Origin: Polaromonas sp. 39-63-25
Lineage (GTDB): Bacteria; Pseudomonadota; Gammaproteobacteria; Burkholderiales; Burkholderiaceae_C
Length of the DNA stretch: 64,000 nt
NCBI RefSeq assembly: GCF_002278925.1
Contig: NZ_NCJH01000017.1
Location: 19,335 to 83,334 of the forward strand
Reading direction: 5' to 3'
Shown here: positions 1 through 64,000 of the stretch, piece by piece
Position numbering within the stretch: the first letter of the stretch is position 1
Layout of the letters: every line of letters begins with the position of its first letter
Translations under genes and position numbers: made by a program
Notes under the pieces: generated by a model
What the model was told of the DNA's origin: nothing
Database searches by the model: none
What the model saw: the letters and a program-made list of their open reading frames with translations, nothing else

Positions 1-132
1 CGTGGCGTCCCAGCCGCCGCCGGGATTGGCCGGAATCATCATTTTTACATTGGCAGCAGCCAGGGCCGACAGGGGGAACGCACCTGTGGCGGCCAGGGCG
101 GCCAGGGATTTCAGAAAAGTATCGCGACGCAT
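1..132 (-). CDS. Tripartite tricarboxylate transporter substrate-binding protein (TctC/Bug family), N-terminal fragment
   Basis: Only the first 44 codons lie in the window; the gene runs off its left edge. The minus-strand reading starts MRRDTFLKSLAALAATG and has a twin-arginine-like or Sec signal peptide followed by NVKMMIPANPGGGWDAT. That P-x-N-P-G-G-G-W-D stretch is the typical start of a mature Bug/TctC periplasmic receptor. A good ribosome binding site (AAAGGAGA) sits about 7 bases before the ATG at 132. These receptors bind small carboxylates for a TctAB permease. The divergent two-component pair to its right is of the TctD/TctE type that classically controls such transporters. The substrate cannot be inferred from this fragment. 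Confidence 0.85.
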   Translation of the reverse strand, partial: MRRDTFLKSLAALAATGAFPLSALAAANVKMMIPANPGGGWDAT

Positions 133-241
133 GTATGTCTCCTTTGGTGTTGGTAACAGAGCGATGATGCGCTTCCTGTCTGTCAAACGGCTGTCCGAAA
201 GCCCTAGGGAAAGTGCTAATGTCCCGCCCATGCTGACCACC

Positions 242-925
242 ATGAAATTGCTGCTGATCGAGGACGACCCTTCCATGCAGGCAGCGCTGCAGCGCGCCCT
301 GGGCCGGCGCGGCATGGAGGTGCTGGGCTGCACCGACGGGCGCAAGGCGCTGGCGTTATGGACGGCCGCCCAGCCCGATGTGGTGGTGCTGGACCTGAGC
401 CTGCCCGGGCTGGACGGCCTGCAGGTGCTGGAGCAGGCGCGCCGCCAGGGGCTGGCCACGCCGGTGCTGATCCTGACGGCACGCGGCACGGTGGGCGACC
501 GCATCATCGGCCTGAACACGGGCGCAGACGACTACCTGCCCAAGCCCTTTGACCTCGACGAACTCGAGGCCAGGCTGCGCGCCCTGAGCCGCCGGCGCAC
601 GGCATTCGGCAGCGAGCCGGGGGCCGGCGACCACCTGGTGGGCCAGCTTCGTTATGAAAAGGAAAGCGGCGCGATTTACCACCGCGACCAGGTCCTCGAA
701 CTGACGCCGCGCGAGCTGGCCCTGCTACAGGCCCTGATCGTCAAACCCGGCCAGGCGGTGTCCAAGGAAAAACTGTTCGAGCTGGTGTTTCCCGGCGAGA
801 CCGATGTGCAGTACGAGGCCGTGGAGGTGGTGGTGTACCGCCTGCGCAAGAAAATGGCGCACACCGGCGTGACCCTGGTCACCTTGCGCGGCCTGGGTTA
901 TCTGCTGAAAGTGGACGCGCCATGA
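242..925 (+). CDS. tctD: TctD-like OmpR-family response regulator
   Basis: DNA-binding response regulator of 227 residues. The receiver domain starts MKLLLIEDDPSMQAAL, with the acidic pair at residues 8-9, the phospho-accepting Asp at about 51 (VVVLDLSLPG) and the conserved Lys in DDYLPKPFD. A winged-helix OmpR domain follows (LTPRELALLQAL, then VEVVVYRLRKKM and LRGLGYLL). An in-frame ATG at 230 is an alternative start and neither has a strong Shine-Dalgarno; 242 fits the family start. The last codons overlap the sensor kinase start (ATGA), so the pair should be co-translated. Divergence from a TctC-type gene suggests it activates tricarboxylate or other carboxylate uptake; that target is inferred. 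Confidence 0.9.
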   Translation: MKLLLIEDDPSMQAALQRALGRRGMEVLGCTDGRKALALWTAAQPDVVVLDLSLPGLDGLQVLEQARRQGLATPVLILTARGTVGDRIIGLNTGADDYLPKPFDLDELEARLRALSRRRTAFGSEPGAGDHLVGQLRYEKESGAIYHRDQVLELTPRELALLQALIVKPGQAVSKEKLFELVFPGETDVQYEAVEVVVYRLRKKMAHTGVTLVTLRGLGYLLKVDAP

Positions 926-2526
926 AAGGTGTTGAGGACGACGTGCGCAGCGCCGGGCCGCCCCAAGCAAGCACAGCCCCCCCGGGGGGCAGCGTATTAC
1001 ACGAAGTGAAAAGCGTGGGGGTCAAAGCCTTCAGCGCCGGGCCGCCCCCAGCAAGCACCGCCCCTTCTTCCGGTGAAAGGGGCAGCGCAACGCCGCAGGC
1101 ACACGAAGTGAAAAGCGTGGGGGCCATCTCGCTCAGGCGCTACCTTCTCTTGGGCATCCTGCTGCCTGTGGGCCTGCTGGTCACGCTCAACACGGCCAGC
1201 CTGTACAGCCAGGCGCTGGGCGCCGTCAACACCGCCTATGACCGCACGCTGCTGGCCTCGGCCAAGTCGATCGGTGAGCAGCTGGACGTGAGCGGCTACG
1301 ACGGGCAGTCCGAACTGCGCGTGACCGTGCCGTATGCGGCGCTGGAAGCCTTCGAGGCCGACAACCAGAGCCGGCTTTTTTACCGGGTGTCCAGCCTCAA
1401 TGGCGAAATGGTGTCGGGTTATGCGCAGCTGCCTTTCTGGCGCGGCCGCATTCCGGCCAAACCGCCCTACGCGGCGTTGGTCGATTTTTACGACGATGTG
1501 TATGCGGGCGACGCCGTGCGGGTGGCCGTCCTGCTGCAGCCGGTGGCCAGCTCGAACGGGCGCGGTATGGCCGTCATCCAGGTAGCCGAAACACTGGAAC
1601 TGCGCACCACGCTGGCGCAAAAAATCCTGTTCGACACCCTGTGGCGCCAGGCGCTGCTGCTGGCCGTGATTGCCCTGGTGGCCGTGGTGGTGGTGCAGCG
1701 CGCCACGCGCCCGGTGCGTCGCCTCAGCGCCGAGCTGCAGGCGCGCCCCGAGGGCGACCTGACGGCGATTGCCGCACCGGACGCGCCACGCGAGCTGCTG
1801 CCGCTGGTTGACGCCACCAACGAGGTCATGGGCCGGCTGCAGCACCTGCTGGACAACCAGAAACGTTTTGTGCGCGACGCGGCGCACCAGCTGCGCACAC
1901 CGCTGGCGGTGTTGAAGGTACAGGTGCAGTCGGCGCTGCGCGGCGACATGGACGCCCAGGCGGCGCTGGCCGAGATCAACCAGACCGTGGACCGCGCCAC
2001 GCTGCTGGCCAACCAGATGCTGGCGCTGGCCAAGGTCGAGCAGTTGCGCCAGCAGGCGGACCTGGGGCCGGTGGACATGGACGCCATCGTGCGCGCCGTC
2101 GCGCTGGATCTGGCGCCGCTGATTGCCGAGAAGGACCTGGACTTCGATATCGAAACCACGGCAGCCAGCGTCAATGCGCATGAATGGATGCTGGGCGAAC
2201 TCTGCCGCAACCTGCTGCACAACGCGATCAAGCACAGCCAGCGCGGCGGCCCGCTGTCGGTGCGGCTCGTCACCGATGCCCGGTACCTGGCCCTGACCGT
2301 CAGCGACAGCGGTCCCGGCATTTCGGGCGAACTGGCAGCACGCCTTTACCAGCCCTTTTCGGCCGGCAATGTGCGCCACGGCTCGGGCCTGGGCCTGGCG
2401 ATCTGCCGCGAGATCACGCAGGCGCTCGGCGGCAGCATCACGCTGGAAAACCGCGAAGACCATGGGCGTATTGCCGGGCTGGACGCCACCGTGCGCCTGC
2501 CGCTGGTACACAATGACGGGCAATGA
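922..2526 (+). CDS. tctE: TctE-like sensor histidine kinase with a repeat-derived N-terminal extension
   Basis: Membrane sensor kinase of 534 residues. A first membrane helix (RRYLLLGILLPVGLLV, about residue 75) leads into a periplasmic 2CSK_N-type sensor region, a second helix (ALLLAVIALVAVVVV) and HAMP. The kinase core has the H-box FVRDAAHQLRTPLAVLK with phospho-accepting His at about 322, an N-box NLLHNAIKHS, and glycine boxes DSGPGI and GSGLGLAI. It overlaps the regulator gene by 4 bases. Residues about 10-68, before the first helix, are two tandem copies of a GC-rich interspersed repeat, giving APPGGSVLHEVKSVG and later HEVKSVG again. Without them the length is about 475, the usual size. 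The repeat portion should be cytoplasmic and is probably non-functional linker. Confidence 0.9.
   Translation: MKGVEDDVRSAGPPQASTAPPGGSVLHEVKSVGVKAFSAGPPPASTAPSSGERGSATPQAHEVKSVGAISLRRYLLLGILLPVGLLVTLNTASLYSQALGAVNTAYDRTLLASAKSIGEQLDVSGYDGQSELRVTVPYAALEAFEADNQSRLFYRVSSLNGEMVSGYAQLPFWRGRIPAKPPYAALVDFYDDVYAGDAVRVAVLLQPVASSNGRGMAVIQVAETLELRTTLAQKILFDTLWRQALLLAVIALVAVVVVQRATRPVRRLSAELQARPEGDLTAIAAPDAPRELLPLVDATNEVMGRLQHLLDNQKRFVRDAAHQLRTPLAVLKVQVQSALRGDMDAQAALAEINQTVDRATLLANQMLALAKVEQLRQQADLGPVDMDAIVRAVALDLAPLIAEKDLDFDIETTAASVNAHEWMLGELCRNLLHNAIKHSQRGGPLSVRLVTDARYLALTVSDSGPGISGELAARLYQPFSAGNVRHGSGLGLAICREITQALGGSITLENREDHGRIAGLDATVRLPLVHNDGQ
951..1023 (+). repeat. R1 GC-rich interspersed repeat, copy 1 (inside the sensor kinase gene)
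   Basis: Begins CGCCGGGCCGCCCC, has a central palindrome of C and G runs (CCCCCCCGGGGGG), and ends with the diagnostic tail GAAGTGAAAAGCGTGGGGG. It is read in frame as part of the kinase N-terminus. The same tail recurs at 1103-1123 and 43218-43235, and in diverged form at 59212-59232 and, inverted, at 49021-49048. Confidence 0.85.
1035..1125 (+). repeat. R1 GC-rich interspersed repeat, copy 2 (tandem, inside the sensor kinase gene)
   Basis: Second copy 11 bases after the first, same orientation and same reading frame. The ends match copy 1 (CGCCGGGCCGCCCC and GAAGTGAAAAGCGTGGGGG). The centre differs: CCCCTTCTTCCGGTGAAAGG replaces the plain C/G palindrome, so it is not a recent exact duplication. 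Confidence 0.85.
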
Positions 2527-2574
2527 AACACAGGTCTCCCCTTCCCTGGCATGGCGGCGCACGAGAGGTCAACC

Positions 2575-2982
2575 ATGCGCCTTGACAAGTGGCTCTGGGC
2601 CGCACGCTTCTACAAGACCCGTTCACTGGCGAGCGACGAAATCGGCAAAAACCGCGTGCAGGTCAACGGCCAGGACGCCAAGCCTGCGCGTGAGGTGAAG
2701 GCCGGCGACACGGTGGCGATGCGGCAGGGGCCGGTCACGCGCACCGTGCTGGTCCGGGGCCTGAGCCAGCAACGCGGGCCGGCACCGGTGGCGCAGCAGC
2801 TCTACGAAGAAACGCCGGACAGCATCACGCTGCGGGAAGCGGCGGCCGAGCAGCGCCGGCTGAACCATGAACCGGCCGGCAGTCTGGAGCACGGCCGCCC
2901 CACCAAACGAGACCGGCGCTCGTTGGACAAAGCCCAGGACAAAGCCTGGGGTGACCGCTGGAGCGCCTCGGTCGACTCCTGA
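2575..2982 (+). CDS. RNA-binding S4 domain protein (Hsp15-like)
   Basis: A 135-residue basic protein with an N-terminal S4 RNA-binding fold (MRLDKWLWAARFYKTRSLA, then NRVQVNGQDAKPAREVKAGD) and a charged C-terminal tail rich in Arg and Lys. This is the architecture of HslR/Hsp15, which binds 50S subunits carrying stalled nascent chains. The ATG at 2575 is preferred over the in-frame ATG at 2551 because GAGAGG lies 6 bases upstream of it and the S4 domain starts there. It follows the kinase gene by about 50 bases on the same strand and may share its transcript. The family is clear; the exact role is inferred. Confidence 0.88.
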   Translation: MRLDKWLWAARFYKTRSLASDEIGKNRVQVNGQDAKPAREVKAGDTVAMRQGPVTRTVLVRGLSQQRGPAPVAQQLYEETPDSITLREAAAEQRRLNHEPAGSLEHGRPTKRDRRSLDKAQDKAWGDRWSASVDS

Positions 2983-2990
2983 AACGCTCC

Positions 2991-3047
2991 TTTTTTGATA
3001 GCTGCCTGCGCCCACCCAATAAGGGCAGAAAGCCGATTTCTTTATAA
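2991..3047 (+). repeat. R2 interspersed repeat, copy A (3' end of TRAP permease gene)
   Basis: Contains the R2 core TTTTTTGATAGCTGCCTGCG, then CCCAATAAGGGC and an AT-rich end TTTCTTTATAA. The right end overlaps the convergent TRAP permease gene and provides its stop codon (TAA on the minus strand, 3042-3044). Confidence 0.8.
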
Positions 3048-5645
3048 GGAAGCAGCAGCAGTGGCTGGCGGCACCGGACCGCTGCCACGGCGCATGCGCC
3101 GGCCCTGGGACCACCAGACCAGCAGGGCCAGTAACAGCGCGGGCAGGTAGAACCAGTGGGCTGTGGGCCTGTCGGTCGGCACCTTGATGGCAGTCACGTC
3201 CCAGCCCTGCTCCACGCCGGCCTTGGCGGCACGCGAACCGAATTTCGCCTGGCCGATCTGCAGGGTGTCACCGAGCGGAACCAGTTGCAGGCCGGCGTCG
3301 GCCAGGCGCTTGCGGCCCTCCGGCCCCTTGTCACCGAGCTGGACCGCCACGGTCTTGACGATCTCCCGGCCTTCCAGCGTGGTGCCGCGCGTGACCATCA
3401 CCACGCGGCCGTCACTTTCCACGTTGCGCGCGATCTCGAACACCTCGGCGGGTTTGGCATCGCGGTATTCGGGGGCGATCCGGTCCATGAAAAAGTCCGG
3501 GCGGAACAGCAGGATCACCGCCAACAGCAACGCCAGCGTTTCCCACAGGCGATTCTTGATGCGGAACCAGTTCATCGTGACGGCGGCAAACAGCAGCGTG
3601 GCCAGCATGCTGGCGGTCACGATGCAGAAAAAGGAGAAGGCCCCGCCGACATCGATCAGCAGCAATTGCGGATTGAAGATCCAGATGAAGGGCAGGATCA
3701 CCGTGCGCAGCGCATAGATGGCCCCCTGGATGCCTGTTTCTATCGCGTCCTCCCCCGAGATGGCGGCCGCCGCGAAGGTGGCCAGCCCCACCGGGGGCGT
3801 GATGTCCCCCATGATGCCGTAGTAGAAGACAAACAGGTGCACCGCGATCAGCGGAATCACCAGCCCCGACTGCGCACCCAGGTCCACCACCACCGGCGCC
3901 ATCAGCGTGGCCACCAACACGTAGTTGGCCGTGGTCGGCACGCCCAGGCCCAGCACCAGGCAGGAAAACGCAATGAACAGCAGCATCACCATGACATTGC
4001 CCTGAGACACAAACTCGACAAATTCCGTCATGCGCAGCCCCAGGCCCGTGAGCGTGATCCCGCCGACGATGATGCCGGCCGTCGCCGTGGCCACGCCAAT
4101 GCCGATCATGTTGCGCGAGCCATTGTGAAACCCGTCAACCACCGAACGCCAGCCCTCGTGCCAGGCATCCGGCGTGCGCGTACGGCGCAGCGCGTCGATC
4201 AGCGGGCGCTGCGACATCATCAGCACCACGAGGATGGTCACCGCCCAGAAAGCAGCCAGCGCCGGTGACATCTCCTCGACCATCAGGCACCAGATCAGCG
4301 TGCCGATGGGAATGAGGAAGTGCAGGCCCGCGCGCACGGTAGGCCAGGTGTCCAGCGCCTTGGGATGGTCGATGTCAATGTCCTGGGCCAGGTCGGGGCT
4401 GCGCGCCGCCTGCTGCAGGCACACGCCATAAAGCGCCATCACCGCCAGCACGATGGCATAGGGAGCGGCACCGCCCAGCATGGCTTTCATGCCTTCGAAC
4501 AGGTAGTACAGGGACCCGATCACGATGATGCTGCCCGAGATGCCGAAAGCATTGCGCAGCACGCGATCGCGCAGCGGCTTGGGTTCGCGCCGGATGATGG
4601 GCTGCATGCCCATCTTCAGCGCTTCCAGGTGCACGATGTAGAACAAGCCGAGGTAGGACAGGATGGCCGGCAGGAAGGCGTGGCGCACGATGTCGGTATA
4701 GGGAATGCCGACGTATTCCACCATCAGGAAGGCAGCTGCCCCCATGACCGGCGGCATGATCTGACCGTCCACCGACGACATGGTCTCGATGGCGCCGGCC
4801 TTGACCCCGCCGTAGCCGGATTTCTTCATCAGCGGGATGGTGAAAATTCCGCCAGAGACCACATTGGACACCGACGACCCGGAGATCATGCCGTTGAGGG
4901 CCGACGACACCACCGCCACCTTGGCCGGCCCGCCGCGCAGATGGCCGAGCGCCGCAAAACTCACCTGCATCATGTAGTTGCCGCCGCCAGCGCGGTCCAG
5001 CAAGGCGCCGAACAGCACATAGACAAAAATGGTGCCGGCCGACACGCCCAGCGCGATGCCGTACACACCCTCGGTGGTTAGCCACATGTGCGAGACCAGC
5101 CGGTTCAGCGAGGCGCCGCGGTGGGACAACACATCGGGCAGCCAGGGGCCGAGCATGCTGTAGGCCACGAAAACCACAGCCAGGGCCGCCATGGGCCAGC
5201 CGACCGCACGGCGCGTCGCTTCCAGCAGCAGCACCATGCCGGCGCTGGCCACCACCACATCCATCGTGGTCGGCTGGCCGGGACGGGTGGCGATCTGTGC
5301 ATAAAACAGCATGATGTAGGCGCCCGCAAACGCGGCAAGAAATGCCAGCAACCAGTCCTGCACCGGCACGTGGTCGCGCGGCGAACTGCGCAGGGCCGGC
5401 CATGCCAGGAAAGCGAGAAACAGCGCAAAGCCCAGGTGGATGGCGCGTGCTTCGGTGTCGTTGAGGATGCCGAAACCCAGTGCAAACGGCAAGGGCGAGG
5501 CGTACCAGTACTGGAACAGCGCCCAGATGAGCGCCACGGCAAAGATGATGCCAGCGGTCAGGCCCGTCGGCTTGCGCCCGCCGGTATCCACCTCGGCGAC
5601 GAGTTGCTGCAGCGCTTCAGGCGCTTTTTCGATATCGGTTGCCAT
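3042..5645 (-). CDS. TRAP transporter permease, 4TM/12TM fusion
   Basis: Very hydrophobic inner-membrane protein of about 867 residues, the fused DctQ-DctM type normally paired with TAXI receptors. The N-terminal part carries the small-subunit helices. The large DctM-like part contains segments such as GMISGSSVSNVVSGGIF, GQIMPPVMGAAAFLMVEY and GLGVPTTANYVL, which are characteristic of this family. The C-terminal 200 residues resemble DUF3394, a soluble extension seen in some fused permeases, ending in a last helix before a basic tail. Start 5645 is chosen because GAAAG lies 6 bases upstream; an ATG at 5651 is also in frame. It uses the sodium gradient to import the ligand delivered by the receptor at 5770-6759. 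The stop codon lies inside an R2 repeat. Confidence 0.92.
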   Translation of the reverse strand: MATDIEKAPEALQQLVAEVDTGGRKPTGLTAGIIFAVALIWALFQYWYASPLPFALGFGILNDTEARAIHLGFALFLAFLAWPALRSSPRDHVPVQDWLLAFLAAFAGAYIMLFYAQIATRPGQPTTMDVVVASAGMVLLLEATRRAVGWPMAALAVVFVAYSMLGPWLPDVLSHRGASLNRLVSHMWLTTEGVYGIALGVSAGTIFVYVLFGALLDRAGGGNYMMQVSFAALGHLRGGPAKVAVVSSALNGMISGSSVSNVVSGGIFTIPLMKKSGYGGVKAGAIETMSSVDGQIMPPVMGAAAFLMVEYVGIPYTDIVRHAFLPAILSYLGLFYIVHLEALKMGMQPIIRREPKPLRDRVLRNAFGISGSIIVIGSLYYLFEGMKAMLGGAAPYAIVLAVMALYGVCLQQAARSPDLAQDIDIDHPKALDTWPTVRAGLHFLIPIGTLIWCLMVEEMSPALAAFWAVTILVVLMMSQRPLIDALRRTRTPDAWHEGWRSVVDGFHNGSRNMIGIGVATATAGIIVGGITLTGLGLRMTEFVEFVSQGNVMVMLLFIAFSCLVLGLGVPTTANYVLVATLMAPVVVDLGAQSGLVIPLIAVHLFVFYYGIMGDITPPVGLATFAAAAISGEDAIETGIQGAIYALRTVILPFIWIFNPQLLLIDVGGAFSFFCIVTASMLATLLFAAVTMNWFRIKNRLWETLALLLAVILLFRPDFFMDRIAPEYRDAKPAEVFEIARNVESDGRVVMVTRGTTLEGREIVKTVAVQLGDKGPEGRKRLADAGLQLVPLGDTLQIGQAKFGSRAAKAGVEQGWDVTAIKVPTDRPTAHWFYLPALLLALLVWWSQGRRMRRGSGPVPPATAAASL

Positions 5646-5685
5646 GGTCATCTTTCAGGAACAGGAAGTCGTAGGCACGGGCATT

Positions 5686-5716
5686 AAAAAAAGGGCGAAG
5701 TCCGCTCCGCCCTTTT
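5686..5716 (-). terminator. Hairpin terminator or attenuator between TAXI receptor and TRAP permease
   Basis: Inverted repeat AAAAGGGCG...CGCCCTTTT with a loop of about 9 bases. Read on the minus strand it is followed by TTTTTTTAAT, a good intrinsic terminator. It lies in the 120-base gap between the receptor gene and the downstream permease gene, so it probably reduces permease expression relative to the receptor. Confidence 0.75.
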
Positions 5717-5769
5717 GTGGTTGGCAAACCGCACCCCGGTGCGGTTTGCAGCTGGCGTGCTGCGCCGGA

Positions 5770-6759
5770 TTACTTGATCCAGCCCTTTTCCTTGTAGTAA
5801 CGCGCCGCGCCTTCATGCAGCGGCGCGCTCAGGCCGTCCTTGACCATGTTCTGCGGGTTCAGGTTGGCCAGGGCCGGGTGCAGCTTCTTGAACTCGTCGA
5901 AGTTTTCGAACAGGGCCTTGGTGACCTGGTACACCGTCTCGGGTGAGGTTTTGGCCGACGTCACGACGGTGGCCAGCACGCCGTAGGTGGCGGTAGGCTG
6001 CGGGTTGTTCGGGTACAGGCCGCCGGGAATCGTGACCTTGGCGTAATAGGGCTTGTCGGCCACCAGCTTGTCGACCACTGGACCGGTCAGCGACACCAGC
6101 CTGGCACCGCAGGTGGTGGTCGGATCCTGGATGTTGGCTGAAGGATGGCCCACACCGTAGAAGAAGCCGTCGATCTTGCCGTCGCACAGGGCCGGGCCGT
6201 GTTCGTCGGCCTTGAGTTCGGAGGCCAGCGAGAAGTCACCGAGTTTCCAGCCCATCGCGGCCAGCAGTTCCTCCATGGACGACCGGGTGCCGGAGCCGGG
6301 GTTGCCGACGTTGAAACGTTTGCCCTTGAAGTCCTCGAACTTGGTGATGTTGGCTTCCTTGCGGGCCGCGACGGTGAAGGGCTCGGGGTGTACTGCGAAC
6401 ACGGCGCGCAGGTCGCTGTAGGCGCCATCCTTGTACTGGCCCAGACCCTTGACGGCGTTGTACTGCACATCCGACTGCGTGAAACCGAAGTCGAGTTCGC
6501 CGGCCTTGATGGTGTTGACGTTGAACACCGAACCACCGGTGGACTCGACCGAGCACCGGATGCCGTGTTTGGCGCGGTCCTTGTTGACCAGGCGGCAGAT
6601 GGCGCCACCAGCGGCGTAATACACACCGGTCACACCACCGGTGCCTATGGTCACGAATTTCTGCTGCGCAACGGCCGGCGCAGACATCAGGGCGGCGGCC
6701 ATGGCCACGGCGGCACTCGCGGTGCCCAGCGCACTCAACGCAAACTTCTTCATGCTCAT
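5770..6759 (-). CDS. TAXI-family TRAP transporter solute-binding protein
   Basis: Periplasmic receptor of 329 residues. The start at 6759 gives [19 protein letters not shown], a Sec signal peptide ending at APAVAQQ, with GGAGAAA about 6 bases upstream. The mature protein starts [23 protein letters not shown], the signature of TAXI receptors (substrate-binding residues near TGGVTGVYY), and later has [10 protein letters not shown] and a C-terminal [16 protein letters not shown] receptors bind glutamate-like or other organic acids, but the ligand cannot be read from sequence. It lies between the aminotransferase and permease genes and should be the most highly expressed part of the unit because of the hairpin downstream. 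Confidence 0.92.
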
Positions 6760-6790
6760 ATCAGTTTCTCCAGGTTGTAAAACTTGTTGT

Positions 6791-8131
6791 TCAAGCCGCG
6801 GCGATCGCGGCATCCATGGCCGAACCAAGACGCTCCACCACCATGCTCAGTTCGGCTTCACTGCTGATGAACGGTGGCGCCAGCAGGACATGGTCACCAT
6901 AACGGCCATCGACGGTGCCGCCCATCGGGTAAACCATCAAGCCGCGCGCCATCGCCTCCTTCTTGACGCGTGCATGCACTTTGCGTGCCGGATCGAAGGG
7001 TGTCTTCTTCGCGCGGTCCTGCACCAGCTCGATGCCCCAGAACAAACCACGGCCGCGGATGTCCCCGACATGGGGATGTTCGCCCCAGCGGCCCTGCATC
7101 AGCGTCTGCAAAAACGCGCCCCGCGCGCGCACCTGAACGATGAGCTGGTCCCGCTCGAACACCTGCTGCACCGCCAGCGCCGCCGCACAGGCCACCGCAT
7201 GGCCCAGGTAGGTGTGGCCGTGCTGGAAAAAGCCGGTGCCGCCCCGCATTGCATCGACAATTTTTTTCTGCGCGAGCACCGCGCCAATCGGCTGGTAGCC
7301 GCCGCCCAGGCCCTTGGCCACGGCCAACAGGTCGGGCACCACACCCTCCTGCTCGCACGCATGCAGGGTGCCGGTACGGCCCATGCCGCACATCACTTCG
7401 TCCAGGATCAGCAGCACACCATACCGGTCGCAGACTTCGCGCACCGCCTTGAAATAACCCGGTACCGGCGCCAGCACACCGGCGGTCGCGCCACCCACGG
7501 TTTCGGCAATGAAGGCGATCACGCGGTCTGCGCCTTGTTCAAGGATGGCGTCCTCGAGTTCCCGCGCCAGGCGCTGGCCATAGTGCTCCGGCGTTTCGCC
7601 GGCCTGCTGCTCGCGGTAGGGATAACAGGGCGACACATGGGTGGCCGGCATCAGCAGGGGCGCGAACGGTTCGCGCCGCCACTGGTTGCCGCCTATGGCC
7701 AGCGCGCCCAGGGTGTTGCCGTGGTAACTCTGCCTGCGCGCGATGAAATGCGTGCGCTGCGGCTGGCCGATCTCGACAAAATACTGGCGCGCCATCTTCA
7801 GTGTGGCCTCCATCGCCTCCGAGCCGCCGCTGACGAAATACACATGGCTCATGCCTTGCGGCGCCGTCCTGATCAGTTGGGCAGCCAGTGTCTCGGCAAC
7901 CTCGGTGGTGAAAAAACTGGTGTGGGCATAAGCCAGCTTGTCGATCTGCGCATGCATGGCGGCCAGCACGTCGGGATGGCCGTGGCCCAGGCAGGACACC
8001 GCAGCGCCGCCCGAGGCGTCGATATAACTCTTGCCATCGGCATCGGTCAGGTACACCCCCCGGCCGCTGACGGCCACCGGCGGCGTGTGCTGCAACTGGC
8101 GGTGAAAGACATGGGTGGAGGCTGCAGGCAT
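6791..8131 (-). CDS. Class III PLP-dependent aminotransferase
   Basis: 446-residue fold-type I aminotransferase of subgroup III (omega-amino acid, diamine or acetylornithine type). Visible motifs include [18 protein letters not shown] (phosphate cup), [26 protein letters not shown] with the ring-binding Asp, and [17 protein letters not shown] with the PLP lysine. A Shine-Dalgarno AAGGAAA precedes the ATG by about 8 bases. It starts 4 bases after the regulator's stop and is followed by the TAXI receptor gene, so regulator, enzyme and transporter appear to be one operon. A reasonable inference is that the imported compound is an amine or amino acid that this enzyme deaminates. The specificity is unknown. 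Confidence 0.9.
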
Positions 8132-8135
8132 GGGC

Positions 8136-9041
8136 TTATTTCCTTGGTGAAGAAGTCAGTGGCCGGCCAGTGGCGACCTTGTCGGCGCGTTCGTCCCAGT
8201 AGGCGCCCTCGCTGTCCAGGCGGTCCTGCCGGGTTTGCAGGTAGACCAGCACCTTGCGGCCGCCGCGTACCGCCACGGCGGCGGCCAGCGCTTCGGTCAA
8301 AGCCAGGGCGCCGACCATGGAATGGAAATACGAGGGGCTGTCGGTACGGAACAGCAGCGTGTGGGTGGCCGAACGGGCAATCGGCGAGAGGGCACTGTCC
8401 GTCAGGGTCAGCACATCGGCGCCCTGCGCCCGCGCCGTCACCACGGCGTCCACCGTCTGGCGCGTGTACGCGGCGGCAGAAGTCGCCACCAGCAGGTCCC
8501 CCGTGCCCATCTCGCCGATCTGGTCGGTCAGCGTGCCGCCCAGGCCCTGCACCAGCACGCCGTTGGACGCCAGCAGGCCATAGGTGTAGTGCAGGTGCAG
8601 CGCCAGGCCGTGGCTGGCACGCAGGCCCAGAAAATAGACGCGCCGCGCCTTAAGCATGGCATCGGCCGCGGCCTCCAGCTGCGCGGCCTGATTCAGCCCG
8701 CTGACGGACGCGGTGTTCGCATGTTGCGTTTCATTGAGCAGCGCCAGCCAGTCCTTGTCATGCCGCGCGCTGGCCTGCAGCACCTCGGCCCGCCCGGCAT
8801 AACCGGCCTGCGCTGAAAAAGACTCCTGGCAGAGATGCTTGATCGCCTCGAAGCCCTGGAACCCCAGGGCCTGCGACAGGCGGCTCAAGGTGGCCGGTGC
8901 CAGAGCGGCCCGGCGCGCGCATTCACGCATGGAATGCAGCGCCACCTCGCGCGGATGCGCCTCGATCCAGCGCGCCGCACGGAGCAACTCCGGACTCAGA
9001 CCATCAAGCGGAAGGTTGGCAAACAGTGAGGAGGTCGGCAT
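8136..9041 (-). CDS. RpiR-family (HTH-SIS) transcriptional regulator
   Basis: 301 residues with an N-terminal RpiR helix-turn-helix (LAPATLSRLSQALGFQGFEAIK) and a C-terminal SIS domain (VYFLGLRASHGLALHLHY, GDLLVATSAAAYTRQTVDAV). SIS domains usually sense a phosphosugar, but in aminotransferase and TRAP settings RpiR proteins can sense other metabolites. It is the first gene of the minus-strand unit. The start at 9041 has no recognisable Shine-Dalgarno and sits on the edge of a nested inverted repeat, so it may be leaderless and autoregulated. No alternative ATG, GTG or TTG fits the HTH start better. Confidence 0.88.
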   Translation of the reverse strand: MPTSSLFANLPLDGLSPELLRAARWIEAHPREVALHSMRECARRAALAPATLSRLSQALGFQGFEAIKHLCQESFSAQAGYAGRAEVLQASARHDKDWLALLNETQHANTASVSGLNQAAQLEAAADAMLKARRVYFLGLRASHGLALHLHYTYGLLASNGVLVQGLGGTLTDQIGEMGTGDLLVATSAAAYTRQTVDAVVTARAQGADVLTLTDSALSPIARSATHTLLFRTDSPSYFHSMVGALALTEALAAAVAVRGGRKVLVYLQTRQDRLDSEGAYWDERADKVATGRPLTSSPRK

Positions 9042-9087
9042 GAAACATTTGTATCAATATTTCATGAAATATAGCACGAGTGTTTCA
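9041..9087. promoter_or_regulatory. Nested inverted repeats, candidate RpiR-type operator
   Basis: A perfect 16-base palindrome ATATTTCATGAAATAT (9057-9072) is enclosed by a second inverted repeat, TGAAACA (9041-9047) and TGTTTCA (9081-9087), with almost the same centre (9064). It covers the start codon and upstream region of the RpiR gene. TGAAA/TTTCA half-sites in this position suggest autoregulation. No binding data exist. Confidence 0.6.
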
Positions 9088-9123
9088 TTCAACAAAACAG
9101 GCGCAGACTGCGCCCGGCGGCCT

Positions 9124-9447
9124 TCAGCCGCAGCGCACCCGTCGAATCACGCCGGCAGCATCCAGCTCGAGGTTGAGTCGCTGGGCGTTGAATTCCATGG
9201 TGGCGGCCTGGTTGGGACGCAGCACCCGCGCCATGTAGGAGCCCGAGCGCTGGCGCGCTTCCTCGACCACACTCGCCCCCGGTGCCTTGCCGATCACGAA
9301 CCGGGCTCCGTCCGCATTGCAGGCAGTCCCCGGGGGCGGGGGCGGCATGGGGCTGGTGCCCGTGGTAGGTGCGCCAGGCGCGGCACAACCGGCCAGAACA
9401 GCCAGACATGCCAGCGTCGCGCTGATCAGGGGGGTCTTTAACACCAT
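9124..9447 (-). CDS. Peptidase inhibitor I78 family lipoprotein
   Basis: Small exported protein of 107 residues. The chosen start at 9447 gives a lipoprotein signal MVLKTPLISATLACLAVLAGC with lipobox LAGC, and GGAG lies 6 bases upstream. After a Pro/Thr linker, the domain CNADGARFVIGKAPGASVVEEA...GSYMARVLRPNQ...DAAGVIRRVRCG matches the I78 (potato-inhibitor-like elastase inhibitor) fold, with a Cys near each end that could form a disulphide. The role would be to protect the envelope from serine proteases, known only by family. A terminator separates it from the tRNA gene upstream. Confidence 0.8.
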   Translation of the reverse strand: MVLKTPLISATLACLAVLAGCAAPGAPTTGTSPMPPPPPGTACNADGARFVIGKAPGASVVEEARQRSGSYMARVLRPNQAATMEFNAQRLNLELDAAGVIRRVRCG

Positions 9448-9552
9448 GGGGACTCCGGGAGGTAAAGCGCCACCATAACGTCTGCGCCCCGGCGGCGCCC
9501 GCTTTTTTACGACTGGTTGCGACACGACGCGCGGCGGCATCTGGAGCAGCAC

Positions 9553-9582
9553 AAAAAAAAGCCACCTTGCGGTGGCTTTTTG
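9553..9582 (-). terminator. Intrinsic terminator downstream of tRNA-Ser
   Basis: Perfect stem GCCACC...GGTGGC with loop TTGC (9561-9576), flanked on the minus strand by a run of eight T. It lies just past the CCA end of the tRNA. Confidence 0.9.
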
Positions 9583-9584
9583 TC

Positions 9585-9677
9585 TGGCGGAAACGGAGGG
9601 ATTCGAACCCTCGATGAGGCTCTACACCCCATACTCCCTTAGCAGGGGAGCACCTTCGGCCACTCGGTCACGTTTCC
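9585..9677 (-). tRNA. tRNA-Ser (anticodon GCT)
   Basis: The minus strand folds as a class II tRNA. The acceptor stem pairs GGAAACG with CGTTTCC. The anticodon stem CTCCC/GGGAG encloses the loop CTGCTAA, giving anticodon GCT. A long variable arm and the T-loop GGTTCGAATCC follow. CCA is encoded at the 3' end. It reads AGC and AGT serine codons. Confidence 0.96.
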
Positions 9678-9729
9678 TGAATTCTGTCTGAGCCCGGATT
9701 ATCTCACGACTTGGGCTGCCGTCCAGCGA

Positions 9730-11004
9730 TCAGGCGCTGGCGGCGGGCTGGTCCAGGTCAAAAGCCTTGTGCAAGGCGCGCACGGCCAGCTCCATGTATT
9801 TCTCGTCGATCACCACCGAGGTCTTGATTTCGCTGGTGGAGATCATCTGGATGTTGATGCCTTCTTCGCTGAGGCAGCGGAACATCTTGCTGGCGATGCC
9901 GACATGGCTGCGCATGCCGATGCCGACGATGCTGACCTTGCAGATCTTGGCGTCGCCGGTGATCTCCTGCGCGCCCAGCTTGGGCAGCACCTCGGCCTTG
10001 AGCAGGTCGATGGCGCGCGCGTAGTCGTTGCGGTGCACGGTGAAGCTGAAATCGGTTTTGCCGTCCTTGCTGATGTTCTGGATGATCACATCGACTTCGA
10101 TGTTGGCGTCGGCCACGGCGCCCAGGATCTGGTAGGCAATGCCCGGGGTGTCTGGCACACCGAGAATGGAGATTTTGGCTTCGTCGCGGTTGAACGCGAT
10201 GCCCGATACGATGGCTTGTTCCATTTTTTCGTCTTCCTCAAAACTGATCAGGGTGCCGGACTTGGCCTCTTCGTCGATGTCGATGTCCCAGGGCGTGAAG
10301 CTCGAGAGCACACGCAGGGGCACCTTGTACTTGCCCGCAAATTCGACCGAGCGGATCTGCAGTACCTTGGAGCCCATCGATGCCATCTCGAGCATCTCCT
10401 CGAAACTCACGGTCTGCAGGCGGCGTGCTTCCGGAACGACACGCGGGTCGGTGGTGTACACGCCGTCCACGTCGGTGTAGATCAGGCACTCATGCGCCTT
10501 CATGGCGGCCGCCACTGCCACGGCCGAGGTGTCGGAGCCGCCGCGGCCCAGCGTGGTGATGTTGCCCAGGTCGTCCATGCCCTGGAAGCCGGTGATGATG
10601 ACCACCTTGCCGGCATCCAGGTCGGCGCGCACCCGCTTGTCGTCAATCGACTCGATGCGGGCCTTGGTGTACGCGCTGTTGGTCCGGATGGGCATCTGCC
10701 AGCCGGCGTAACTGACGGCGTCCATGCCCTCGGCCTGCAGCGCGATCGCCAGCAGCGCACTGGAAGCCTGCTCGCCGGTGGCGGCGAGGGCGTCGAGTTC
10801 GCGGTGGTAGGCGTCGCTGGCCTTGCCAGGCGCCAGTTCCTTGGCCAGGCCCAGCAGGCGGTTGGTTTCGCCGCTCATGGCACTGGGCACCACCACCATC
10901 TGGTGGCCGGCGCGAGCCCACTTGGCCACGCGTTTGGCAACATTGCGGATGCGCTCGGTCGAGCCCATCGAGGTGCCGCCGTATTTATGAACGATCAAAG
11001 CCAT
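9730..11004 (-). CDS. lysC: Aspartate kinase
   Basis: 424-residue monofunctional aspartokinase, the first enzyme of the aspartate family pathway (lysine, threonine, methionine, diaminopimelate). The N-terminus [19 protein letters not shown] contains the family signature KYGGTS. The catalytic domain continues with [12 protein letters not shown] and [16 protein letters not shown]. Two ACT domains in the C-terminal third (about 265-415, with [16 protein letters not shown] and [17 protein letters not shown]) indicate feedback control by lysine and/or threonine. It is the last protein gene before tRNA-Ser in the minus-strand run. No clear Shine-Dalgarno is visible. Confidence 0.96.
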
Positions 11005-11117
11005 TGCAGGAGGTCAATCAGGAGTTGGGAGTGCGGTTTTTTGCTTTTGTGGCGGAAAGCGCTGCGAAAAGCGCCCTGACCGCGGGCCAGCAAAGCCCTC
11101 AATTATACCCAGCAGCG

Positions 11118-12074
11118 TCAGCGGGCCGGCTCGGCGGCGTAGTGCAAATGCGCGCCGGCCCGCGTCACGTGGCCGTTGGCCACCTTCAGGTGAATCCTGT
11201 GGCCGCGTGTGGTGCAGGCCGCCACCTGCGCCAGCAATTGGTCGAGTTGCGCCGCGCTCGGTGTGGCCTGGTGGGCGTCAAGCAGCCAGTGGCGCAGTAC
11301 GTTGGCCTGGCGCGGGCCGGACAGGAGCTGCAGGGCCCTGATCTCGGGCGGGCTGCCGAGCAGCTGCAGGTCTTCGCGCGCCACCTCGAGCAACACCGCC
11401 TGCGCCTGCGCCGCATGCCGGGCACTGCGCGCAAAGGTCTCGCGGAACTGCGGGAAGGCCTGCGCCAGCGCCGGCAGCAGGCGCGCACGGATACGGTTGC
11501 GCGTGAAACGCTCGTCGGTGTTGCTCGGGTCCTCGATGAAGGCGGCACCGCGCCGCGCCAGCCAGGCGCGGATTTCGGGCGCCGGCACCTGCAGCAGGGG
11601 ACGGTGGTAGTCCAGGCCGTCCCGCTGCCAGCGGGCGGGCATGGCGCTCAGGCCGGGCAGCCCGGCACCGCGGCTCAGCGCCAGCAGGATGGTCTCGACC
11701 TGGTCGTCGGCATGCTGCGCAAGCGCTATGCTTTTGATAGCTGGCTGCGTCCACTCCTCATGCGCCAGAGCCCGAAATGCTTCATAACGCGCCTTGCGGG
11801 CGGCATCTTCCGGACTGTCGCCGGGCGCATGCCGGGCCATCACCCGCACGACCCGCAAGGGCACCTGCAGCTGCGCGCACACGGCTTCGCAGTGGCTCGC
11901 AAATCCGTCGGCAGCGGCCTGCAGGCCGTGGTGCACATGCACCGCCCTCACCTGCCCCGGCCACTTGTCGACGCAGGCCAGCAACAAGGCCGTGGAGTCG
12001 GCGCCGCCGCTGTAGGCCACGGCCAGAGGCAGTTGCGGCGAAAAGACGCGAATGGCGTCGTCGACGGTGGTCAT
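11118..12074 (-). CDS. tilS: tRNA(Ile)-lysidine synthetase with an in-frame R2 repeat
   Basis: 318 residues. The PP-loop ATP-binding motif is YSGGADSTALLL near residue 20. Further motifs are VHVHHGLQ, the AQHADDQVETILLALSRG segment, and RNRIRARLLPAL. TilS converts the wobble C of tRNA-Ile(CAU) to lysidine so that it reads AUA. The protein is much shorter than the E. coli enzyme and lacks most of the C-terminal domain, as is common in this order. Residues around EEWTQPAIKSIA, just before AQHADDQ, are encoded by an R2 repeat and replace a stretch that is normally Gly/Ala-rich. It starts 28 bases after accA. Confidence 0.93.
   Translation of the reverse strand: MTTVDDAIRVFSPQLPLAVAYSGGADSTALLLACVDKWPGQVRAVHVHHGLQAAADGFASHCEAVCAQLQVPLRVVRVMARHAPGDSPEDAARKARYEAFRALAHEEWTQPAIKSIALAQHADDQVETILLALSRGAGLPGLSAMPARWQRDGLDYHRPLLQVPAPEIRAWLARRGAAFIEDPSNTDERFTRNRIRARLLPALAQAFPQFRETFARSARHAAQAQAVLLEVAREDLQLLGSPPEIRALQLLSGPRQANVLRHWLLDAHQATPSAAQLDQLLAQVAACTTRGHRIHLKVANGHVTRAGAHLHYAAEPAR
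11725..11786 (+). repeat. R2 interspersed repeat, copy G (inside tilS)
   Basis: Carries GCTATGCTTTTGATAGCTGG, then CTGCG and a diverged right half ending AAATGCTTCATAA. The left half matches the copy after glyA at 27747 almost exactly. tilS reads the complementary strand, giving QPAIKSIA. Confidence 0.7.
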
Positions 12075-12102
12075 GTGAAGTCAACCACCCGTCGGATGGA
12101 GG

Positions 12103-13080
12103 CTATTTCGCGTCAGCCTTGGTGTCGGTGTAGCGGCCATAACTTTGCAGGCGCTCGTAGCGGCGGTCCAGCAGTTCCTTGACCTTGAGGTCGCTGACCT
12201 GGCGGAAGGCGTCGTTGAGGGCGCGCTTGAGGAAAGCGGCCATCTGCTTGTGGTCGCGGTGCGCGCCGCCCACCGGCTCGTTGACGATCTTGTCGATCAC
12301 GCCGAGCGCCTTGAGGCGGTGTGCGGTGATGCCCAGGGCCTCGGCGGCTTCCTCGGCTTTTTCCGATGTTTTCCAGAGGATGGAGGCGCAACCTTCCGGG
12401 CTGATCACGGAGTAGATGGAGTACTGCAGCATCACGACCTGGTCGGCCACCGAGATGGCCAGCGCGCCGCCGGAGCCGCCTTCGCCGATGATGGTGGTGA
12501 TGATGGGCACCTCGAGCTGCGCCATCTCGAAGATGTTGCGTCCGATGGCTTCGGACTGGCCGCGCTCCTCGGCATCGATGCCGGGGTAGGCGCCCGGCGT
12601 GTCGACAAAGGTGAACACCGGCAGCTTGAACTTCTCGGCGGTTTTCATCAGGCGCAGGGCCTTGCGGTAACCCTCGGGCTTGCTCATGCCGAAGTTACGC
12701 AGGCCGCGCTCTTTCGTGTCGCGGCCCTTCTGGTGGCCCAGCACCATGCAGGCCGTGCCGTTGAAACGCGCCAGACCGCCGACGATGCTCAGGTCGTCGG
12801 AAAAATGCCGGTCACCGTGCAATTCGACAAAGTCGGTGAACAACTCATTGACATAGTCCAGCGTGTAGGGCCGCTCGGGGTGGCGCGCGATCTTGGTGAT
12901 CTGCCAGGGCGTCAGGTCGCTGTAGATGTCCTTGGTGAGCTGCTGGCTCTTTTTGGCGAGCTGGTCGATCTCTTCGGAAATATCGACGGCCGACTCGGTC
13001 TGCACGTAGCGCAGCTCTTCTATTTTTCCTTCGAGCTCCGCAATCGGCTGCTCGAAATCGAGAAAGGTCTTCTTGGCCAT
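12103..13080 (-). CDS. accA: Acetyl-CoA carboxylase carboxyltransferase subunit alpha
   Basis: 325 residues, starting at 13080 ([20 protein letters not shown]) with GAGGAG a few bases upstream. It forms the carboxyltransferase with AccD and transfers the carboxyl group from biotin to acetyl-CoA for fatty acid synthesis. Typical features are the N-terminal helical region, [40 protein letters not shown], and the oxyanion-hole region [15 protein letters not shown] followed by [15 protein letters not shown]. Adjacent to tilS as in many proteobacteria. Length and motifs are complete. Confidence 0.97.
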
Positions 13081-13108
13081 GGTCTGCTCCTCAGGCTTGC
13101 TTTGAAAT

Positions 13109-13807
13109 TCAGGTCTTCTCGGCACCCAGGACCGGCAAGGGGTCCAGCGAGCGCCAAATATACCAAGTTGCGACGCTGCAAAACGGCGCCCAGGCGGCGG
13201 CGACTTCGCGCGCATCGCTGCGGCTGACCGATTCACCGGAAAAATAGTTCTGGCTGATGCCGTTGATCAGCCCCACATCGTCGAGCGGTAACACGTTGGG
13301 GCGTGTCAGGTAAAAGATCAGGAACATCTCGGCCGTCCAGCGGCCAATGCCGCGAATCGCGACCAGCTCGGCAATGATGGCCTCGTCGTCCATCGCCGCC
13401 CAGTCCTTGACGTGCACCGTGCCGGCGTCGAAGTGGATCGCCAGGTCCACCAGGTACTCGATCTTGCGCGCGCTCAGGCCGGCCGCGCGCATGTCGTCCA
13501 CCTTGAGCTTGAGCACGTTGCCGGGCGTCATTTTTTTCGGCAACGCATCGAAACGGTGCCAGACTGTCTGCGCCGCCTTCACGGAAATCTGCTGGCCCAC
13601 GATGCTGCGTGCCAGCGTGCTGAAGGCGTCCCCGCGCGACTGCAGGCAGGCGTCGCCGAACTGCGGAATCAGGCGTTTCATGACCCGGTCTTTCTTGACC
13701 AGGTGTTTGCAGGCCTCGGCCCAGTAGCCCGGCACGATGGTCGCCACCGGCTCGGCGACATCGGCCAGTTCGGTGCTGGCCGGGCCGCTTTTTACTATCT
13801 TTTTCAT
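13109..13807 (-). CDS. DNA-3-methyladenine glycosylase (HhH-GPD, AlkA-like)
   Basis: 232 residues of the helix-hairpin-helix GPD base-excision superfamily. The hairpin [20 protein letters not shown] and the catalytic Asp in [13 protein letters not shown] are intact, and [12 protein letters not shown] matches the AlkA lineage. It should remove alkylated purines. It lacks the N-terminal domain of E. coli AlkA. The ATG at 13807 is inside an R2 repeat (GCTATGAAAAAGATAG), with only a poor upstream AAGAAG; the first roughly 10 residues (MKKIVKSGP) are repeat-derived. It sits between cysS and accA, probably co-transcribed. Confidence 0.9.
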
Positions 13808-13855
13808 AGCTTCTTGCGCCCATCCGTCATGGGCTGAAGGCCTTTTTTAATTGAA
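13795..13855 (+). repeat. R2 interspersed repeat, copy D (start of DNA glycosylase gene)
   Basis: CTATCTTTTTCATAGCTTCT followed by TGCGCCCATC, GGGCTGAAGGCC and TTTTTTAATTG. It occupies the gap between cysS and the glycosylase gene and contains the latter's start codon on the minus strand. Confidence 0.8.
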
Positions 13856-13862
13856 AACCTCA

Positions 13863-15239
13863 TCACGAACCGACCTCCCAGGTCGTTCCGGCCGGTGTAT
13901 CTTTCAGCACAATGCCGCGTGCCAGCAGGTCCTGGCGGATACGGTCAGCCTCAGCAAAGTTCTTGCCAGCCTTGGCGGCGGCGCGCTGCCCGATCAGGCT
14001 CTGGATGGCGGCCTCGTCCAGGCCGGCGCCGGCCTGCAGGAAGGCGGCCGGATCGTTTTGCAGCAGGCCCAAGCACGCGCCCAGGGCCTTGAGCAGCCCC
14101 GCCAGTTCGGGCGATCGGGTCTTGTTGACCTCGCCGGCCAGGTCGAACAACACGGCCATCGCCTCGGGCGTGCCGAAATCATCGTCCATGGCCGCCTTGA
14201 ACCGCGCGGCAAACGGTTGCGACCAGTCGATCACCACCGCAGCCGGCTGGACCAGATGCAGCGCGGTGTACAGGCGCTTGAGCGCATTGCGCGCATCGTC
14301 CAGGTGCGCATCGCTGTAGTTGAGCGCGCTGCGGTAGTGCGCACGCACAATGAAAAAGCGCACGGTCTCGGCATCGTATTTGGCCAGCACCTCGCGGATG
14401 GTGAAGAAGTTGCCCAGGCTTTTGGACATCTTCTCGTTGTCCACCCGCACAAAACCGTTGTGCACCCAGAAGCGGGCCAGCGGCTTGCCGTTGGCGCCTT
14501 CACTCTGGGCGATCTCGTTCTCGTGGTGCGGAAACTGCAAGTCGGCGCCGCCGCCGTGGATGTCGAAGGTCTCGCCCAGGGTCTGACAGCTCATGGCCGA
14601 ACACTCGATGTGCCAGCCGGGCCGGCCGGCGCCATAGTCGCTGGCCCATTTGGCATCGTCGGGCTCGGTCGGCTTGGCCGACTTCCAGAGCACAAAGTCG
14701 AGCGGGTCGTCCTTGCCGTCCAGCACGGCGACGCGTTCGCCGGCGCGCAGTTCGTCCAGGGACTTGCCCGACAGCTTGCCGTAACCCTCAAACTTGCGCA
14801 CTGCGTAGTTCACATCGCCGTTGCCGGAGCGGTAGGCCAGGCCCTTCTTTTCCAGCGTGTCAATCATCTGCAGCATCTGTGGCACGTATTCGGTGGCGCG
14901 CGGCTCCAGCGTGGGCGGCTCGATGCCGAGCGCGCCTATGTCCTGGTTCATGGCCGCAATCATCTCGTCGGTCAGCGCGCGGATGGTGATGCCGCGCTCC
15001 ACCGCCCGCTTGATGATCTTGTCGTCGATGTCGGTGATGTTGCGCACATAGGTGACCTGGTAGCCACTGACCCTGAGCCAGCGCTGGATCACGTCGAAGG
15101 CCATCATCATGCGGGCATGGCCGATGTGGCACAGGTCGTAAATGGTCATGCCGCAGACATACATGCGCACCTGGCCGGGAACCAGGGGCGAAAAATCTTC
15201 TACGGCACGCGTCAACGTGTTGTAAATGCGAAGGCTCAT
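13863..15239 (-). CDS. cysS: Cysteinyl-tRNA synthetase
   Basis: 458-residue class I aminoacyl-tRNA synthetase. The N-terminus [19 protein letters not shown] leads to the zinc Cys and [20 protein letters not shown] (HIGH motif). Further zinc ligands are in ECSAMSC and HHENE, and the KMSKS loop appears as [10 protein letters not shown]. It charges tRNA-Cys. Complete length for the family. It is the first gene of the minus-strand run towards lysC, with its promoter in the 276-base gap shared with the divergent TPR gene. Confidence 0.97.
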
Positions 15240-15515
15240 GAAAAGTCTGGGTGTTCAGTCTGGCTGGAATCGCCGGAACCGGAAGGGGGCGCTGGAGCGG
15301 GGGCGGGTCATCAGGTGCATCAGCAAGGGGGAAAAGCTGCTCCGAAAGGTCTGGCAACGGCATGCCAAGGGTGATTTTTCGCAGGAGCTTAAACTATACC
15401 CCTCAGATACAATCATCCAGTATAGCCAGCCAGGAAGAGCCCATGCAGCACGCTGCACAGCCGGCTTCTTCGTTTCCTGTTTGATACCAGCCACTCCATG
15501 CGTTCCAGAGGAAAT

Positions 15516-16577
15516 ATGTCCAAGTCAGCTTATTTTTCAAACCAGGCGCTGCCGACTGCCCTGCGCTTGCTGGCTCTGGTCGCGGCCCTGTGTGTGCCGC
15601 CCGCTCATGCCGACGATTACACCGAGGTGAACGCCCTCGTGCGCGCCGGGCAGCTGGGGGAAGCCATGGCCAGGGCCGACAAATACCTGGCCACCAAGCC
15701 GCGCGACCCACAGATGCGTTTCATCAAGGGCGTGATCCAGACCGAAGCCGGCAAACCGGGTGACGCGATCACCACCTTCACCAAGATCACACAGGACTAC
15801 CCGGAGCTGCCCGAGCCTTACAACAACCTGGCCGTGCTTTACGCCGGCCAGAACCAGTTCGACAAGGCCAGGGCCGCCCTCGAAATGGCCATACGCACCA
15901 ACCCGAGCTACGCCACCGCGCATGAAAACCTGGGCGACGTGTATGCCAAGCTGGCCAGCCAGGCGTACAGCAAGGCGTTGCAGCTCGACGGCGGCAACAG
16001 TGCCGTGCCCCCCAAGCTGGCACTGATCCGCACCCTGTTCACGCCGGAAGCCAAAACCCAGAAGCCGGCCGCAGCGACACCAACCGCGCCCGCCGTGACG
16101 GCCCAGACACCTGCCGCCCCGGCCAAACCGGCGCCAGCACCTGCTGCACCGCCAACACCGGCCGCAGCCCCCGCCCCTGCCGCGCCCGCCGCACCGGTAT
16201 CGGCGCCCGCACCGGCCGCCGCCACACCGGTCAGCGCCGCCGAAAAGGAAGTTGAAACAGCCGTCAGGGCCTGGGCCAGCGCCTGGGCCGGCAAGGACAT
16301 GACCGCTTACCTGGCCGCCTACGCCAAGGACTTTGACACACCGGGCAACCAGTCGCGCAAGGCCTGGGAAGAAGAGCGGCGCAACCGCATCGTCGGCAAG
16401 TCAAAGATCAGCGTGAAGATCAACAACCTGGCGGTCGACGTCAAGGGCAGCAAGGCCACCGCCAAATTCAGGCAGGAGTACAGCGCCGATGCGCTCAACA
16501 TCTCCAGCCGCAAGACGCTGGACATGACCAAGGCCGGCGAACGCTGGCTCATCGTCAGGGAATCCACCGGCGGCTGA
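15516..16577 (+). CDS. Exported TPR protein with C-terminal NTF2-like domain
   Basis: 353 residues. The ATG at 15516 has AGAGGAAAT directly upstream and is preferred over 15498. A signal peptide (LRLLALVAALCVPPAHAD) is followed by TPR-like repeats (about 30-160, with PEPYNNLAVLYAGQNQFDKA and TAHENLGDVYAKLA). A long Ala/Pro-rich linker (about 185-245) leads to an NTF2-like domain (VRAWASAWAGKDMTAYLAAY...FDTPGNQSRKAWEE). This C-terminal domain resembles the one at the end of the next gene's product. The stop overlaps the upstream-most start of that gene (TGATG). The role is probably in envelope or cell-wall assembly, inferred from the neighbour. Confidence 0.82.
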   Translation: MSKSAYFSNQALPTALRLLALVAALCVPPAHADDYTEVNALVRAGQLGEAMARADKYLATKPRDPQMRFIKGVIQTEAGKPGDAITTFTKITQDYPELPEPYNNLAVLYAGQNQFDKARAALEMAIRTNPSYATAHENLGDVYAKLASQAYSKALQLDGGNSAVPPKLALIRTLFTPEAKTQKPAAATPTAPAVTAQTPAAPAKPAPAPAAPPTPAAAPAPAAPAAPVSAPAPAAATPVSAAEKEVETAVRAWASAWAGKDMTAYLAAYAKDFDTPGNQSRKAWEEERRNRIVGKSKISVKINNLAVDVKGSKATAKFRQEYSADALNISSRKTLDMTKAGERWLIVRESTGG

Positions 16578-16645
16578 TGGCAGGGACCTGCGTGCGCACC
16601 CCTGGCACTTGCCTGACATTTTTCACGGCACCTGACCCCTCACCC

Positions 16646-17935
16646 ATGCAACGGGCATCCGCCACGCTCCTCGTCACGGCACTGGCGGTGATGTGCGGCT
16701 CCGCCCTGGCCCAGAGCGTGGACAAGAGCAAGCCCCCCCCCTCCACCACCACTTCCCCCGGCAGCGCAGCAGCCGACAAACGCCGTGCAGCGCCCTCCCG
16801 CGCAGCCGTGCGGCCGGCGGTCAAGGACGGCGAAGCCGAAGCCCGCCTGATCGAGATCTACAAACTCGCCGGCCAGGCCAGGGGACGCGAGGCACTGGTC
16901 AAGGCCGAGCGCCTGGTCCATGACCACCCCAACTTCCAGCTCGCCCAGCTCGTTTATGGCGACCTGCTGGCCGCCCGGTCCCGTCCGCTGCGCGCGCTGG
17001 GCGATGTGTCTGAGGGAACGGCCAAGGCCGGTGCCAGCACGCTGGCCGAGTTGCGCCAGGAATCCCTGATGCGACTCAAGGCGCTGCGCGAGCGGCCGGC
17101 GCCGGGCACCATTCCCTCGCAGTTCCTGGCACTGTCGCCGCGCAACAAACATGCGATCGCGGTCGACGCCTCGCGGGCCCGGCTCTACCTGTTTGAAAAC
17201 AACGACACCGGTCTCAAGCTGGTGGGCGACTACTACATCTCGGTGGGGAAATCCGGCATCGAAAAATCTGTCGAGGGTGACTCGCGCACCCCGCTGGGGA
17301 TTTATTTCGTCACCAGCAACCTGGACCCGAAGTCGCTGAAAGACTTTTACGGCTCGGGCGCCCTGCCGATCAACTACCCCAACGCGCTGGACCTCAAGCG
17401 CGGCAAGACCGGCAGCGGCATCTGGCTGCACGGCACGCCGCCGACCCAGTTTTCGCGCGCGCCCCTGGCCAGCGACGGCTGCGTGGTGCTGGCCAATCCG
17501 GACCTGGAGCGCATCATCCGTACCGTGGAAGTGCGCACCACGCCGGTGGTGATTGCACAAAGCCTCACATGGGTTGCGCCGCACAGCATCAAGGCCGACA
17601 GCAAGTCGTTTGAAGAGGCACTGAACAGCTGGCACCAGGCCAAATCAGTCGGTGATCTCGCCACCCTGACCAGCCTGTACAGCAGCGACTTCAGCAGCTA
17701 CGGCAAGACACGCGATGACTGGACGGCCCAGTTGCGTTCCGAGGCCGACAAACGGCGCGGCCGCACCGTGCAACTCAAGGACGTGTCCTACCTGCGCTGG
17801 ACCGACAGCACCGATACCATGGTGGTAACCTTTGGCGAGGTGCTCAGCGGCTCACGCACCGGTCCGGTCCGGCGCCAGTACTGGATGCGCCAGGGCAAGG
17901 ACTGGAAAATATTCTTTGAAGGAGTGATTGGATGA
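16646..17935 (+). CDS. L,D-transpeptidase (YkuD domain) with C-terminal NTF2-like domain
   Basis: 429 residues from the ATG at 16646, which gives a clean signal peptide (MQRASATLLVTALAVMCGSALAQ). An in-frame ATG at 16577 overlaps the previous stop and would allow coupling but adds 23 odd residues. The YkuD domain starts around NKHAIAVDASRARLYLFEN and has the catalytic signature HGTPPTQFSRAPLASDGCVVL with His at about 262 and Cys at about 279. The last 120 residues are an NTF2-like domain (NSWHQAKSVGDLATLTSLY...WKIFFEG). YkuD enzymes make 3-3 peptidoglycan crosslinks or attach proteins to the wall. Its stop overlaps the next gene's ATG. Confidence 0.9.
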   Translation: MQRASATLLVTALAVMCGSALAQSVDKSKPPPSTTTSPGSAAADKRRAAPSRAAVRPAVKDGEAEARLIEIYKLAGQARGREALVKAERLVHDHPNFQLAQLVYGDLLAARSRPLRALGDVSEGTAKAGASTLAELRQESLMRLKALRERPAPGTIPSQFLALSPRNKHAIAVDASRARLYLFENNDTGLKLVGDYYISVGKSGIEKSVEGDSRTPLGIYFVTSNLDPKSLKDFYGSGALPINYPNALDLKRGKTGSGIWLHGTPPTQFSRAPLASDGCVVLANPDLERIIRTVEVRTTPVVIAQSLTWVAPHSIKADSKSFEEALNSWHQAKSVGDLATLTSLYSSDFSSYGKTRDDWTAQLRSEADKRRGRTVQLKDVSYLRWTDSTDTMVVTFGEVLSGSRTGPVRRQYWMRQGKDWKIFFEGVIG

Positions 17936-18540
17936 CTTTCAGCAACAAGGCCATCGGCCGGCGTGCCTGCCTGGCGATCGCAACGCTGGCCCTGCTGGCC
18001 GGTCAGGCCTGGGCGCAGGGCGCGGCCAGCGCGCCCAGGGTCAGGTTTGCGACCAGCGCCGGCGATTTCGTCGTCGAGGTCTATCCCGACAAGGCGCCAA
18101 AAACGGTCGCCAATTTTCTTCAGTACGTCAGGGACAAGCACTACGACGGCACGGTGTTTCACCGCGTGATCGACAACTTCATGGTCCAGGGCGGCGGCTT
18201 CGATGCCAGCTACGCGCAAAAACCCACACGGCCGCCGGTGGTGCATGAAGGGCGTGAAGCGCTGGCCAAAGGCGGCGACAAAAACGTCGTCGGCACGCTG
18301 GCCATGGCGCGCACCAACGATCCGAACTCCGCCTCGTCGCAGTTTTTCATCAACGTCAGGGACAACGACTTCCTGAACCCGAGCGCCCAGTCTCCGGGCT
18401 ACACCGTGTTCGGCAAGGTGGTCAGCGGCATGGACGTGGTCGGCAAGATCAAGGCCACGCCCACCGGCCCGGGCGGCCCCTTCCCGAGCGACGTCCCCAG
18501 AACACCCATCCTCATCAACTCTGCAACCCTGGTCAAATAA
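17932..18540 (+). CDS. ppiA: Periplasmic cyclophilin-type peptidyl-prolyl isomerase
   Basis: 202 residues with a cleavable signal peptide (ACLAIATLALLAGQAWAQG). The cyclophilin core has NFLQYVRDKHYDGTVFHRVI and [10 protein letters not shown], and ends TPILINSATLV. It accelerates cis-trans proline isomerisation during folding in the periplasm. It overlaps the L,D-transpeptidase stop by 4 bases (ATGA), so it is translationally coupled to a cell-wall enzyme. It is followed 6 bases later by a cytoplasmic paralogue. Confidence 0.92.
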   Translation: MTFSNKAIGRRACLAIATLALLAGQAWAQGAASAPRVRFATSAGDFVVEVYPDKAPKTVANFLQYVRDKHYDGTVFHRVIDNFMVQGGGFDASYAQKPTRPPVVHEGREALAKGGDKNVVGTLAMARTNDPNSASSQFFINVRDNDFLNPSAQSPGYTVFGKVVSGMDVVGKIKATPTGPGGPFPSDVPRTPILINSATLVK

Positions 18541-18546
18541 ATCCCC

Positions 18547-19056
18547 ATGAGCAACCCACAAGTCGAACTCCACATTGCCGGCCACGGCGTCATCACCCTT
18601 GAACTCGACCAGGACAAGGCACCGAAATCGGTTGCCAACTTCCTCAGCTACGTCAACAAGGGCCACTACAACAACACGGTGTTCCACCGCGTGATCCCGG
18701 GCTTCATGGTCCAGGGCGGCGGTTTTGAAGTCGGCATGAAACAAAAGCCCACCGACGGCGAGATCGAAAACGAAGCCAACAACGGCCTGAAAAACGACCA
18801 CTACACCGTGGCCATGGCGCGCACCAATGCACCGCACTCGGCCAGCTCGCAGTTTTTCATCAACGTGTCCGACAACGCTTTCCTGAACCACACCGCGCCC
18901 AACGCTTCGGGCTGGGGTTATGCGGTGTTCGGCAAGGTGGTGGGCGGCACCGACGTGGTCGACAAGATCGCCGCCGTCAAGACCGGCCGCAAGGGCTTTC
19001 ACGACGACGTGCCACAAACCGACGTGGTGATTGAAAAAGCCGTCCTGCTGGCCTGA
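18547..19056 (+). CDS. ppiB: Cytoplasmic cyclophilin-type peptidyl-prolyl isomerase
   Basis: 169 residues, no signal peptide. The core [31 protein letters not shown] and [20 protein letters not shown] is that of bacterial PpiB. It is a paralogue of the preceding gene and probably arose by duplication, one copy keeping a signal peptide. The tandem ppiA-ppiB order before lpxH resembles the ppiB-lpxH linkage seen in other proteobacteria. Confidence 0.94.
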
Positions 19057-19091
19057 TCTCCGTCTGGACTGGGCCCGTTCAAGTTCAGCCC

Positions 19092-19883
19092 GTGAAAATC
19101 CCGTCGACCGTTCCCCGGGTTGCGGAGCTCCATGCGCCGCCTTCCTGGGGCACGGTCGATTTCATTTCCGACCTGCACCTGCAGGCGGCCGATGCCGCCA
19201 CGTTTGCCGCCTGGCGCGACTACATGGAAAGCACCACCGCCGACGCGGTGTTCATTCTGGGCGACCTGTTTGAAGTCTGGGTCGGTGACGACGCCGTCGA
19301 TGTGACGGCAGGCGCTCAAGACAACTTCGAAGACCGCTGCGCCCGCCTGCTCGGCCAGACGGCCGGCCGGCTGGCGCTGTTCTTCATGCACGGCAACCGC
19401 GACTTCCTGGTCGGCCCGCACCTCATGGCGTTGTGCAACACCACCCTGCTGGCCGACCCGACCGTGCTGGGCTTCAATAACCAGCGCTGGCTGCTCTCGC
19501 ACGGCGACGCCCTGTGCCTGGGCGATGTGGACTACCTGCAATTTCGCCGCGAGGTGCGCAGCCCCGCCTGGCAACGCAGCTTTCTGGCCCGGCCGCTGGC
19601 CGAGCGGCAGGCCATTGCCCGCGGCCTGCGCGAGCAAAGCGAGGCGCGCAAGCAGTCCGGCGCCCCTTATGCCGACGTGGACAGCCGCGCGGCCCGCGAG
19701 CAACTCAAAGCCGCCAACGCCCAGATCCTGATCCACGGCCACACCCACCGGCCGGCGGTGCACGACCTCGGTCACGGCTACTCACGCGTGGTGCTCAGCG
19801 ACTGGGACGCCGCAGCAGCCCTGCCGCGCGCGGAAGTGCTGCGCCTGACGGCCAATGGCCTGCGCCGCATCCCGTTGTTGTAG
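19092..19883 (+). CDS. lpxH: UDP-2,3-diacylglucosamine diphosphatase
   Basis: 263-residue calcineurin-like metallophosphoesterase. Metal-binding motifs are in order: FISDLHL (D-x-H), ILGDLFEVWVGDD (GD), FMHGNRDFL (GNRD), LSHGD and IHGHTHRP (GHTH). These are the LpxH arrangement. It hydrolyses UDP-2,3-diacylglucosamine to lipid X at the inner membrane in lipid A synthesis, which fits a Gram-negative host. The start at 19092 lacks a strong Shine-Dalgarno. Confidence 0.95.
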   Translation: MKIPSTVPRVAELHAPPSWGTVDFISDLHLQAADAATFAAWRDYMESTTADAVFILGDLFEVWVGDDAVDVTAGAQDNFEDRCARLLGQTAGRLALFFMHGNRDFLVGPHLMALCNTTLLADPTVLGFNNQRWLLSHGDALCLGDVDYLQFRREVRSPAWQRSFLARPLAERQAIARGLREQSEARKQSGAPYADVDSRAAREQLKAANAQILIHGHTHRPAVHDLGHGYSRVVLSDWDAAAALPRAEVLRLTANGLRRIPLL

Positions 19884-19892
19884 GCGGTCGCC

Positions 19893-20690
19893 ATGCTGAA
19901 CTGGTTGCGCCAGCTGTTCCTACGCACGCCACGCGCCGACACCATTCCCGACGCCCTGTGGCGGGCCACGCTGGCTGCCCATTCTTTTCTGGCCGAGCGG
20001 CCGGCGGCGGAGCGGCTGCAACTGCGCCGCCTGGTCGGCGAGTTTCTGGCACACAAGGAATTTACCGGTGCGCACGGCCTGGTGGTCACCGACGAGATGG
20101 CGGTGGCGATTGCCGCGCAGGCCTGCCTGCCGGTGCTGCACCTGGGACTGGGCTGGTACAGCGACTTCGTCGGCATTGTGGTTCACCCCGGGCAGATGAT
20201 CGCGCGCCGCGAAATGCAGGACGCCAGCGGCGTCGTGCACCGCTACAGCGAGGTGCTGTCCGGTGAAGCCATGGAGCGCGGCCCGGTCACGCTGAGCTGG
20301 CAGGACGTGGCCTCGGCCGGCGCGCTGGCCGGCCACGGTTACAACGTCGTGATCCACGAGTTCGTCCACAAGATCGACATGAAGGATGGCGCCGCCGATG
20401 GCTGCCCGCCCCTGCCCTCGCGTGCCGCGCACAAGGCCTGGCATGACGTGATGCAGCCGGCCTACGACGCCTTTCGTGAACAGGTCACGATGGCCGAACG
20501 TTTCGGCGGCGAGCCACCCTGGCTGGACGCCTATGGCGCCACGGCACCGGCGGAATTTTTTGCGGTGAGCTGTGAAGCCTACTTCGTGAACCGCGAGCGC
20601 TTCACGCAGGACTTTGCGGCCCTGACCGCGCTGTTCGACCAGTTCTTCAAGGTCAATCGGCCTGCAGCCCTTGAAGGACGGGCGCAGTAA
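19893..20690 (+). CDS. mtfA: Zinc metallopeptidase of the MtfA (M90) family
   Basis: 265 residues. The motif VVIHEFVHKIDM contains the HExxH zinc site, with a downstream acidic ligand likely in APAEFFAVSCEAYF. The N-terminal LLAHKEFTGAHGL-like region and GWYSDFVGIVVHPGQM match the family. In enterobacteria MtfA binds the repressor Mlc and so affects glucose uptake; here the target is unknown. It starts 9 bases after lpxH and is the last gene of that plus-strand run. A short R2 fragment follows its stop. Confidence 0.92.
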   Translation: MLNWLRQLFLRTPRADTIPDALWRATLAAHSFLAERPAAERLQLRRLVGEFLAHKEFTGAHGLVVTDEMAVAIAAQACLPVLHLGLGWYSDFVGIVVHPGQMIARREMQDASGVVHRYSEVLSGEAMERGPVTLSWQDVASAGALAGHGYNVVIHEFVHKIDMKDGAADGCPPLPSRAAHKAWHDVMQPAYDAFREQVTMAERFGGEPPWLDAYGATAPAEFFAVSCEAYFVNRERFTQDFAALTALFDQFFKVNRPAALEGRAQ

Positions 20691-20710
20691 GCTATTTAAT
20701 TGATAGCGAT
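20691..20710 (+). repeat. R2 fragment, copy F
   Basis: GCTATTTAATTGATAGCGAT immediately follows the mtfA stop and matches only the left arm of R2, an inverted GCTAT...ATAGC. The right half is absent, so this is a truncated relic. Confidence 0.5.
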
Positions 20711-20785
20711 TGACGACTGTTCCACGCGGCGCGCCGGGGTGGCCCCGGGCGACACCGCAAGGATCCCGCCTCTCGTCGCTTGATC

Positions 20786-20812
20786 GGCGCTGATCAGCGC
20801 TTGATCAGCGCC
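20786..20812. repeat. Perfect hairpin at the 3' end of the DUF349 gene
   Basis: GGCGCTGATCA (20786-20796) and TGATCAGCGCC (20802-20812) form an 11-base stem with a 5-base loop. It straddles the DUF349 stop codon. No T-run follows on either strand, so it may protect the mRNA end rather than terminate. Confidence 0.6.
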
Positions 20813-23598
20813 TTCAGCACATTCTGCAGACGCCGCACATGCGCCGCGTCATACGGCGCGGCCAGCACTTTGGCTGCGTCCTCAGCCCAGGTCTGCGCCG
20901 GCGCCGGGTCGTTGCGTTTGGTCAGCAGCACCAGCTGCAACATGCGGCGCGCGCTGATGTGTTCGGCCGGGGTCGGCAGCTCGGCGGCAATTTCCAGGCG
21001 CAGCAGGGTTTCTGCGGCATCCCCCTTGGGCGCCGACGACAGGGCCTTCATCCACGCGCTGCGTGTGGCCGGCGTCACCAGCTTGCCCAAGGCCTGGGCA
21101 TCCGGCAGCAGCGCAGGGTCGCGCTTTTCCCAGGCCGTCAGCAGGTGGGTCAACACTTCGCCGTGCGCCTGTTCGGAGAGTTTGCGCAGCGCCTGCTGCG
21201 CGTGTTCGAAAGCTTCGCGCTGCGCGCGGAAGGCGGCGTCGCCCAGCCGCGGGCCACGTTCTTCGTAGGCCGGCCTGTCGCTGAAACGGCTTTCCCGCTC
21301 GGGGCGGTAGGGTTCGAACTTGTTGTCGGCTGGCCGGTTGCCGCGGCCGTCGGGCTTGCCGCCGCCGGGTCGCGCGTCCTTGCGGTCGCCAAACTTGCCG
21401 CCGCGGCCTGCGGGCGCGGCTTCGGCCTTGCGCATGCCAGGGCGGTCATCGCCGCGCATGGCCACCACCGGTTTGGCGGGTTTGGGCGGCGGCGCGGCCG
21501 GTGCCGGCGCAGCTTCTTCTGCTTCCGCAGCGGGCTCGGCCGCCGCTTCAGCTTCAGCCTCGGCCGGGGCGTCCTCTTTCGCTATTGTTTCAGGAGCGGC
21601 TGGCGCAGACGCATCGGGCGCTGACGCCTGATCGGGCTCAGAACCCTGCGGTGCTTCGGTCGCTGCAGGTGCAGGCGCTGCGACGGCAGCCGGTGCGGCC
21701 GGCTTGAACTGCCCGCGCAAACCAGCTTCCAGATCGGCCATCGCGGTGCGGATTTTCTGCACGTCGCCGGTGGCGTTGGCAGCGTCCAGGGCTTTGGACA
21801 ACTCCAGCACCAGGCGGTCATGCTCGCCCAAGGCCGACGCGGCTTTTTCACGCTCGGCGGTCTTGCGCTGGAAGGCGTCGTCGATCGGCTTGCGGAAAGC
21901 GTCCCAGAGTTTTTGCTCCTGCTTGCGCTCGATCGGCACCGCCTGCGCTTCGTGTTGCCAGCGCTGCTGCAGCGCCTTGACCGCGTCGATGTGCAGTTGC
22001 GGCTCGGCGCCCAGCACCTGCGCTTCCTCGATCATGGCCTTGCGGTGCGCCAGGCTCTGGGCGCGTGCGGCTTTCAGCGGCGCATCGGCGGCATCCATCG
22101 CGGCCTTCCACTGCGGCTGGATCTCGGCAAAGGCTTTTTCGCCCAGGTGGCCGGCGGCCGTCCACTTCTCGACAAAACCATTGAGGCTGCGGATCTGGAA
22201 CTTCCAGTCAGTGTTGCCCTTGTTGGCCTCGGCCCAGGCCAACACCTCGTCGATCAGCGCGCGGCGCTCGGCCTTGACGGCTTCGCTTTGCTCCTTGACC
22301 TTCTCGAGCCAGACCTCGACCACCTTGTGGGCTTCGTTGCAGGCGTCGTCAAAACGCTTCCACAGCGCGTGGTTGGGGATGCCGCCCTGGTCGCTGGTTT
22401 TCCAGAGTTCGCGCATGGCGCGCAGCGCCTCCTGCTGCTTGCGCCCGCCCAGGGGCTTGGCCACTAGCGCTTCGGCCTTGGCCACCAGTTCTTCACGGAT
22501 CTGGTCGGCACGCCAGCGCTGCCAGCCTTCGAGTTCGCCGGCCGCCGTCAATGCGGCATGTGCCGCGGCTTCGAGTGCGCTGTCGATGTTGCGGATGTTT
22601 TCCTTCAGCGCCTGGCGCAGCTCGGCCGCGACCTTGGGCGTGGATTTGCCATGGCCTTCGGTGACTTCATGCTCGAGCTTGGCCAGCGCAGCCTGCACGA
22701 TGGCCGCCGATTTTTCACGCATGTCCTTGAGCACGGCGGGATCGATCTTGACCTTGGGCGCGCGCGCGGGCTGCTCACCGGCAGCGGCGTCGCCGCCACG
22801 CGGCGTGCCGCGTACGCTACGCAGCTCATCGGCCCAGACCGGCACCGCCGGCAGCGGTGCCGCGGCGTCTTCGGCGGCCGCGACGGCCAGCGACAGCGCG
22901 CCCTGAAAGGCTTCCCACACCGCCAGCAGCTGGCCGCGCGAGGCGTCGAGCAGCGGCGGGAACTTGGCGTCCACGCTGGGCCAGTTCGCGTCCTGCGCGA
23001 GTTCGTCGGCTTGGGCCTGCCAGTGCGTCACATCAGAACGCAGGGCTTCCCACACGCCTTGTGCATCGCGCCAGGGTTTGGTCGACAGCACTTCAATGCG
23101 CTGGGCAATCAGCACGGCCGCCTCGCGCTGCACCTGGGCGCGGTGCTGCAGGTCTTCAATCGTCTTGACGCGCTCGGCCAGCTGGGCTTTCAGCCCGGCC
23201 AGCGGCTCGCGCGACAGCGGAGCACCGGCCTTGGCGGCATCACGCTGCCAGGCCAGCGCATCGGCCATGTTGAGCTTTTTCAGGGCCAGCAGGGCATGGC
23301 CTTTTTCAGCCCACTCGGCGGCCACGGTCTCCTGGCTTTTCAGGCGCTTGGCTTCGTCGAGCTTTTCCTTGAGCGGCTTGGCCGCACCCTTGTCCCGGTT
23401 GGCCAGGTCCTTGTAGACCTCGGCCATCTGCTCGGCCGTGGGTCCGGTGGCGAGCCACTCGCGAATGCGCGCGGTGCGTTCACCCGACGTGGGCGCTGAG
23501 AAAGCCCCGCCCGTCAGGCCATCGAGCGGATGGCTGTCGGCGCTCTTGGTGGAAGGCGTTTTCACGGCGGGTGTTTCGGGCTTGGCAGATTTGGACAT
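20794..23598 (-). CDS. Large DUF349 domain protein
   Basis: About 934 residues, cytoplasmic, charged and helical. At least three DUF349-like repeats are visible: around LLAVWEAFQGAL, around LWKRFDDACNEAHKVVEVWL, and around KLWDAFRKPIDDAFQRKTAER. A low-complexity Ala/Pro/Glu-rich stretch (about 640-730) and a Gly/Arg-rich stretch (about 740-820) separate them from a helical C-terminal domain. The function is not established; some DUF349 proteins have been linked to RNA metabolism. The start is uncertain: ATG at 23598 (MSKSAKPETP) or 23613, neither with a Shine-Dalgarno. Confidence 0.8.
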   Translation of the reverse strand: MSKSAKPETPAVKTPSTKSADSHPLDGLTGGAFSAPTSGERTARIREWLATGPTAEQMAEVYKDLANRDKGAAKPLKEKLDEAKRLKSQETVAAEWAEKGHALLALKKLNMADALAWQRDAAKAGAPLSREPLAGLKAQLAERVKTIEDLQHRAQVQREAAVLIAQRIEVLSTKPWRDAQGVWEALRSDVTHWQAQADELAQDANWPSVDAKFPPLLDASRGQLLAVWEAFQGALSLAVAAAEDAAAPLPAVPVWADELRSVRGTPRGGDAAAGEQPARAPKVKIDPAVLKDMREKSAAIVQAALAKLEHEVTEGHGKSTPKVAAELRQALKENIRNIDSALEAAAHAALTAAGELEGWQRWRADQIREELVAKAEALVAKPLGGRKQQEALRAMRELWKTSDQGGIPNHALWKRFDDACNEAHKVVEVWLEKVKEQSEAVKAERRALIDEVLAWAEANKGNTDWKFQIRSLNGFVEKWTAAGHLGEKAFAEIQPQWKAAMDAADAPLKAARAQSLAHRKAMIEEAQVLGAEPQLHIDAVKALQQRWQHEAQAVPIERKQEQKLWDAFRKPIDDAFQRKTAEREKAASALGEHDRLVLELSKALDAANATGDVQKIRTAMADLEAGLRGQFKPAAPAAVAAPAPAATEAPQGSEPDQASAPDASAPAAPETIAKEDAPAEAEAEAAAEPAAEAEEAAPAPAAPPPKPAKPVVAMRGDDRPGMRKAEAAPAGRGGKFGDRKDARPGGGKPDGRGNRPADNKFEPYRPERESRFSDRPAYEERGPRLGDAAFRAQREAFEHAQQALRKLSEQAHGEVLTHLLTAWEKRDPALLPDAQALGKLVTPATRSAWMKALSSAPKGDAAETLLRLEIAAELPTPAEHISARRMLQLVLLTKRNDPAPAQTWAEDAAKVLAAPYDAAHVRRLQNVLKALIKR

Positions 23599-23809
23599 GG
23601 GGAAACGCAGCATATGGATAAGTAGGACGGGCGAAGCGGGGATCTTCAGGGATCAGGACATTGCAGGTCTGCTCCTTGGGCGCTGTCACCGGTTGGCGTG
23701 AACAGGCACGGGGGGCGGGACCGGCGTAAAAAAGAGGAGCCGCAGGACAGATATCCGCGACCCCGACCCAAGCTTCAGAAATAAAGCAATGCGGCTATTT
23801 TCGCTGTTT

Positions 23810-24567
23810 TTAGGGCATCGCCAAATTAAGTTCGGCACGGGGTGTCCATTTGGCGTCTGAAGGAACACTTTTGGGTGCACCCAAAAGAGCCTGCCGGGCG
23901 CAATACCACTTGTACCGAGGTAGACCCTGAGCGCCACGGCGCGCTGCACGGCCAGTTCGCGCATGGCGTTGTCGCCCACTGCCATGCTGGCCGTCGCTGA
24001 GCACGAGGTTGCAGAGGGCAAAACGCAGCGGACTGCTGGCCGGTTCATCGGCCGGAGGCTTCAGGCGTGCGAGGATGTCGTCAACGTCATAACGGCCCTG
24101 ACCCAGATGGGTGAGCGACAACGTCAGGCCATCGACCTCGATGGCGCCGGCAACCGGTGCAAGGCGCAGGAGCGACTGCATTTCTGCATCTATATAGAGA
24201 CGTGCAATTTTCAGCTGGGGTACCCCTTGGAAAAGCAGGCTGCTTTCCGGCCCCGCAGCAGGCGCCGGCGGGCTGCCGGCTTTTGCGATGCGATGGTCAG
24301 ATCACGGGGGCCAGCTCCAGCAACCACGGACGAAAGTCCACTGCGCCCACCGTGAGCTGCCGGCCCAGCTTCTGAGAAACCGCTTTTCAAGTTGCGACTT
24401 CAGCACCACCGGCACCAGGATATAGACCAGCGCCCAGAGCCATAGCAAGCCACCCACGGCCCGCGCTGCGCGGCGATGCCAGAGCGGTGAACGCAGCACG
24501 GCCACTGCTTTGCCGGGAGGAGACTGGAGAGTCGGGAGGGATCGCGTTTCAGTTCACGGTCGGGCAT
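23810..24567 (-). pseudogene. Decayed DUF748 (AsmA-like) gene with internal deletion and frameshifts
   Basis: Minus-strand remains in several frames. From 24567 comes MPDRELKRDPSRLSSLL. A frame change then gives VLRSPLWHRRAARAVGG and a membrane helix GLLWLWALVYILVPVVLKS. A one-base loss after QLEK shifts to VSQKLGRQLTVGAVDFRPWL. Next is SLLRLAPVAGAIEVDGLTLS. This joins directly to the family's C-terminal end (GDNAMRELAVQRAVALR, then after another shift LLGAP and AELNLAMP before the stop at 23810). The family normally exceeds 1,000 residues, so most of the middle is missing. Clearly non-functional. Confidence 0.8.
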
Positions 24568-25182
24568 AGGCCTTGAGTCTTGAACGCTCGGGGAAAAGGT
24601 CAATGGCTGATTGGGCTAATTTGGCCAAAAAGGCCGGCCTCAAAATAAAAACCCCGGACAGCAAAGGCCGACCGGGGTTGACGGCGGGCGTGATGCTCAT
24701 GCCGTCGGGCTTCGCAAAGAAGAGAAGATCGTCTCCAGTGCGATGAAAGCAAGTGATTGCTCTCAGTTTGACCGGGATTGGTTACCCGGCTGATGCTTGA
24801 GGTACTCAAGCAATTGCAGATTAAACCTCCGGCACCCGAGGCGCAAGTCGAAATTTGTAATCAAAAATCAGCCCGCGATTGCCATTTTCTTCGGAGTTAC
24901 ATCTTTGCGCCCTTCTCCTACATCGCCATGAGGTATTCGCCGCATCGCCTCCAAAAAACGTCCTGCTTGAATGCTCCGGCAATTTCTCTGAAAAACGCTG
25001 CAAGCACTTGAGTTAAAAGCCCTTACTGGCAAAACATACAGCTTTTCTCTCAAAATACCGCGCCAACTTCACGACCTAGAGCGAAACCCCAAAAAACCGC
25101 TCAAATGGGAGAAATGGGGGGTCTTGACCCCTTATTTCAGCTTTTAATGCATTATTTTGCATATGAAATAGCTTTTATATTA
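24568..25182. other. AT-rich non-coding gap
   Basis: About 600 bases with lower GC than the flanks and no convincing gene on either strand. Short open frames (for example 24778-25011 plus and 24821-25053 minus) lack family resemblance and ribosome binding sites. It contains a terminator-like hairpin (24642-24678) oriented for minus-strand transcripts and a small inverted repeat ATGCA...TGCAT at about 25147-25163. It could be eroded sequence or hold an unrecognised small RNA. Confidence 0.5.
24642..24678 (-). terminator. Terminator-like hairpin upstream of the DUF748 remnant
   Basis: ACCCCGG (24651-24657) pairs with CCGGGGT (24672-24678), loop of 14 bases. On the minus strand it is followed by TTTTATTTTG. 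No gene that would end here is visible upstream. Confidence 0.6.
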
Positions 25183-25212
25183 TTGACAAGTTATTTAGCG
25201 CCCTCATAAAAT
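25183..25212 (+). promoter_or_regulatory. Sigma-70-type promoter for the lytic transglycosylase
   Basis: A perfect -35 box TTGACA (25183-25188) and a -10 box TAAAAT (25207-25212) are separated by 18 bases. Transcription should start near 25219, leaving a leader of about 150 bases before the ATG at 25370. Confidence 0.65.
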
Positions 25213-25217
25213 CCGCC

Positions 25218-25307
25218 GTCCCATCCAGAACTACGGGACAACCCGAATCCGCTGCCGAACCCGGCAAAGTCAGACAAGGGGTCAACACCCCCAAGGCCAG
25301 GCCTTGG
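25218..25307 (+). promoter_or_regulatory. Structured 5' leader of the lytic transglycosylase mRNA
   Basis: Four consecutive small hairpins can be drawn: GTCCC/GGGAC (25218-25239), TGCCG/CGGCA (25253-25266), GGGGT/ACCCC with loop CAAC (25278-25291), and CCAAGG/CCTTGG (25291-25307). They fill the leader predicted from the promoter just upstream. The density suggests a regulatory RNA element, but I recognise no known riboswitch with confidence. Confidence 0.45.
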
Positions 25308-25369
25308 TTTGATGGCGACCCAATCAAAGCGTACGGCTCAAGAAGTCGATGCGCATAGAAAGGAGTGCT

Positions 25370-26248
25370 ATGACAGCGCCAGGACAATCCACCCCCGCAT
25401 CGGTAATGCGGACACTTCAGAAAAACGTGAGCAACAGTCTGGCAAACATTGCCGACGACATTGCCCAGGGCTTTTTTGAAATTACCCACAACAGCTTCGC
25501 ACTCGTCGGTCTGGCCGTCGTGTTCGCCGTGATCACGCTGACCGCCCGTCCCGACCTGCGTCAGGCCGGCGAATCCCGGCTGATGACCTGGCTGCAGGAG
25601 CGCCAGGAAGCCGCGATTGGCTTCACCGAACCCGATGCCATCGACCGGGCCACCGCAGCCAACCCCAAAGACCTGCCCCGGCAACAGGCGGCGGTAGCCT
25701 TCTGGCTCAGCAAAAAATACAACGTGGCGCCCGAACCCCTGAGTGTGCTGGTTGCCGAAGCCTTCGAGATTGGCCAGAAGGCCAAGCTCGACCCCACGCT
25801 GATCCTGGCCATCATGGCCATTGAGTCGGGCTTCAACCCGTTTGCGCAAAGCCCGGTGGGTGCCCAGGGCCTGATGCAGGTCATGACCAACATCCACCAC
25901 GCCAAGTACGAAAACTTCGGCGGCAAACTCGCCGCCTTCGACCCGGTCACCAACCTGCGGGTAGGTGTCAAGGTGCTGCAGGAATGCATTGCCCGCGCCG
26001 GTTCGGTCGAAGCGGGCCTGAGGTTCTACGTGGGCGCAGCCAACCTGGAAAGCGACGGCGGTTATGCCGCCAAGGTGATGGCCGAACGCGCACGCCTGCT
26101 GGCTGTTGTGGGCGGCCGCGCACCGGCCTACATGCCGACGGTGCGCCCGCCGCTGGCCATCCCAGCGTCCCTGCCCGCAACCACAGACGCGGAAGACCTG
26201 CCCGGCGGCAAGGCCGGCGAGAAAGTCGCCAGCCTCGCCAGCTCCTGA
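25370..26248 (+). CDS. Lytic transglycosylase (SLT domain), membrane-anchored
   Basis: 292 residues from the ATG at 25370, which has AGGAG 5 bases upstream. A single membrane helix (SFALVGLAVVFAVITLTA, about 50) anchors it, followed by a linker. The SLT/lysozyme-like domain (about 120-235) has the catalytic Glu in ILAIMAIESGFNPFAQS and the signature SPVGAQGLMQVM. It cleaves peptidoglycan glycan strands in the periplasm. The C-terminal tail is Pro/Ala-rich. The gene has its own promoter and an unusually structured leader. It is separated from glyA by a riboswitch. Confidence 0.92.
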   Translation: MTAPGQSTPASVMRTLQKNVSNSLANIADDIAQGFFEITHNSFALVGLAVVFAVITLTARPDLRQAGESRLMTWLQERQEAAIGFTEPDAIDRATAANPKDLPRQQAAVAFWLSKKYNVAPEPLSVLVAEAFEIGQKAKLDPTLILAIMAIESGFNPFAQSPVGAQGLMQVMTNIHHAKYENFGGKLAAFDPVTNLRVGVKVLQECIARAGSVEAGLRFYVGAANLESDGGYAAKVMAERARLLAVVGGRAPAYMPTVRPPLAIPASLPATTDAEDLPGGKAGEKVASLASS

Positions 26249-26305
26249 GCGCGGCCCGGCCTTTCACAGGCCGGTCGTCAGCCAGACGCCGGGTCCGTTA
26301 CACTA

Positions 26306-26433
26306 GGGGTGTGCGCGACTGGCGATAGGCAGCCCCTGTTTTGCAGGGCGGTTGCTGACGTGGGATACCACTGGGAAGCGCACCGCTGGGCTCAAGCCAT
26401 GACCACAGCGTTCAGCCGTTCGCCTGGGCAGCC
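26306..26433 (+). promoter_or_regulatory. ZTP (pfl motif) riboswitch upstream of glyA
   Basis: The conserved blocks of the ZTP aptamer are present in order: GCGCGACTGGCG (26314-26325), a variable GC-rich hairpin, GTGGGATACCACTGGGAAGC (about 26360-26380), a second variable hairpin, and the terminal CCGTTCGCCTGGGCA (26416-26430). ZTP riboswitches sense the purine intermediate ZMP/ZTP, a signal of 10-formyl-THF shortage, and often control glyA or purine genes. The following stretch 26432-26460 can pair CCCT with AGGG and may be the expression platform before the glyA start. Confidence 0.9.
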
Positions 26434-26480
26434 CTTGTTTCATTCATCCGATGACAGGGACCACGTCTTGAAGGACTGCC

Positions 26481-27725
26481 ATGTACGACCGCACCATTCT
26501 TGTGGAACAAACCGACCCCGAACTGTGGGCTGCCATCGTTGCTGAAAACGCGCGCCAGGAACACCACATCGAGCTGATCGCCAGCGAAAACTATGCCTCG
26601 CCCGCCGTCATGGCCGCGCAGGGTTCGCAACTGACCAACAAATACGCTGAAGGCTACCCCGGCCGCCGCTACTACGGTGGCTGCGAGCATGTAGACGTGG
26701 CAGAACAGCTGGCCATCGACCGCATCAAGAAAATCTTCGGTGCCGAAGCCGCCAACGTGCAACCGCATTGCGGCGCCTCTGCCAACGAGGCTGTCTTCCT
26801 GGCCTTTCTCAAGCCTGGCGACACCATCATGGGCATGAGCCTGGCCGAAGGCGGCCACCTGACACACGGCATGGCGCTCAACATGAGCGGCAAGTGGTTC
26901 AACGTCGTCTCCTACGGTCTGAACGACAAGGAAGAGATCGACTACGACGCGATGGAGCGCAAGGCCCACGAGTCCAAACCCAAACTGATCATCGCGGGCG
27001 CCTCAGCCTACAGCCTGCGCATCGACTTCGAACGCTTCGCGAAAGTGGCCAAGGCTGTCGGCGCGATCTTCATGGTGGACATCGCCCACTACGCCGGCCT
27101 GGTGGCCGCGGGCGTGTACCCCAACCCGGTGCCGCACGCCGACGTGGTGACCTCGACCACGCACAAGAGCCTGCGCGGCCCGCGCGGCGGCATCATCCTG
27201 ATGAAGGCCGAACACGAAAAAGCCATCAACAGCGCCATCTTCCCCGGCCTGCAGGGTGGCCCGCTGATGCACGTGATTGCGGCCAAAGCGGTCGCTTTCA
27301 AGGAAGCGCTGGCCCCCGAGTTCAAGACCTACCAGCAGCAGGTGCTGAAGAACGCCCAGATCATCGCGGAGACCCTGACGCAGCGTGGCCTGCGCATTGT
27401 CAGCGGGCGCACCGAAAGCCACGTCATGCTGGTGGACCTGCGCGCCAAGGGCATCACCGGCAAGGAAGCCGAGGCCGTGCTGGGCAGCGCCCACATGACG
27501 ATCAACAAGAACGCCATTCCCAACGACCCGGAAAAACCGATGGTCACCAGCGGCGTGCGCATCGGCACCCCGGCCATGACGACGCGTGGTTTCAGGGACG
27601 AGGAAGCGCGTTTGACAGCCAACCTGATCGCCGACGTGCTCGACAACCCGCGCGACACTGCCAACATCGAAGCGGTTCGCGCCAAGGTTCATGCACTGAC
27701 GAGCCGGCTTCCGGTTTACCGCTGA
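26481..27725 (+). CDS. glyA: Serine hydroxymethyltransferase
   Basis: 414 residues, complete. It converts serine and tetrahydrofolate to glycine and 5,10-methylene-THF and is PLP-dependent. Motifs are [36 protein letters not shown], the PLP lysine in [16 protein letters not shown], and [16 protein letters not shown]. The folate role matches the ZTP riboswitch in its leader. It starts with [16 protein letters not shown]. An R2 repeat lies between it and nrdR. Confidence 0.98.
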
Positions 27726-27746
27726 TGGACCGGTGCATGTGCAACC

Positions 27747-27810
27747 GCTATGCTTTTGATAGCTGCTTGCGCATGCCCTGTAAGGGCTGGATGCCAATAA
27801 TGCTTAAAAA
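27747..27810 (+). repeat. R2 interspersed repeat, copy C (between glyA and nrdR)
   Basis: GCTATGCTTTTGATAGCTGC, then TTGCGC, CTGTAAGGGCTGG and ATGCCAATAATGCTTAAAAA. This is a full-length intergenic copy and the best reference for the family in the window. The left arm GCTAT...ATAGC is an inverted repeat. Confidence 0.8.
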
Positions 27811-27825
27811 TTCAGGCAAAGCTGC

Positions 27826-28275
27826 ATGAAATGCCCTTTCTGCGGCCACCTTGAAACCCAGGTCGTGGAAACACGGGTGTCGGAAGACGCAGACTTCATA
27901 CGCCGCCGCCGCCAGTGCGGCGCGTGTGAAAAGCGCTTTACCACCTACGAGCGGCCCGACGTCAACTTTCCGGCCATCGTCAAAAAGGACGGCCGCCGCA
28001 TCGAATACAAACGCGGCAAGATCCTCGACTCCATGAACCTCGCGCTGCGCAAGCGACCGGTCAGCACCGAACAGGTGGACTCGGCCATCGAGCGCATCGA
28101 GGAAAAACTTCTCAACCTGGGCCTGCGCGAGGTCCCGTCGGCCCGCCTGGGCGAACTCGTCATGCGCGAGCTCAAAAAGCTCGACAAGGTCGCCTACGTG
28201 CGTTTTGCCAGCGTCTACCGCAGCTTTGAAGATATTGACGAGTTCAAGACGCTGGTGGATGAGGTGCGGCGGTAG
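27826..28275 (+). CDS. nrdR: Transcriptional repressor NrdR
   Basis: 149 residues. An N-terminal zinc ribbon (MKCPFCGH...[17 protein letters not shown], four Cys) precedes an ATP-cone domain ([19 protein letters not shown]...[15 protein letters not shown]). NrdR senses dATP/ATP and represses ribonucleotide reductase genes. The glyA-nrdR order is common in proteobacteria. Complete length. Confidence 0.97.
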
Positions 28276-28393
28276 TGCCATAGTAGAAGCGCAGCCACTG
28301 ACCGCAGTCAGGCCTTGATCGCAGCAGATTAGTGGTAGCTGGAACCCGACGGTCGGAGCCAGTGATTGCAAGCTGGGTTCCTATACTGAACCC

Positions 28394-29038
28394 ATGAATC
28401 AGCCCTCAACTGCCTGTTCAAACCCTTTACTGTCCAATCCCGACCGCGTTCGGGTTGCTCCACGGGGATCCGGGGCGGGTTTCACCATTATTGAACTGAT
28501 GGTCACGATGGTGGTTCTGGGCCTGATCCTGGCGTTCGGCCTGCCAAATTTGAGAGAGTTTCTGGTGCGCAACCAGGCTGCCGCCATCACCACCGAATTT
28601 TCCAGCGACATCGCCCGAGCCCGAATCGAGGCCATCAGCCGAAACAACTGTGTGACCATTTGCATGTCAAGCAACACGGCCAATGCGCTAACAGGGGGAA
28701 CACCAACCTGTGCAACAACTGGTAGCAACTGGCAGGCCGGCTGGATTACTTTTTCCAACCCCAGTTGCAGTGGCGCCCAAAACAATCCGACGACCAATGG
28801 CTCCAGCCTGATTTCAGTTCGCCAGGCGGGTTCGGACGCATTTGAATTAGCAGCCAATCCGTCTGCCGTGCGGAGATTCATGTTTGAGTCGAGAGGCCTG
28901 ACTAATGGCGGCCAGTCCAACTTTACCCTGAGTTATGTTCCGGAGAGTGTCAGCAGCCCTCACTACCGGTCCATTTGCATCAGCTCAGCAGGCCGAGTAA
29001 CCATCAAAGAATACGCGGGTGATAGCGCATGTCCATAA
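28394..29038 (+). CDS. fimT: Type IV minor pilin FimT/FimU (GspH-like)
   Basis: 214 residues. A long leader of about 28 residues ends in the prepilin peptidase site GSGAG followed by FTIIELMVTMVVLGLILAF. The Glu at mature position 5 is present. The C-terminal GspH-like head contains several Cys. Minor pilins of this type help start pilus assembly and can bind DNA during transformation. The ATG at 28394 lacks a visible Shine-Dalgarno. The 3' end overlaps pilV. First gene of a six-gene pilus cluster. Confidence 0.88.
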   Translation: MNQPSTACSNPLLSNPDRVRVAPRGSGAGFTIIELMVTMVVLGLILAFGLPNLREFLVRNQAAAITTEFSSDIARARIEAISRNNCVTICMSSNTANALTGGTPTCATTGSNWQAGWITFSNPSCSGAQNNPTTNGSSLISVRQAGSDAFELAANPSAVRRFMFESRGLTNGGQSNFTLSYVPESVSSPHYRSICISSAGRVTIKEYAGDSACP

Positions 29039-29646
29039 AGTGTCAACGGGGTGCCGGCCTGATTGAGGCCTTGGTCGCCATCCTCGTACTTTCCATCGGC
29101 CTGCTGGGCATGGTGGGCATGCAAACGGCCTCCATCAAATACGAACAGACCGGATGGGTGAGGTCTGCGCTTTCTTCCAACATCAGCAGTCTTGCAGACC
29201 GCATCCGGGCCAACGCCAGTGCGGACGCGGACGCCTACACTTTTTCCAGAACATACGCTGCGGAACGCGCCTCCATCGAGGCCACGCCTTTGCCCAACAC
29301 CTACCTCACCCCGGCAAAAGACTGCAACGCCGCGGCTTGCACCAACGCCGAACTGGCTGCCTATGACCTGGTGGTCTGGCGCAACGATCTGAATCAACAA
29401 CTCCCAGGCGCCGTGGGTTTTGTAACGCCCACGGGCGTGAAAGGGATTGATTTGCGTTTCGGAGTTACTGTCGCTTGGTTCAACAAAGACAACCTGGACG
29501 GCACGACCTTGCGGCAGCCCGAGATATGTCCTGTGCCCGCCGTGGGGACCACAGGCATTGCCGCCCGTAACTGCTGCCCGGCATCGGTAGGGACCGCAGC
29601 GGCCCTGGCCGGCGTTCAGTGTGTCAACCTGGAGATTATTCCGTGA
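29029..29646 (+). CDS. pilV: Type IV minor pilin PilV
   Basis: 205 residues with a short leader (MSIKCQRGAG) and an N-terminal helix LIEALVAILVLSIGLLGM. The peptidase site is G-A-G before LIEALVAILV, and the Glu is kept. The C-terminal head has a CCPAS cysteine pair. Its start overlaps fimT by 10 bases and its stop overlaps the GTG start of pilW (GTGA), so translation is coupled through the cluster. Confidence 0.88.
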   Translation: MSIKCQRGAGLIEALVAILVLSIGLLGMVGMQTASIKYEQTGWVRSALSSNISSLADRIRANASADADAYTFSRTYAAERASIEATPLPNTYLTPAKDCNAAACTNAELAAYDLVVWRNDLNQQLPGAVGFVTPTGVKGIDLRFGVTVAWFNKDNLDGTTLRQPEICPVPAVGTTGIAARNCCPASVGTAAALAGVQCVNLEIIP

Positions 29647-30644
29647 TCAAAACCGGCCATCACCATAAGACATCCTTGAGCGCGCAAAGCGGGCTGAGCC
29701 TGATCGAACTGCTGGTGAGTCTGGTCATCAGTCTGGTGATCGCGCTGGCCGCCGCCGCCGCCTATCTGGGAACGCGCAGTACTGCCACCGCGATGGCCAA
29801 CATTGCGGGCATGAACGAAACCGGGAAACTAGCGCTGGACATGGTCGGACGCGAGTTGCAGATGGCCGGGTATTACCCCGCCATCGTTCCCACGAGCAAC
29901 GTCAACCTCAATCTCATGGGCCGGTTCAGCAACACAAAAAATACGGCTTTTGCGGCTTACAACCAGGGGTTGTTCGGCTGTGACGGTGGCGTGTTTAATC
30001 CGACCACGGGGGCATGCCCCGCCGCGACCGCCGGCGCACCTGACTCGGTGGTGATTAACTATTTTGCGAATACCGAGCTGGATGCAGCGACCTTTGTTAG
30101 TGGTTTCGATTGTCTGAGAGTCAGCGTTGCGGTCGATCCCAGCAACGTCGTTCAGGCGGCGACGGGACGGCCTTTTTATGTTTCCAACCGGTTTGGACTC
30201 ACCAATACGAATTACACCAAGCCGGGGCCAGGCGGCACCACACAAACCGTCACCACCAAAAGCCTTGCCTGTAACGGCAACGGGAAAGCCGCCGAGGACA
30301 CCGTGTACCAACCCCTCTTCGAGGGGATTGAAGACATGACCTTTGCCTATGGGGTGCATGACGGGACCGGAAACCTTTCTCCACAAACTTATTACACGGC
30401 GACGGAAGTGACGGCGTTGCCCACCGTGGGAACCTTGACCAGTTGGCAACGCGTCACCGCAGTGCGGGTGTGTGTGCTGACACGCGCGTCCGACAACATC
30501 AGGACCCAGGACAAGGCCGGCAGCTTGCGCACCTATACCAATTGCAGGGGCGCGACCGTCACTTACGCCGAGTCTGACCGATCTCTGTACAAAAGGTATG
30601 AGCGTGTATTTGCGATCCGCAATAACCTGAATGGAACCTTCTGA
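29643..30644 (+). CDS. pilW: Type IV pilus assembly protein PilW
   Basis: 333 residues from a GTG at 29643 that overlaps the pilV stop; GGAG lies just upstream. The class III leader ends before LSLIELLVSLVISLVIAL. The head contains FDCLRVSVAV and the late motif GIEDMTFAYGVHD, typical of PilW. PilV, PilW and PilX form the priming complex with PilY1. Its stop codon shares bases with the pilX start. Confidence 0.88.
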   Translation: MIKTGHHHKTSLSAQSGLSLIELLVSLVISLVIALAAAAAYLGTRSTATAMANIAGMNETGKLALDMVGRELQMAGYYPAIVPTSNVNLNLMGRFSNTKNTAFAAYNQGLFGCDGGVFNPTTGACPAATAGAPDSVVINYFANTELDAATFVSGFDCLRVSVAVDPSNVVQAATGRPFYVSNRFGLTNTNYTKPGPGGTTQTVTTKSLACNGNGKAAEDTVYQPLFEGIEDMTFAYGVHDGTGNLSPQTYYTATEVTALPTVGTLTSWQRVTAVRVCVLTRASDNIRTQDKAGSLRTYTNCRGATVTYAESDRSLYKRYERVFAIRNNLNGTF

Positions 30645-31345
30645 TGAAGCCTGGCATGTTTCGACGACGAAGCCAAACATCATCGGGTCACGCCGAAGGC
30701 GGCGTTGCGCTCCCTGTGGTCCTGATGTTTCTCCTGGTCATCACCATCCTCGGTACGCTGGGCATTCGGCGTGCCACCACTGGCGAAACCCTGTCCAGAA
30801 ACCAGCTGGACTACGAAGTGGCCCGGCAGGCAACCGAGGCCGCCCTGCGCGATGCCGAGCGCGATCTCTTGCTGAATGCATCGGCCATCATGCCCAACGC
30901 CCTTTGCTCGCGCGGTACTGACAGGCCGGTAGGCAGCGCGCTTGGTTCGCCCGCCTTCGACACCAATTGCCCGCGCGGCCAATGCCGGTTTGAGTTGTCT
31001 TATTACGACTCAAGCAACTACACAACTGTCACCAACCCTGAACCCTGGTGGCCCACGATCAACGCCAAGCAAGGCCGCTGGGACGGCGACCCCGCCAGTG
31101 CGGCCAGCGCCAAACCAGGTGATGCCACCGGCGCCAATACCAATTGCACCTTCAATGGCTCCGTCCCATTGGGGACCTTCACCGGTGTGGCACGCATTGC
31201 GGGTGTAGCGCGGCAGCCTGAATACCTCATTGAATACCTTGCCCGAGCGGACGACAAGGTAATGCGCATTACCGCGCGGGGCTTTGGTGCCGACATCAAC
31301 ACTGAAGTTGTCATGCAGACCTATTTCCGTCCGTATCTGCGATAA
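30644..31345 (+). CDS. pilX: Type IV pilus assembly protein PilX
   Basis: 233 residues. After a polar leader it has ALPVVLMFLLVITILGTLGIRR and then the family stretch ATEAALRDAERDLL. PilX lacks the standard E5 in many homologues, and here GVALPVVLMF likewise has no Glu at that position. It starts at the overlapping pilW stop and ends 10 bases before pilY1. It partners PilV, PilW and PilY1 at the pilus tip. Confidence 0.85.
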   Translation: MKPGMFRRRSQTSSGHAEGGVALPVVLMFLLVITILGTLGIRRATTGETLSRNQLDYEVARQATEAALRDAERDLLLNASAIMPNALCSRGTDRPVGSALGSPAFDTNCPRGQCRFELSYYDSSNYTTVTNPEPWWPTINAKQGRWDGDPASAASAKPGDATGANTNCTFNGSVPLGTFTGVARIAGVARQPEYLIEYLARADDKVMRITARGFGADINTEVVMQTYFRPYLR

Positions 31346-31355
31346 GGAACACGCC

Positions 31356-34300
31356 ATGAAAAAAATTCTGACCATTGCCGGGCTATTTTTGGCGGCTGCT
31401 TTTTCGCAAGTCCCTGCTGTCGCAGCACCCTTGTCGCCGGCGATTCCGCCCAACATCGTGACCTCCACGCCGAGGCCGATGATCATGCTGAACATGTCAA
31501 AAGACCACCAGCTTTTTTACAGGGCTTATGACGAATTTTCCGATCTCGACGGAGACGGACTGCCGGAAACCACCTATAAGCACAGCTTTAACTATTACGG
31601 TTATTTCGACTCCTACAAGTGCTACAGCTACAGCGGCACCACCAACCGGTTTGACCCGGTCAGCACCAACACCAACAAATATTGCACGGGCGACTGGAGC
31701 GGCAACTTCCTGAACTGGGCCACCATGACACGCGTGGATGTGGTCCGCAAAGTGCTTTATGGAGGCTACCGTTCCACCGACACCGCCGCACTGACTGTTT
31801 TGGAGCGGGCCAGCCTGCCGACGGATGCCCATTCATTCGCCAAGTATTACAAGGGCGACGACCTTGCCCAACTTACCCCGTTTAGTGCATCCCAACTGGC
31901 AAGCTCCAGCACCATCAGCAACAACAACGACGACAACGCCAGGCGACAGGTCCGGTTTGTTGCTGCGGACAACAAACTTCATAGGAACAACGGCGGATCG
32001 GCTCCTTCGGCGGCAGTTTCCAGCACTTGTCAAAGCAAGGTCGATGCTTATTACGCAGCCCAAGATCCTCCCAGCACACCTCCCCCTCAATACCACTGCA
32101 TCACCCACTCGGTCACCCTCAACGGGACCTTTACCATTGAGGTAGGAGACCAAGTCAGGGCGGTGGACCAAGACAATTCAGCCCGGTATATGGAGGGTGT
32201 CGCCCTCGAGGTCAACAGCACAAGCGGCTGGGTAACTATGGTCATAGCTCCTGATGGTTTTGTGACGCCCAATAACCCAAGCAACAATTTCAAAAAATGG
32301 ACCATCCAGAACCTGACGCAAACCTCTGCCACCATCTGTAACACCACGCTCGGCGACAACCTGACCGCAAACTCCCCATTCAACACTAACACAGCGGGCA
32401 ATGGGAAATCCCATACCAATGCCAACCCGCCCTTGATGCGCATCGCGCGAGGCGACTACCAACTGTGGAATGCCAATGAGCGTTGGCAGTGTTATTGGAG
32501 TAGCGAAAAAAATGCTCCGAACGGGAATAACGTGAGCATCACTGGCTTGGGAGCAGGCTCAAACAATCCCTCCAAAACCACCCAGGGCGTAGTTATCGGT
32601 GGCGCCGGCCCGGATTTTATTGTCAGGGTGGCTGCTTGTAACTCAACCCTTCTGGGTACTGAAAATTGCAAGCAGTACCCTTCGGGGAATTTCAAACCCC
32701 AAGGATTGCTGCACGAATATGGAGAAGGAAATTTGGCCGAGTTTGGTCTGATGACCGGTTCTTTTACAAAGAACATCAGCGGCGGCGTACTCCGCAGCAA
32801 CCTGCAGTCTTTCAAAACGGAGATCAATCACAGTACGGATGGCAGCTTTACCTCCACCCAAGGAATTGTCTACACCCTGAACAAGCTACGAATCTATGGC
32901 TACAACTATAGCGATGGCACTTATCTAGGCGACGGCAGCTGCAACTTCCAACTCACCTCGCTGACCGACAACCAGTGCACGAGCTGGGGCAATCCCATGG
33001 GTGAAATTTTCACGGAATCCTTGCGCTACCTTGGCGGGCTTCAACCCAGCTCCCAATACGATTACACCCAAACGGGGTCCAAGGACGCGGAGATGGGGCT
33101 CCCAAAGCCTGCGTGGATTGATCCGGTGAACCGCGCAGACGCGGCAGCAAAAACGGCTGCTGATGCCATATTTGGCCAAGGGCAATGCCGAGCCATTAAC
33201 GCCATCAATTTCAACGCCAGCGTGACGTCCTACGACAACAATACTGGCACCCAATGGGATCCGTTTGCGACCTTGCCGACCAGCCCCAGCCTGGTGAACA
33301 TGATCAACGTCATCGGTACGGACGAAGACATTCACAACAAGAGTTTTTTCATCGGAAACAACGGCACAACGAACGACGCAACCTGCACCGCAAAAACCAT
33401 CTCCACCTTGGCCACAGCAACGGGTTTGTGCCCCGACGCGCCCGCTTATTCAGGCTCCTACGCACTGGCTGGAGCCGCTTACTGGGCCAGGACCAACCCG
33501 GTCCGCACACCCACAGACCCACAACTCAAAGCCAATGCAGACGCATTCAAAGTCAAAAGCTTTTCGGTTGCGCTGTCACCAGGCAAGCCTCGTATTGAAG
33601 TTCCACATCCAACAATCGCCGGTCGAAAAATTGTTATTCAACCGTCCTATCAGCTGAAAAAATCCGCAACCGAAATTGGTGGCGGTACCTTGGTCGACTT
33701 TCGGGTGGTGGGCACACCGACAGCCACTTCAGGAAAATTTCTTGTCATCTGGGAGGACTCCGAACAAGGCGGCGACTATGACAGCGACGTTTCCGGTATT
33801 CTTCGTTATGAAGTGGTGGGAAGCACTCTCTACGTTTACACCCAGGTTTTCTACGAGGCAACTAATCAGCCGCAAGGCTTCGGTTACACCATCTCAGGAA
33901 GCACCAAAGATGGCGCGCATTACCACTCGGGCATTGAAGGTTTCAACTATACAGATGCAACGGCCCTGACCGTATTGCGAAAGAAAGCCGATGGCACATG
34001 GGAGACCAATCCAAATGTCAACGCCTCTGGAGGTTGTTCGAATTGCCAGGTAAGTCAGGCCGAGAGTCGAGCCGAATATGCTTTTGGCACCAGCACAGCC
34101 GGACAACTGGAAGACCCCCTCTGGTACGCTGCCAAATGGGGTGGCTTCAGCAAGAACGAAAACGTCACAACCCCACCTTCAGACCCCAAGATCTATTTTG
34201 AGAAGCCTACGGCCGATAAAGCCAACTGGGACACCAAAAAGCTTGACGGAACAGCTGGCGCTGACGGTCTTCCGGACAACTATTTCCTCGCGATTCGACC

Positions 34301-36461
34301 CAGCGAGCTTGAAAAAGCCCTTCGAGCGGCGTTCAGTGCCATCGTGGGTGCCTCCAACACTGCCCCGGCCGTGGCGTCAGCCCAGATCCAGTCTGGCAGC
34401 CTGAAGTACCTGGCCAGCTTTGACGGCGACGATGGGCACGGCGAATTGCTGACCTTTATCGTCAAGCCTGACGGTAAATTTGATATCCGCCTCAAAACAG
34501 ATGGCACGCTTGACCGCGAATACTATTATTGGGCGGCTCACACCAAATTGACTGCCCTGCCAGCTGCGTCGCGCCAGATCATCACCAATGTCGGCAACTC
34601 GAGTGGTTTCGCGTTCTCATGGGCTGCGCTGTCCGATGCCGCCAAAACGATCGCTTTCGGAGGTACCAACGCCACGGCAGAGGCCAAACTGAATTGGCTG
34701 CGCGGCAGCAGGACCGATGAAACTCCCAACGGCCTGCGTTTCCGAAAACGCAACGCCAACTCCATCATGGGTCCGGTGGTGAGTTCAAACCCCACCGTCA
34801 CCTCGCCGCCAAGCGCAGACTTTTTCGGAACGAGGTTTCCAGGGTATGGGGATTTTGTCACCACGTACAGGAGCCGCAAGAGCATTGTCTGGGTAGGCGC
34901 GGGAGATGGCATGCTTCACGGATTCAATGCAGCCACATCTGCATCAACAGGTGGTACACCCATTGTTTCGTATGTCCCGCAGCTTCTGCATTCGCGCTTG
35001 CAGGACTGGGTGGATCCGGCCGGCGAAAAAGTGCAGGCCTTTCAGGATGGAACCCCCTACTCGGCTGATGTGCTTCTGGGATCGACCATTACCAATACAG
35101 GGGATCCCGCTTACGATGCCGCCGCGCCTGCGGCCGCCTGGAAAACCTATTTGTTCGCGTCCTTGGGGCGCGGCGCCAAAGGCATCTTTGCTCTCGACGT
35201 GACTGACCCGGATGCCTTGACGGAAACCAACGCCGCCAGCATCTTTAAATGGCAGTTTTCGGAAGCGGATGACAACAGCGGTGACCTGGGCTACAACCTG
35301 GCCCAGATGGGAACGATCAGCCGCGTCAGCGAGCAATCCGGGGCGGTCGCAAAAATGAACAACGGCAAGTTCGCCGTACTCGTGCCTAACGGGATCAACA
35401 GCACCAATGGCTCGGCGGCCCTCTACATCCTGTTTGCCAATGGACCTTACAGCGGTGTCTGGTCGCCTTCGACCAATTACGTCAAACTCGTTGCTGATGT
35501 TGGGCCCAACAATGGGCTGTCGCAGGCAACCTGGATTGACACGAACAACGATGGCGTCGCCGACTACATTTATGCGGGCGACCTGAAAGGCAATTTGTGG
35601 AAGTTCGACGTGTCAAGCGCCAACCAGGCCAACTGGAAGGTCGCGTACGCAAACGCAGATGGAACGAACAAACGCCCATTGTTTGTCGCAAAGCAATCAG
35701 ACGCTTCCGCGCTTCGTCTACCTATCACGTCGGCGCCCGAGTACCGCTTTCATCCGCTGGGCGGCGTTGTGATCAATTTCGCGACCGGAAAATCCGTCGT
35801 TTCATCGGACTTTCCGGACGGCTCGGGCCGGAATCACGCCATCTTCGGCATCTGGGACGCTCCGCTATATTCAAGCGCCGCCTATGTTGCGGATCCAACT
35901 TTGCTAGACAATGCGACAACCGGCTTGCCTCGCCTTCGTACCCAGCTGACAGCACGAACGTTCAATCGGATCACCGTCGAAGATTCGGATCCGACGAACG
36001 GAGTTGTCGGAGAGGGTTATGTGACCGGAAGCGCCATGGACTGGACCAGCAAGAAGGGGTGGTATGTCACGCTTCCAGACACCTCTGAAATGGTCGTCAG
36101 TAATCCGACGATCACTCAGGGCCTGCTCGCCACGGTCTCCATTGCCCCCGCCGCGACAAGCACCGATGTGTGTTTCAGCGGGCCAGTCGCCTATGCCACA
36201 TTTGTGGATCCCATCACCGGTCTTCTGGACTCAAACGTCTTCGGAACAATTACCATCGGTGGCGTCACCTACCAAACCGCATCGATAAGAATTACCGACC
36301 AGCGTGTTACCTTCTCGCGAGATGCGACCAACACCGCATGTGCGGCAGGTCAACAGAATTGCACCCGCATCATCGGTGAAACAACCGATGAAACAGCGCA
36401 ATCGCCAAATACTTCGGCGCGGATTTACTGGCGTGAGATTCCTTCCTTCAAGACAAGGTAA
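31356..36461 (+). CDS. pilY1: Type IV pilus tip adhesin PilY1
   Basis: 1701 residues. The ATG at 31356 has AAGGAAC upstream and gives a signal peptide [21 protein letters not shown]. The large N-terminal half is Asn/Thr/Ser-rich and less GC-rich than the neighbours, as in adhesins. The C-terminal third is a PilY1 beta-propeller ([35 protein letters not shown]) with the EF-hand-like calcium site [19 protein letters not shown]. PilY1 sits at the pilus tip, supports extension against retraction and mediates surface sensing. No clear von Willebrand A domain is visible. Confidence 0.93.
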
Positions 36462-36468
36462 GACAAGC

Positions 36469-36981
36469 ATGAAACTCGTTCAAAAAAAGTCAACCACCGG
36501 CGGCAGGTGCCACCCCACCAGACGCGCCAGCGGCGGCTTTACGCTTATCGAACTCATGATCGTCGTTGCGGTCATCGGAATTCTGGCTGCTGTTGCCTTC
36601 CCGAGTTACCAGGAATACATCGCCAAGAGCAGGCGGGCCGAAGTCCGAACCATCCTGCTGGAAGCCTCTCAATGGATGGAGCGCCACTACTCCGAAAATT
36701 TCAGGTACGACCAGAACACCGCTGGAACGGCTGTTGCAGACATCTTTCCCGCAAACCTGGCACAGTCGCCCAGGGACTCAGGAGGTGCCTACACCATTGC
36801 GGTATCAGCGTCAGCTCAAAGAAGCTACACCCTCACGGCAACGCGCGTTGCGGGGGGACCTGTGGCGTCTGACAAGTGCGGCAATTTTCAGATTACCAAC
36901 ACCGGAGTAAAAAGCAACCCCGGATTCTCCACATCATCCTTCAGCTCTGCATCTGCAGCAGCTACGGCTTGCTGGAAGTAG
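36469..36981 (+). CDS. pilE: Type IV pilin PilE
   Basis: 170 residues from the ATG at 36469, 7 bases after pilY1. The leader ends ASGG before [20 protein letters not shown], a perfect class III signal with Glu5. The middle has [30 protein letters not shown], and the C-terminal Cys pair (DKCGNFQ and TACWK) would close a D-loop. This is the ComP/PilE type that follows pilY1 in Burkholderiales clusters. Confidence 0.93.
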
Positions 36982-37038
36982 TTGTCGTCCGGTGCACGGA
37001 AACCAGGGCCTGAATTGAAATTCCGTGAACTGCCGGAC

Positions 37039-37620
37039 ATGCGGTGGATGGTCGCAATCGCGGCCTCCATGGCCCTGCATTACGGAGTTTTTGTCGCACA
37101 ACCGCTGCTCTCCCGTGTCGGCGCGCCTCAAGGCCAAATCCAGTCCGGCGGTGGCGGTCAGCGCATCGCTGCTCGCGTCATCGAACAAACACCAGTGTCA
37201 GTGGACAGCCCCCCAATCACAGCTGCAATGGAAACACGTGAAATGGCGCAACCTGCCAAGATCGAAGCGGGTAGTGTGCATGCTGTGGCCACGAAGCCTC
37301 TGAACACCTGGCGCCCAGACGCAGACATGAGGTTTTATGCCATTGAAGAAGTTGATCAACCAGCCCTCCCTGTCCTGAACTGGCAATTTCCTTCGCAAAC
37401 TCCTGCCTCCATCCAACTTCGACACCTGGTCGTCCAAGTCTGGATCGCGGAGAATGGAGATATCCTGAATGTGGAGTTACTTTCCTCAGAACCGCAAATC
37501 GCGGGGGAGCAGAAGCAGAACATCGAACGGAGCTTGATTCAAACCTCAATGACTCCTGCCACGAAAGATGGCCGACAGGTAGCCAGCCAACGGACTCTCG
37601 AAATGGCTCTCGAGTTCTGA
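37039..37620 (+). CDS. Protein with TonB C-terminal-like domain, end of pilus cluster
   Basis: About 193 residues from the ATG at 37039 (MRWMVAIAASMALHYGVFVA), which places a membrane anchor at the N-terminus. A TTG at 36982, directly after the pilE stop with GGAAG upstream, is a coupled alternative start. The middle is Pro/Ala/Thr-rich. The C-terminal 70 residues (LRHLVVQVWIAENGDILNVELL...RTLEMALEF) resemble the TonB C-terminal fold, as in periplasmic proteins that contact outer-membrane partners. No TonB box partner, ExbB or ExbD is nearby. The function is unknown; its position suggests a pilus or surface link. Confidence 0.6.
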   Translation: MRWMVAIAASMALHYGVFVAQPLLSRVGAPQGQIQSGGGGQRIAARVIEQTPVSVDSPPITAAMETREMAQPAKIEAGSVHAVATKPLNTWRPDADMRFYAIEEVDQPALPVLNWQFPSQTPASIQLRHLVVQVWIAENGDILNVELLSSEPQIAGEQKQNIERSLIQTSMTPATKDGRQVASQRTLEMALEF

Positions 37621-37704
37621 TTTTTTCCGCTTGCGTCTTTGCAGGTACGTTTTTTCAGCTCCGGACTGCACAAAATTGACTGACTTACCTTGATCCCAAG
37701 CAAC

Positions 37705-38790
37705 ATGACAAGCGCCCTGGAGCTGGCCAGGAACTCCCTGCTCCTGACCTCTCCCAACCCCCGGGTTGGGGCGATCTTCGCCTCGGCTGAAGGTCATATC
37801 CTGGGCAAAGGCCACACCCAACGCGCTGGCGGCCCCCACGCAGAAATCGTGGCCATGCGGGACGCACAAGCGCAGGGCCACTCGCTGCGCAGTGCCACCG
37901 CCTACGTCACCCTCGAGCCCTGCTCCCACCACGGGCGCACCGGGCCCTGCTGTGACGCCCTGATCGCCGCCGGCATCAAAAAGGTGGTGGCATCGATTGC
38001 GGATCCCAATCCTCTGGTGTCCGGCCAGGGCTTTGCGCGCCTGCGGGCCGCGGGCATTGAGGTGGAGGTCGGCCCGGGTGCGGCAGAATCGCGCGAGCTG
38101 AACATCGGTTTTTTCAGCCGCATGATTCGCAAGACGCCCTGGGTGCGGATGAAGGTGGCGGCGTCGCTCGATGGCAAGACGGCGCTGGACAATGGCAAAA
38201 GCCAGTGGATCACGTCCGACGCAGCTCGAACCGACGGCCATGCGTGGCGCGCACGCTCCTGCGCCATGCTCACCGGCATTGGCACCGTGCTTGAAGACAA
38301 CCCGCGCCTCGATGTGCGGCTGGTCGACACGCCGCGCCAGCCGCATCTGGTGGTGGTGGACAGCCGGCTGGAGACGCCGCTGGATGCTCATCTTTTTATA
38401 GCTGGTCGCGCGCTCTACATCTACGCTAGTGAGCAAAATGATGCCAAAAAAGCAGCCCTTGAAGCGCGCGGTGCAACCGTCGTTTATCTGCCGGGCAAGG
38501 GCGGCAAGGTGGACCTGGCGGCTATGCTGCGCGACCTGGCGCTGCGCGAGGTCAACGAAGTCCACGTCGAGGCCGGGCACAAGCTCAACGGGTCGCTGAT
38601 CCGTGAAGACCTGGTCGATGAGTTTCTGGTCTACCTGGCCCCCAAACTGATAGGCCAGGGCAGCGGCATGGCCAGTTTCGGGCCGATCACCGAGCTTTCG
38701 CAGGCGGTGGACCTCGAGTTTCGCTCGAGCGACCGCTTGGGCCCCGATCTGCGTATCGTGGCCAGAGTCAGGGGACGCGACCTCTTTTAG
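37705..38790 (+). CDS. ribD: Bifunctional riboflavin deaminase/reductase
   Basis: 361 residues. The N-terminal deaminase has the zinc motif GGPHAEIVAM and PCSHHGRTGPCCDAL. The C-terminal reductase domain starts near WVRMKVAASLDGKTAL. It carries out steps two and three of riboflavin synthesis. ATG at 37705 fits the family start (ALELARNSLLLTSPNPRVG); a TTG at 37690 is also in frame. No FMN riboswitch is visible upstream. A short stretch (CTTTTTATAGCTGGTCGCGC, 38392-38411) resembles the R2 core and may be a relic. First gene of the rib cluster. Confidence 0.95.
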   Translation: MTSALELARNSLLLTSPNPRVGAIFASAEGHILGKGHTQRAGGPHAEIVAMRDAQAQGHSLRSATAYVTLEPCSHHGRTGPCCDALIAAGIKKVVASIADPNPLVSGQGFARLRAAGIEVEVGPGAAESRELNIGFFSRMIRKTPWVRMKVAASLDGKTALDNGKSQWITSDAARTDGHAWRARSCAMLTGIGTVLEDNPRLDVRLVDTPRQPHLVVVDSRLETPLDAHLFIAGRALYIYASEQNDAKKAALEARGATVVYLPGKGGKVDLAAMLRDLALREVNEVHVEAGHKLNGSLIREDLVDEFLVYLAPKLIGQGSGMASFGPITELSQAVDLEFRSSDRLGPDLRIVARVRGRDLF

Positions 38791-38845
38791 CCCTGCTTTA
38801 TCGGCCCGGCCCATGGCCGCCCGCAATCTCTGCGAAAATAGCGCC

Positions 38846-39481
38846 ATGTTTACCGGAATCATCACCGGCGTGGGGCGCATCGTCGCCATCCATAGCCTGG
38901 GCAGCTCTTTGGACCATGGCAAGCGACTCACCATCGAAGCGCCATCGGGCTACCTCGACGACGTGGGCCTGGGCGACAGCATCGCACTGAACGGCGCCTG
39001 CATGACAGTGACGGCGCTCGACATCGCCAAAAACCAGTTCCTGATTGAAATATCGGCCGAGTCGCTGGCCAAAACCAGTGGCCTGACCGAACCCGGCCCG
39101 ATCAACCTTGAAAAAGCGCTGCGCGCCAATGACCGGCTGGGCGGCCACATCGTCGCCGGGCATGTCGATGGCATCGGCACCGTCACGCATTTCGCCCAGG
39201 TGGGTGAAAGCTGGGAGTTGCGCATCCTCGCCCCGCGCGAACTGGCCAAGTACCTGGCCTACAAAGGCTCCATCACGGTCAATGGCGTCAGCCTGACCGT
39301 CAACCGCGTCACCGATCTGGATGGCGGCCAGGCCGGCTGCGAAATCAGCATCAACCTGATTTCGCACACGGTTCAAAACACAGCCTTGGGCCATCTGCGA
39401 CCACAATCGCAGGTGAACCTGGAAATTGACCTGATTGCGCGTTACGTGGAGCGCATGCTCCAGGACGGAAAGAAAAACTGA
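38846..39481 (+). CDS. ribE: Riboflavin synthase, alpha subunit
   Basis: 211 residues starting with the invariant MFTGII. Two lumazine-binding repeats are visible: residues 1-97 with NGACMTVTALD, and 98-200 with GHIVAGHVDGIG and NGVSLTVN. It dismutates two 6,7-dimethyl-8-ribityllumazine molecules to riboflavin. It is followed 3 bases later by ribBX. Confidence 0.96.
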   Translation: MFTGIITGVGRIVAIHSLGSSLDHGKRLTIEAPSGYLDDVGLGDSIALNGACMTVTALDIAKNQFLIEISAESLAKTSGLTEPGPINLEKALRANDRLGGHIVAGHVDGIGTVTHFAQVGESWELRILAPRELAKYLAYKGSITVNGVSLTVNRVTDLDGGQAGCEISINLISHTVQNTALGHLRPQSQVNLEIDLIARYVERMLQDGKKN

Positions 39482-39484
39482 ACC

Positions 39485-40597
39485 ATGACCATTGCCATCT
39501 CCCCTGTTGAAGACATCGTGGCCGACATGCGGGCCGGCCGCATGGTCATCCTGGTCGACGAAGAAGACCGCGAAAATGAAGGTGATCTGGTGCTGGCCGC
39601 CGATCACGTGACTCCGGAAGCCATCAACTTCATGGCCCGTTACGGCCGTGGACTGATCTGCCTGACATTGACGCGCGAGCGCTGCGAGATGCTGCAATTG
39701 CCGCCCATGGCCACCCGCAATGGCGGCAAATTCAGTACCGCCTTCACGGTGTCGATCGAGGCCGCCGAGGGCGTGACCACCGGCATCTCCGCGGCTGACC
39801 GGGCCCGCACTGTGCAGGCCGCCGTCGCCAAAAACGCCAAGGTCACCGACCTTGTGCAACCGGGTCACATTTTCCCTCTGCAAGCGGTCGATGGCGGCGT
39901 ACTGATGCGCGCCGGCCATACCGAAGCCGGCTGTGATCTGGCTGGCATGGCAGGCTGCTCGCCGGCCGCTGTCATTTGCGAGATCATGAAAGACGATGGC
40001 ACCATGGCCCGGCTGCCCGACCTGCAGATCTTTGCCGCCGAACATGGCCTGAAAATCGGCACCATCGCCGACCTGATCGAACACCGCAGCCGCCACGATT
40101 CACTGATTGAAAAAATCGGCTCACGGACACTGAATACCGCTTTTGGCGAATTCACCGCGCATGCCTTCAAGGACAAGACCAGCCACGGCCTGCACCTGGC
40201 GCTCGTCAAGGGACAGTGGTCCCCCGAAGACACCGTGGCTGCGCGGGTTCACGAGCCGCTGTCGGTGCTCGACGCGCTGGAAACCGGCCGCTCCATGCAC
40301 TCCTGGAGCCTGGACCAGAGCCTGGCCCATATTGCCAAAGAGGGCAAAGGCGTGGCTGTTCTGCTCAATTGCGGCGAAAGCGCGGCGCAGTTGCTTGAAC
40401 AATTCGAAGGCACGGCACGCGCCAGCCAGGCCCCCGAGCGCGGCCGCATGGACCTGCGCACCTATGGCGTGGGCGCACAAATCCTGCGCGAGTGCGGCGT
40501 GCACAAAATGAACCTGATGGGCAACCCGCGCCGCATGCCCAGCATGACGGGCTACGGCCTAGAGATCACCGGCTACATTGCCAACAAAAAGGATTGA
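39485..40597 (+). CDS. ribB: 3,4-dihydroxy-2-butanone-4-phosphate synthase with degenerate GTP cyclohydrolase II domain (RibBX type)
   Basis: 370 residues. The RibB domain (1-205) is intact: [18 protein letters not shown], the substrate loop [16 protein letters not shown] and [13 protein letters not shown]. The C-terminal RibA-like domain (about 210-365) keeps the fold, including the late [13 protein letters not shown], but lacks the three-Cys zinc motif (normally GCDCG) and the RGQ-EGRG substrate loop. It therefore probably does not hydrolyse GTP, as described for RibBX proteins of proteobacteria, and a separate RibA should exist elsewhere. It lies between ribE and ribH. Confidence 0.9.
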
Positions 40598-40599
40598 CC

Positions 40600-41064
40600 G
40601 TGTTTGGTGCAGAAAAAGGTACGGCCGACAAGCTGGACGGCAAAAAACTCTCGATTGGCATCGTCCAGGCGCGTTTCAATGAAAGCATCACCAATGCGCT
40701 GGCCAAGGCCTGCTGGCAGGAATTGCTGGCGCTCGGTGTCGAGGAAAAAAACATCCACCACGTCAAGGTGCCGGGTGCGCTCGAGATCCCCTCGGCCCTG
40801 CAGGCCATGGCCGAGCGCGACCAATATGACGCGCTGGTGGCGCTGGGCTGCATCATCCGCGGTGAAACCTACCATTTCGAGCTCGTCGCCAACGAGAGCG
40901 GCGCCTCGGTCAGCCGTCTGGCCCTGGACTACCAGTTGCCGATCGCCAACGCCATCCTGACCGTCGAAAACACGGCCCAAGCCGAAGCCCGCCAGACCGA
41001 CAAAGGCCGCGATGCAGCGCGCGTGGCGGTGGAAATGGCCAACCTGCTGAACGAACTTGACTGA
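40600..41064 (+). CDS. ribH: 6,7-dimethyl-8-ribityllumazine synthase
   Basis: 154 residues from a GTG at 40600 with AAAAGG upstream. Motifs are [50 protein letters not shown] and [13 protein letters not shown]. It condenses the RibD and RibB products and forms capsid-like oligomers in the cytoplasm. It starts 2 bases after ribBX. Confidence 0.96.
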
Positions 41065-41098
41065 TACCCCGGTCCTCCCCTCCCCCAACAAGCGCGCC

Positions 41099-41617
41099 AT
41101 GACTGAAAAGACACCCCTCAAACCCAAGCGCCCGCCGCAGACCCGCAACGGCCTGACCGACACGGGTGTCAAGAAAGCCGCCGACAAGTCTGCACGCACC
41201 CGGGCACGCGAGTTTGCCCTGCAGGCGCTGTACCAGCATCTGGTGGGGCGCAACGAGGCTGCGTCCATTGACGCGTTCACCCGCGACCTGGTGGGCTTTC
41301 ACAAGGCCGATGCGGCGCATTACGACGCGCTGCTGCATGGCTGCATTGCCGAAGCTGCGTCGCTGGACGACAGTGTGACGCCTCTGCTGGACCGCAAAAT
41401 GGCGGAAATATCGCCGGTCGAACATGCGGTGCTGTGGATTGGCACCTACGAGTTCAAGCATTGCCTGGACGTGCCTTATCGCGTGATCATCAACGAATGC
41501 ATCGAGCTGGCCAAGGCCTTTGGCGGCACCGACGGCCACAAATACGTCAACGGCGTGCTGCACAAACTGGCACCGGCCTTTCGCGCCGCTGAAGTCGCCG
41601 CCGACAAAAAAGCCTGA
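41099..41617 (+). CDS. nusB: Transcription antitermination factor NusB
   Basis: 172 residues, all-helical. The N-terminus is basic and disordered, then [17 protein letters not shown], and the C-terminal signature [33 protein letters not shown] is clear across two adjacent stretches. NusB binds boxA with NusE in rRNA antitermination. ribH-nusB is a classic pair. The ATG at 41099 is chosen; a TTG at 41057 overlapping ribH is unlikely. Confidence 0.95.
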
Positions 41618-41625
41618 GGCGCGCT

Positions 41626-42831
41626 GTGAGCGACATCAGGATAGCCCGGCGCGCCCAGCGCATCGAACCCTTTTATGTAATGGAAGTTGCCAAGGCCGCG
41701 GCGGCCATGGCGCAGCAGCTTGCCCACACGGCAGAGCCCATGATTTTCCTGAACATCGGCGAGCCGGACTTCACCGCGCCGCCACTGGTCCAGCAGGCTG
41801 CGGCCCGCGTCATCCGGGACGGCAACACCCAGTACACCCAGGCGACCGGCCTGCAACCACTGCGCGAACGCATCAGCGACTGGTACGCCACGCGCTTCCA
41901 GGCCGACGTTGCGCCCGGCCGCATCATCATCACCGCCGGCGCCTCCGCGGCGCTGCAGTTGGCCTGCCTGGCCTTGATCGAAGCGGGCGACGAGATCCTG
42001 ATGCCCGACCCGAGTTATCCCTGCAACCGGCACTTTGTCAGCGCTGCCGACGGCAATGCGGTGCTGCTACCGACAACGGCTGAAGAGCGCTTCCAGCTCA
42101 GCAGCGCGAAAGTGCAGGCCGCCTGGACCGACAAGACCCGCGGTGTGCTGCTGGCCTCGCCGTCCAACCCGACCGGCACGTCGATTGCGCCGGAAGAATT
42201 GCGGCGCATCCACGAGTTTGTGCACAGCCGCGGCGGCATCACCCTGATTGACGAGATCTACCTGGGGCTGAGTTACGAGGCGCATTTTGGTCAGACAGCG
42301 CTGGCGATGGAAGGCGGACTCGGCGAGAGCATCATCAGCATCAACAGCTTCAGCAAGTACTTCAACATGACGGGCTGGCGCCTGGGTTGGCTGGTCGTGC
42401 CAGAGGCGCTGGCACCGGTGATCGAGCGCATTGCGCAGAACCTGTTCATCTGCCCCAGCACCGTGGCCCAGCACGCCGCCCTGGCCTGTTTTGAACCCGA
42501 TAGCCTGGCCGAGTACGAACGGCGCCGCGCCGAGTTCAAGGCCAGGCGCGACTACTTCATCCCCGAACTCAATCGCCTGGGGCTGACGGTGCCGGTGATG
42601 CCCGACGGTGCTTTCTACGCCTATGCCGACTGCACAGACGCCGCCGCCCGGCTGGGCGTCAGCGGCAGCTGGGACTTTTCTTTTGAGCTGATGAAACGTG
42701 CCCACCTGGCGGTGACCCCCGGGCGTGATTTCGGCACCATGGCGCCGGAGCAGTATGTCCGCTTCTCAACCGCCAATTCCATGGCGCAACTGAAAGAAGC
42801 GGTCGCCCGGCTGGAGGCCGTCCTTGGCTGA
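41626..42831 (+). CDS. Class I/II pyridoxal phosphate aminotransferase (AspC/DapC-like)
   Basis: 401 residues from a GTG at 41626, with GAGG upstream. Motifs are NIGEPDFTAPPLVQQAA, ITAGASAALQLACLAL, SNPTGT, the Asp-Tyr pair in IDEIYLGLSY, and the PLP lysine in SINSFSKYFNMTGWRLGW. It is likely an amino-acid or succinyldiaminopimelate aminotransferase; the substrate is not determined. It sits between nusB and ybgC and its stop overlaps the ybgC TTG start. Confidence 0.9.
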   Translation: MSDIRIARRAQRIEPFYVMEVAKAAAAMAQQLAHTAEPMIFLNIGEPDFTAPPLVQQAAARVIRDGNTQYTQATGLQPLRERISDWYATRFQADVAPGRIIITAGASAALQLACLALIEAGDEILMPDPSYPCNRHFVSAADGNAVLLPTTAEERFQLSSAKVQAAWTDKTRGVLLASPSNPTGTSIAPEELRRIHEFVHSRGGITLIDEIYLGLSYEAHFGQTALAMEGGLGESIISINSFSKYFNMTGWRLGWLVVPEALAPVIERIAQNLFICPSTVAQHAALACFEPDSLAEYERRRAEFKARRDYFIPELNRLGLTVPVMPDGAFYAYADCTDAAARLGVSGSWDFSFELMKRAHLAVTPGRDFGTMAPEQYVRFSTANSMAQLKEAVARLEAVLG

Positions 42832-43341
42832 GGCCACCCCATTCCAGTGGCCCTTGCGGGTCTATTGGGAAGACACCGACGCCGGCGGCATCGTGTTCTA
42901 CGCCAACTACCTGAAATTTTTTGAACGTTCACGCACCGAGTGGCTCAGATCACTGGGCATTGAGCAACACAGCCTGCGTGAGAGCACCGGCGGCATGTTC
43001 GTCGTGACGGAAACCAGTATTCGTTACCACCGGCCCGCGCGCCTCGACGATGAACTGATTGTTACCGCGACCCTGATCGAAAAAGGCCGGGCGTCACTGA
43101 TAATCCGACAGAGTACGCTATTAAAATCAGAGCATTCGGGTCTATCCGGTGAAAACCAATTTTCCGACGGGCCGCCCCTAGGAAAATTAGCCCCCTCGGG
43201 GGGCAGCGCATTACGCGAAGCGAAAAGCGTGGGGGCTGCATCGATCTGCGAGGGCACCATACGCATCGGCTGGGTCGATGCGGCCAGCCTGAAGCCCGCC
43301 AGAATTCCCGCCAACATCCTTGATCGTCTGGAAGTTAAAAC

Positions 43342-43345
<4 letters not shown>
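42824..43345 (+). CDS. ybgC: YbgC-type acyl-CoA thioesterase with an in-frame R1 repeat
   Basis: 173 residues from a TTG at 42824 with GGAGG 6 bases upstream. The hotdog fold has the active site YWEDTDAGGIVFYANYLKFF with catalytic Asp. After RASLIIRQSTLL the normal sequence is interrupted by about 35 residues (including GPPLGKLAPSGGSALREAK and SVGA) from an R1 repeat. The fold then resumes with CEGTIRIGWVDA. Without the insert the length is about 138, normal for YbgC. The insert falls between the last beta strands, where a loop may tolerate it. YbgC is the usual first gene of the tol-pal cluster. The stop overlaps the tolQ ATG. Confidence 0.9.
43166..43237 (+). repeat. R1 GC-rich interspersed repeat (inside ybgC)
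   Basis: Starts GACGGGCCGCCCC, has the C/G palindrome GCCCCCTCGGGGGGC and the tail GAAGCGAAAAGCGTGGGGGC. Same orientation and reading frame relative to the gene as both copies in the sensor kinase. Confidence 0.85.
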
Positions 43346-44034
<689 letters not shown>

Positions 44035-44051
44035 GCCAGGGAGCCGCCCTC

Positions 44052-44483
44052 ATGCCAGCAGTCAATTCCCGCGGCCGCGGCCGCCGCACCATCAGCGAAA
44101 TCAACATGGTGCCCTTCATCGACGTGATGCTGGTGCTGCTCATCATCTTCATGGTGACGGCGCCGCTGATCACGCCCAGCATGATTGCGCTACCCAAGGT
44201 CGGCAAGGCGCCAGGCCAGCCGCCCAAGCCGATCCAGATTGAAATCAGCAAGGACGAAGTCATCCAGATCAAGTCGGCGGGCAACACCACACCGGTCAAG
44301 CTCGGCGAGGTCGGCGCCACCGTCAAGCGCCTGCAGCCTGCGGTGCCGGCCGGTGAACAGGTCACGCCGGTGGTAATCAGCGCCGACAAATCCATCAAGT
44401 ACGAAACCGTGGTCAAGGTCATGGACGCGCTGCAAAAGGCCGGCGTGGCCCGCGTTGGCCTCTCGGTGCAGACCGGCAACTGA
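44052..44483 (+). CDS. tolR: Tol-Pal system protein TolR
   Basis: 143 residues. The N-terminal helix MVPFIDVMLVLLIIFMVTAPL contains the proton-path Asp. The C-terminal periplasmic domain ends KYETVVKVMDALQKAGVARVGL. It partners TolQ. A good match in length and motifs. Confidence 0.97.
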   Translation: MPAVNSRGRGRRTISEINMVPFIDVMLVLLIIFMVTAPLITPSMIALPKVGKAPGQPPKPIQIEISKDEVIQIKSAGNTTPVKLGEVGATVKRLQPAVPAGEQVTPVVISADKSIKYETVVKVMDALQKAGVARVGLSVQTGN

Positions 44484-44508
44484 CCCCCAGCCCGCGCTGA
44501 ATTTTTTC

Positions 44509-45417
44509 ATGCCCATCGCCGCCGATCGCCCCGAGTTTGCCCCGCACCGCGAGCCCGGTGCGTTGCGATCCTTGGTCCTGGCGGTGCTGGTTCACCTGCT
44601 GTTGATCGCAGCCCTGACCTGGGGCGTGAACTGGAAGCACAGCAACCCGGATATCTCGTTCGAAGCCGAACTCTGGTCCAGCGTGCCTCAGGAAGCCGCG
44701 CCCAAACTGGTGGAAGCTCCGCCACCGCCGCCACCCCCTCCTCCGCCCCCGCCGGAGCCCGCGGTCAAGGCACCACCACCTCCCCCCGCACCGGACGTGG
44801 ACATTGCGCTGGAACGTGAGAAAAAACGCAAGCTCGAACTCAAGAAGAAGGAAGCTGAACTCGCAAAAGCCAAGGCCGAGCTGGACCGGCTGAAAGAACT
44901 CCAGGTCAAAAAGGACAAGGAGCTCAAGGCGAAGGAAGAACTGGCCAAACGCAAGGCGGAAGAAGCGAAGAAACTCGAAGCGAAAAAAGCCGACGACAAG
45001 AAGCAGGACGCGAAAGACGCGGAAAAGAAAAAACAGGCTGACGCCGCAGCGGAAAAGCAGCGCCAGGAAAACATCAAGCGGGTCATGGGCCTGGCCGGTG
45101 CCACCGGCGGCGCCGACGCCAAGGGCACGGCACAAAAAGCCAGCGGCCCGTCAGCCAGCTACGGCGGCAAGGTGCGCGCCAAGGTCAAACCCAACATCGT
45201 CTTCACCGAGGACATCTCCGGCAACCCGACCGCCGAGGTCGAGGTGCGCACCGCACTGGACGGCAGCATCATCAGCCAGCGCCTGATCAAGTCCAGCGGC
45301 AACAAGGCCTGGGACAACGCGGTGATCAAGGCCATCATCCGCACCGAAACCATGCCGCGCGATGTGGATGGCCGGGTGCCGACACCGATGATTCTGGAAT
45401 TCCGGCCCAAGGATTGA
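44509..45417 (+). CDS. tolA: Cell envelope integrity protein TolA
   Basis: 302 residues. A single N-terminal membrane helix (LRSLVLAVLVHLLLIAALTW) is followed by a run of 12 prolines, a long Lys/Glu/Ala coiled region (about 110-205) and a C-terminal TonB-like domain (KVRAKVKPNIVFTEDISGNP to MILEFRPKD). It spans the periplasm to reach TolB/Pal. tolB and pal are not downstream in this window; an R2 repeat and the convergent dnaE follow. The start at 44509 has no strong ribosome binding site. Confidence 0.95.
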   Translation: MPIAADRPEFAPHREPGALRSLVLAVLVHLLLIAALTWGVNWKHSNPDISFEAELWSSVPQEAAPKLVEAPPPPPPPPPPPPEPAVKAPPPPPAPDVDIALEREKKRKLELKKKEAELAKAKAELDRLKELQVKKDKELKAKEELAKRKAEEAKKLEAKKADDKKQDAKDAEKKKQADAAAEKQRQENIKRVMGLAGATGGADAKGTAQKASGPSASYGGKVRAKVKPNIVFTEDISGNPTAEVEVRTALDGSIISQRLIKSSGNKAWDNAVIKAIIRTETMPRDVDGRVPTPMILEFRPKD

Positions 45418-45435
45418 GCGCCGATCACTTCGAAT

Positions 45436-45492
45436 GCTATCAATAAGATAGCTATCCGCGCAATCAACAAAAGGGCTGGAGCCTTTATTTAC
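45436..45492 (+). repeat. R2 interspersed repeat, copy E (between tolA and dnaE)
   Basis: GCTATCAATAAGATAGCTAT, then CCGCGC, AAAAGGGCTGGAGCC and TTTATTTACTCAT. It fills the convergent gap. Its AT-rich right end contains the dnaE stop codon (TAA on the minus strand at 45489-45491). Confidence 0.75.
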
Positions 45493-48400
45493 TCATAAAC
45501 AATTTGTGCCCGCCCCTGGTCGGCCTGGGCCATCCAGCTGGCCAGTGCCGCATCGGTCGGGAAGAATTTCGCGGCTTCACCAAGCTGCAGTTCGGCCATC
45601 ACGCTGTCGCGCTTGAGGCTCAGGCGCACCGGCAGGCCGCGGCTGACCTCGCCCTGCTCCGACATTTCCTTGCGCGGCGGAAAGTCCCGCACGATGCGCT
45701 GCACGTCCGGCGCCGTGCCGTTGACCGCCACGCGCAGGTACTTGCCGAAGCGGCAGCGTGCCGACTCCAGGCTCCAGACCTGCGTCACCTTGAAGCGGCG
45801 ACCGAAGCGCTCCGACGCCGGTTGCAGCGTGCCCTGCACGATCACCAGTTCGTCGTCTTTCAGCAGGTTGCGGTTGGCATTGAAGGTGGCCTCGTCCACC
45901 GAGGCCTCCAGCGTGTCGGTCTTGTCGTCGAGCTTGAAGATGATCAGCTTGCCGCGGTTGCCGTTGATCACACGCAGGTCGCTGACGATGGCCGCCAGCA
46001 GGTGCTGGTCGCGCGAATCGATCAGGTCGTCGATCCTGCGTTTGACGAACTGCCGCACCTCGGTCTCGACTTCGTCGAACAAATGACCGGACAGGTAAAA
46101 GCCGATGGCGGTTTTTTCCTGCACCAGCCGCGCCTTCACACCGAAGGGCACGGCCTCCACCAGCGGCGGCTCCTGCGTGCTCGCCGCATGCGAGTCCATG
46201 TCGAACAGGCCGCCCTGGTTCACATTGGCTTCGGCCTGGGCGGCAAATTCAAAAGCCCGGTCCACCGAGGCCAGCAGCGAGGCACGGTTCAGTTGCAGGT
46301 TGTCAAAGGCGCCGGCCTTGATCAGCGCTTCAACCGTGCGTTTGTTCATCTTGCTCTTGTCCACACGCAAGCAGAAGTCGTACAGCGAGGTGAAAGGCCC
46401 GCCGGCCTCGCGCGCCGCGACGATGGCCGCAATCGCCTGCTGGCCGGTGCCCTTCACAGCGCCCAGCCCGTAACGGATGCTCTTGTCGGTGATGGGCTCG
46501 AAGCGGTAGTGGCCGCGGTTGACATCAGGAGATTCGAAGCTGATGCCCATCTTCTGCGCGTCGCCGAAAAGAATCCTCAATTTGTCGGTATCGCCCATCT
46601 CCACCGTCATGTTGGCGCAGAAAAACTCGGCCGTGTAATGGCGCTTGAGCCAGGCCGTGTGGTAGGCCAGCAAGGCGTAGGCGGCCGAGTGCGACTTGTT
46701 GAAGCCGTAACCGGCGAACTTCTCCATCAAGTCGAAAACCTCGTCGGCTTTTTCCTGCGTCAGGCCGTTGACGCCGGCACCCTTGCGGAAGATTTCCCGC
46801 TGCGAGGCCATCTCCTTTTCGTCCTTCTTGCCCATCGCGCGGCGCAACATGTCGGCGCCACCCAGCGAATAACCGCCCAGGATCTGCGCCGTCTGCATCA
46901 CCTGCTCCTGGTAGACCATGATGCCGTAGGTCTCTTCGAGAATGGGCTTGACGCGCGGGTCCGGGTACTCGGGTGTTTCCTTGCCCTGCTTGCGCGCGAT
47001 GTAGGTCGGGATCAGGTCCATCGGACCCGGCCGGTACAGCGCATTCATCGCAATCAGGTCTTCCAGCCGGTTCGGTCGCGCGTCCTTGAGCATGCGCTGC
47101 ATGCCGATACTTTCAAACTGGAACACGGCTTCGGTCTTGCCTTCGGCAAACAGCGCGTAGACGCGCTGGTCGTCCAGCGGCAGGTTCTCGAACTTGAAGT
47201 CCTTTTGCGCCGGATGCCGCTGTACGATGAACTCGCGCGCCAGCTCCAGGATGGTCAGCGTGGCCAGGCCCAGAAAGTCGAACTTGACCAGGCCGATCGC
47301 CTCGACGTCGTTCTTGTCGAACTGGCTCACGGCCGAGGTGCTGCCGGGCTGCAGGTAGAGCGGGCAGAAATCGGTGAGTTTGCCCGGCGCAATCAGCACG
47401 CCACCGGCATGCATGCCGACGTTGCGCGTCAGACCCTCGAGCTTGCGCGCGAGCTCGAGCAGCGTGCGCACGTCTTCTTCCTTGGCCTCACGCTCGGCCA
47501 GCACCGGTTCAGCCTCCAGAGCGTAAACCATCTTGTCGTTTTTCTTGCGGTCGGCAGGCACCAGTTGCAGGGTCACGGCCTGGCCCGGCTTGTTCGGGAT
47601 CAGTTTGGAAATGCCATCGCAAAAGCCATAGGAGAAATCGAGCACCCGGCCGACATCGCGAATCGCGGCGCGTGCGGCCATGGTTCCGAAGGTCACAATC
47701 TGGCTGACCGCGGCGTGACCGTACTTGTCTTTCACGTAGTCGATCACGCGGTCGCGGTTGGTCTGGCAGAAGTCGATGTCAAAGTCGGGCATGGACACCC
47801 GCTCCGGGTTCAGGAAACGCTCGAACAGCAGGTTGTACTGCAAAGGGTCCAGGTCGGTGATCTTCAGCGAATACGCCACCAGCGAACCGGCCCCGGAGCC
47901 TCGTCCCGGCCCGACCGGGCAGCCATTGTTCTTGGCCCAGTTGATGAAGTCGCCCACGATCAGGAAGTAGCCGGGGAAACCCATCTTCAGGATGGTGTTG
48001 ATCTCGAACTCCAGCCGCTCCACGTAGTGCGGCCGCTTCTCGTTGCGCACCGCTTCATTCTGGTACAGATGCGCGAGCCGCTCTTCCAGCCCCTGAAAAG
48101 AAGCGTAGCGGAAGTACTCGTCGGGCGACATGCGCACACCGTCGACTTCGGGCGTCGGGTACTCGGGCAGCATGGGCTTGCCGAGGTCGAGCTTGAGGTT
48201 GCAGCGTTTGGCGATTTCCAGCGTGTTGGCCAGCGCCGAAGGCAGGTCGGCAAACAGCTCGGCCATCTGCGCCGAGGACTTGAAATACTGCTCGCGCGTG
48301 AACTTGCGCACGCGCCGCGCATTGCCGAGGATCTCGCCCTCGGCAATACAGACGCGCGCTTCATGGGCCTCGTAATCCTCGTAACCCAGAAACTGCACCG

Positions 48401-48995
48401 GATGGGTCGCCACCACCGGCAGCTTGAGGCGGGCAGCCAGCTGTACCGCTGCCGCTACATGCTGCTCGTCGTCGGCGCGTTGCGCGCGCTGCAGCTCCAG
48501 GTAAAAACGGTGCGGAAACAGACCCGCGAAATGCAGCGCACATTCCAGAGCCCTCGGGCCGTCACCCTGCACCAGCGCCTGCCCCACCGCGCCGCCCTGC
48601 GCGCCGGACAGGGCAATCAGGCCTTCGCCGAGCTCCTGCAGCCACTCCAGGCTGATGATGGCCTGGTCGCGCACCACACCCCGGGTCCAGGCCCGGGTCA
48701 GCAGCTCCGAAAGATTCAGGTAGCCCTGGCGGTTTTGCACCAGCAGCAGCAGCCGCGCGGGCGCCGCACCCGCCTCCTTGCCCGGCACCTGCACCCATAC
48801 GTCCGCACCGATCAGCGGTTTGACCCCGGCACCACGCGTTTCCTTGTAGAACTTGACCGTGCCGAACAGGTTGCCCAGATCGGTGATGGCCAGCGCGGGC
48901 TGGCGGTCGGCCGCTGCAGCGGCCACGATTTCATCGATGCGGTTGGTGCCATCGACGACTGAAAACTCGGTGTGGATACGTAAATGGACAAACAT
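45489..48995 (-). CDS. dnaE: DNA polymerase III subunit alpha
   Basis: 1168 residues, the replicative polymerase. The N-terminal PHP domain starts FVHLRIHTEFSVVDGTNRID. The polymerase core holds the catalytic acidic residues in SMPDFDIDFCQTNRDRVIDY, preceded by GPGRGSGAGSLVAYSL. Later elements are GYGFNKSHSAAYALLAYHTAWLK across the fingers, and an OB-fold near the C-terminus. It synthesises DNA in the holoenzyme with the beta clamp. The stop codon lies in an R2 repeat, so the last residues (about VYE) may be altered. Confidence 0.98.
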   Translation of the reverse strand: MFVHLRIHTEFSVVDGTNRIDEIVAAAAADRQPALAITDLGNLFGTVKFYKETRGAGVKPLIGADVWVQVPGKEAGAAPARLLLLVQNRQGYLNLSELLTRAWTRGVVRDQAIISLEWLQELGEGLIALSGAQGGAVGQALVQGDGPRALECALHFAGLFPHRFYLELQRAQRADDEQHVAAAVQLAARLKLPVVATHPVQFLGYEDYEAHEARVCIAEGEILGNARRVRKFTREQYFKSSAQMAELFADLPSALANTLEIAKRCNLKLDLGKPMLPEYPTPEVDGVRMSPDEYFRYASFQGLEERLAHLYQNEAVRNEKRPHYVERLEFEINTILKMGFPGYFLIVGDFINWAKNNGCPVGPGRGSGAGSLVAYSLKITDLDPLQYNLLFERFLNPERVSMPDFDIDFCQTNRDRVIDYVKDKYGHAAVSQIVTFGTMAARAAIRDVGRVLDFSYGFCDGISKLIPNKPGQAVTLQLVPADRKKNDKMVYALEAEPVLAEREAKEEDVRTLLELARKLEGLTRNVGMHAGGVLIAPGKLTDFCPLYLQPGSTSAVSQFDKNDVEAIGLVKFDFLGLATLTILELAREFIVQRHPAQKDFKFENLPLDDQRVYALFAEGKTEAVFQFESIGMQRMLKDARPNRLEDLIAMNALYRPGPMDLIPTYIARKQGKETPEYPDPRVKPILEETYGIMVYQEQVMQTAQILGGYSLGGADMLRRAMGKKDEKEMASQREIFRKGAGVNGLTQEKADEVFDLMEKFAGYGFNKSHSAAYALLAYHTAWLKRHYTAEFFCANMTVEMGDTDKLRILFGDAQKMGISFESPDVNRGHYRFEPITDKSIRYGLGAVKGTGQQAIAAIVAAREAGGPFTSLYDFCLRVDKSKMNKRTVEALIKAGAFDNLQLNRASLLASVDRAFEFAAQAEANVNQGGLFDMDSHAASTQEPPLVEAVPFGVKARLVQEKTAIGFYLSGHLFDEVETEVRQFVKRRIDDLIDSRDQHLLAAIVSDLRVINGNRGKLIIFKLDDKTDTLEASVDEATFNANRNLLKDDELVIVQGTLQPASERFGRRFKVTQVWSLESARCRFGKYLRVAVNGTAPDVQRIVRDFPPRKEMSEQGEVSRGLPVRLSLKRDSVMAELQLGEAAKFFPTDAALASWMAQADQGRAQIVYE

Positions 48996-49020
48996 GGCTT
49001 CATTTTAGGGTGTGGATGTT

Positions 49021-49160
49021 GCCCCCACGGTCGTTCACTGCGTGTAACTCCCGAGGCCTTGCAGGCCGCGGCTCGCGAGACGCTTCGCCTCTGTCGCCTG
49101 TCCAAAGCTGCTCAAGCAGCTTTGGAGCCGCAGGCTCCAGCCCCTCGGGACCCGCGGCCC
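49021..49160 (-). repeat. R1-related palindromic mosaic upstream of dnaE and trhO
   Basis: Begins GCCCCCACGGTCGTTCACTG, the complement of the R1 tail, so this is an inverted R1 end. It continues with nested palindromes: an 11-base stem CCAAAGCTGCT/AGCAGCTTTGG (49102-49125) and GGAGCC/GGCTCC (49124-49138), plus TCCCGAGG (49049) matching CCTCGGGA (49143). It occupies the divergent promoter region between dnaE and trhO. Confidence 0.65.
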
Positions 49161-49199
49161 CTGCTTGAATTGAAGGCATCCCCCTACAATTCCGGCATC

Positions 49200-49979
49200 A
49201 TGAAAGTTCTGAACATTGCGGCCTACAAATTTGTGGCGCTGGAAGGCCTGGCTGAGCTGCAGGCCGGGGTGCAGGAAGCTCTGCAGAGCCGCGCCATCAA
49301 AGGCACGGTACTGCTGGCGGAAGAAGGCATCAACCTGTTCCTGGCCGCCCCGCGCGCCGACATTCATGATTTTTTGGCATGGTTGCGGCGCGATACCCGT
49401 TTCCATGACCTGGAGGTCAAGGAAAGCTGGTCCCATGCCCAGCCTTTTCGCAAGCTGCTGGTCAGGATCAAGCCCGAAATCATCCGCATGAACCACCCGG
49501 CGATCCAGCCCGCGGCCGGCCGCGCTCCCGCGGTGGATGCCGCGACGCTCAAACGCTGGCTGGATGCCGGCCACGACGGTGAGGGGCGTCCCGTCGTGAC
49601 CCTGGATACCCGCAATGCCTTCGAGGTCGACGTTGGCACCTTCCGGGGTGCGATCGACTGGCGCATCAACAAGTTCACCGAGTTCCCGCAGGCCCTGCTG
49701 GCGCACCGCGCCGAGCTCGAAGGCAAAACCGTGGTCAGCTTCTGCACCGGCGGTATACGGTGTGAAAAGGCCGCCATCTTCATGCGCGAGGCGGGCGTCA
49801 AGCATGTCTTCCAGCTCGACGGCGGCATACTGAAATACTTTGAAGAAAACGGCCACGCGCATTTTGATGGTGCGTGTTTTGTCTTTGATGATCGACGCGC
49901 GCTGGACCCGGCCCTGCAGCCCCGCGTCAATGTCGGGGCATCGTCTGACAAGGCGCTCGCCGAAGGTGTGGGAAGCTGA
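49200..49979 (+). CDS. trhO: tRNA uridine-34 hydroxylase, rhodanese-like
   Basis: 259 residues starting MKVLNIAAYKFVALEGL. An N-terminal UPF0176 domain (GTVLLAEEGINLFLA) precedes a rhodanese domain (VVTLDTRNAFEVDVGTFRGA) whose active-site loop is FCTGGIRCEKAAIF with catalytic Cys. TrhO/YceA proteins hydroxylate U34 of tRNAs to make ho5U. The ATG at 49200 lies just past the R1-related palindromes, which may carry its promoter. Followed 36 bases later by egtB. Confidence 0.93.
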   Translation: MKVLNIAAYKFVALEGLAELQAGVQEALQSRAIKGTVLLAEEGINLFLAAPRADIHDFLAWLRRDTRFHDLEVKESWSHAQPFRKLLVRIKPEIIRMNHPAIQPAAGRAPAVDAATLKRWLDAGHDGEGRPVVTLDTRNAFEVDVGTFRGAIDWRINKFTEFPQALLAHRAELEGKTVVSFCTGGIRCEKAAIFMREAGVKHVFQLDGGILKYFEENGHAHFDGACFVFDDRRALDPALQPRVNVGASSDKALAEGVGS

Positions 49980-50015
49980 ACCGGCTTTTTATCTCATCAC
50001 CACGCTCTGACCGCC

Positions 50016-51347
50016 ATGCCCACACCCACCGCTGCCCGACGCACCGCCGCAGGGATCTCCGGCCTGTCGCTGCGCTTTGAACAGATCCGCAACCAAACCG
50101 AACGTCTCATCCAACCCCTGAGCGCCGAGGACTGCCAGTTGCAGTCCATGCCCGACGCCAGCCCCGTCAAATGGCACCTGGCGCACCTGACCTGGTTTTT
50201 CGAAACCTTTGTCCTGGAGCGTTTTGAAAAGGATTTCCGGCCTTTCGATGCCAGCTTCAGGGTGCTGTTCAACAGCTATTACAACGGTGTTGGCGACAGG
50301 CACCCGCGGCCGCAACGCGGCCTGATCAGCCGGCCGACGCTGCAGCAGGTGCTGGCCTACCGGGCAGAGGTGGACGAGCGTGTGCAGACCGTCCTCCGGC
50401 AAACCCCGGCAGGTCCTGCCGAAGACGAACTGATGCAACTGCTGACACTGGGCCTGCACCACGAGCAGCAGCACCAGGAACTGCTGCTGACCGACATCAA
50501 ACACGCCCTGTCCTTCAACCCGGGACGGCCCGCCTATGCCGGGCACTGGCCGCTGGCCGGCATCAACCCGCAGCCGCTGCGCTGGATGGGCTTTGAAGGC
50601 GGACTGCTCGAGCATGGCTTCGACCCTGTCATGGACGGCGCCTTTGCCTTTGACAACGAGACGCCGCGCCACAAGGTGTATGTGGCGCCGTTTGAGATCG
50701 GCCACCGGCTGGTCACCAACGGGGAGATGATGGCTTTCATGGCAGACGGCGGTTACCGGCGTCCCGAGCTGTGGCTGGCCATGGGCTGGGACTGGGTGCA
50801 GGGCCGCGGGGCGACGATGCCGATGTACTGGCAGATGCCAGACACGCCGAACGGCCCGTATCGCAACTTCACCTTGCAGGGTCTGGTGCAGGTGGACCCG
50901 CACACGCCCGTCTGTCACCTCAGTTATTTCGAAGCCGACGCCTATGCACGCTGGGCCGGTGCGCGCCTGCCGATGGAGTTTGAGTGGGAGCTGGCCGCAC
51001 GCAGTGTGTCGGCCCCACCCGGCCAGCGGGCCGAAGGCAACTTTGTCGAAGGCGGCGCCTACCACCCGATCCCGCTGCAGCAGCGCAGTGCGGGTCATCC
51101 GGCCCAGATGTTTGGCGATGTCTGGGAGTGGACCCAGTCCAACTACAACCCCTATCCCGGCTACAAGCCGTGGGAGGGCCTGGTCGGTGAATACAACGGC
51201 AAATTCATGTGCAACCAGTTCGTGCTGCGCGGCGGCTCCTGCGCCACACCGCAAAGCCACGTACGCGCGAGTTACCGCAACTTTTTTCCACCGGACGCGC
51301 AGTGGCAGTTCAGCGGTTTGCGCCTGGCACGCGACGCCGCCGCATAG
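50016..51347 (+). CDS. egtB: Ergothioneine biosynthesis sulfoxide synthase EgtB
   Basis: 443 residues. The N-terminal DinB-like domain holds the iron ligands: His at about 57 in WHLAHLTWFFE, and His at about 149 and 153 in HHEQQHQE. The C-terminal FGE-sulfatase domain (ETPRHKVYVAPFEIGHRLVTNGE, FGDVWEWTQSNYNPYPGY, LRGGSCATPQSHVRASYRNF) is intact. EgtB links hercynine to a thiol through oxygen. The methyltransferase egtD lies at 62423-63475. No egtC-like amidohydrolase or egtA ligase is seen, so cysteine rather than gamma-glutamylcysteine may be the sulfur donor; that is inference. Confidence 0.95.
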   Translation: MPTPTAARRTAAGISGLSLRFEQIRNQTERLIQPLSAEDCQLQSMPDASPVKWHLAHLTWFFETFVLERFEKDFRPFDASFRVLFNSYYNGVGDRHPRPQRGLISRPTLQQVLAYRAEVDERVQTVLRQTPAGPAEDELMQLLTLGLHHEQQHQELLLTDIKHALSFNPGRPAYAGHWPLAGINPQPLRWMGFEGGLLEHGFDPVMDGAFAFDNETPRHKVYVAPFEIGHRLVTNGEMMAFMADGGYRRPELWLAMGWDWVQGRGATMPMYWQMPDTPNGPYRNFTLQGLVQVDPHTPVCHLSYFEADAYARWAGARLPMEFEWELAARSVSAPPGQRAEGNFVEGGAYHPIPLQQRSAGHPAQMFGDVWEWTQSNYNPYPGYKPWEGLVGEYNGKFMCNQFVLRGGSCATPQSHVRASYRNFFPPDAQWQFSGLRLARDAAA

Positions 51348-51359
51348 GACGCATAGGAC

Positions 51360-52244
51360 TCACGCGGCGGTAAAGCGGCGCTCTGGCAGGGGAATCAGTT
51401 CTGCATCCCCCGGCACCTGGCCCATGGTCTGCGACTCCCAGTCGCGCGAGGCCTGCACAATCCGCTCCTTGCGGCTGGACACGAAGTTCCACCACATGAA
51501 GCGGTGGCCATCAAGCGCATCGCCGCCTATCACCATCAGCCGCACTGCGTCGCCGGCCGTGATCGATGCCACCGCGCCTGGCGCAAGCACGACCAGCGTG
51601 TGCGCAGCCACCGGCTCTCCGTCCACCACCACAGCGCCGTCCACGGCGTAAATCGCCAGCTCATCAGCCAACGGCGGCAGTTCGAACACCGCGCCGGCAG
51701 CGAGCTGCACATCGAGATACACCGTGGTCGAGAAGGTCCTGACCGGCGAACGCTGGCCAAACGCCTCGCCGATCAATACACGAACCTGCGCGCCGCCCAG
51801 CACCAGCGACGGAATGGCCGAAGCCGGGGTGTGTACGAAATCCGGCGCAGCCTCTTCAAACTCGCGCGGCAGGGCCGCCCACAGCTGGATGCCGTGGTTG
51901 ACGTAGGTGCTTGCCTTGAGTTCCTGCGGCGCACGCTCGGAATGCACGATGCCGCGTCCGGCTGTCATCCAGTTGATGGCGCCGGGTTCGATGCGCTGGC
52001 TGGAGCCCAGGCTGTCGCGGTGCATGATGGCCCCGTCAAACAAGTAGGTCACCGTCGCCAGGCCGATGTGCGGATGCGGCCGCACATCGTGCGATTCTCC
52101 CGGGGCCACCGTGACCGGGCCGAAATGGTCAAAAAACAGGAAAGGCCCCACCGCCTGCCGCTGCGTGGCCGGCAGCAGGCGGCGCACGCGAAAGCCGCCT
52201 CCCAGGTCCTTGTCGTGTCCGGTCAATGTCAGGTCAACAGGCAT
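51360..52244 (-). CDS. Pirin family protein (RutD-side/long type)
   Basis: 294-residue bicupin. Conserved stretches are RPHPHIGLATVTYLFDG, MHRDSLGSSQRI, MTAGRGIVHSE and a C-terminal pirin_C segment with HRFMWWNFVSSRKERI. Bacterial pirins bind Fe or other metal at the N-terminal His cluster, and some act as quercetin dioxygenases or redox sensors. It is the last of four minus-strand genes that include another pirin, a flavodoxin-like enzyme and DoxX. Convergent with egtB. Confidence 0.88.
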   Translation of the reverse strand: MPVDLTLTGHDKDLGGGFRVRRLLPATQRQAVGPFLFFDHFGPVTVAPGESHDVRPHPHIGLATVTYLFDGAIMHRDSLGSSQRIEPGAINWMTAGRGIVHSERAPQELKASTYVNHGIQLWAALPREFEEAAPDFVHTPASAIPSLVLGGAQVRVLIGEAFGQRSPVRTFSTTVYLDVQLAAGAVFELPPLADELAIYAVDGAVVVDGEPVAAHTLVVLAPGAVASITAGDAVRLMVIGGDALDGHRFMWWNFVSSRKERIVQASRDWESQTMGQVPGDAELIPLPERRFTAA

Positions 52245-52301
52245 GGCGGTGACTCCAGCGTGGTTTCGTGGAAAAGGATCGAGGAAGGGATCAGAAAGGG
52301 A

Positions 52302-52856
52302 TCAGGCGTGAAATTTTGCGGCCACATCGGCCACGCGTTGACCGAACAGACGGGCCGTGGCCAGGTCGCCCGCGGCCATCTCGCTGGCGCCGGCATCGGA
52401 AGGCGACTGCGCGATCGCTCCGCTGTAGGACACCAGGTAGTTGATGTCGTCGCGCTGCGCGGCCTTGCTGTTCGACGGCATCAGGCCCTGGCTGACCCAG
52501 ACCATGCCATGCTGCATGGCCAGCGTGAACAGCGTGGTGAGCGTGCCCTGCTTGTCGCCGTTCATGCCCGCGCTGTTGGTGAAACCGGCAGCAAGCTTGT
52601 CCTTCCACTCCTGGCTGAACCAGGGTTTGGAGGACGCATCGGCAAACTTCTTGAACTGCCAGCTCACGTTGCCCATGTAGGTGGGCGAACCGAAGATGAT
52701 GGCGTCGGCAGCCTTGAGCTGTTCCCAGCCACCCTCGGGGAGGTTGCCGTCGGCGTCGATGGCCAGCAGATCCGCGCCGGCACCTTCAGCAACCGCCTGC
52801 GCCATGCGCTGGGTATGCCCGTAACCGGAGTGGTAAACGACGACGACGTTGGTCAT
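52302..52856 (-). CDS. Flavodoxin-like NAD(P)H-dependent oxidoreductase (WrbA-like)
   Basis: 184 residues with a flavodoxin fold. The FMN phosphate loop is VVYHSGYGHTQRMA, followed by FGSPTYMGNVSWQFKKFAD and GFTNSAGMNGDKQGTLTTL. This matches the WrbA/quinone reductase group. It probably reduces quinones by two electrons and so limits redox cycling. It sits between DoxX and pirin genes. A strong hairpin lies just upstream. Confidence 0.85.
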   Translation of the reverse strand: MTNVVVVYHSGYGHTQRMAQAVAEGAGADLLAIDADGNLPEGGWEQLKAADAIIFGSPTYMGNVSWQFKKFADASSKPWFSQEWKDKLAAGFTNSAGMNGDKQGTLTTLFTLAMQHGMVWVSQGLMPSNSKAAQRDDINYLVSYSGAIAQSPSDAGASEMAAGDLATARLFGQRVADVAAKFHA

Positions 52857-52917
52857 GGTGTGGTGTCCTTGGGTTCAGAAAAAGGAAGGGAAGAAGAGAG
52901 GAGAAAAAGAGATGGAA

Positions 52918-52943
52918 ACAGGCCGGCCCTGAAGCCGGCCTGT
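52918..52943 (-). terminator. Hairpin between doxX-like and flavodoxin-like genes
   Basis: ACAGGCCGGC (52918-52927) pairs perfectly with GCCGGCCTGT (52934-52943), 6-base loop. On the minus strand it is followed by a pyrimidine-rich stretch with interrupted T runs. Likely a partial terminator or mRNA-end stabiliser within the operon. Confidence 0.55.
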
Positions 52944-52966
52944 GGGCAGGTCGCGGCGTGCCGCGA

Positions 52967-53377
52967 TCAGCCCTTGAGCTTGGCGTCCACGCTCCAGGCA
53001 CCCGCACCCCAGGCGGCGAGGGTCAGCAGGCCACCGACCACGGCGATGTTCTTGAAGAAGGCCTGTTGCTGCATCATGACCTGCTCGGCGGGCACGGACC
53101 AGAAGGCGTGGAAGATGAAGGTGATCACCACCGTGAACAGGGCAATGCCAAGCGCTGCCCAGCGGGTCTGCAAGCCGATCAGCAGCAGCAGGCCCAAGCC
53201 CAGCTCAACGCCGATGGCCGCGGCCGCGGCCAGTTCGGGCAGAGGAACACCCTTGGAAGCGATGTAGCCGGCCGTGCCGGTGAATCCGGCGATCTTGCTG
53301 AAGCCGGCCGGAACGAACAGCAGGGCGATCAGGATGCGGCCAAGGAGGGATAGCGGGTTTTGCAATGAGTTGAGCAT
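52967..53377 (-). CDS. DoxX family membrane protein
   Basis: 136 residues with four predicted helices (GRILIALLFVPAGFSKI, LAAAAAIGVELGLGLLLLIG, ALGIALFTVVITFIFHAFW, IAVVGGLLTLAAWGAGAW). DoxX/YphA proteins are small inner-membrane proteins often found with pirins and quinone reductases and linked to redox stress. It lies between the two redox-related genes on the minus strand. Confidence 0.9.
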   Translation of the reverse strand: MLNSLQNPLSLLGRILIALLFVPAGFSKIAGFTGTAGYIASKGVPLPELAAAAAIGVELGLGLLLLIGLQTRWAALGIALFTVVITFIFHAFWSVPAEQVMMQQQAFFKNIAVVGGLLTLAAWGAGAWSVDAKLKG

Positions 53378-53421
53378 GGTGAGTCCTTTTTTGTTGAGAG
53401 TGATGAAAGAAAAAGTTTGAA

Positions 53422-53459
53422 CCGAAGCGCCCGGCCGTGCAAGTCCCGGGCCGCTTCGG
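53422..53459 (-). terminator. Hairpin between pirin and doxX-like genes
   Basis: CCGAAGCG (53422-53429) pairs with CGCTTCGG (53452-53459), with inner CCCGG/CCGGG pairing. It lies in the 93-base gap. A weak T-rich stretch follows on the minus strand, so read-through is likely. Confidence 0.45.
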
Positions 53460-53470
53460 CACTTCGGCGT

Positions 53471-54172
53471 TCAGGCCGTCAGATCGAAAACCAGTACCTC
53501 GGCGTCCTTGCCATGGGACAGCTGTAGCCGGCCTTCCGCTTCCAGCTGGAGCGCGTCGCCCGCCTTCAGGGCCTGGCCATTGACCTGGAGTTCCCCGCGC
53601 ACCAGGTGCACATAGGTCTTGCGTTGCGGGTTCAGCGCCATGTCGACCGTCTCCTCGCCATCGAACAGGCCCGCATAAACGCTGGCGTCCGCATGAATCG
53701 TCACGGAGCCCTGCGCACCGCCGGGCGATGCCACCAGCCGCAACGCGCCGCGTTTGTCGCCGTCGGGGAAACTTTTCTGCTCGTAGCTGGGCGGGATCCC
53801 GGTGACATTGGGCTCAATCCAGATCTGCAGGAAATGCGTGGTCTGGCCGTCGGCATGATTGAACTCGCTGTGCTGCACCCCGGTGCCCGCACTCATGCGC
53901 TGCACGTCACCGGGCGGGATGCCCTTGACGTTGCCCATGCTGTCCTTGTGCGCAAGTTCGCCGCTGAGCACATAACTGATGATTTCCATGTCCCGGTGGC
54001 CGTGCGTGCCGAAACCCTTGCCAGCAGCGATGCGGTCTTCATTGATGACGCGCAGGTTGCCGAAGCCCATGTGGGCCGGGTCGTAATAACCGGCAAACGA
54101 GAAGGAATGGAAGGACTTGAGCCAGCCGTGGTCGGCGTAGCCGCGTTCGCTGGAAGATCGGGGGGTCAGCAT
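53471..54172 (-). CDS. Pirin family protein (YhhW-like quercetinase type)
   Basis: 233 residues from the ATG at 54172, with AAGGAG 6 bases upstream. Motifs: FHSFSFAGYYDPAHMGFGNLRVINEDRI, then the metal site GTHGHRDMEIISYVLSGEL, MSAGTGVQHSEFNH and FLQIWIEP. This is the YhhW group, in which quercetin 2,3-dioxygenase activity has been shown. It is the first gene of the minus-strand unit and is divergent from a LysR gene across an LTTR box. Confidence 0.9.
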   Translation of the reverse strand: MLTPRSSSERGYADHGWLKSFHSFSFAGYYDPAHMGFGNLRVINEDRIAAGKGFGTHGHRDMEIISYVLSGELAHKDSMGNVKGIPPGDVQRMSAGTGVQHSEFNHADGQTTHFLQIWIEPNVTGIPPSYEQKSFPDGDKRGALRLVASPGGAQGSVTIHADASVYAGLFDGEETVDMALNPQRKTYVHLVRGELQVNGQALKAGDALQLEAEGRLQLSHGKDAEVLVFDLTA

Positions 54173-54268
54173 GGGAGCTCCTTTCAGGGTGCGTGTGCAA
54201 TGCGTTTGCAGTGCCTCCAATGTAGGGGCCGGCGCAGCACTGGTCATTGCAGTTATTTGATGGCATCA

Positions 54269-54283
54269 TTCAAATTATTTGAA
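54269..54283. promoter_or_regulatory. LysR-type operator in the divergent pirin/LysR promoter
   Basis: Perfect 15-base palindrome TTCAAATTATTTGAA; its inner part fits the T-N11-A LTTR box (T54270 to A54282). It lies 15 bases before the LysR ATG and about 97 bases before the pirin ATG, as expected for autoregulation and divergent activation. Confidence 0.65.
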
Positions 54284-54297
54284 CAATCAATCCCTCA

Positions 54298-55242
54298 ATG
54301 AACAACCGCGTGCGCGATGCGCTGACCCCCGAAACCATAGGCCTGATCGGCACCGTACACCGCACCGGCAGCATGGCGGCCGCCGCACGCGAGCTCGGCG
54401 TGGTGCCGAGCGCGCTGACCTACCGCATCCGCCAGGTGGAAGATGCACTGGACGTGTTGCTGTTCGACCGCTCGTCCCGGCAGGCCAGACTGACCGAGGC
54501 GGGCAAGGAGCTGCTGCGCGAAGGCACACGCCTGCTGGCTGAACTCGACGCGGTGGCGAATCGCGTCAAACGTGTGGCCACCGGGTGGGAGCCCCAGCTG
54601 ACGCTGGCGGTGGACAGTGTGATCTCGCGCACCACCGTGATGGAGTTGTGCGAAGCCTTTTTTGCACTGAACCCGCCCACCCGCCTGCGGCTGCGGGAAG
54701 AAGCCCTGTCCGGCACGCTGGAAGCCCTCACCTCGGGTCAGGCCGATCTGGCGATCGGCGTGGCCATCGAGCCCGGCATCCACAAGTCGGTGCAAAGCAA
54801 GCCGCTGGGCAGCATCCATTTCATCTACGCCGTCGCGCCGCACCATCCGCTGGCGCAGGCCATCGAGCCCATCACCGATGCGATGCTGATGCCGCACCGG
54901 GCGGTCGCGGTCGCCGACTCGGTGCAGCGCGGAAGCGGCGTCTCGGTCGGGCTGCTGGGCGGCCAGGACATTTTCACCGTGCCGGGCATGCAGGAAAAAC
55001 TCGATGCGCAGCTGCGCGGCCTGGGCGGCGGCTTTCTGCCCGAATACCTTGCGCGGCCCCACATCGCCACCGGCAGGCTGGTTGAAAAGCGCGTGCAGCG
55101 GGCAGAACGGCACATCCCCGTCAGTTATGCCTGGCGCCGCGTGCCGCCCGGCGGCGAGGGCCGCGCACTGCAGTGGTGGCTCAAGCAGCTGGGCAGCCCC
55201 GCGACGCGAAAAGCCCTTCTGGAGCGCGACCATGCCGTGTAA
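54298..55242 (+). CDS. LysR-family transcriptional regulator
   Basis: 314 residues. The N-terminal winged helix-turn-helix reads TGSMAAAARELGVVPSALTYRIRQVEDAL. The C-terminal periplasmic-binding-like sensor domain starts near PQLTLAVDSVISRTTVMELC. It is divergent from the pirin, DoxX and flavodoxin genes and probably controls them; the inducer is unknown but could be a quinone or phenolic. Confidence 0.9.
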   Translation: MNNRVRDALTPETIGLIGTVHRTGSMAAAARELGVVPSALTYRIRQVEDALDVLLFDRSSRQARLTEAGKELLREGTRLLAELDAVANRVKRVATGWEPQLTLAVDSVISRTTVMELCEAFFALNPPTRLRLREEALSGTLEALTSGQADLAIGVAIEPGIHKSVQSKPLGSIHFIYAVAPHHPLAQAIEPITDAMLMPHRAVAVADSVQRGSGVSVGLLGGQDIFTVPGMQEKLDAQLRGLGGGFLPEYLARPHIATGRLVEKRVQRAERHIPVSYAWRRVPPGGEGRALQWWLKQLGSPATRKALLERDHAV

Positions 55243-55408
55243 AACCCTGACCCGCGGCGAATCTTCGGCCGGCCGACCGCGCCAGCGTGTAGAGTGTGAT
55301 CATGATTTCCATTGATGTTTGCGCTGTGCTGCCAAAATCCGGGAAAGCCCGCCACCGAGACCTGCAGGCCAACCGCCCCTTTCACCCCGCCATAAAAAGT
55401 ACAAAGAC

Positions 55409-56485
55409 ATGACAAAAAAATCCCGTTCCGCTCCCTCAGCCACAACCGTGCCACGCCATATCGCCGTGGTCGGCGCGGGCATGGCCGGCATCGCCTGCGC
55501 CCGCACACTGATGCAGGCGGGCCACCGCGTGACGGTGTTCGAAAAAAACCGCGGCCCCGGTGGGCGCATGGCCACGCGCAACTCGGAATTTGGCGGCTTT
55601 GACCATGGCACGCAGTACTTCACCGTGCGTGATGCGCGCTTCGAAAAGGCACTGGCCACCAGCCCCGGTGTGGTGCGGCCCTGGAGCGCCAACACCGTGC
55701 GCATCCTCGACGAGGCAGGCCGTGTCGTGGCGTCCGCACCGCCACCCAGGGAAGCCCACTGGGTGGCAACACCCGGCATGAGCGCGCTGCTCAAGCAGTG
55801 GGCCCAGCCATTGGCTGCCGCCGGCTTCCTGATGCTGGAAACCCAGGTCATCCGGATGGAACGCGACAAGCTGCACCCCGAGCGCTGGCAGTTGCAGACC
55901 GAAGGCCCGGGTGCCAGCAGCCAGGTGTATTCCGGCTTCGACGCCGTGGTGCTGGCCGTTCCCGCACCGCAAGCGCATGCCCTGCTGCTCAGTTCCCAGC
56001 AGGGCAAGGCCCTGATGCCGGCCCTCGCGGGTGTGACCATTGCTCCCTGCTGGACCCTGATGCTGGCTTTTCCGCAAGGGCAGCAGCCGACGCTGCCGCA
56101 CCTGGGGCCGCAGTGGAATGCGGCGCGCAGCACCCACCACCGCATTGCCTGGCTGGCGCGCGAATCGTCCAAACCCGGGCGCAGCCCCATCGAACGCTGG
56201 ACCGTGCAGGCCAGCCCGGAGTGGTCCACACGGCATCTGGAAGACGACGACGAGCGCATCAAGGCCAAGCTGCTCAGGGCCTTCACCGAGGTCACCGGCA
56301 TACGCGCTGAGCCACCGCACGCGGTGGTGCACCGCTGGCGTTATGCGCAAACCACCGAACCGCTGGGCCAGACCCACCTGTGGGATGCCAAATCGCGCAT
56401 CGGCAGCTGCGGTGACTGGTGTGTCGGCCATCGGGCTGAAGACGCGTTTGTCTCCGGCCTCGAAATGGCGCTGGCCATCGCCTGA
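55409..56485 (+). CDS. FAD-dependent NAD(P)-binding oxidoreductase (renalase-like)
   Basis: 358 residues. The ATG at 55409 precedes a short basic leader and the Rossmann FAD motif [30 protein letters not shown], followed by [25 protein letters not shown]. The C-terminal FAD closing motif is [24 protein letters not shown]. This is the bacterial renalase-like amine oxidase group; substrates are probably dihydronicotinamide isomers or unknown amines. It precedes gluQ by 11 bases and may be co-transcribed with it. Confidence 0.88.
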
Positions 56486-56496
56486 AGAGCACGGGT

Positions 56497-57453
56497 GTGG
56501 AGCCGCGGGCCTACATCGGCCGCTTTGCGCCCTCACCCACGGGACCGCTGCACGCCGGCTCCCTCGTCGCCGCGCTGGCGAGCTGGCTTGATGCGCGGGC
56601 GCATGGTGGCCAGTGGCTGGTGCGTATCGAAGACATTGACACGCCGCGCTGCGTGACCGGCGCCGACACGCTGATCCTGCAACAGCTGGCCGCCTGCGGG
56701 CTGCAACCGGATGCGCCGCCGCTGTACCAGTCGCAGCGCGGCAGCCACTACCAGGCCGCACTGGACCAGTTGATCGCGGCCCACCTCGCCTACCCCTGCG
56801 CCTGCACACGGCAGGACATTGCACGGGCACTGGAGGCCCGCGGCAAGCCGCGGCCACGCCACGGGGAACTGGTGTACCCCGGCACCTGCCGTCACGGCCT
56901 GCAGGGTCGTCCAGCGCGGGCGTGGCGCTTCCTCACTGAACATATAAAGCCAAATCGGCCCTCAGCCCTTATTGCACGGGCGCAACCAGCTCCTGATTCA
57001 GTAGCAGAGCAGATTGTCCGCTGGCAGGACCGCCGGCTAGGCGCGCAGCAGCAGGACGTCGCGCAGGAGGTCGGCGACTTTGTGCTCAAGCGCGCCGACG
57101 GCCTGTGGGCCTACCAGCTCGCCGTGGTGGTCGACGATGGCGCGCAGGGCATCACCGATATCGTCCGCGGGGAAGACCTGGCCGACAACACCGCGCGGCA
57201 AATCCTGCTGCAGCGCGCGCTGGGCCTGCCCTTGCCGCGTTACCTGCACACGCCGCTGGTGCTCGGGGCCAACGGCGAAAAGCTCTCGAAACAGAACGGC
57301 GCCAGCGCACTGGACACCACCGAGCCGCTGCAGGCGCTGGATGAAGCCGGGCAGGTACTCGGTCTTCCCGCAGGCTTGTCTGCCCGGACGCCCGCCGACT
57401 GGCTACAGCAAGCCGTGGCTTTCTGGAGCCGGGCGACTAAAATTGGGCGGTGA
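56497..57453 (+). CDS. gluQ: Glutamyl-queuosine tRNA(Asp) synthetase with an in-frame R2 repeat
   Basis: 318 residues from a GTG at 56497. HIGH-like motif [25 protein letters not shown]-like KLSKQNGA, and zinc ligands in PCACTRQD and YPGTCRHG. The enzyme attaches Glu to queuosine at position 34 of tRNA-Asp. After RAWRFLTE comes about 25 foreign residues ([18 protein letters not shown] and DSVAEQ) encoded by an R2 repeat; normal sequence resumes at [16 protein letters not shown]. The insert is in a region that connects sheet elements near the active site. The stop overlaps the trmB GTG. Confidence 0.92.
56941..57006 (-). repeat. R2 interspersed repeat, copy B (inside gluQ)
   Basis: Inverted R2: on the minus strand it reads GAATCAGGAGCTGGTTGCGC, CAATAAGGGCTGAGGGCC and GATTTGGCTTTATATG. 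The right half closely matches copy A at 2991-3047. gluQ reads the complement in the same frame as tilS does (both give a Q-P-A triplet). Confidence 0.8.
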
Positions 57454-58202
57454 TTGAATCCCCCACCACCAACCCGCCATCAAACCCCCCGTCCAACCCG
57501 CCGGAAGGCGCGTCACCCGACCCCGCGCGTCTGCGTACCATCCGCAGTTTTGTCCTGCGCACCGGCAGAACCACGGCCGGCCAGGCCAGGGCTTTTGCAG
57601 ATGCGGGGCCGAAGTTTCTTTTGCCTTATTCGGCAGCGCCACTGGACGTCGAAGCCGCGTTCGGACGCGCCGCCCCCACCATCCTGGAAATCGGCTTCGG
57701 CATGGGCGAAGCCACGGCGCAGATTGCAGCCTTGCTGCCGGAGAAAAACTTCCTCTGCTGTGAAGTGCACACGCCTGGCGTAGGCGCCTTGCTCAAACGC
57801 ATTGGCGAGCAGGGCCTGGAAAACATCCGCATCCTGCAACACGACGCGGTGCAGGTGCTGGACCACATGCTGGCGCCCGGCAGCCTGGACGGTGTGCACA
57901 TCTTTTTTCCCGATCCCTGGCACAAGAAAAAACACAACAAGCGCCGCTTGATCCAGGCGCCACTGGTGGCCAAACTGGCGGCCCGCCTGAAGCCCGGCGG
58001 CTACCTGCACTGCGCCACCGACTGGCAGCCTTACGCCGAGCAGATCCTCGAGGTTCTGCGCGCAGAGCCGCTACTGAAAAACACGGCGGACAGTGCCGAC
58101 GGTTATGCCGTCAAGCCCGACTACCGGCCGCTCACCAAGTTCGAAAACCGCGGCATCAAGCTCGGGCATGGTGTCTGGGACGTGGTGTTTACTCGCTTGT
58201 GA
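57450..58202 (+). CDS. trmB: tRNA (guanine-N7-)-methyltransferase
   Basis: 250 residues from a GTG overlapping the gluQ stop (GTGA). The SAM motif is [20 protein letters not shown] and the signature [19 protein letters not shown] carries the catalytic Asp. It methylates G46 of tRNAs. Thus gluQ and trmB are two tRNA-modification genes in one coupled unit. The Pro-rich N-terminus (residues 5-25) is likely disordered. Confidence 0.95.
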
Positions 58203-59113
58203 GCAAAACCCCCAGGCTGGGTCTGCACGGCTTGCCGGCCCGGGACGGTGTCAGCCCGAGTTGTGTGGGCCTGCCGGCAGGCCACTGGCCGACCATCACC
58301 GATTTTCTGGTCGAACGTTTTCCCGCCATCGCGCGCGAGGTGTGGCTGCAGCGCATGCACGATGAGCTGGTTGTCGATGAATTTGGCGAAAAAGTCAGCG
58401 CCGAACGCGCCTATCGCGGCCACATGCGGCTGTATTACTACCGCTCCCTGCCAGCGGAGACCCGCATTCCCTTTGACGAAGAACTGCTGTTCCAGGACGA
58501 GCACCTGGTCGTGGTCGACAAGCCGCACTTTCTGCCGGTCACACCCTCGGGCCACTACCTGCAGGAAACCCTGCTGGTGCGCCTGAAAAACCGGCTGGGC
58601 ATTGCAGAACTCAGCCCCATCCACCGGATTGACCGCGAAACGGCCGGGCTGGTGCTGTTTTCAGTGCAAGCGCAGGAGCGCGCGGCCTACCAGGACCTGT
58701 TCCGCCAACGCGAGGTCAGCAAAGGGTATGAAGCGATTGCACCGTGGCGCCCGGAGCTGACGTTTCCGCGCGTCCGCACCAGCCGCATCGTCGAAGGCCA
58801 GCCCTTTTTCCGCCAGGCCGAAGTGGCCGGCGCAGCCAACAGCGAAACCCGCATCGAGTTGCTCGAAGTCAGCGGGCCGCTGGCACGTTACGGCCTGAGC
58901 CCGGTCACCGGCAAGAAACACCAGTTGCGCGTGCACATGTATGCGCTGGGCCTGCCCATCGTCAATGACCGGGTCTACCCGCCGCTGGACCCAACACCTG
59001 AGGACGATTACCGCTACCCCTTGCAACTACTGGCCAAAAATATCGCCTTTGATGATCCGTTCACAGGCGAGCGCCGGCAGTTCAGCAGCAAGCGGCGGCT
59101 GGAGCTCCCCTGA
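58199..59113 (+). CDS. RluA-family pseudouridine synthase
   Basis: 304 residues from a GTG overlapping the trmB stop. The catalytic motif is [17 protein letters not shown] with the Asp nucleophile; [27 protein letters not shown] is the typical late motif. The N-terminus resembles the RluA group acting on rRNA or tRNA (TruC/RluA-like); the target base is not identified. It ends 12 bases before palindromic R1-containing sequence. Confidence 0.9.
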
Positions 59114-59168
59114 GCGCCACCCTTTCCCGGGGCGTTTTCAGTCAAGCAGGGGCCGCGGAACCGGCTCT

Positions 59169-59234
59169 GCCGGGCCGCAGGCGCAGCGCCCCCTCGGGGG
59201 GCAGCGGCTACACGCAGTGAGCAAGCGTGGGGGC
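59169..59234 (+). repeat. R1 GC-rich interspersed repeat (intergenic)
   Basis: GCCGGGCCGCAGGCGC, GCGCCCCCTCGGGGGGCAGC and the tail CAGTGAGCAAGCGTGGGGGC. It lies between the pseudouridine synthase and the convergent transglutaminase-like gene and abuts the latter's stop codon. This tail variant matches the inverted end at 49021-49048. Confidence 0.8.
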
Positions 59235-60338
59235 TTAAATCTCTTTTGCAGTGATCTGGTACTTGAAAACATCCGGCGCGTAGGAGTCGAAACGCCCGCC
59301 TGCGTCTTCTGCCACCGGGTACATGAAAAAGCCCAGCTTCTCGAGTTTCGAATTCGGCAGGGCAATGTCGTGGGCGGTGTTGTAGGCCATCCAGTTGCCT
59401 TCCCAGCCACCGAACAGCGCCTTGTTGACCGGCGCCACCACCGGGTCGGTGGTGTTCTTGATCCAGCTGGCCGTTTCCAGGCGCATGACCTTGGCCACGT
59501 CGGCCGGGTCCATCGCCACCCAGCCGTAACCCTTGAGGAACACTTCAGAGCGGCAGTGCTGCGCGCCCTTGAGGCTGACCGGGTTGCCGCTGAGCTCCTT
59601 GTAGCCAAAGGCTGAGGGCACGAGGCGGATGCCGTACACATCGCGCGCCGGAATGCCGACCGAGCGGCACAGGCCGACAAACAGCGCGTTCAGGTCGGCG
59701 CACTTGCCGCCCAGATTGCCGGTTTCCAGCATGGTCTTGATGTCGCCTTCACCGCAGCCGCGCACTTTGGGGTCGCGATAGGTGTTGGTCACGATCCAGT
59801 CGTAGATCCTCTGCGTTTTTTCGACGTCGGTTTTCGCGCCGGCGATGGCTTTCTGCGCCGTCGTGCGCACGATGCCGTCGGTGGGCAGGAACTTCGTCGG
59901 GCGCGTGAAATAACGCAGCGTGTCGGCACCTTCGCGCACCGCGGTTTTGTGCGACCAGTCGACCGCGCGGCCCTGGGTCTGCACGCGGCTCGTCAACTCG
60001 ACAAACGGCTGGGTCTGGCCCGCGTCGAATTCGGCGTAAAGCATCTTGGCGCCGTCCACACCATCTTCGGTCAGGTCGGTTTTGCCGTTGCTCGAAAAGC
60101 TGTTGCCCTGCGAACGCTGGTAGTCGCTGTTGACCGATGGAATCGGCAGCCAGACCTTGGCGGCACCCTGAGGCTTGACGAGGTCGACCCGTGTTGTCAC
60201 GTCGAAGGTGCGCCAGGCGCCGCTCTGGGGCGCGAAGAGGCGGCGTGGTGCGGCCTGGGCGAAACTCATTGCAGGCAAGGCGGCAGCCATGGCGGCTGCA
60301 GCGGTATTTTTCAGGAAGGTACGGCGTACGGTGGTCAT
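59235..60338 (-). CDS. Periplasmic transglutaminase-like cysteine protein
   Basis: 367 residues. A twin-arginine-like signal (TVRRTFLKNTAAAAMAAALPAMSFAQ) precedes a transglutaminase-like fold. The Cys of the catalytic triad is in GNLGGKCADLNALFVGLCRSVGIPAR, the His in LKGAQHCRSEVFLKGYG, and the Asp in WVAMDPADVAKV. Bacterial members are usually proteases or amidases rather than cross-linkers. ATG at 60338 has GGAG 9 bases upstream. The stop codon abuts an R1 repeat. Divergent from the Tgl-like gene. Confidence 0.88.
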   Translation of the reverse strand: MTTVRRTFLKNTAAAAMAAALPAMSFAQAAPRRLFAPQSGAWRTFDVTTRVDLVKPQGAAKVWLPIPSVNSDYQRSQGNSFSSNGKTDLTEDGVDGAKMLYAEFDAGQTQPFVELTSRVQTQGRAVDWSHKTAVREGADTLRYFTRPTKFLPTDGIVRTTAQKAIAGAKTDVEKTQRIYDWIVTNTYRDPKVRGCGEGDIKTMLETGNLGGKCADLNALFVGLCRSVGIPARDVYGIRLVPSAFGYKELSGNPVSLKGAQHCRSEVFLKGYGWVAMDPADVAKVMRLETASWIKNTTDPVVAPVNKALFGGWEGNWMAYNTAHDIALPNSKLEKLGFFMYPVAEDAGGRFDSYAPDVFKYQITAKEI

Positions 60339-60579
60339 CAAAAAGAACTCCGGAAGGTGGGTTGGCAGACGTGACCGGGCATGAGAAGGTGCACCGGGAT
60401 GTCCATGCGGCGGAAAGCAGAAAGCTTGCGCCGAGCGGCAATTATGGCGGCTTTCGTCCTGCCGGTCACGAGGGCAGAAATGCCTCGGTTATATTTATTG
60501 GGCAAGCTCCTGGCGCCCCGCGCGCCACCAGCGTTGCAGGCTCCCACGATAACGAAACACAAAAGCCGGAGACGATGGC

Positions 60580-61725
60580 ATGGGCAAATCGGGCAAACAA
60601 GCAGCGGGACCGCAAGGCATCCTGCTACGCGGAACCGCCGGCCAGGGGCTGGCGGCGACGCTGCAGGCGGTGCTGACGCGGCTGGACGCGCAGGACCTGG
60701 CGCACTGCGTGCGCAGCACGGAAGGCGACGATGACGCCGGCCACTTCGTCCGGATCAGCCTCAGTGCGGAACAGGGCCAGGCCTGGGCCCCCGGCTACGA
60801 CACACTCGCGCTGGCCCACCGGCTGCAGCTGGACACCGACAACCAGCCGGCCGACCTGACGCGCGAGATCGTGGCGGCCATGCTGATGGGGCCGGTGGCC
60901 TTTGAATTCCCCAGCGTGGATGAACTGGCGTCCGCCGTCCGCATTCGCCACAACATCGCGCGTGCGGCCCGCAAGACCAGCCTGTCCTTTCACACCAGCC
61001 AGGCGGAAAGGCCGCAGGACTGCTGGACCTACAAGGAAGACATCGGCTTTGTCATCCGGCCCGGCGTGTCGCTGGTCACCGCGCTGGCCAAGGCGACCCA
61101 GCCCGAGGTCTCCGGCACACTGTATTCATTCTCCTGTTACCGCGCCACCGAATACGTGATGCTGCTGGGCATTGCCGAGGAACTGGCGCATTGCAACCCC
61201 GCCCTGTATGCGCAACTGCAGACGCTCTGGACTGCCCGGCCCATCATGTCGGGCCCGTTTCACGATGTTTTTTTGCGCGAACAGGGTTCGATGGAGGCCC
61301 CTCTGCCCCCGCATTATTTTGTGCCGGGCGACAGGACCTGGTTCCGCAATCCGGACGAAGCCTCGGCCGAGGCATCAGGTTATGAAGGCTCCTGGGTGAT
61401 CTACCTCGGCGGTGGCCTGTTCAGCAACTTCTGGAAGCGTGAGCAACCGTACACACTGGCCGACAAATGCCTGGAAATCTACCAGTGGCGCAACGCGCTG
61501 TACCGGGACGCTGAAGGCCATGAACGCATCGATGAAGCCAGGGTCGAAACGCTGGTGGCCGCCACGCAGCACGATGAGCCCGAGCTTGAACGCATCCTGG
61601 CCCTCATGCAGCGCTACCGCGAACCGCGCGGCGTGTACCGCGACGGCGGCTGCCTGGACACCACGCGCGAGTTTGCGCGCTGGGTCTGCCCCGGCACCAC
61701 GGACCTCGTCCTGCCTCTGGAATGA
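60580..61725 (+). CDS. Tgl-like protein (protein-glutamine gamma-glutamyltransferase superfamily)
   Basis: 381 residues, cytoplasmic. The segment from about 105 (FEFPSVDELASAVRIRHNIARAA) through YSFSCYRATEYVMLLGIAEEL, HYFVPGDRTWFRNPDEA and EGSWVIYLGGGLFSNFWK follows the order of Bacillus subtilis spore-coat transglutaminase Tgl, as I recall that sequence. The Cys of SFSCYRATE aligns with the Tgl nucleophile, but the Glu residues that flank or assist it in Tgl appear replaced. About 85 extra residues precede and 60 follow that core. The function in a presumed non-sporeformer is unknown. Confidence 0.7.
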   Translation: MGKSGKQAAGPQGILLRGTAGQGLAATLQAVLTRLDAQDLAHCVRSTEGDDDAGHFVRISLSAEQGQAWAPGYDTLALAHRLQLDTDNQPADLTREIVAAMLMGPVAFEFPSVDELASAVRIRHNIARAARKTSLSFHTSQAERPQDCWTYKEDIGFVIRPGVSLVTALAKATQPEVSGTLYSFSCYRATEYVMLLGIAEELAHCNPALYAQLQTLWTARPIMSGPFHDVFLREQGSMEAPLPPHYFVPGDRTWFRNPDEASAEASGYEGSWVIYLGGGLFSNFWKREQPYTLADKCLEIYQWRNALYRDAEGHERIDEARVETLVAATQHDEPELERILALMQRYREPRGVYRDGGCLDTTREFARWVCPGTTDLVLPLE

Positions 61726-61731
61726 AGCGGC

Positions 61732-62283
61732 TCAGCTTTCAAGCAGGGCCTCGATCCACTGAGCAGCGGCGGCGCCGGTCCAGTCGACCTCGCCCTGCAC
61801 ACGCTGCCGGGGCCGGCCCTGCCGGTCCACCAGCACCGTGGTGGGAAAAACCTTGACGCCCCAGGCACGTGCCGTCTGGCCCTGAGGATCGAGCAGCACG
61901 GGCAGGCTCAGCCCGGTGCTGGCCGCAAACTGGATGGCACGCGTCGGGTGTTCCTTGAAATTGATGGCCAGCACGAGCAGCTTGTCGGAGCCGTAGAAGT
62001 CAGCGATCTGCTGCAGGGTCGGCATTTCCGCGCGGCAGGGCTCGCACCAAGTGGCCCAGAAATTGAGCAGCACCGCACGGCCCCGGAGGTCAGACAGGCG
62101 CCAGGCCTTGCCCTGGGTGTCGACCGCCTGCAACGGCGGCACAGCGCCCTGCCACGGCGACACGGCATAAGCGGCTTCGCCCGCGGCAAGGGCATCACGG
62201 CCCAGCAGCGGTGCGCCGGCGGCACATGCGGCGCGCTGCAGAAAAAGACGCCTGGAGGCCATCGGGTGTGGGAATGAAGACAT
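61732..62283 (-). CDS. TlpA-like periplasmic thioredoxin
   Basis: 183 residues with a signal region (SRRLFLQRAACAAGAPLLG) containing a twin-arginine-like pair. The thioredoxin fold has WATWCEPCRAEMPTLQQI with the redox pair CEPC and the cis-Pro loop VFPTTVLVD. TlpA/ResA-type proteins reduce periplasmic disulphides. ATG at 62283 is used; a later ATG (62262, MASRRLFLQ) is also plausible. It is divergent from egtD. Confidence 0.9.
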   Translation of the reverse strand: MSSFPHPMASRRLFLQRAACAAGAPLLGRDALAAGEAAYAVSPWQGAVPPLQAVDTQGKAWRLSDLRGRAVLLNFWATWCEPCRAEMPTLQQIADFYGSDKLLVLAINFKEHPTRAIQFAASTGLSLPVLLDPQGQTARAWGVKVFPTTVLVDRQGRPRQRVQGEVDWTGAAAAQWIEALLES

Positions 62284-62422
62284 GGTCACACCAAGCTTAG
62301 CAGGGCCTGATCAACGCAGTCCGGCGCAGGGGATCTGGCATGGACGGACAATCAACCGGCAATCACCCCCTTGCAAGCAAAGCGAAACAGTCCTACAAAG
62401 GCAGGCCGAGCCCTGCCGTAAA

Positions 62423-63475
62423 TTGTCTGAACCCACACCAGCACACGCTGAACCCATTTTGAACTTCCCCCTTCAACAGCCAGGGCTTGCCCTTGCGCCT
62501 GCGTCCCCGCAATTCATCGACCGCTACAACGCGTCCGATCAGGGCCAGCCCGGCGCTGCGCGTGAACTGGCGGACGGACTCCGCGCGACGGCAGCGAGCG
62601 TGTCGCCCAAATATTTCTACGACGCCCTGGGCTCGCAGCTTTTTGAAGCCATCACCCACCTCGACGAGTACTACCCGACGCGTACCGAGGCCGGCATTTT
62701 CGACGCGGCCCACGGCCACATGGCGGCGGCCCTGGCCGGCGCCGGCATCACCTGCCCCTGCCTGATCGACCTGGGCGCCGGCAGCTGCTCCAAAGCCATG
62801 CGGCTGATCCCGCACCTGCAGCCCCGCCAGTACGTGCCGGTGGACATTTCGGTGGACTTTCTGCGCGACGCTGCGGAACAGGTGCAAAACACCTTTCCGG
62901 AGCTGGCCATTGTTGGCGTGGGCATGGATTTTTCGGCAGGACTTCTCCTGCCGCCACAGGTGCAGGATCACGACCGGGTGTTCTTCTACCCCGGCTCCAG
63001 CATCGGGAATTTTTCGCCGGACCAGGCGCTGGCATTTTTGCAGCGCATCGCCGACCCGGCACAAGGCGCTGCACGCGGCCTGCTGCTCGGCATCGACCTG
63101 GTCAAGGACAAGGCCACGCTGGAAGCAGCCTACGACGACGCGCTGGGCGTCACTGCCGCCTTCAACAAAAACCTGCTGCGCCACGTGAACATGCTGCTGG
63201 GCGCCGACTTCGACCCGCATCAATGGCGCCACATCGCCCTGTTCAACGAAGCGCAGTCGCGCATCGAGATGCACCTGGAGGCACGCTGCGGACTGACCGT
63301 GCACTGGCCGGAGGGTGAGCGACGTTTCGGGATGGGTGAACGCATACACACCGAAAGTTCGTACAAATACACGCTGGACAGCATGTCGGCACTGCTGCGA
63401 CAGGCAGGTTTTTCGCAGATCAAACCCTGGACCGATCCGAAGGACTGGTTTGCGGTGTTCTGGGCGTCGGTTTAA
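62423..63475 (+). CDS. egtD: L-histidine N(alpha)-methyltransferase EgtD
   Basis: About 350 residues. SAM-binding and His-binding motifs: FYDALGSQLFEAITHLDEYYPTRTE, LIDLGAGSCSKAM, YVPVDISVDFL, FFYPGSSIGNFSP and the late HTESSYKYTLDSM. It trimethylates histidine to hercynine, the first step of ergothioneine synthesis, feeding EgtB encoded at 50016. The start is uncertain: no ATG lies between 62282 and the conserved core. The 62282 ATG overlaps the start of the divergent thioredoxin gene, so a TTG at 62423 or 62459 is more likely. Confidence 0.9.
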   Translation: MSEPTPAHAEPILNFPLQQPGLALAPASPQFIDRYNASDQGQPGAARELADGLRATAASVSPKYFYDALGSQLFEAITHLDEYYPTRTEAGIFDAAHGHMAAALAGAGITCPCLIDLGAGSCSKAMRLIPHLQPRQYVPVDISVDFLRDAAEQVQNTFPELAIVGVGMDFSAGLLLPPQVQDHDRVFFYPGSSIGNFSPDQALAFLQRIADPAQGAARGLLLGIDLVKDKATLEAAYDDALGVTAAFNKNLLRHVNMLLGADFDPHQWRHIALFNEAQSRIEMHLEARCGLTVHWPEGERRFGMGERIHTESSYKYTLDSMSALLRQAGFSQIKPWTDPKDWFAVFWASV

Positions 63476-64000
63476 GTCGATCAAACCTGCTGCTGTTTGA
63501 TTCCGCCTACCCTGGTTGGCCTGCAATCCGGGTTTCGCTGTGGTGGACAAGGTACTTTTCTGGTCCATATCGCAGGCATCACGCTGCGCCGGTGGTTCGC
63601 TTTGGACAGTAGGACGGACTCCCCACTCCCTCCCCTAGCCCCTCCCTCGCCTCGCTGGGCGATGGAGGGGGACTTCATTTGGCCGCGTGTGCTGCGCTTG
63701 CGTGCAAACATGACGGTCTGTTGAGTCCGACATGACGCGCAAAGCGCGTCATGTCTCCCCGCATCCGCATCCGTTCCCGCATTTGTTCCCCCACCCGTCG
63801 GGCTGGGCCGAGGAGCGCAGGCAAAAGCGGATCAGGGCTCGCGATTGTCTGAGGCGAAGCCGAGTTCGAGCGAGACCCCGCTTTTGCCGAGCACCGCAGG
63901 CTGCCCGTAGCGAAGCGGAGGGACCCGGACCATCGGGTCGCCTTTCTTTTCCTTAGGTTTCTTTGGCGAAGCAAAGAAAAGTAAGTCGCCCGCCGGGGCG
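63476..64000. repeat. Non-coding palindromic repeat region at the right edge
   Basis: No gene seen. It contains a perfect 12-base stem GACATGACGCGC/GCGCGTCATGTC (63729-63755), a GC-rich hairpin around CCCCTCC...GGAGGGG (63640-63673), and an inverted TTTCTTTG/CAAAGAAA (63958-63979) near the end. The last 150 bases resemble dispersed sequences known to me from Comamonadaceae genomes. It probably continues beyond the window. Confidence 0.6.

Follow-up and report, generated by a model that had tools for sequence, protein, structure and literature searches.

Is the short repeat that lies in frame inside the ybgC gene of Polaromonas sp. 39-63-25 a genuine insertion and, if so, which element is it, why is it read in that frame, and how does it persist inside a core enzyme? 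The gene is located in a stretch of 64,000 nucleotides (the window, to which the coordinates below refer). A first-pass annotation of the window had noticed copies of a repeat, here designated R1, in ybgC and in a sensor kinase gene, all in the same orientation and frame.

An enlarged turn in the YbgC thioesterase

The ybgC gene is located between an aminotransferase gene and tolQ (Table 1), and its product matches the Pfam families 4HBT (3.6e-16) and, at residues 13-169, 4HBT_2 (1.1e-15). Where near relatives have the turn LLKSEH-GPV-LLCEG or a similar one, the YbgC of the window has LLKSEH-SGLSGEN-QFSDGPPLGKLAPSGGSALREAKSVGA-ASICEG, and the R1 copy is translated inside QFSDGPPLGKLAPSGGSALREAKSVGA. 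Thus, the reported presence of an in-frame repeat in a hotdog thioesterase is borne out. The estimate that about 35 residues were derived from R1 was correct in placing an insert in the fold but slightly generous, as ~26 codons are repeat-derived and ~8 further inserted residues (43134-43157) are not. The segment CTATTAAAATCAGAGC at 43118-43133 was considered as part of the insert and rejected, because it represents native ybgC codons that are also present in relatives without R1. The codons ahead of the loop (43100-43133) are AT-rich (ATA, CTA, TTA, AAA), the GC content of the window being 63%, and their DNA is much alike across the genus.

A four-residue segment of PDB chain 5v10 (105-108) corresponds in the alignment to 38 residues (100-137) of the YbgC of the window, which places the insert in a turn between strands, although the second aligned stretch is weak by itself (6.3 bits). 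On the basis of this alignment and of general knowledge of the fold, the insert probably forms a surface loop. An AlphaFold model of YbgC with the insert was set aside (pLDDT 33). A family search of 200 genomes, 184 of which matched, yielded 28 loci from other genera that were read, and four of these (L103, L109, L110, L112) have a long loop at the same turn, suggesting that this turn is permissive in general. The first-pass annotation had regarded an insertion at this place in genera lacking R1 as an argument against its reading; long loops do occur there but, judged by eye, they are not R1, and the R1 loop itself was seen within the genus of the window only.

Table 1. Coordinates of the features in the window
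Feature	Position	Strand	Remarks	Support
R1 copy, sensor kinase	944..1022	+	N-terminal tail; ybgC frame	
R1 copy, sensor kinase	1028..1124	+	Second, longer variant; tail; ybgC frame	
Aminotransferase gene	41626..42831	+	Upstream of ybgC	Tree marker
ybgC (acyl-CoA thioesterase, hotdog fold) with insert	42824..43345	+	173 aa; TTG start as listed	Pfam; PDB YbgC chains
Native AT-rich ybgC codons preceding the loop	43118..43133	+	Outside the insert	Present in relatives with and without R1
Enlarged loop, left non-repeat part	43134..43157	+		Resembles G265 counterpart (7/500 shuffles as good)
R1 copy in ybgC	43158..43236	+	Subfamily A; probable Beta-proteobacterial Repeat Element; 79 nt; in frame	
R1 hairpin 1	43158..43188	+	AATTTTCC / GGAAAATT	Family covariation
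R1 hairpin 2	43190..43204	+	GCCCCC / GGGGGC	Double changes: none seen
R1 hairpin 3	43207..43229	+		Family covariation
tolQ (MotA/TolQ/ExbB)	43342..44034	+	Immediately downstream of ybgC	Tree marker
R1 copy, subfamily B	59144..59234	+	Other left module, same right module	

The likeness of the ybgC repeat to other copies is not a matter of chance, since it is 85% identical over 71 nt to the copy at 951-1021, and a search of the genome to which the window belongs (4.83 Mb) with the R1 stretch gave 46 matches (E up to 1). The family is modular: subfamilies A and B have a common right half and different left halves. A left-half pattern detected copies in 59 of the 87 genomes of the genus. Scanning of named genomes yielded at least 117 stretches, 80 of which were used; this pattern required an exact left half and therefore missed truncated and subfamily-B copies. 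A looser pattern gave 70 places in the genome of the window, which include chance matches. For positions 42900-43400, no Rfam match was obtained at E up to 1. R1 very probably corresponds to the Beta-proteobacterial Repeat Element (BRE) described earlier, with which it was compared by its general features (see below). A second, AT-rich repeat, GCTATGCTTTTGATAGC, is present on the + strand in two identical copies (11725-11741 and 27747-27763).

The structure of the element was deduced from an alignment of 30 of the 35 distinct gapless copies of subfamily A, including the ybgC copy of the window; four copies with shifted right halves were left out by eye, and one was a near-duplicate. In this alignment, 96.7% of the hairpin cells pair. 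Double changes were found in 47 cells vs. 14.4 ± 3.2 after shuffling, a number reached in none of 500 shuffles, and all of them are in hairpins 1 and 3, whilst further pair types in the hairpins showed no excess (13 vs. 15.6 in shuffles). It is the covariation that carries the structural claim, since the folding energy by itself is unremarkable (z -1.14 for RNA and -1.67 for DNA).

Reading frames of intragenic copies

To explain the common frame, the first-pass annotation had offered two possibilities, i.e., that only this frame lacks stop codons or that the element is selected to be readable. Six-frame translation of the 30 aligned copies revealed stops in 0, 22, 0, 29, 0, and 1 of them in frames +0, +1, +2, -0, -1, and -2, respectively, where +0 is the ybgC frame. 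Thus, four frames are free of stops in 29 or all 30 of the copies, and the ybgC frame is not the sole stop-free one. In a sample of 93 copies drawn from 80 listed loci, 81, 50, 65, 42, 73, and 77 copies, in the same order of frames, were open over the element plus 2 nt per side; 35 of these copies, for which the right end was not found, were cut at a fixed length. As, in addition, no selection on the peptide sequence was seen (see below), the choice between the two possibilities was too narrow.

Of 64 candidate ORFs picked regardless of frame, 60 were given to Pfam (two each from L151 and L197 were left out). Two-sided or within-domain support was obtained for 18 of 36 ORFs with the repeat in +0 or -2 and for none of 24 in the other four frames (Fisher p 1e-5). 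When copies were grouped into sites, all 12 supported sites were in +0 or -2 (p 2e-5 relative to the openness of the frames and 2.4e-4 relative to four frames of equal weight), the grouping and the sorting into internal and terminal copies being done by eye from the Pfam ranges. The nine internal copies in +0 are found in threonine synthase (L149), acyl-CoA synthetases (L152, L159, L161), GcvP (L181, L214), YbgC (L200), UvrA (L207), and DUF2126 (L217), and the nine in -2 in CobQ (L153, L189, L210, L215, L225), FdhD (L169), 5'-nucleotidase (L191), GH94 (L193), and a NusB domain (L158, the weakest case); L158 and L193 stem from the P2-4 assembly, which is seemingly error-rich. Terminal-only copies were kept out of the test, five of them in +0 or -2 (L157, L156, L173, L176, L211) and two in +2 (L188 and, weakly, L155). 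Codon-bias scoring of the R1 context was abandoned in favor of Pfam, as it was too noisy and missed ybgC itself.

In the genome of the window, R1 was found in +0 in ybgC, the kinase gene (two copies in the N-terminal tail), and the genes for a LMW phosphatase (with a domain match only left of the repeat), allophanate hydrolase, and PriA, and in -2 in those for CobQ and FemAB (two copies). These nine copies fit the two-frame rule, and there are two atypical exceptions, PutA (+1) and AraC, where an extra base changes the frame inside the repeat. The tally, for which 30 of 55 candidate ORFs were given to Pfam, is not frame-neutral, because additional ORFs in the ybgC frame passed the candidate rule. 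Domain matches on one side of the repeat were further seen in ABC transporters L009 and L095, MatE L082, and aspartyl protease L075; these were not counted, as translation may start only beyond the repeat. A spread of intragenic copies over all frames, which would have spoken against the first-pass reading, was therefore not encountered: apart from PutA and AraC, the copies occupy two frames, one per strand, as in the 93-copy sample. In the FemAB-like gene (L014), the two copies are tandem subfamily-B copies, in frame on the opposite strand. In cobQ, R1 occurs in the same place, right after MSNNARVV, in six loci, Hydrogenophaga and Polaromonas among them (L008, L153, L189, L210, L215, L225), in a probably conserved stretch; perhaps, this is one insertion common to different genera.

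The two kinase copies (Table 1) were correctly described as having the orientation and frame of the ybgC copy. The kinase has the Pfam domains 2CSK_N and HisKA. Its start codon overlaps the stop codon of the response regulator gene (ATGA), and in five matching relatives out of six searched the tail contains 0, 0, 1, 2, and 1 in-frame copies; together, these observations place the repeats in the coding N-terminal tail. The tail (923-1124 in the window; L266-L271) thus has zero, one or two in-frame copies, depending on the species.

The peptides encoded in the two frames used are near neutral, their mean net charge being 0.4 and -0.6 vs. 6.7 and 6.5 in the other two open frames. The frame bias may thus reflect survivorship, insertions that give very basic or hydrophobic peptides being purged. 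Alternatively, a preference of insertion for a codon phase would yield the same two frames, since the third codon positions of +0 and -2 coincide.

Scattered presence and sequence conservation of the ybgC insert

Among 87 genomes of the genus searched, 82 had a ybgC match, and R1 is present at the ybgC site in seven of these, i.e., the genome of the window (G000) and G265, G034, G139, G244, G270, and G256. In 49 of the 82, ybgC was read as DNA, and in the others the absence of an insert was judged from the limits of the match, which ended at residue 98-110. The loop of G275 (L134) may be a decayed remnant of R1. An assembly artefact is unlikely in G139, which is a single-contig genome. G256, which is probably Polaromonas sp. 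P2-4 and has a copy identical to one in L187, has a broken ybgC frame and a shortened aminotransferase, and errors of assembly are suggested by this. G244 does not differ from Polaromonas sp. CF318 (L200) in the stretch compared, and the two were therefore counted as one. In G034, a second R1 copy (C51:59311-59389 of that genome, L032) ends 1 nt before the start of the YbgC match, ~330 nt upstream of the intragenic copy.

A tree was built from 54 rows and 1689 columns of the aminotransferase, tolQ, and ybgC minus its loop. On this tree, the presence of R1 requires seven changes, and a single R1-containing clade is rejected (p-AU 4e-38). R1-containing genomes have near relatives without R1; for example, L031 and L033 are 96% identical, and L033 has the native loop. 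By eye, the junctions are alike in all seven genomes. The inserts are of two subtypes, GAC..TAGG and GCC..AAGG. Left of R1, the loop is similar among the five genomes other than G000 and G265 (in nine of ten pairs 0-29 of 500 shuffles were as good; in L132-L133, 81 of 500) and also between G000 and G265 (Table 1), and no clear similarity was found between these two sets; the 21 flank comparisons in all were uncorrected for their number. One or two origins of the ybgC copy combined with repeated loss fit these data best.

The encoded peptide is under no detectable selection at the protein level. In the ybgC insert, the numbers of variable columns at codon positions 1, 2, and 3 are 3, 12, and 2 (2, 7, and 2 without G270) in a set of seven rows, in which L200 and L132 are identical and G256 was left out. 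In 34 copies outside ybgC, position 2 of the ybgC frame is also the most variable (mean entropy 0.31/0.62/0.29). Pairwise codon differences amount to 128 non-synonymous and 17 synonymous ones in the ybgC insert and to 85 and 24 in the cobQ insert, vs. 256 and 446 in the cobQ flanks. This pattern indicates that R1 is not conserved as a peptide.

The DNA, in contrast, is conserved. Whilst the ybgC flanks of R1-containing genomes are under purifying selection (dN/dS 0.07-0.16, six pairs), the dS of the insert is 0-0.05 (0 or 1 change per ~21 synonymous sites) vs. 0.48-0.99 in the flanks (six pairs). Over all 80 sites, the divergence of the insert among G000, G265, G034, G139, and G244 is 9-10% in G034-G139 and G034-G244 and 2.5-6% in the remaining eight of the ten pairs; pairs that include G270 diverge by 9-16%. 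In cobQ, insert dS is 0-0.05 vs. 0.52-0.62 in the flanks within Hydrogenophaga and 0.09-0.33 vs. 0.37-1.06 in the other rows; in one pair of acyl-CoA synthetases it is 0.38 vs. 0.58. The latter two comparisons indicate that strong conservation of the insert is not general. A comparison of GcvP flanks was out of register and was not used. The copy in the ybgC of G270 is decaying, and each of two strict patterns finds one other copy in that genome. The copy in the ybgC of G244/CF318 is identical to that in the threonine synthase gene of another genome, down to a variant that a single one of 34 non-ybgC copies has; this identity suggests that R1 was recently copied from one gene to another.

We consider it likely that an in-frame BRE is tolerated in a permissive turn of YbgC, has repeatedly been lost and is conserved as DNA. 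According to this explanation, R1 is a non-autonomous three-hairpin repeat of ~79 nt; some of the Polaromonas species would descend from an ancestor in which a copy entered the permissive inter-strand turn of YbgC, where it was tolerated because it is a harmless in-frame insertion with a small, near-neutral, and stop-free peptide. YbgC with the insert would still work, and the scattered presence would result from an old insertion, with perhaps two origins (G000/G265 and the other five), followed by repeated loss confined to the loop. As erosion of the element would be expected, the low insert dS counts against an old insertion followed by drift, and our preferred guess is that, in ybgC, the DNA or RNA of the element itself is constrained. 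The further proposal that BRE/R1 is a functional element at the nucleic-acid level, e.g., a binding or processing site that needs a trans-acting host factor, and lodges in genes since two frames, one per strand, give inert, near-neutral peptides, is speculative and rather unlikely. In its favor, the ybgC insert is ~8- to 20-fold less diverged than neighboring synonymous sites (less so with G270), the peptide is unconstrained, and the copy decays in G270, a genome nearly without other copies by the strict patterns; however, the acyl-CoA synthetase pair, which lacks such conservation, weakens it.

The low divergence could also mean that the loop is a hot spot where each R1-containing lineage recently gained a fresh copy. 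Such recurrent insertion would agree with the scattered presence next to R1-lacking relatives and with the two subtypes, and other genomes have copies outside ybgC that resemble the ybgC copies as closely (minimum 2-4 differences) as the ybgC orthologues do. Nevertheless, this explanation appears doubtful, if conceivable, given the same junctions by eye in seven genomes, the similar left loop in five of them, and the 2-8 nt by which the ybgC copies of five genomes differ mutually vs. a median of 8 among 19 non-ybgC copies. Gene conversion from R1 copies of the same genome might keep the ybgC copy young as well, and the low insert dS in ybgC and in the cobQ of Hydrogenophaga and the decay in G270 are consistent with it. 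It is quite unlikely, however, as the ybgC copy of each of the five genomes compared is nearer to a ybgC copy from another species (2-4 differences) than to the nearest own copy compared (4-11 differences; G034 entered with six of its 18 own copies, and G256 and G270 were left out).

Spreading of R1 by homologous recombination between ybgC alleles is very unlikely. Pairs of R1-containing genomes do share single variants near the loop against their sisters, in one clade 18 nt to the left and in another 28 nt to the left and 3 nt to the right of the loop anchors, but both clades have sites that split by species no farther than 8-30 nt from these anchors (197 nt on the right-hand side if L033 is represented by L139). 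The distances were measured from anchors at the loop edges and not from R1. Any exchanged tract would, therefore, be short. Moreover, sites that follow R1 status are not denser near the loop, and longer tracts common to R1-containing genomes were looked for without result. Selection of the R1 peptide as a useful segment of YbgC and other proteins, finally, is highly improbable: the ybgC frame is open in six of the seven genomes and the insertions affect core enzymes in mostly two frames, as such a role might require, but the codon differences in ybgC and cobQ and the presence of R1-lacking near relatives argue against it.

R1 among known palindromic elements

R1 is a known but hardly studied repeat, its insertion in ybgC is genuine, and its behavior resembles that of palindromic elements found in frame in other bacteria. 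Two of its features are uncommon, i.e., the use of mostly two frames and, in ybgC, conservation of the DNA without conservation of the peptide. Palindromic insertions in frame, as described for Rickettsia and several further groups, are hereby documented also for free-living Burkholderiales, where they affect the core enzymes YbgC, threonine synthase, GcvP, acyl-CoA synthetases, CobQ, UvrA, PriA, and FdhD. The neutral charge in two frames provides a testable rule for insertions that survive, and the paradox in ybgC points to a constraint on a repeat to which its describers assigned no function.

In the accessible part of its description, BRE is 75-91 bp in full length, has 29 copies in Polaromonas JS666, and occurs in Bordetella, Polaromonas, Rhodoferax, Delftia, and others, in tandem arrays and with some copies wholly inside coding sequences (Hot et al., 2011; PMC3110155); that part proposes no function and contains no analysis of the reading frame, structure or evolution of intragenic copies (PMC3110155). 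R1 agrees with BRE in size, host range, tandem arrangement, and the location of some copies in genes. Its unit measures 79 nt, and 54 of the 58 copies with both ends found in the 93-copy sample measure 74-82 nt. Among the matches listed, it is found mostly in Polaromonas and also in Rhodoferax, Hydrogenophaga, Achromobacter, Bordetella genomosp. 5, and others. It forms triplets at a spacing of 74-76 nt (L197) or 80-81 nt (L151), and some copies lie wholly inside coding sequences. The papers listed in searches on in-frame palindromic elements deal with RPE, REP, and MITEs, and no study of intragenic BRE is among those listed.

As far as the accessible parts of the cited papers go, the closest parallels are as follows. 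Like R1, Rickettsia palindromic elements (RPE) are inserted in frame in conserved genes (PMC10969869; PMC2229807), and a guanylate kinase bearing an RPE was reported to be translated and active (PMC2229807). However, RPE are ~150 bp and form a long stem-loop with terminal inverted repeats, whereas R1 has 79 nt and three successive hairpins. REP are likewise short palindromic repeats, some of which lie wholly in ORFs in several species (PMC3733652), but the end tag GTAG or CGTC described for REP/RAYT is absent from R1, the family of which ends in AATTTTCC and GTGGGGGC. Within 1.5 kb of the one PF01797 (RAYT-like) match in the genome of the window (L061, 1501-1827), no R1 motif was found. The ERIC/RU, YPAL, and Correia MITEs resemble R1 in being non-autonomous and in forming in-frame gene fusions in more than one frame (PMC2229807; PMC2759123). 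Terminal inverted repeats and target-site duplication are features of MITEs; by eye, the ends of R1 in the family alignment are not inverted repeats of each other. RU elements were reported to lie outside the conserved domains of superfamily members (PMC2759123), whereas R1 copies do lie inside such domains.
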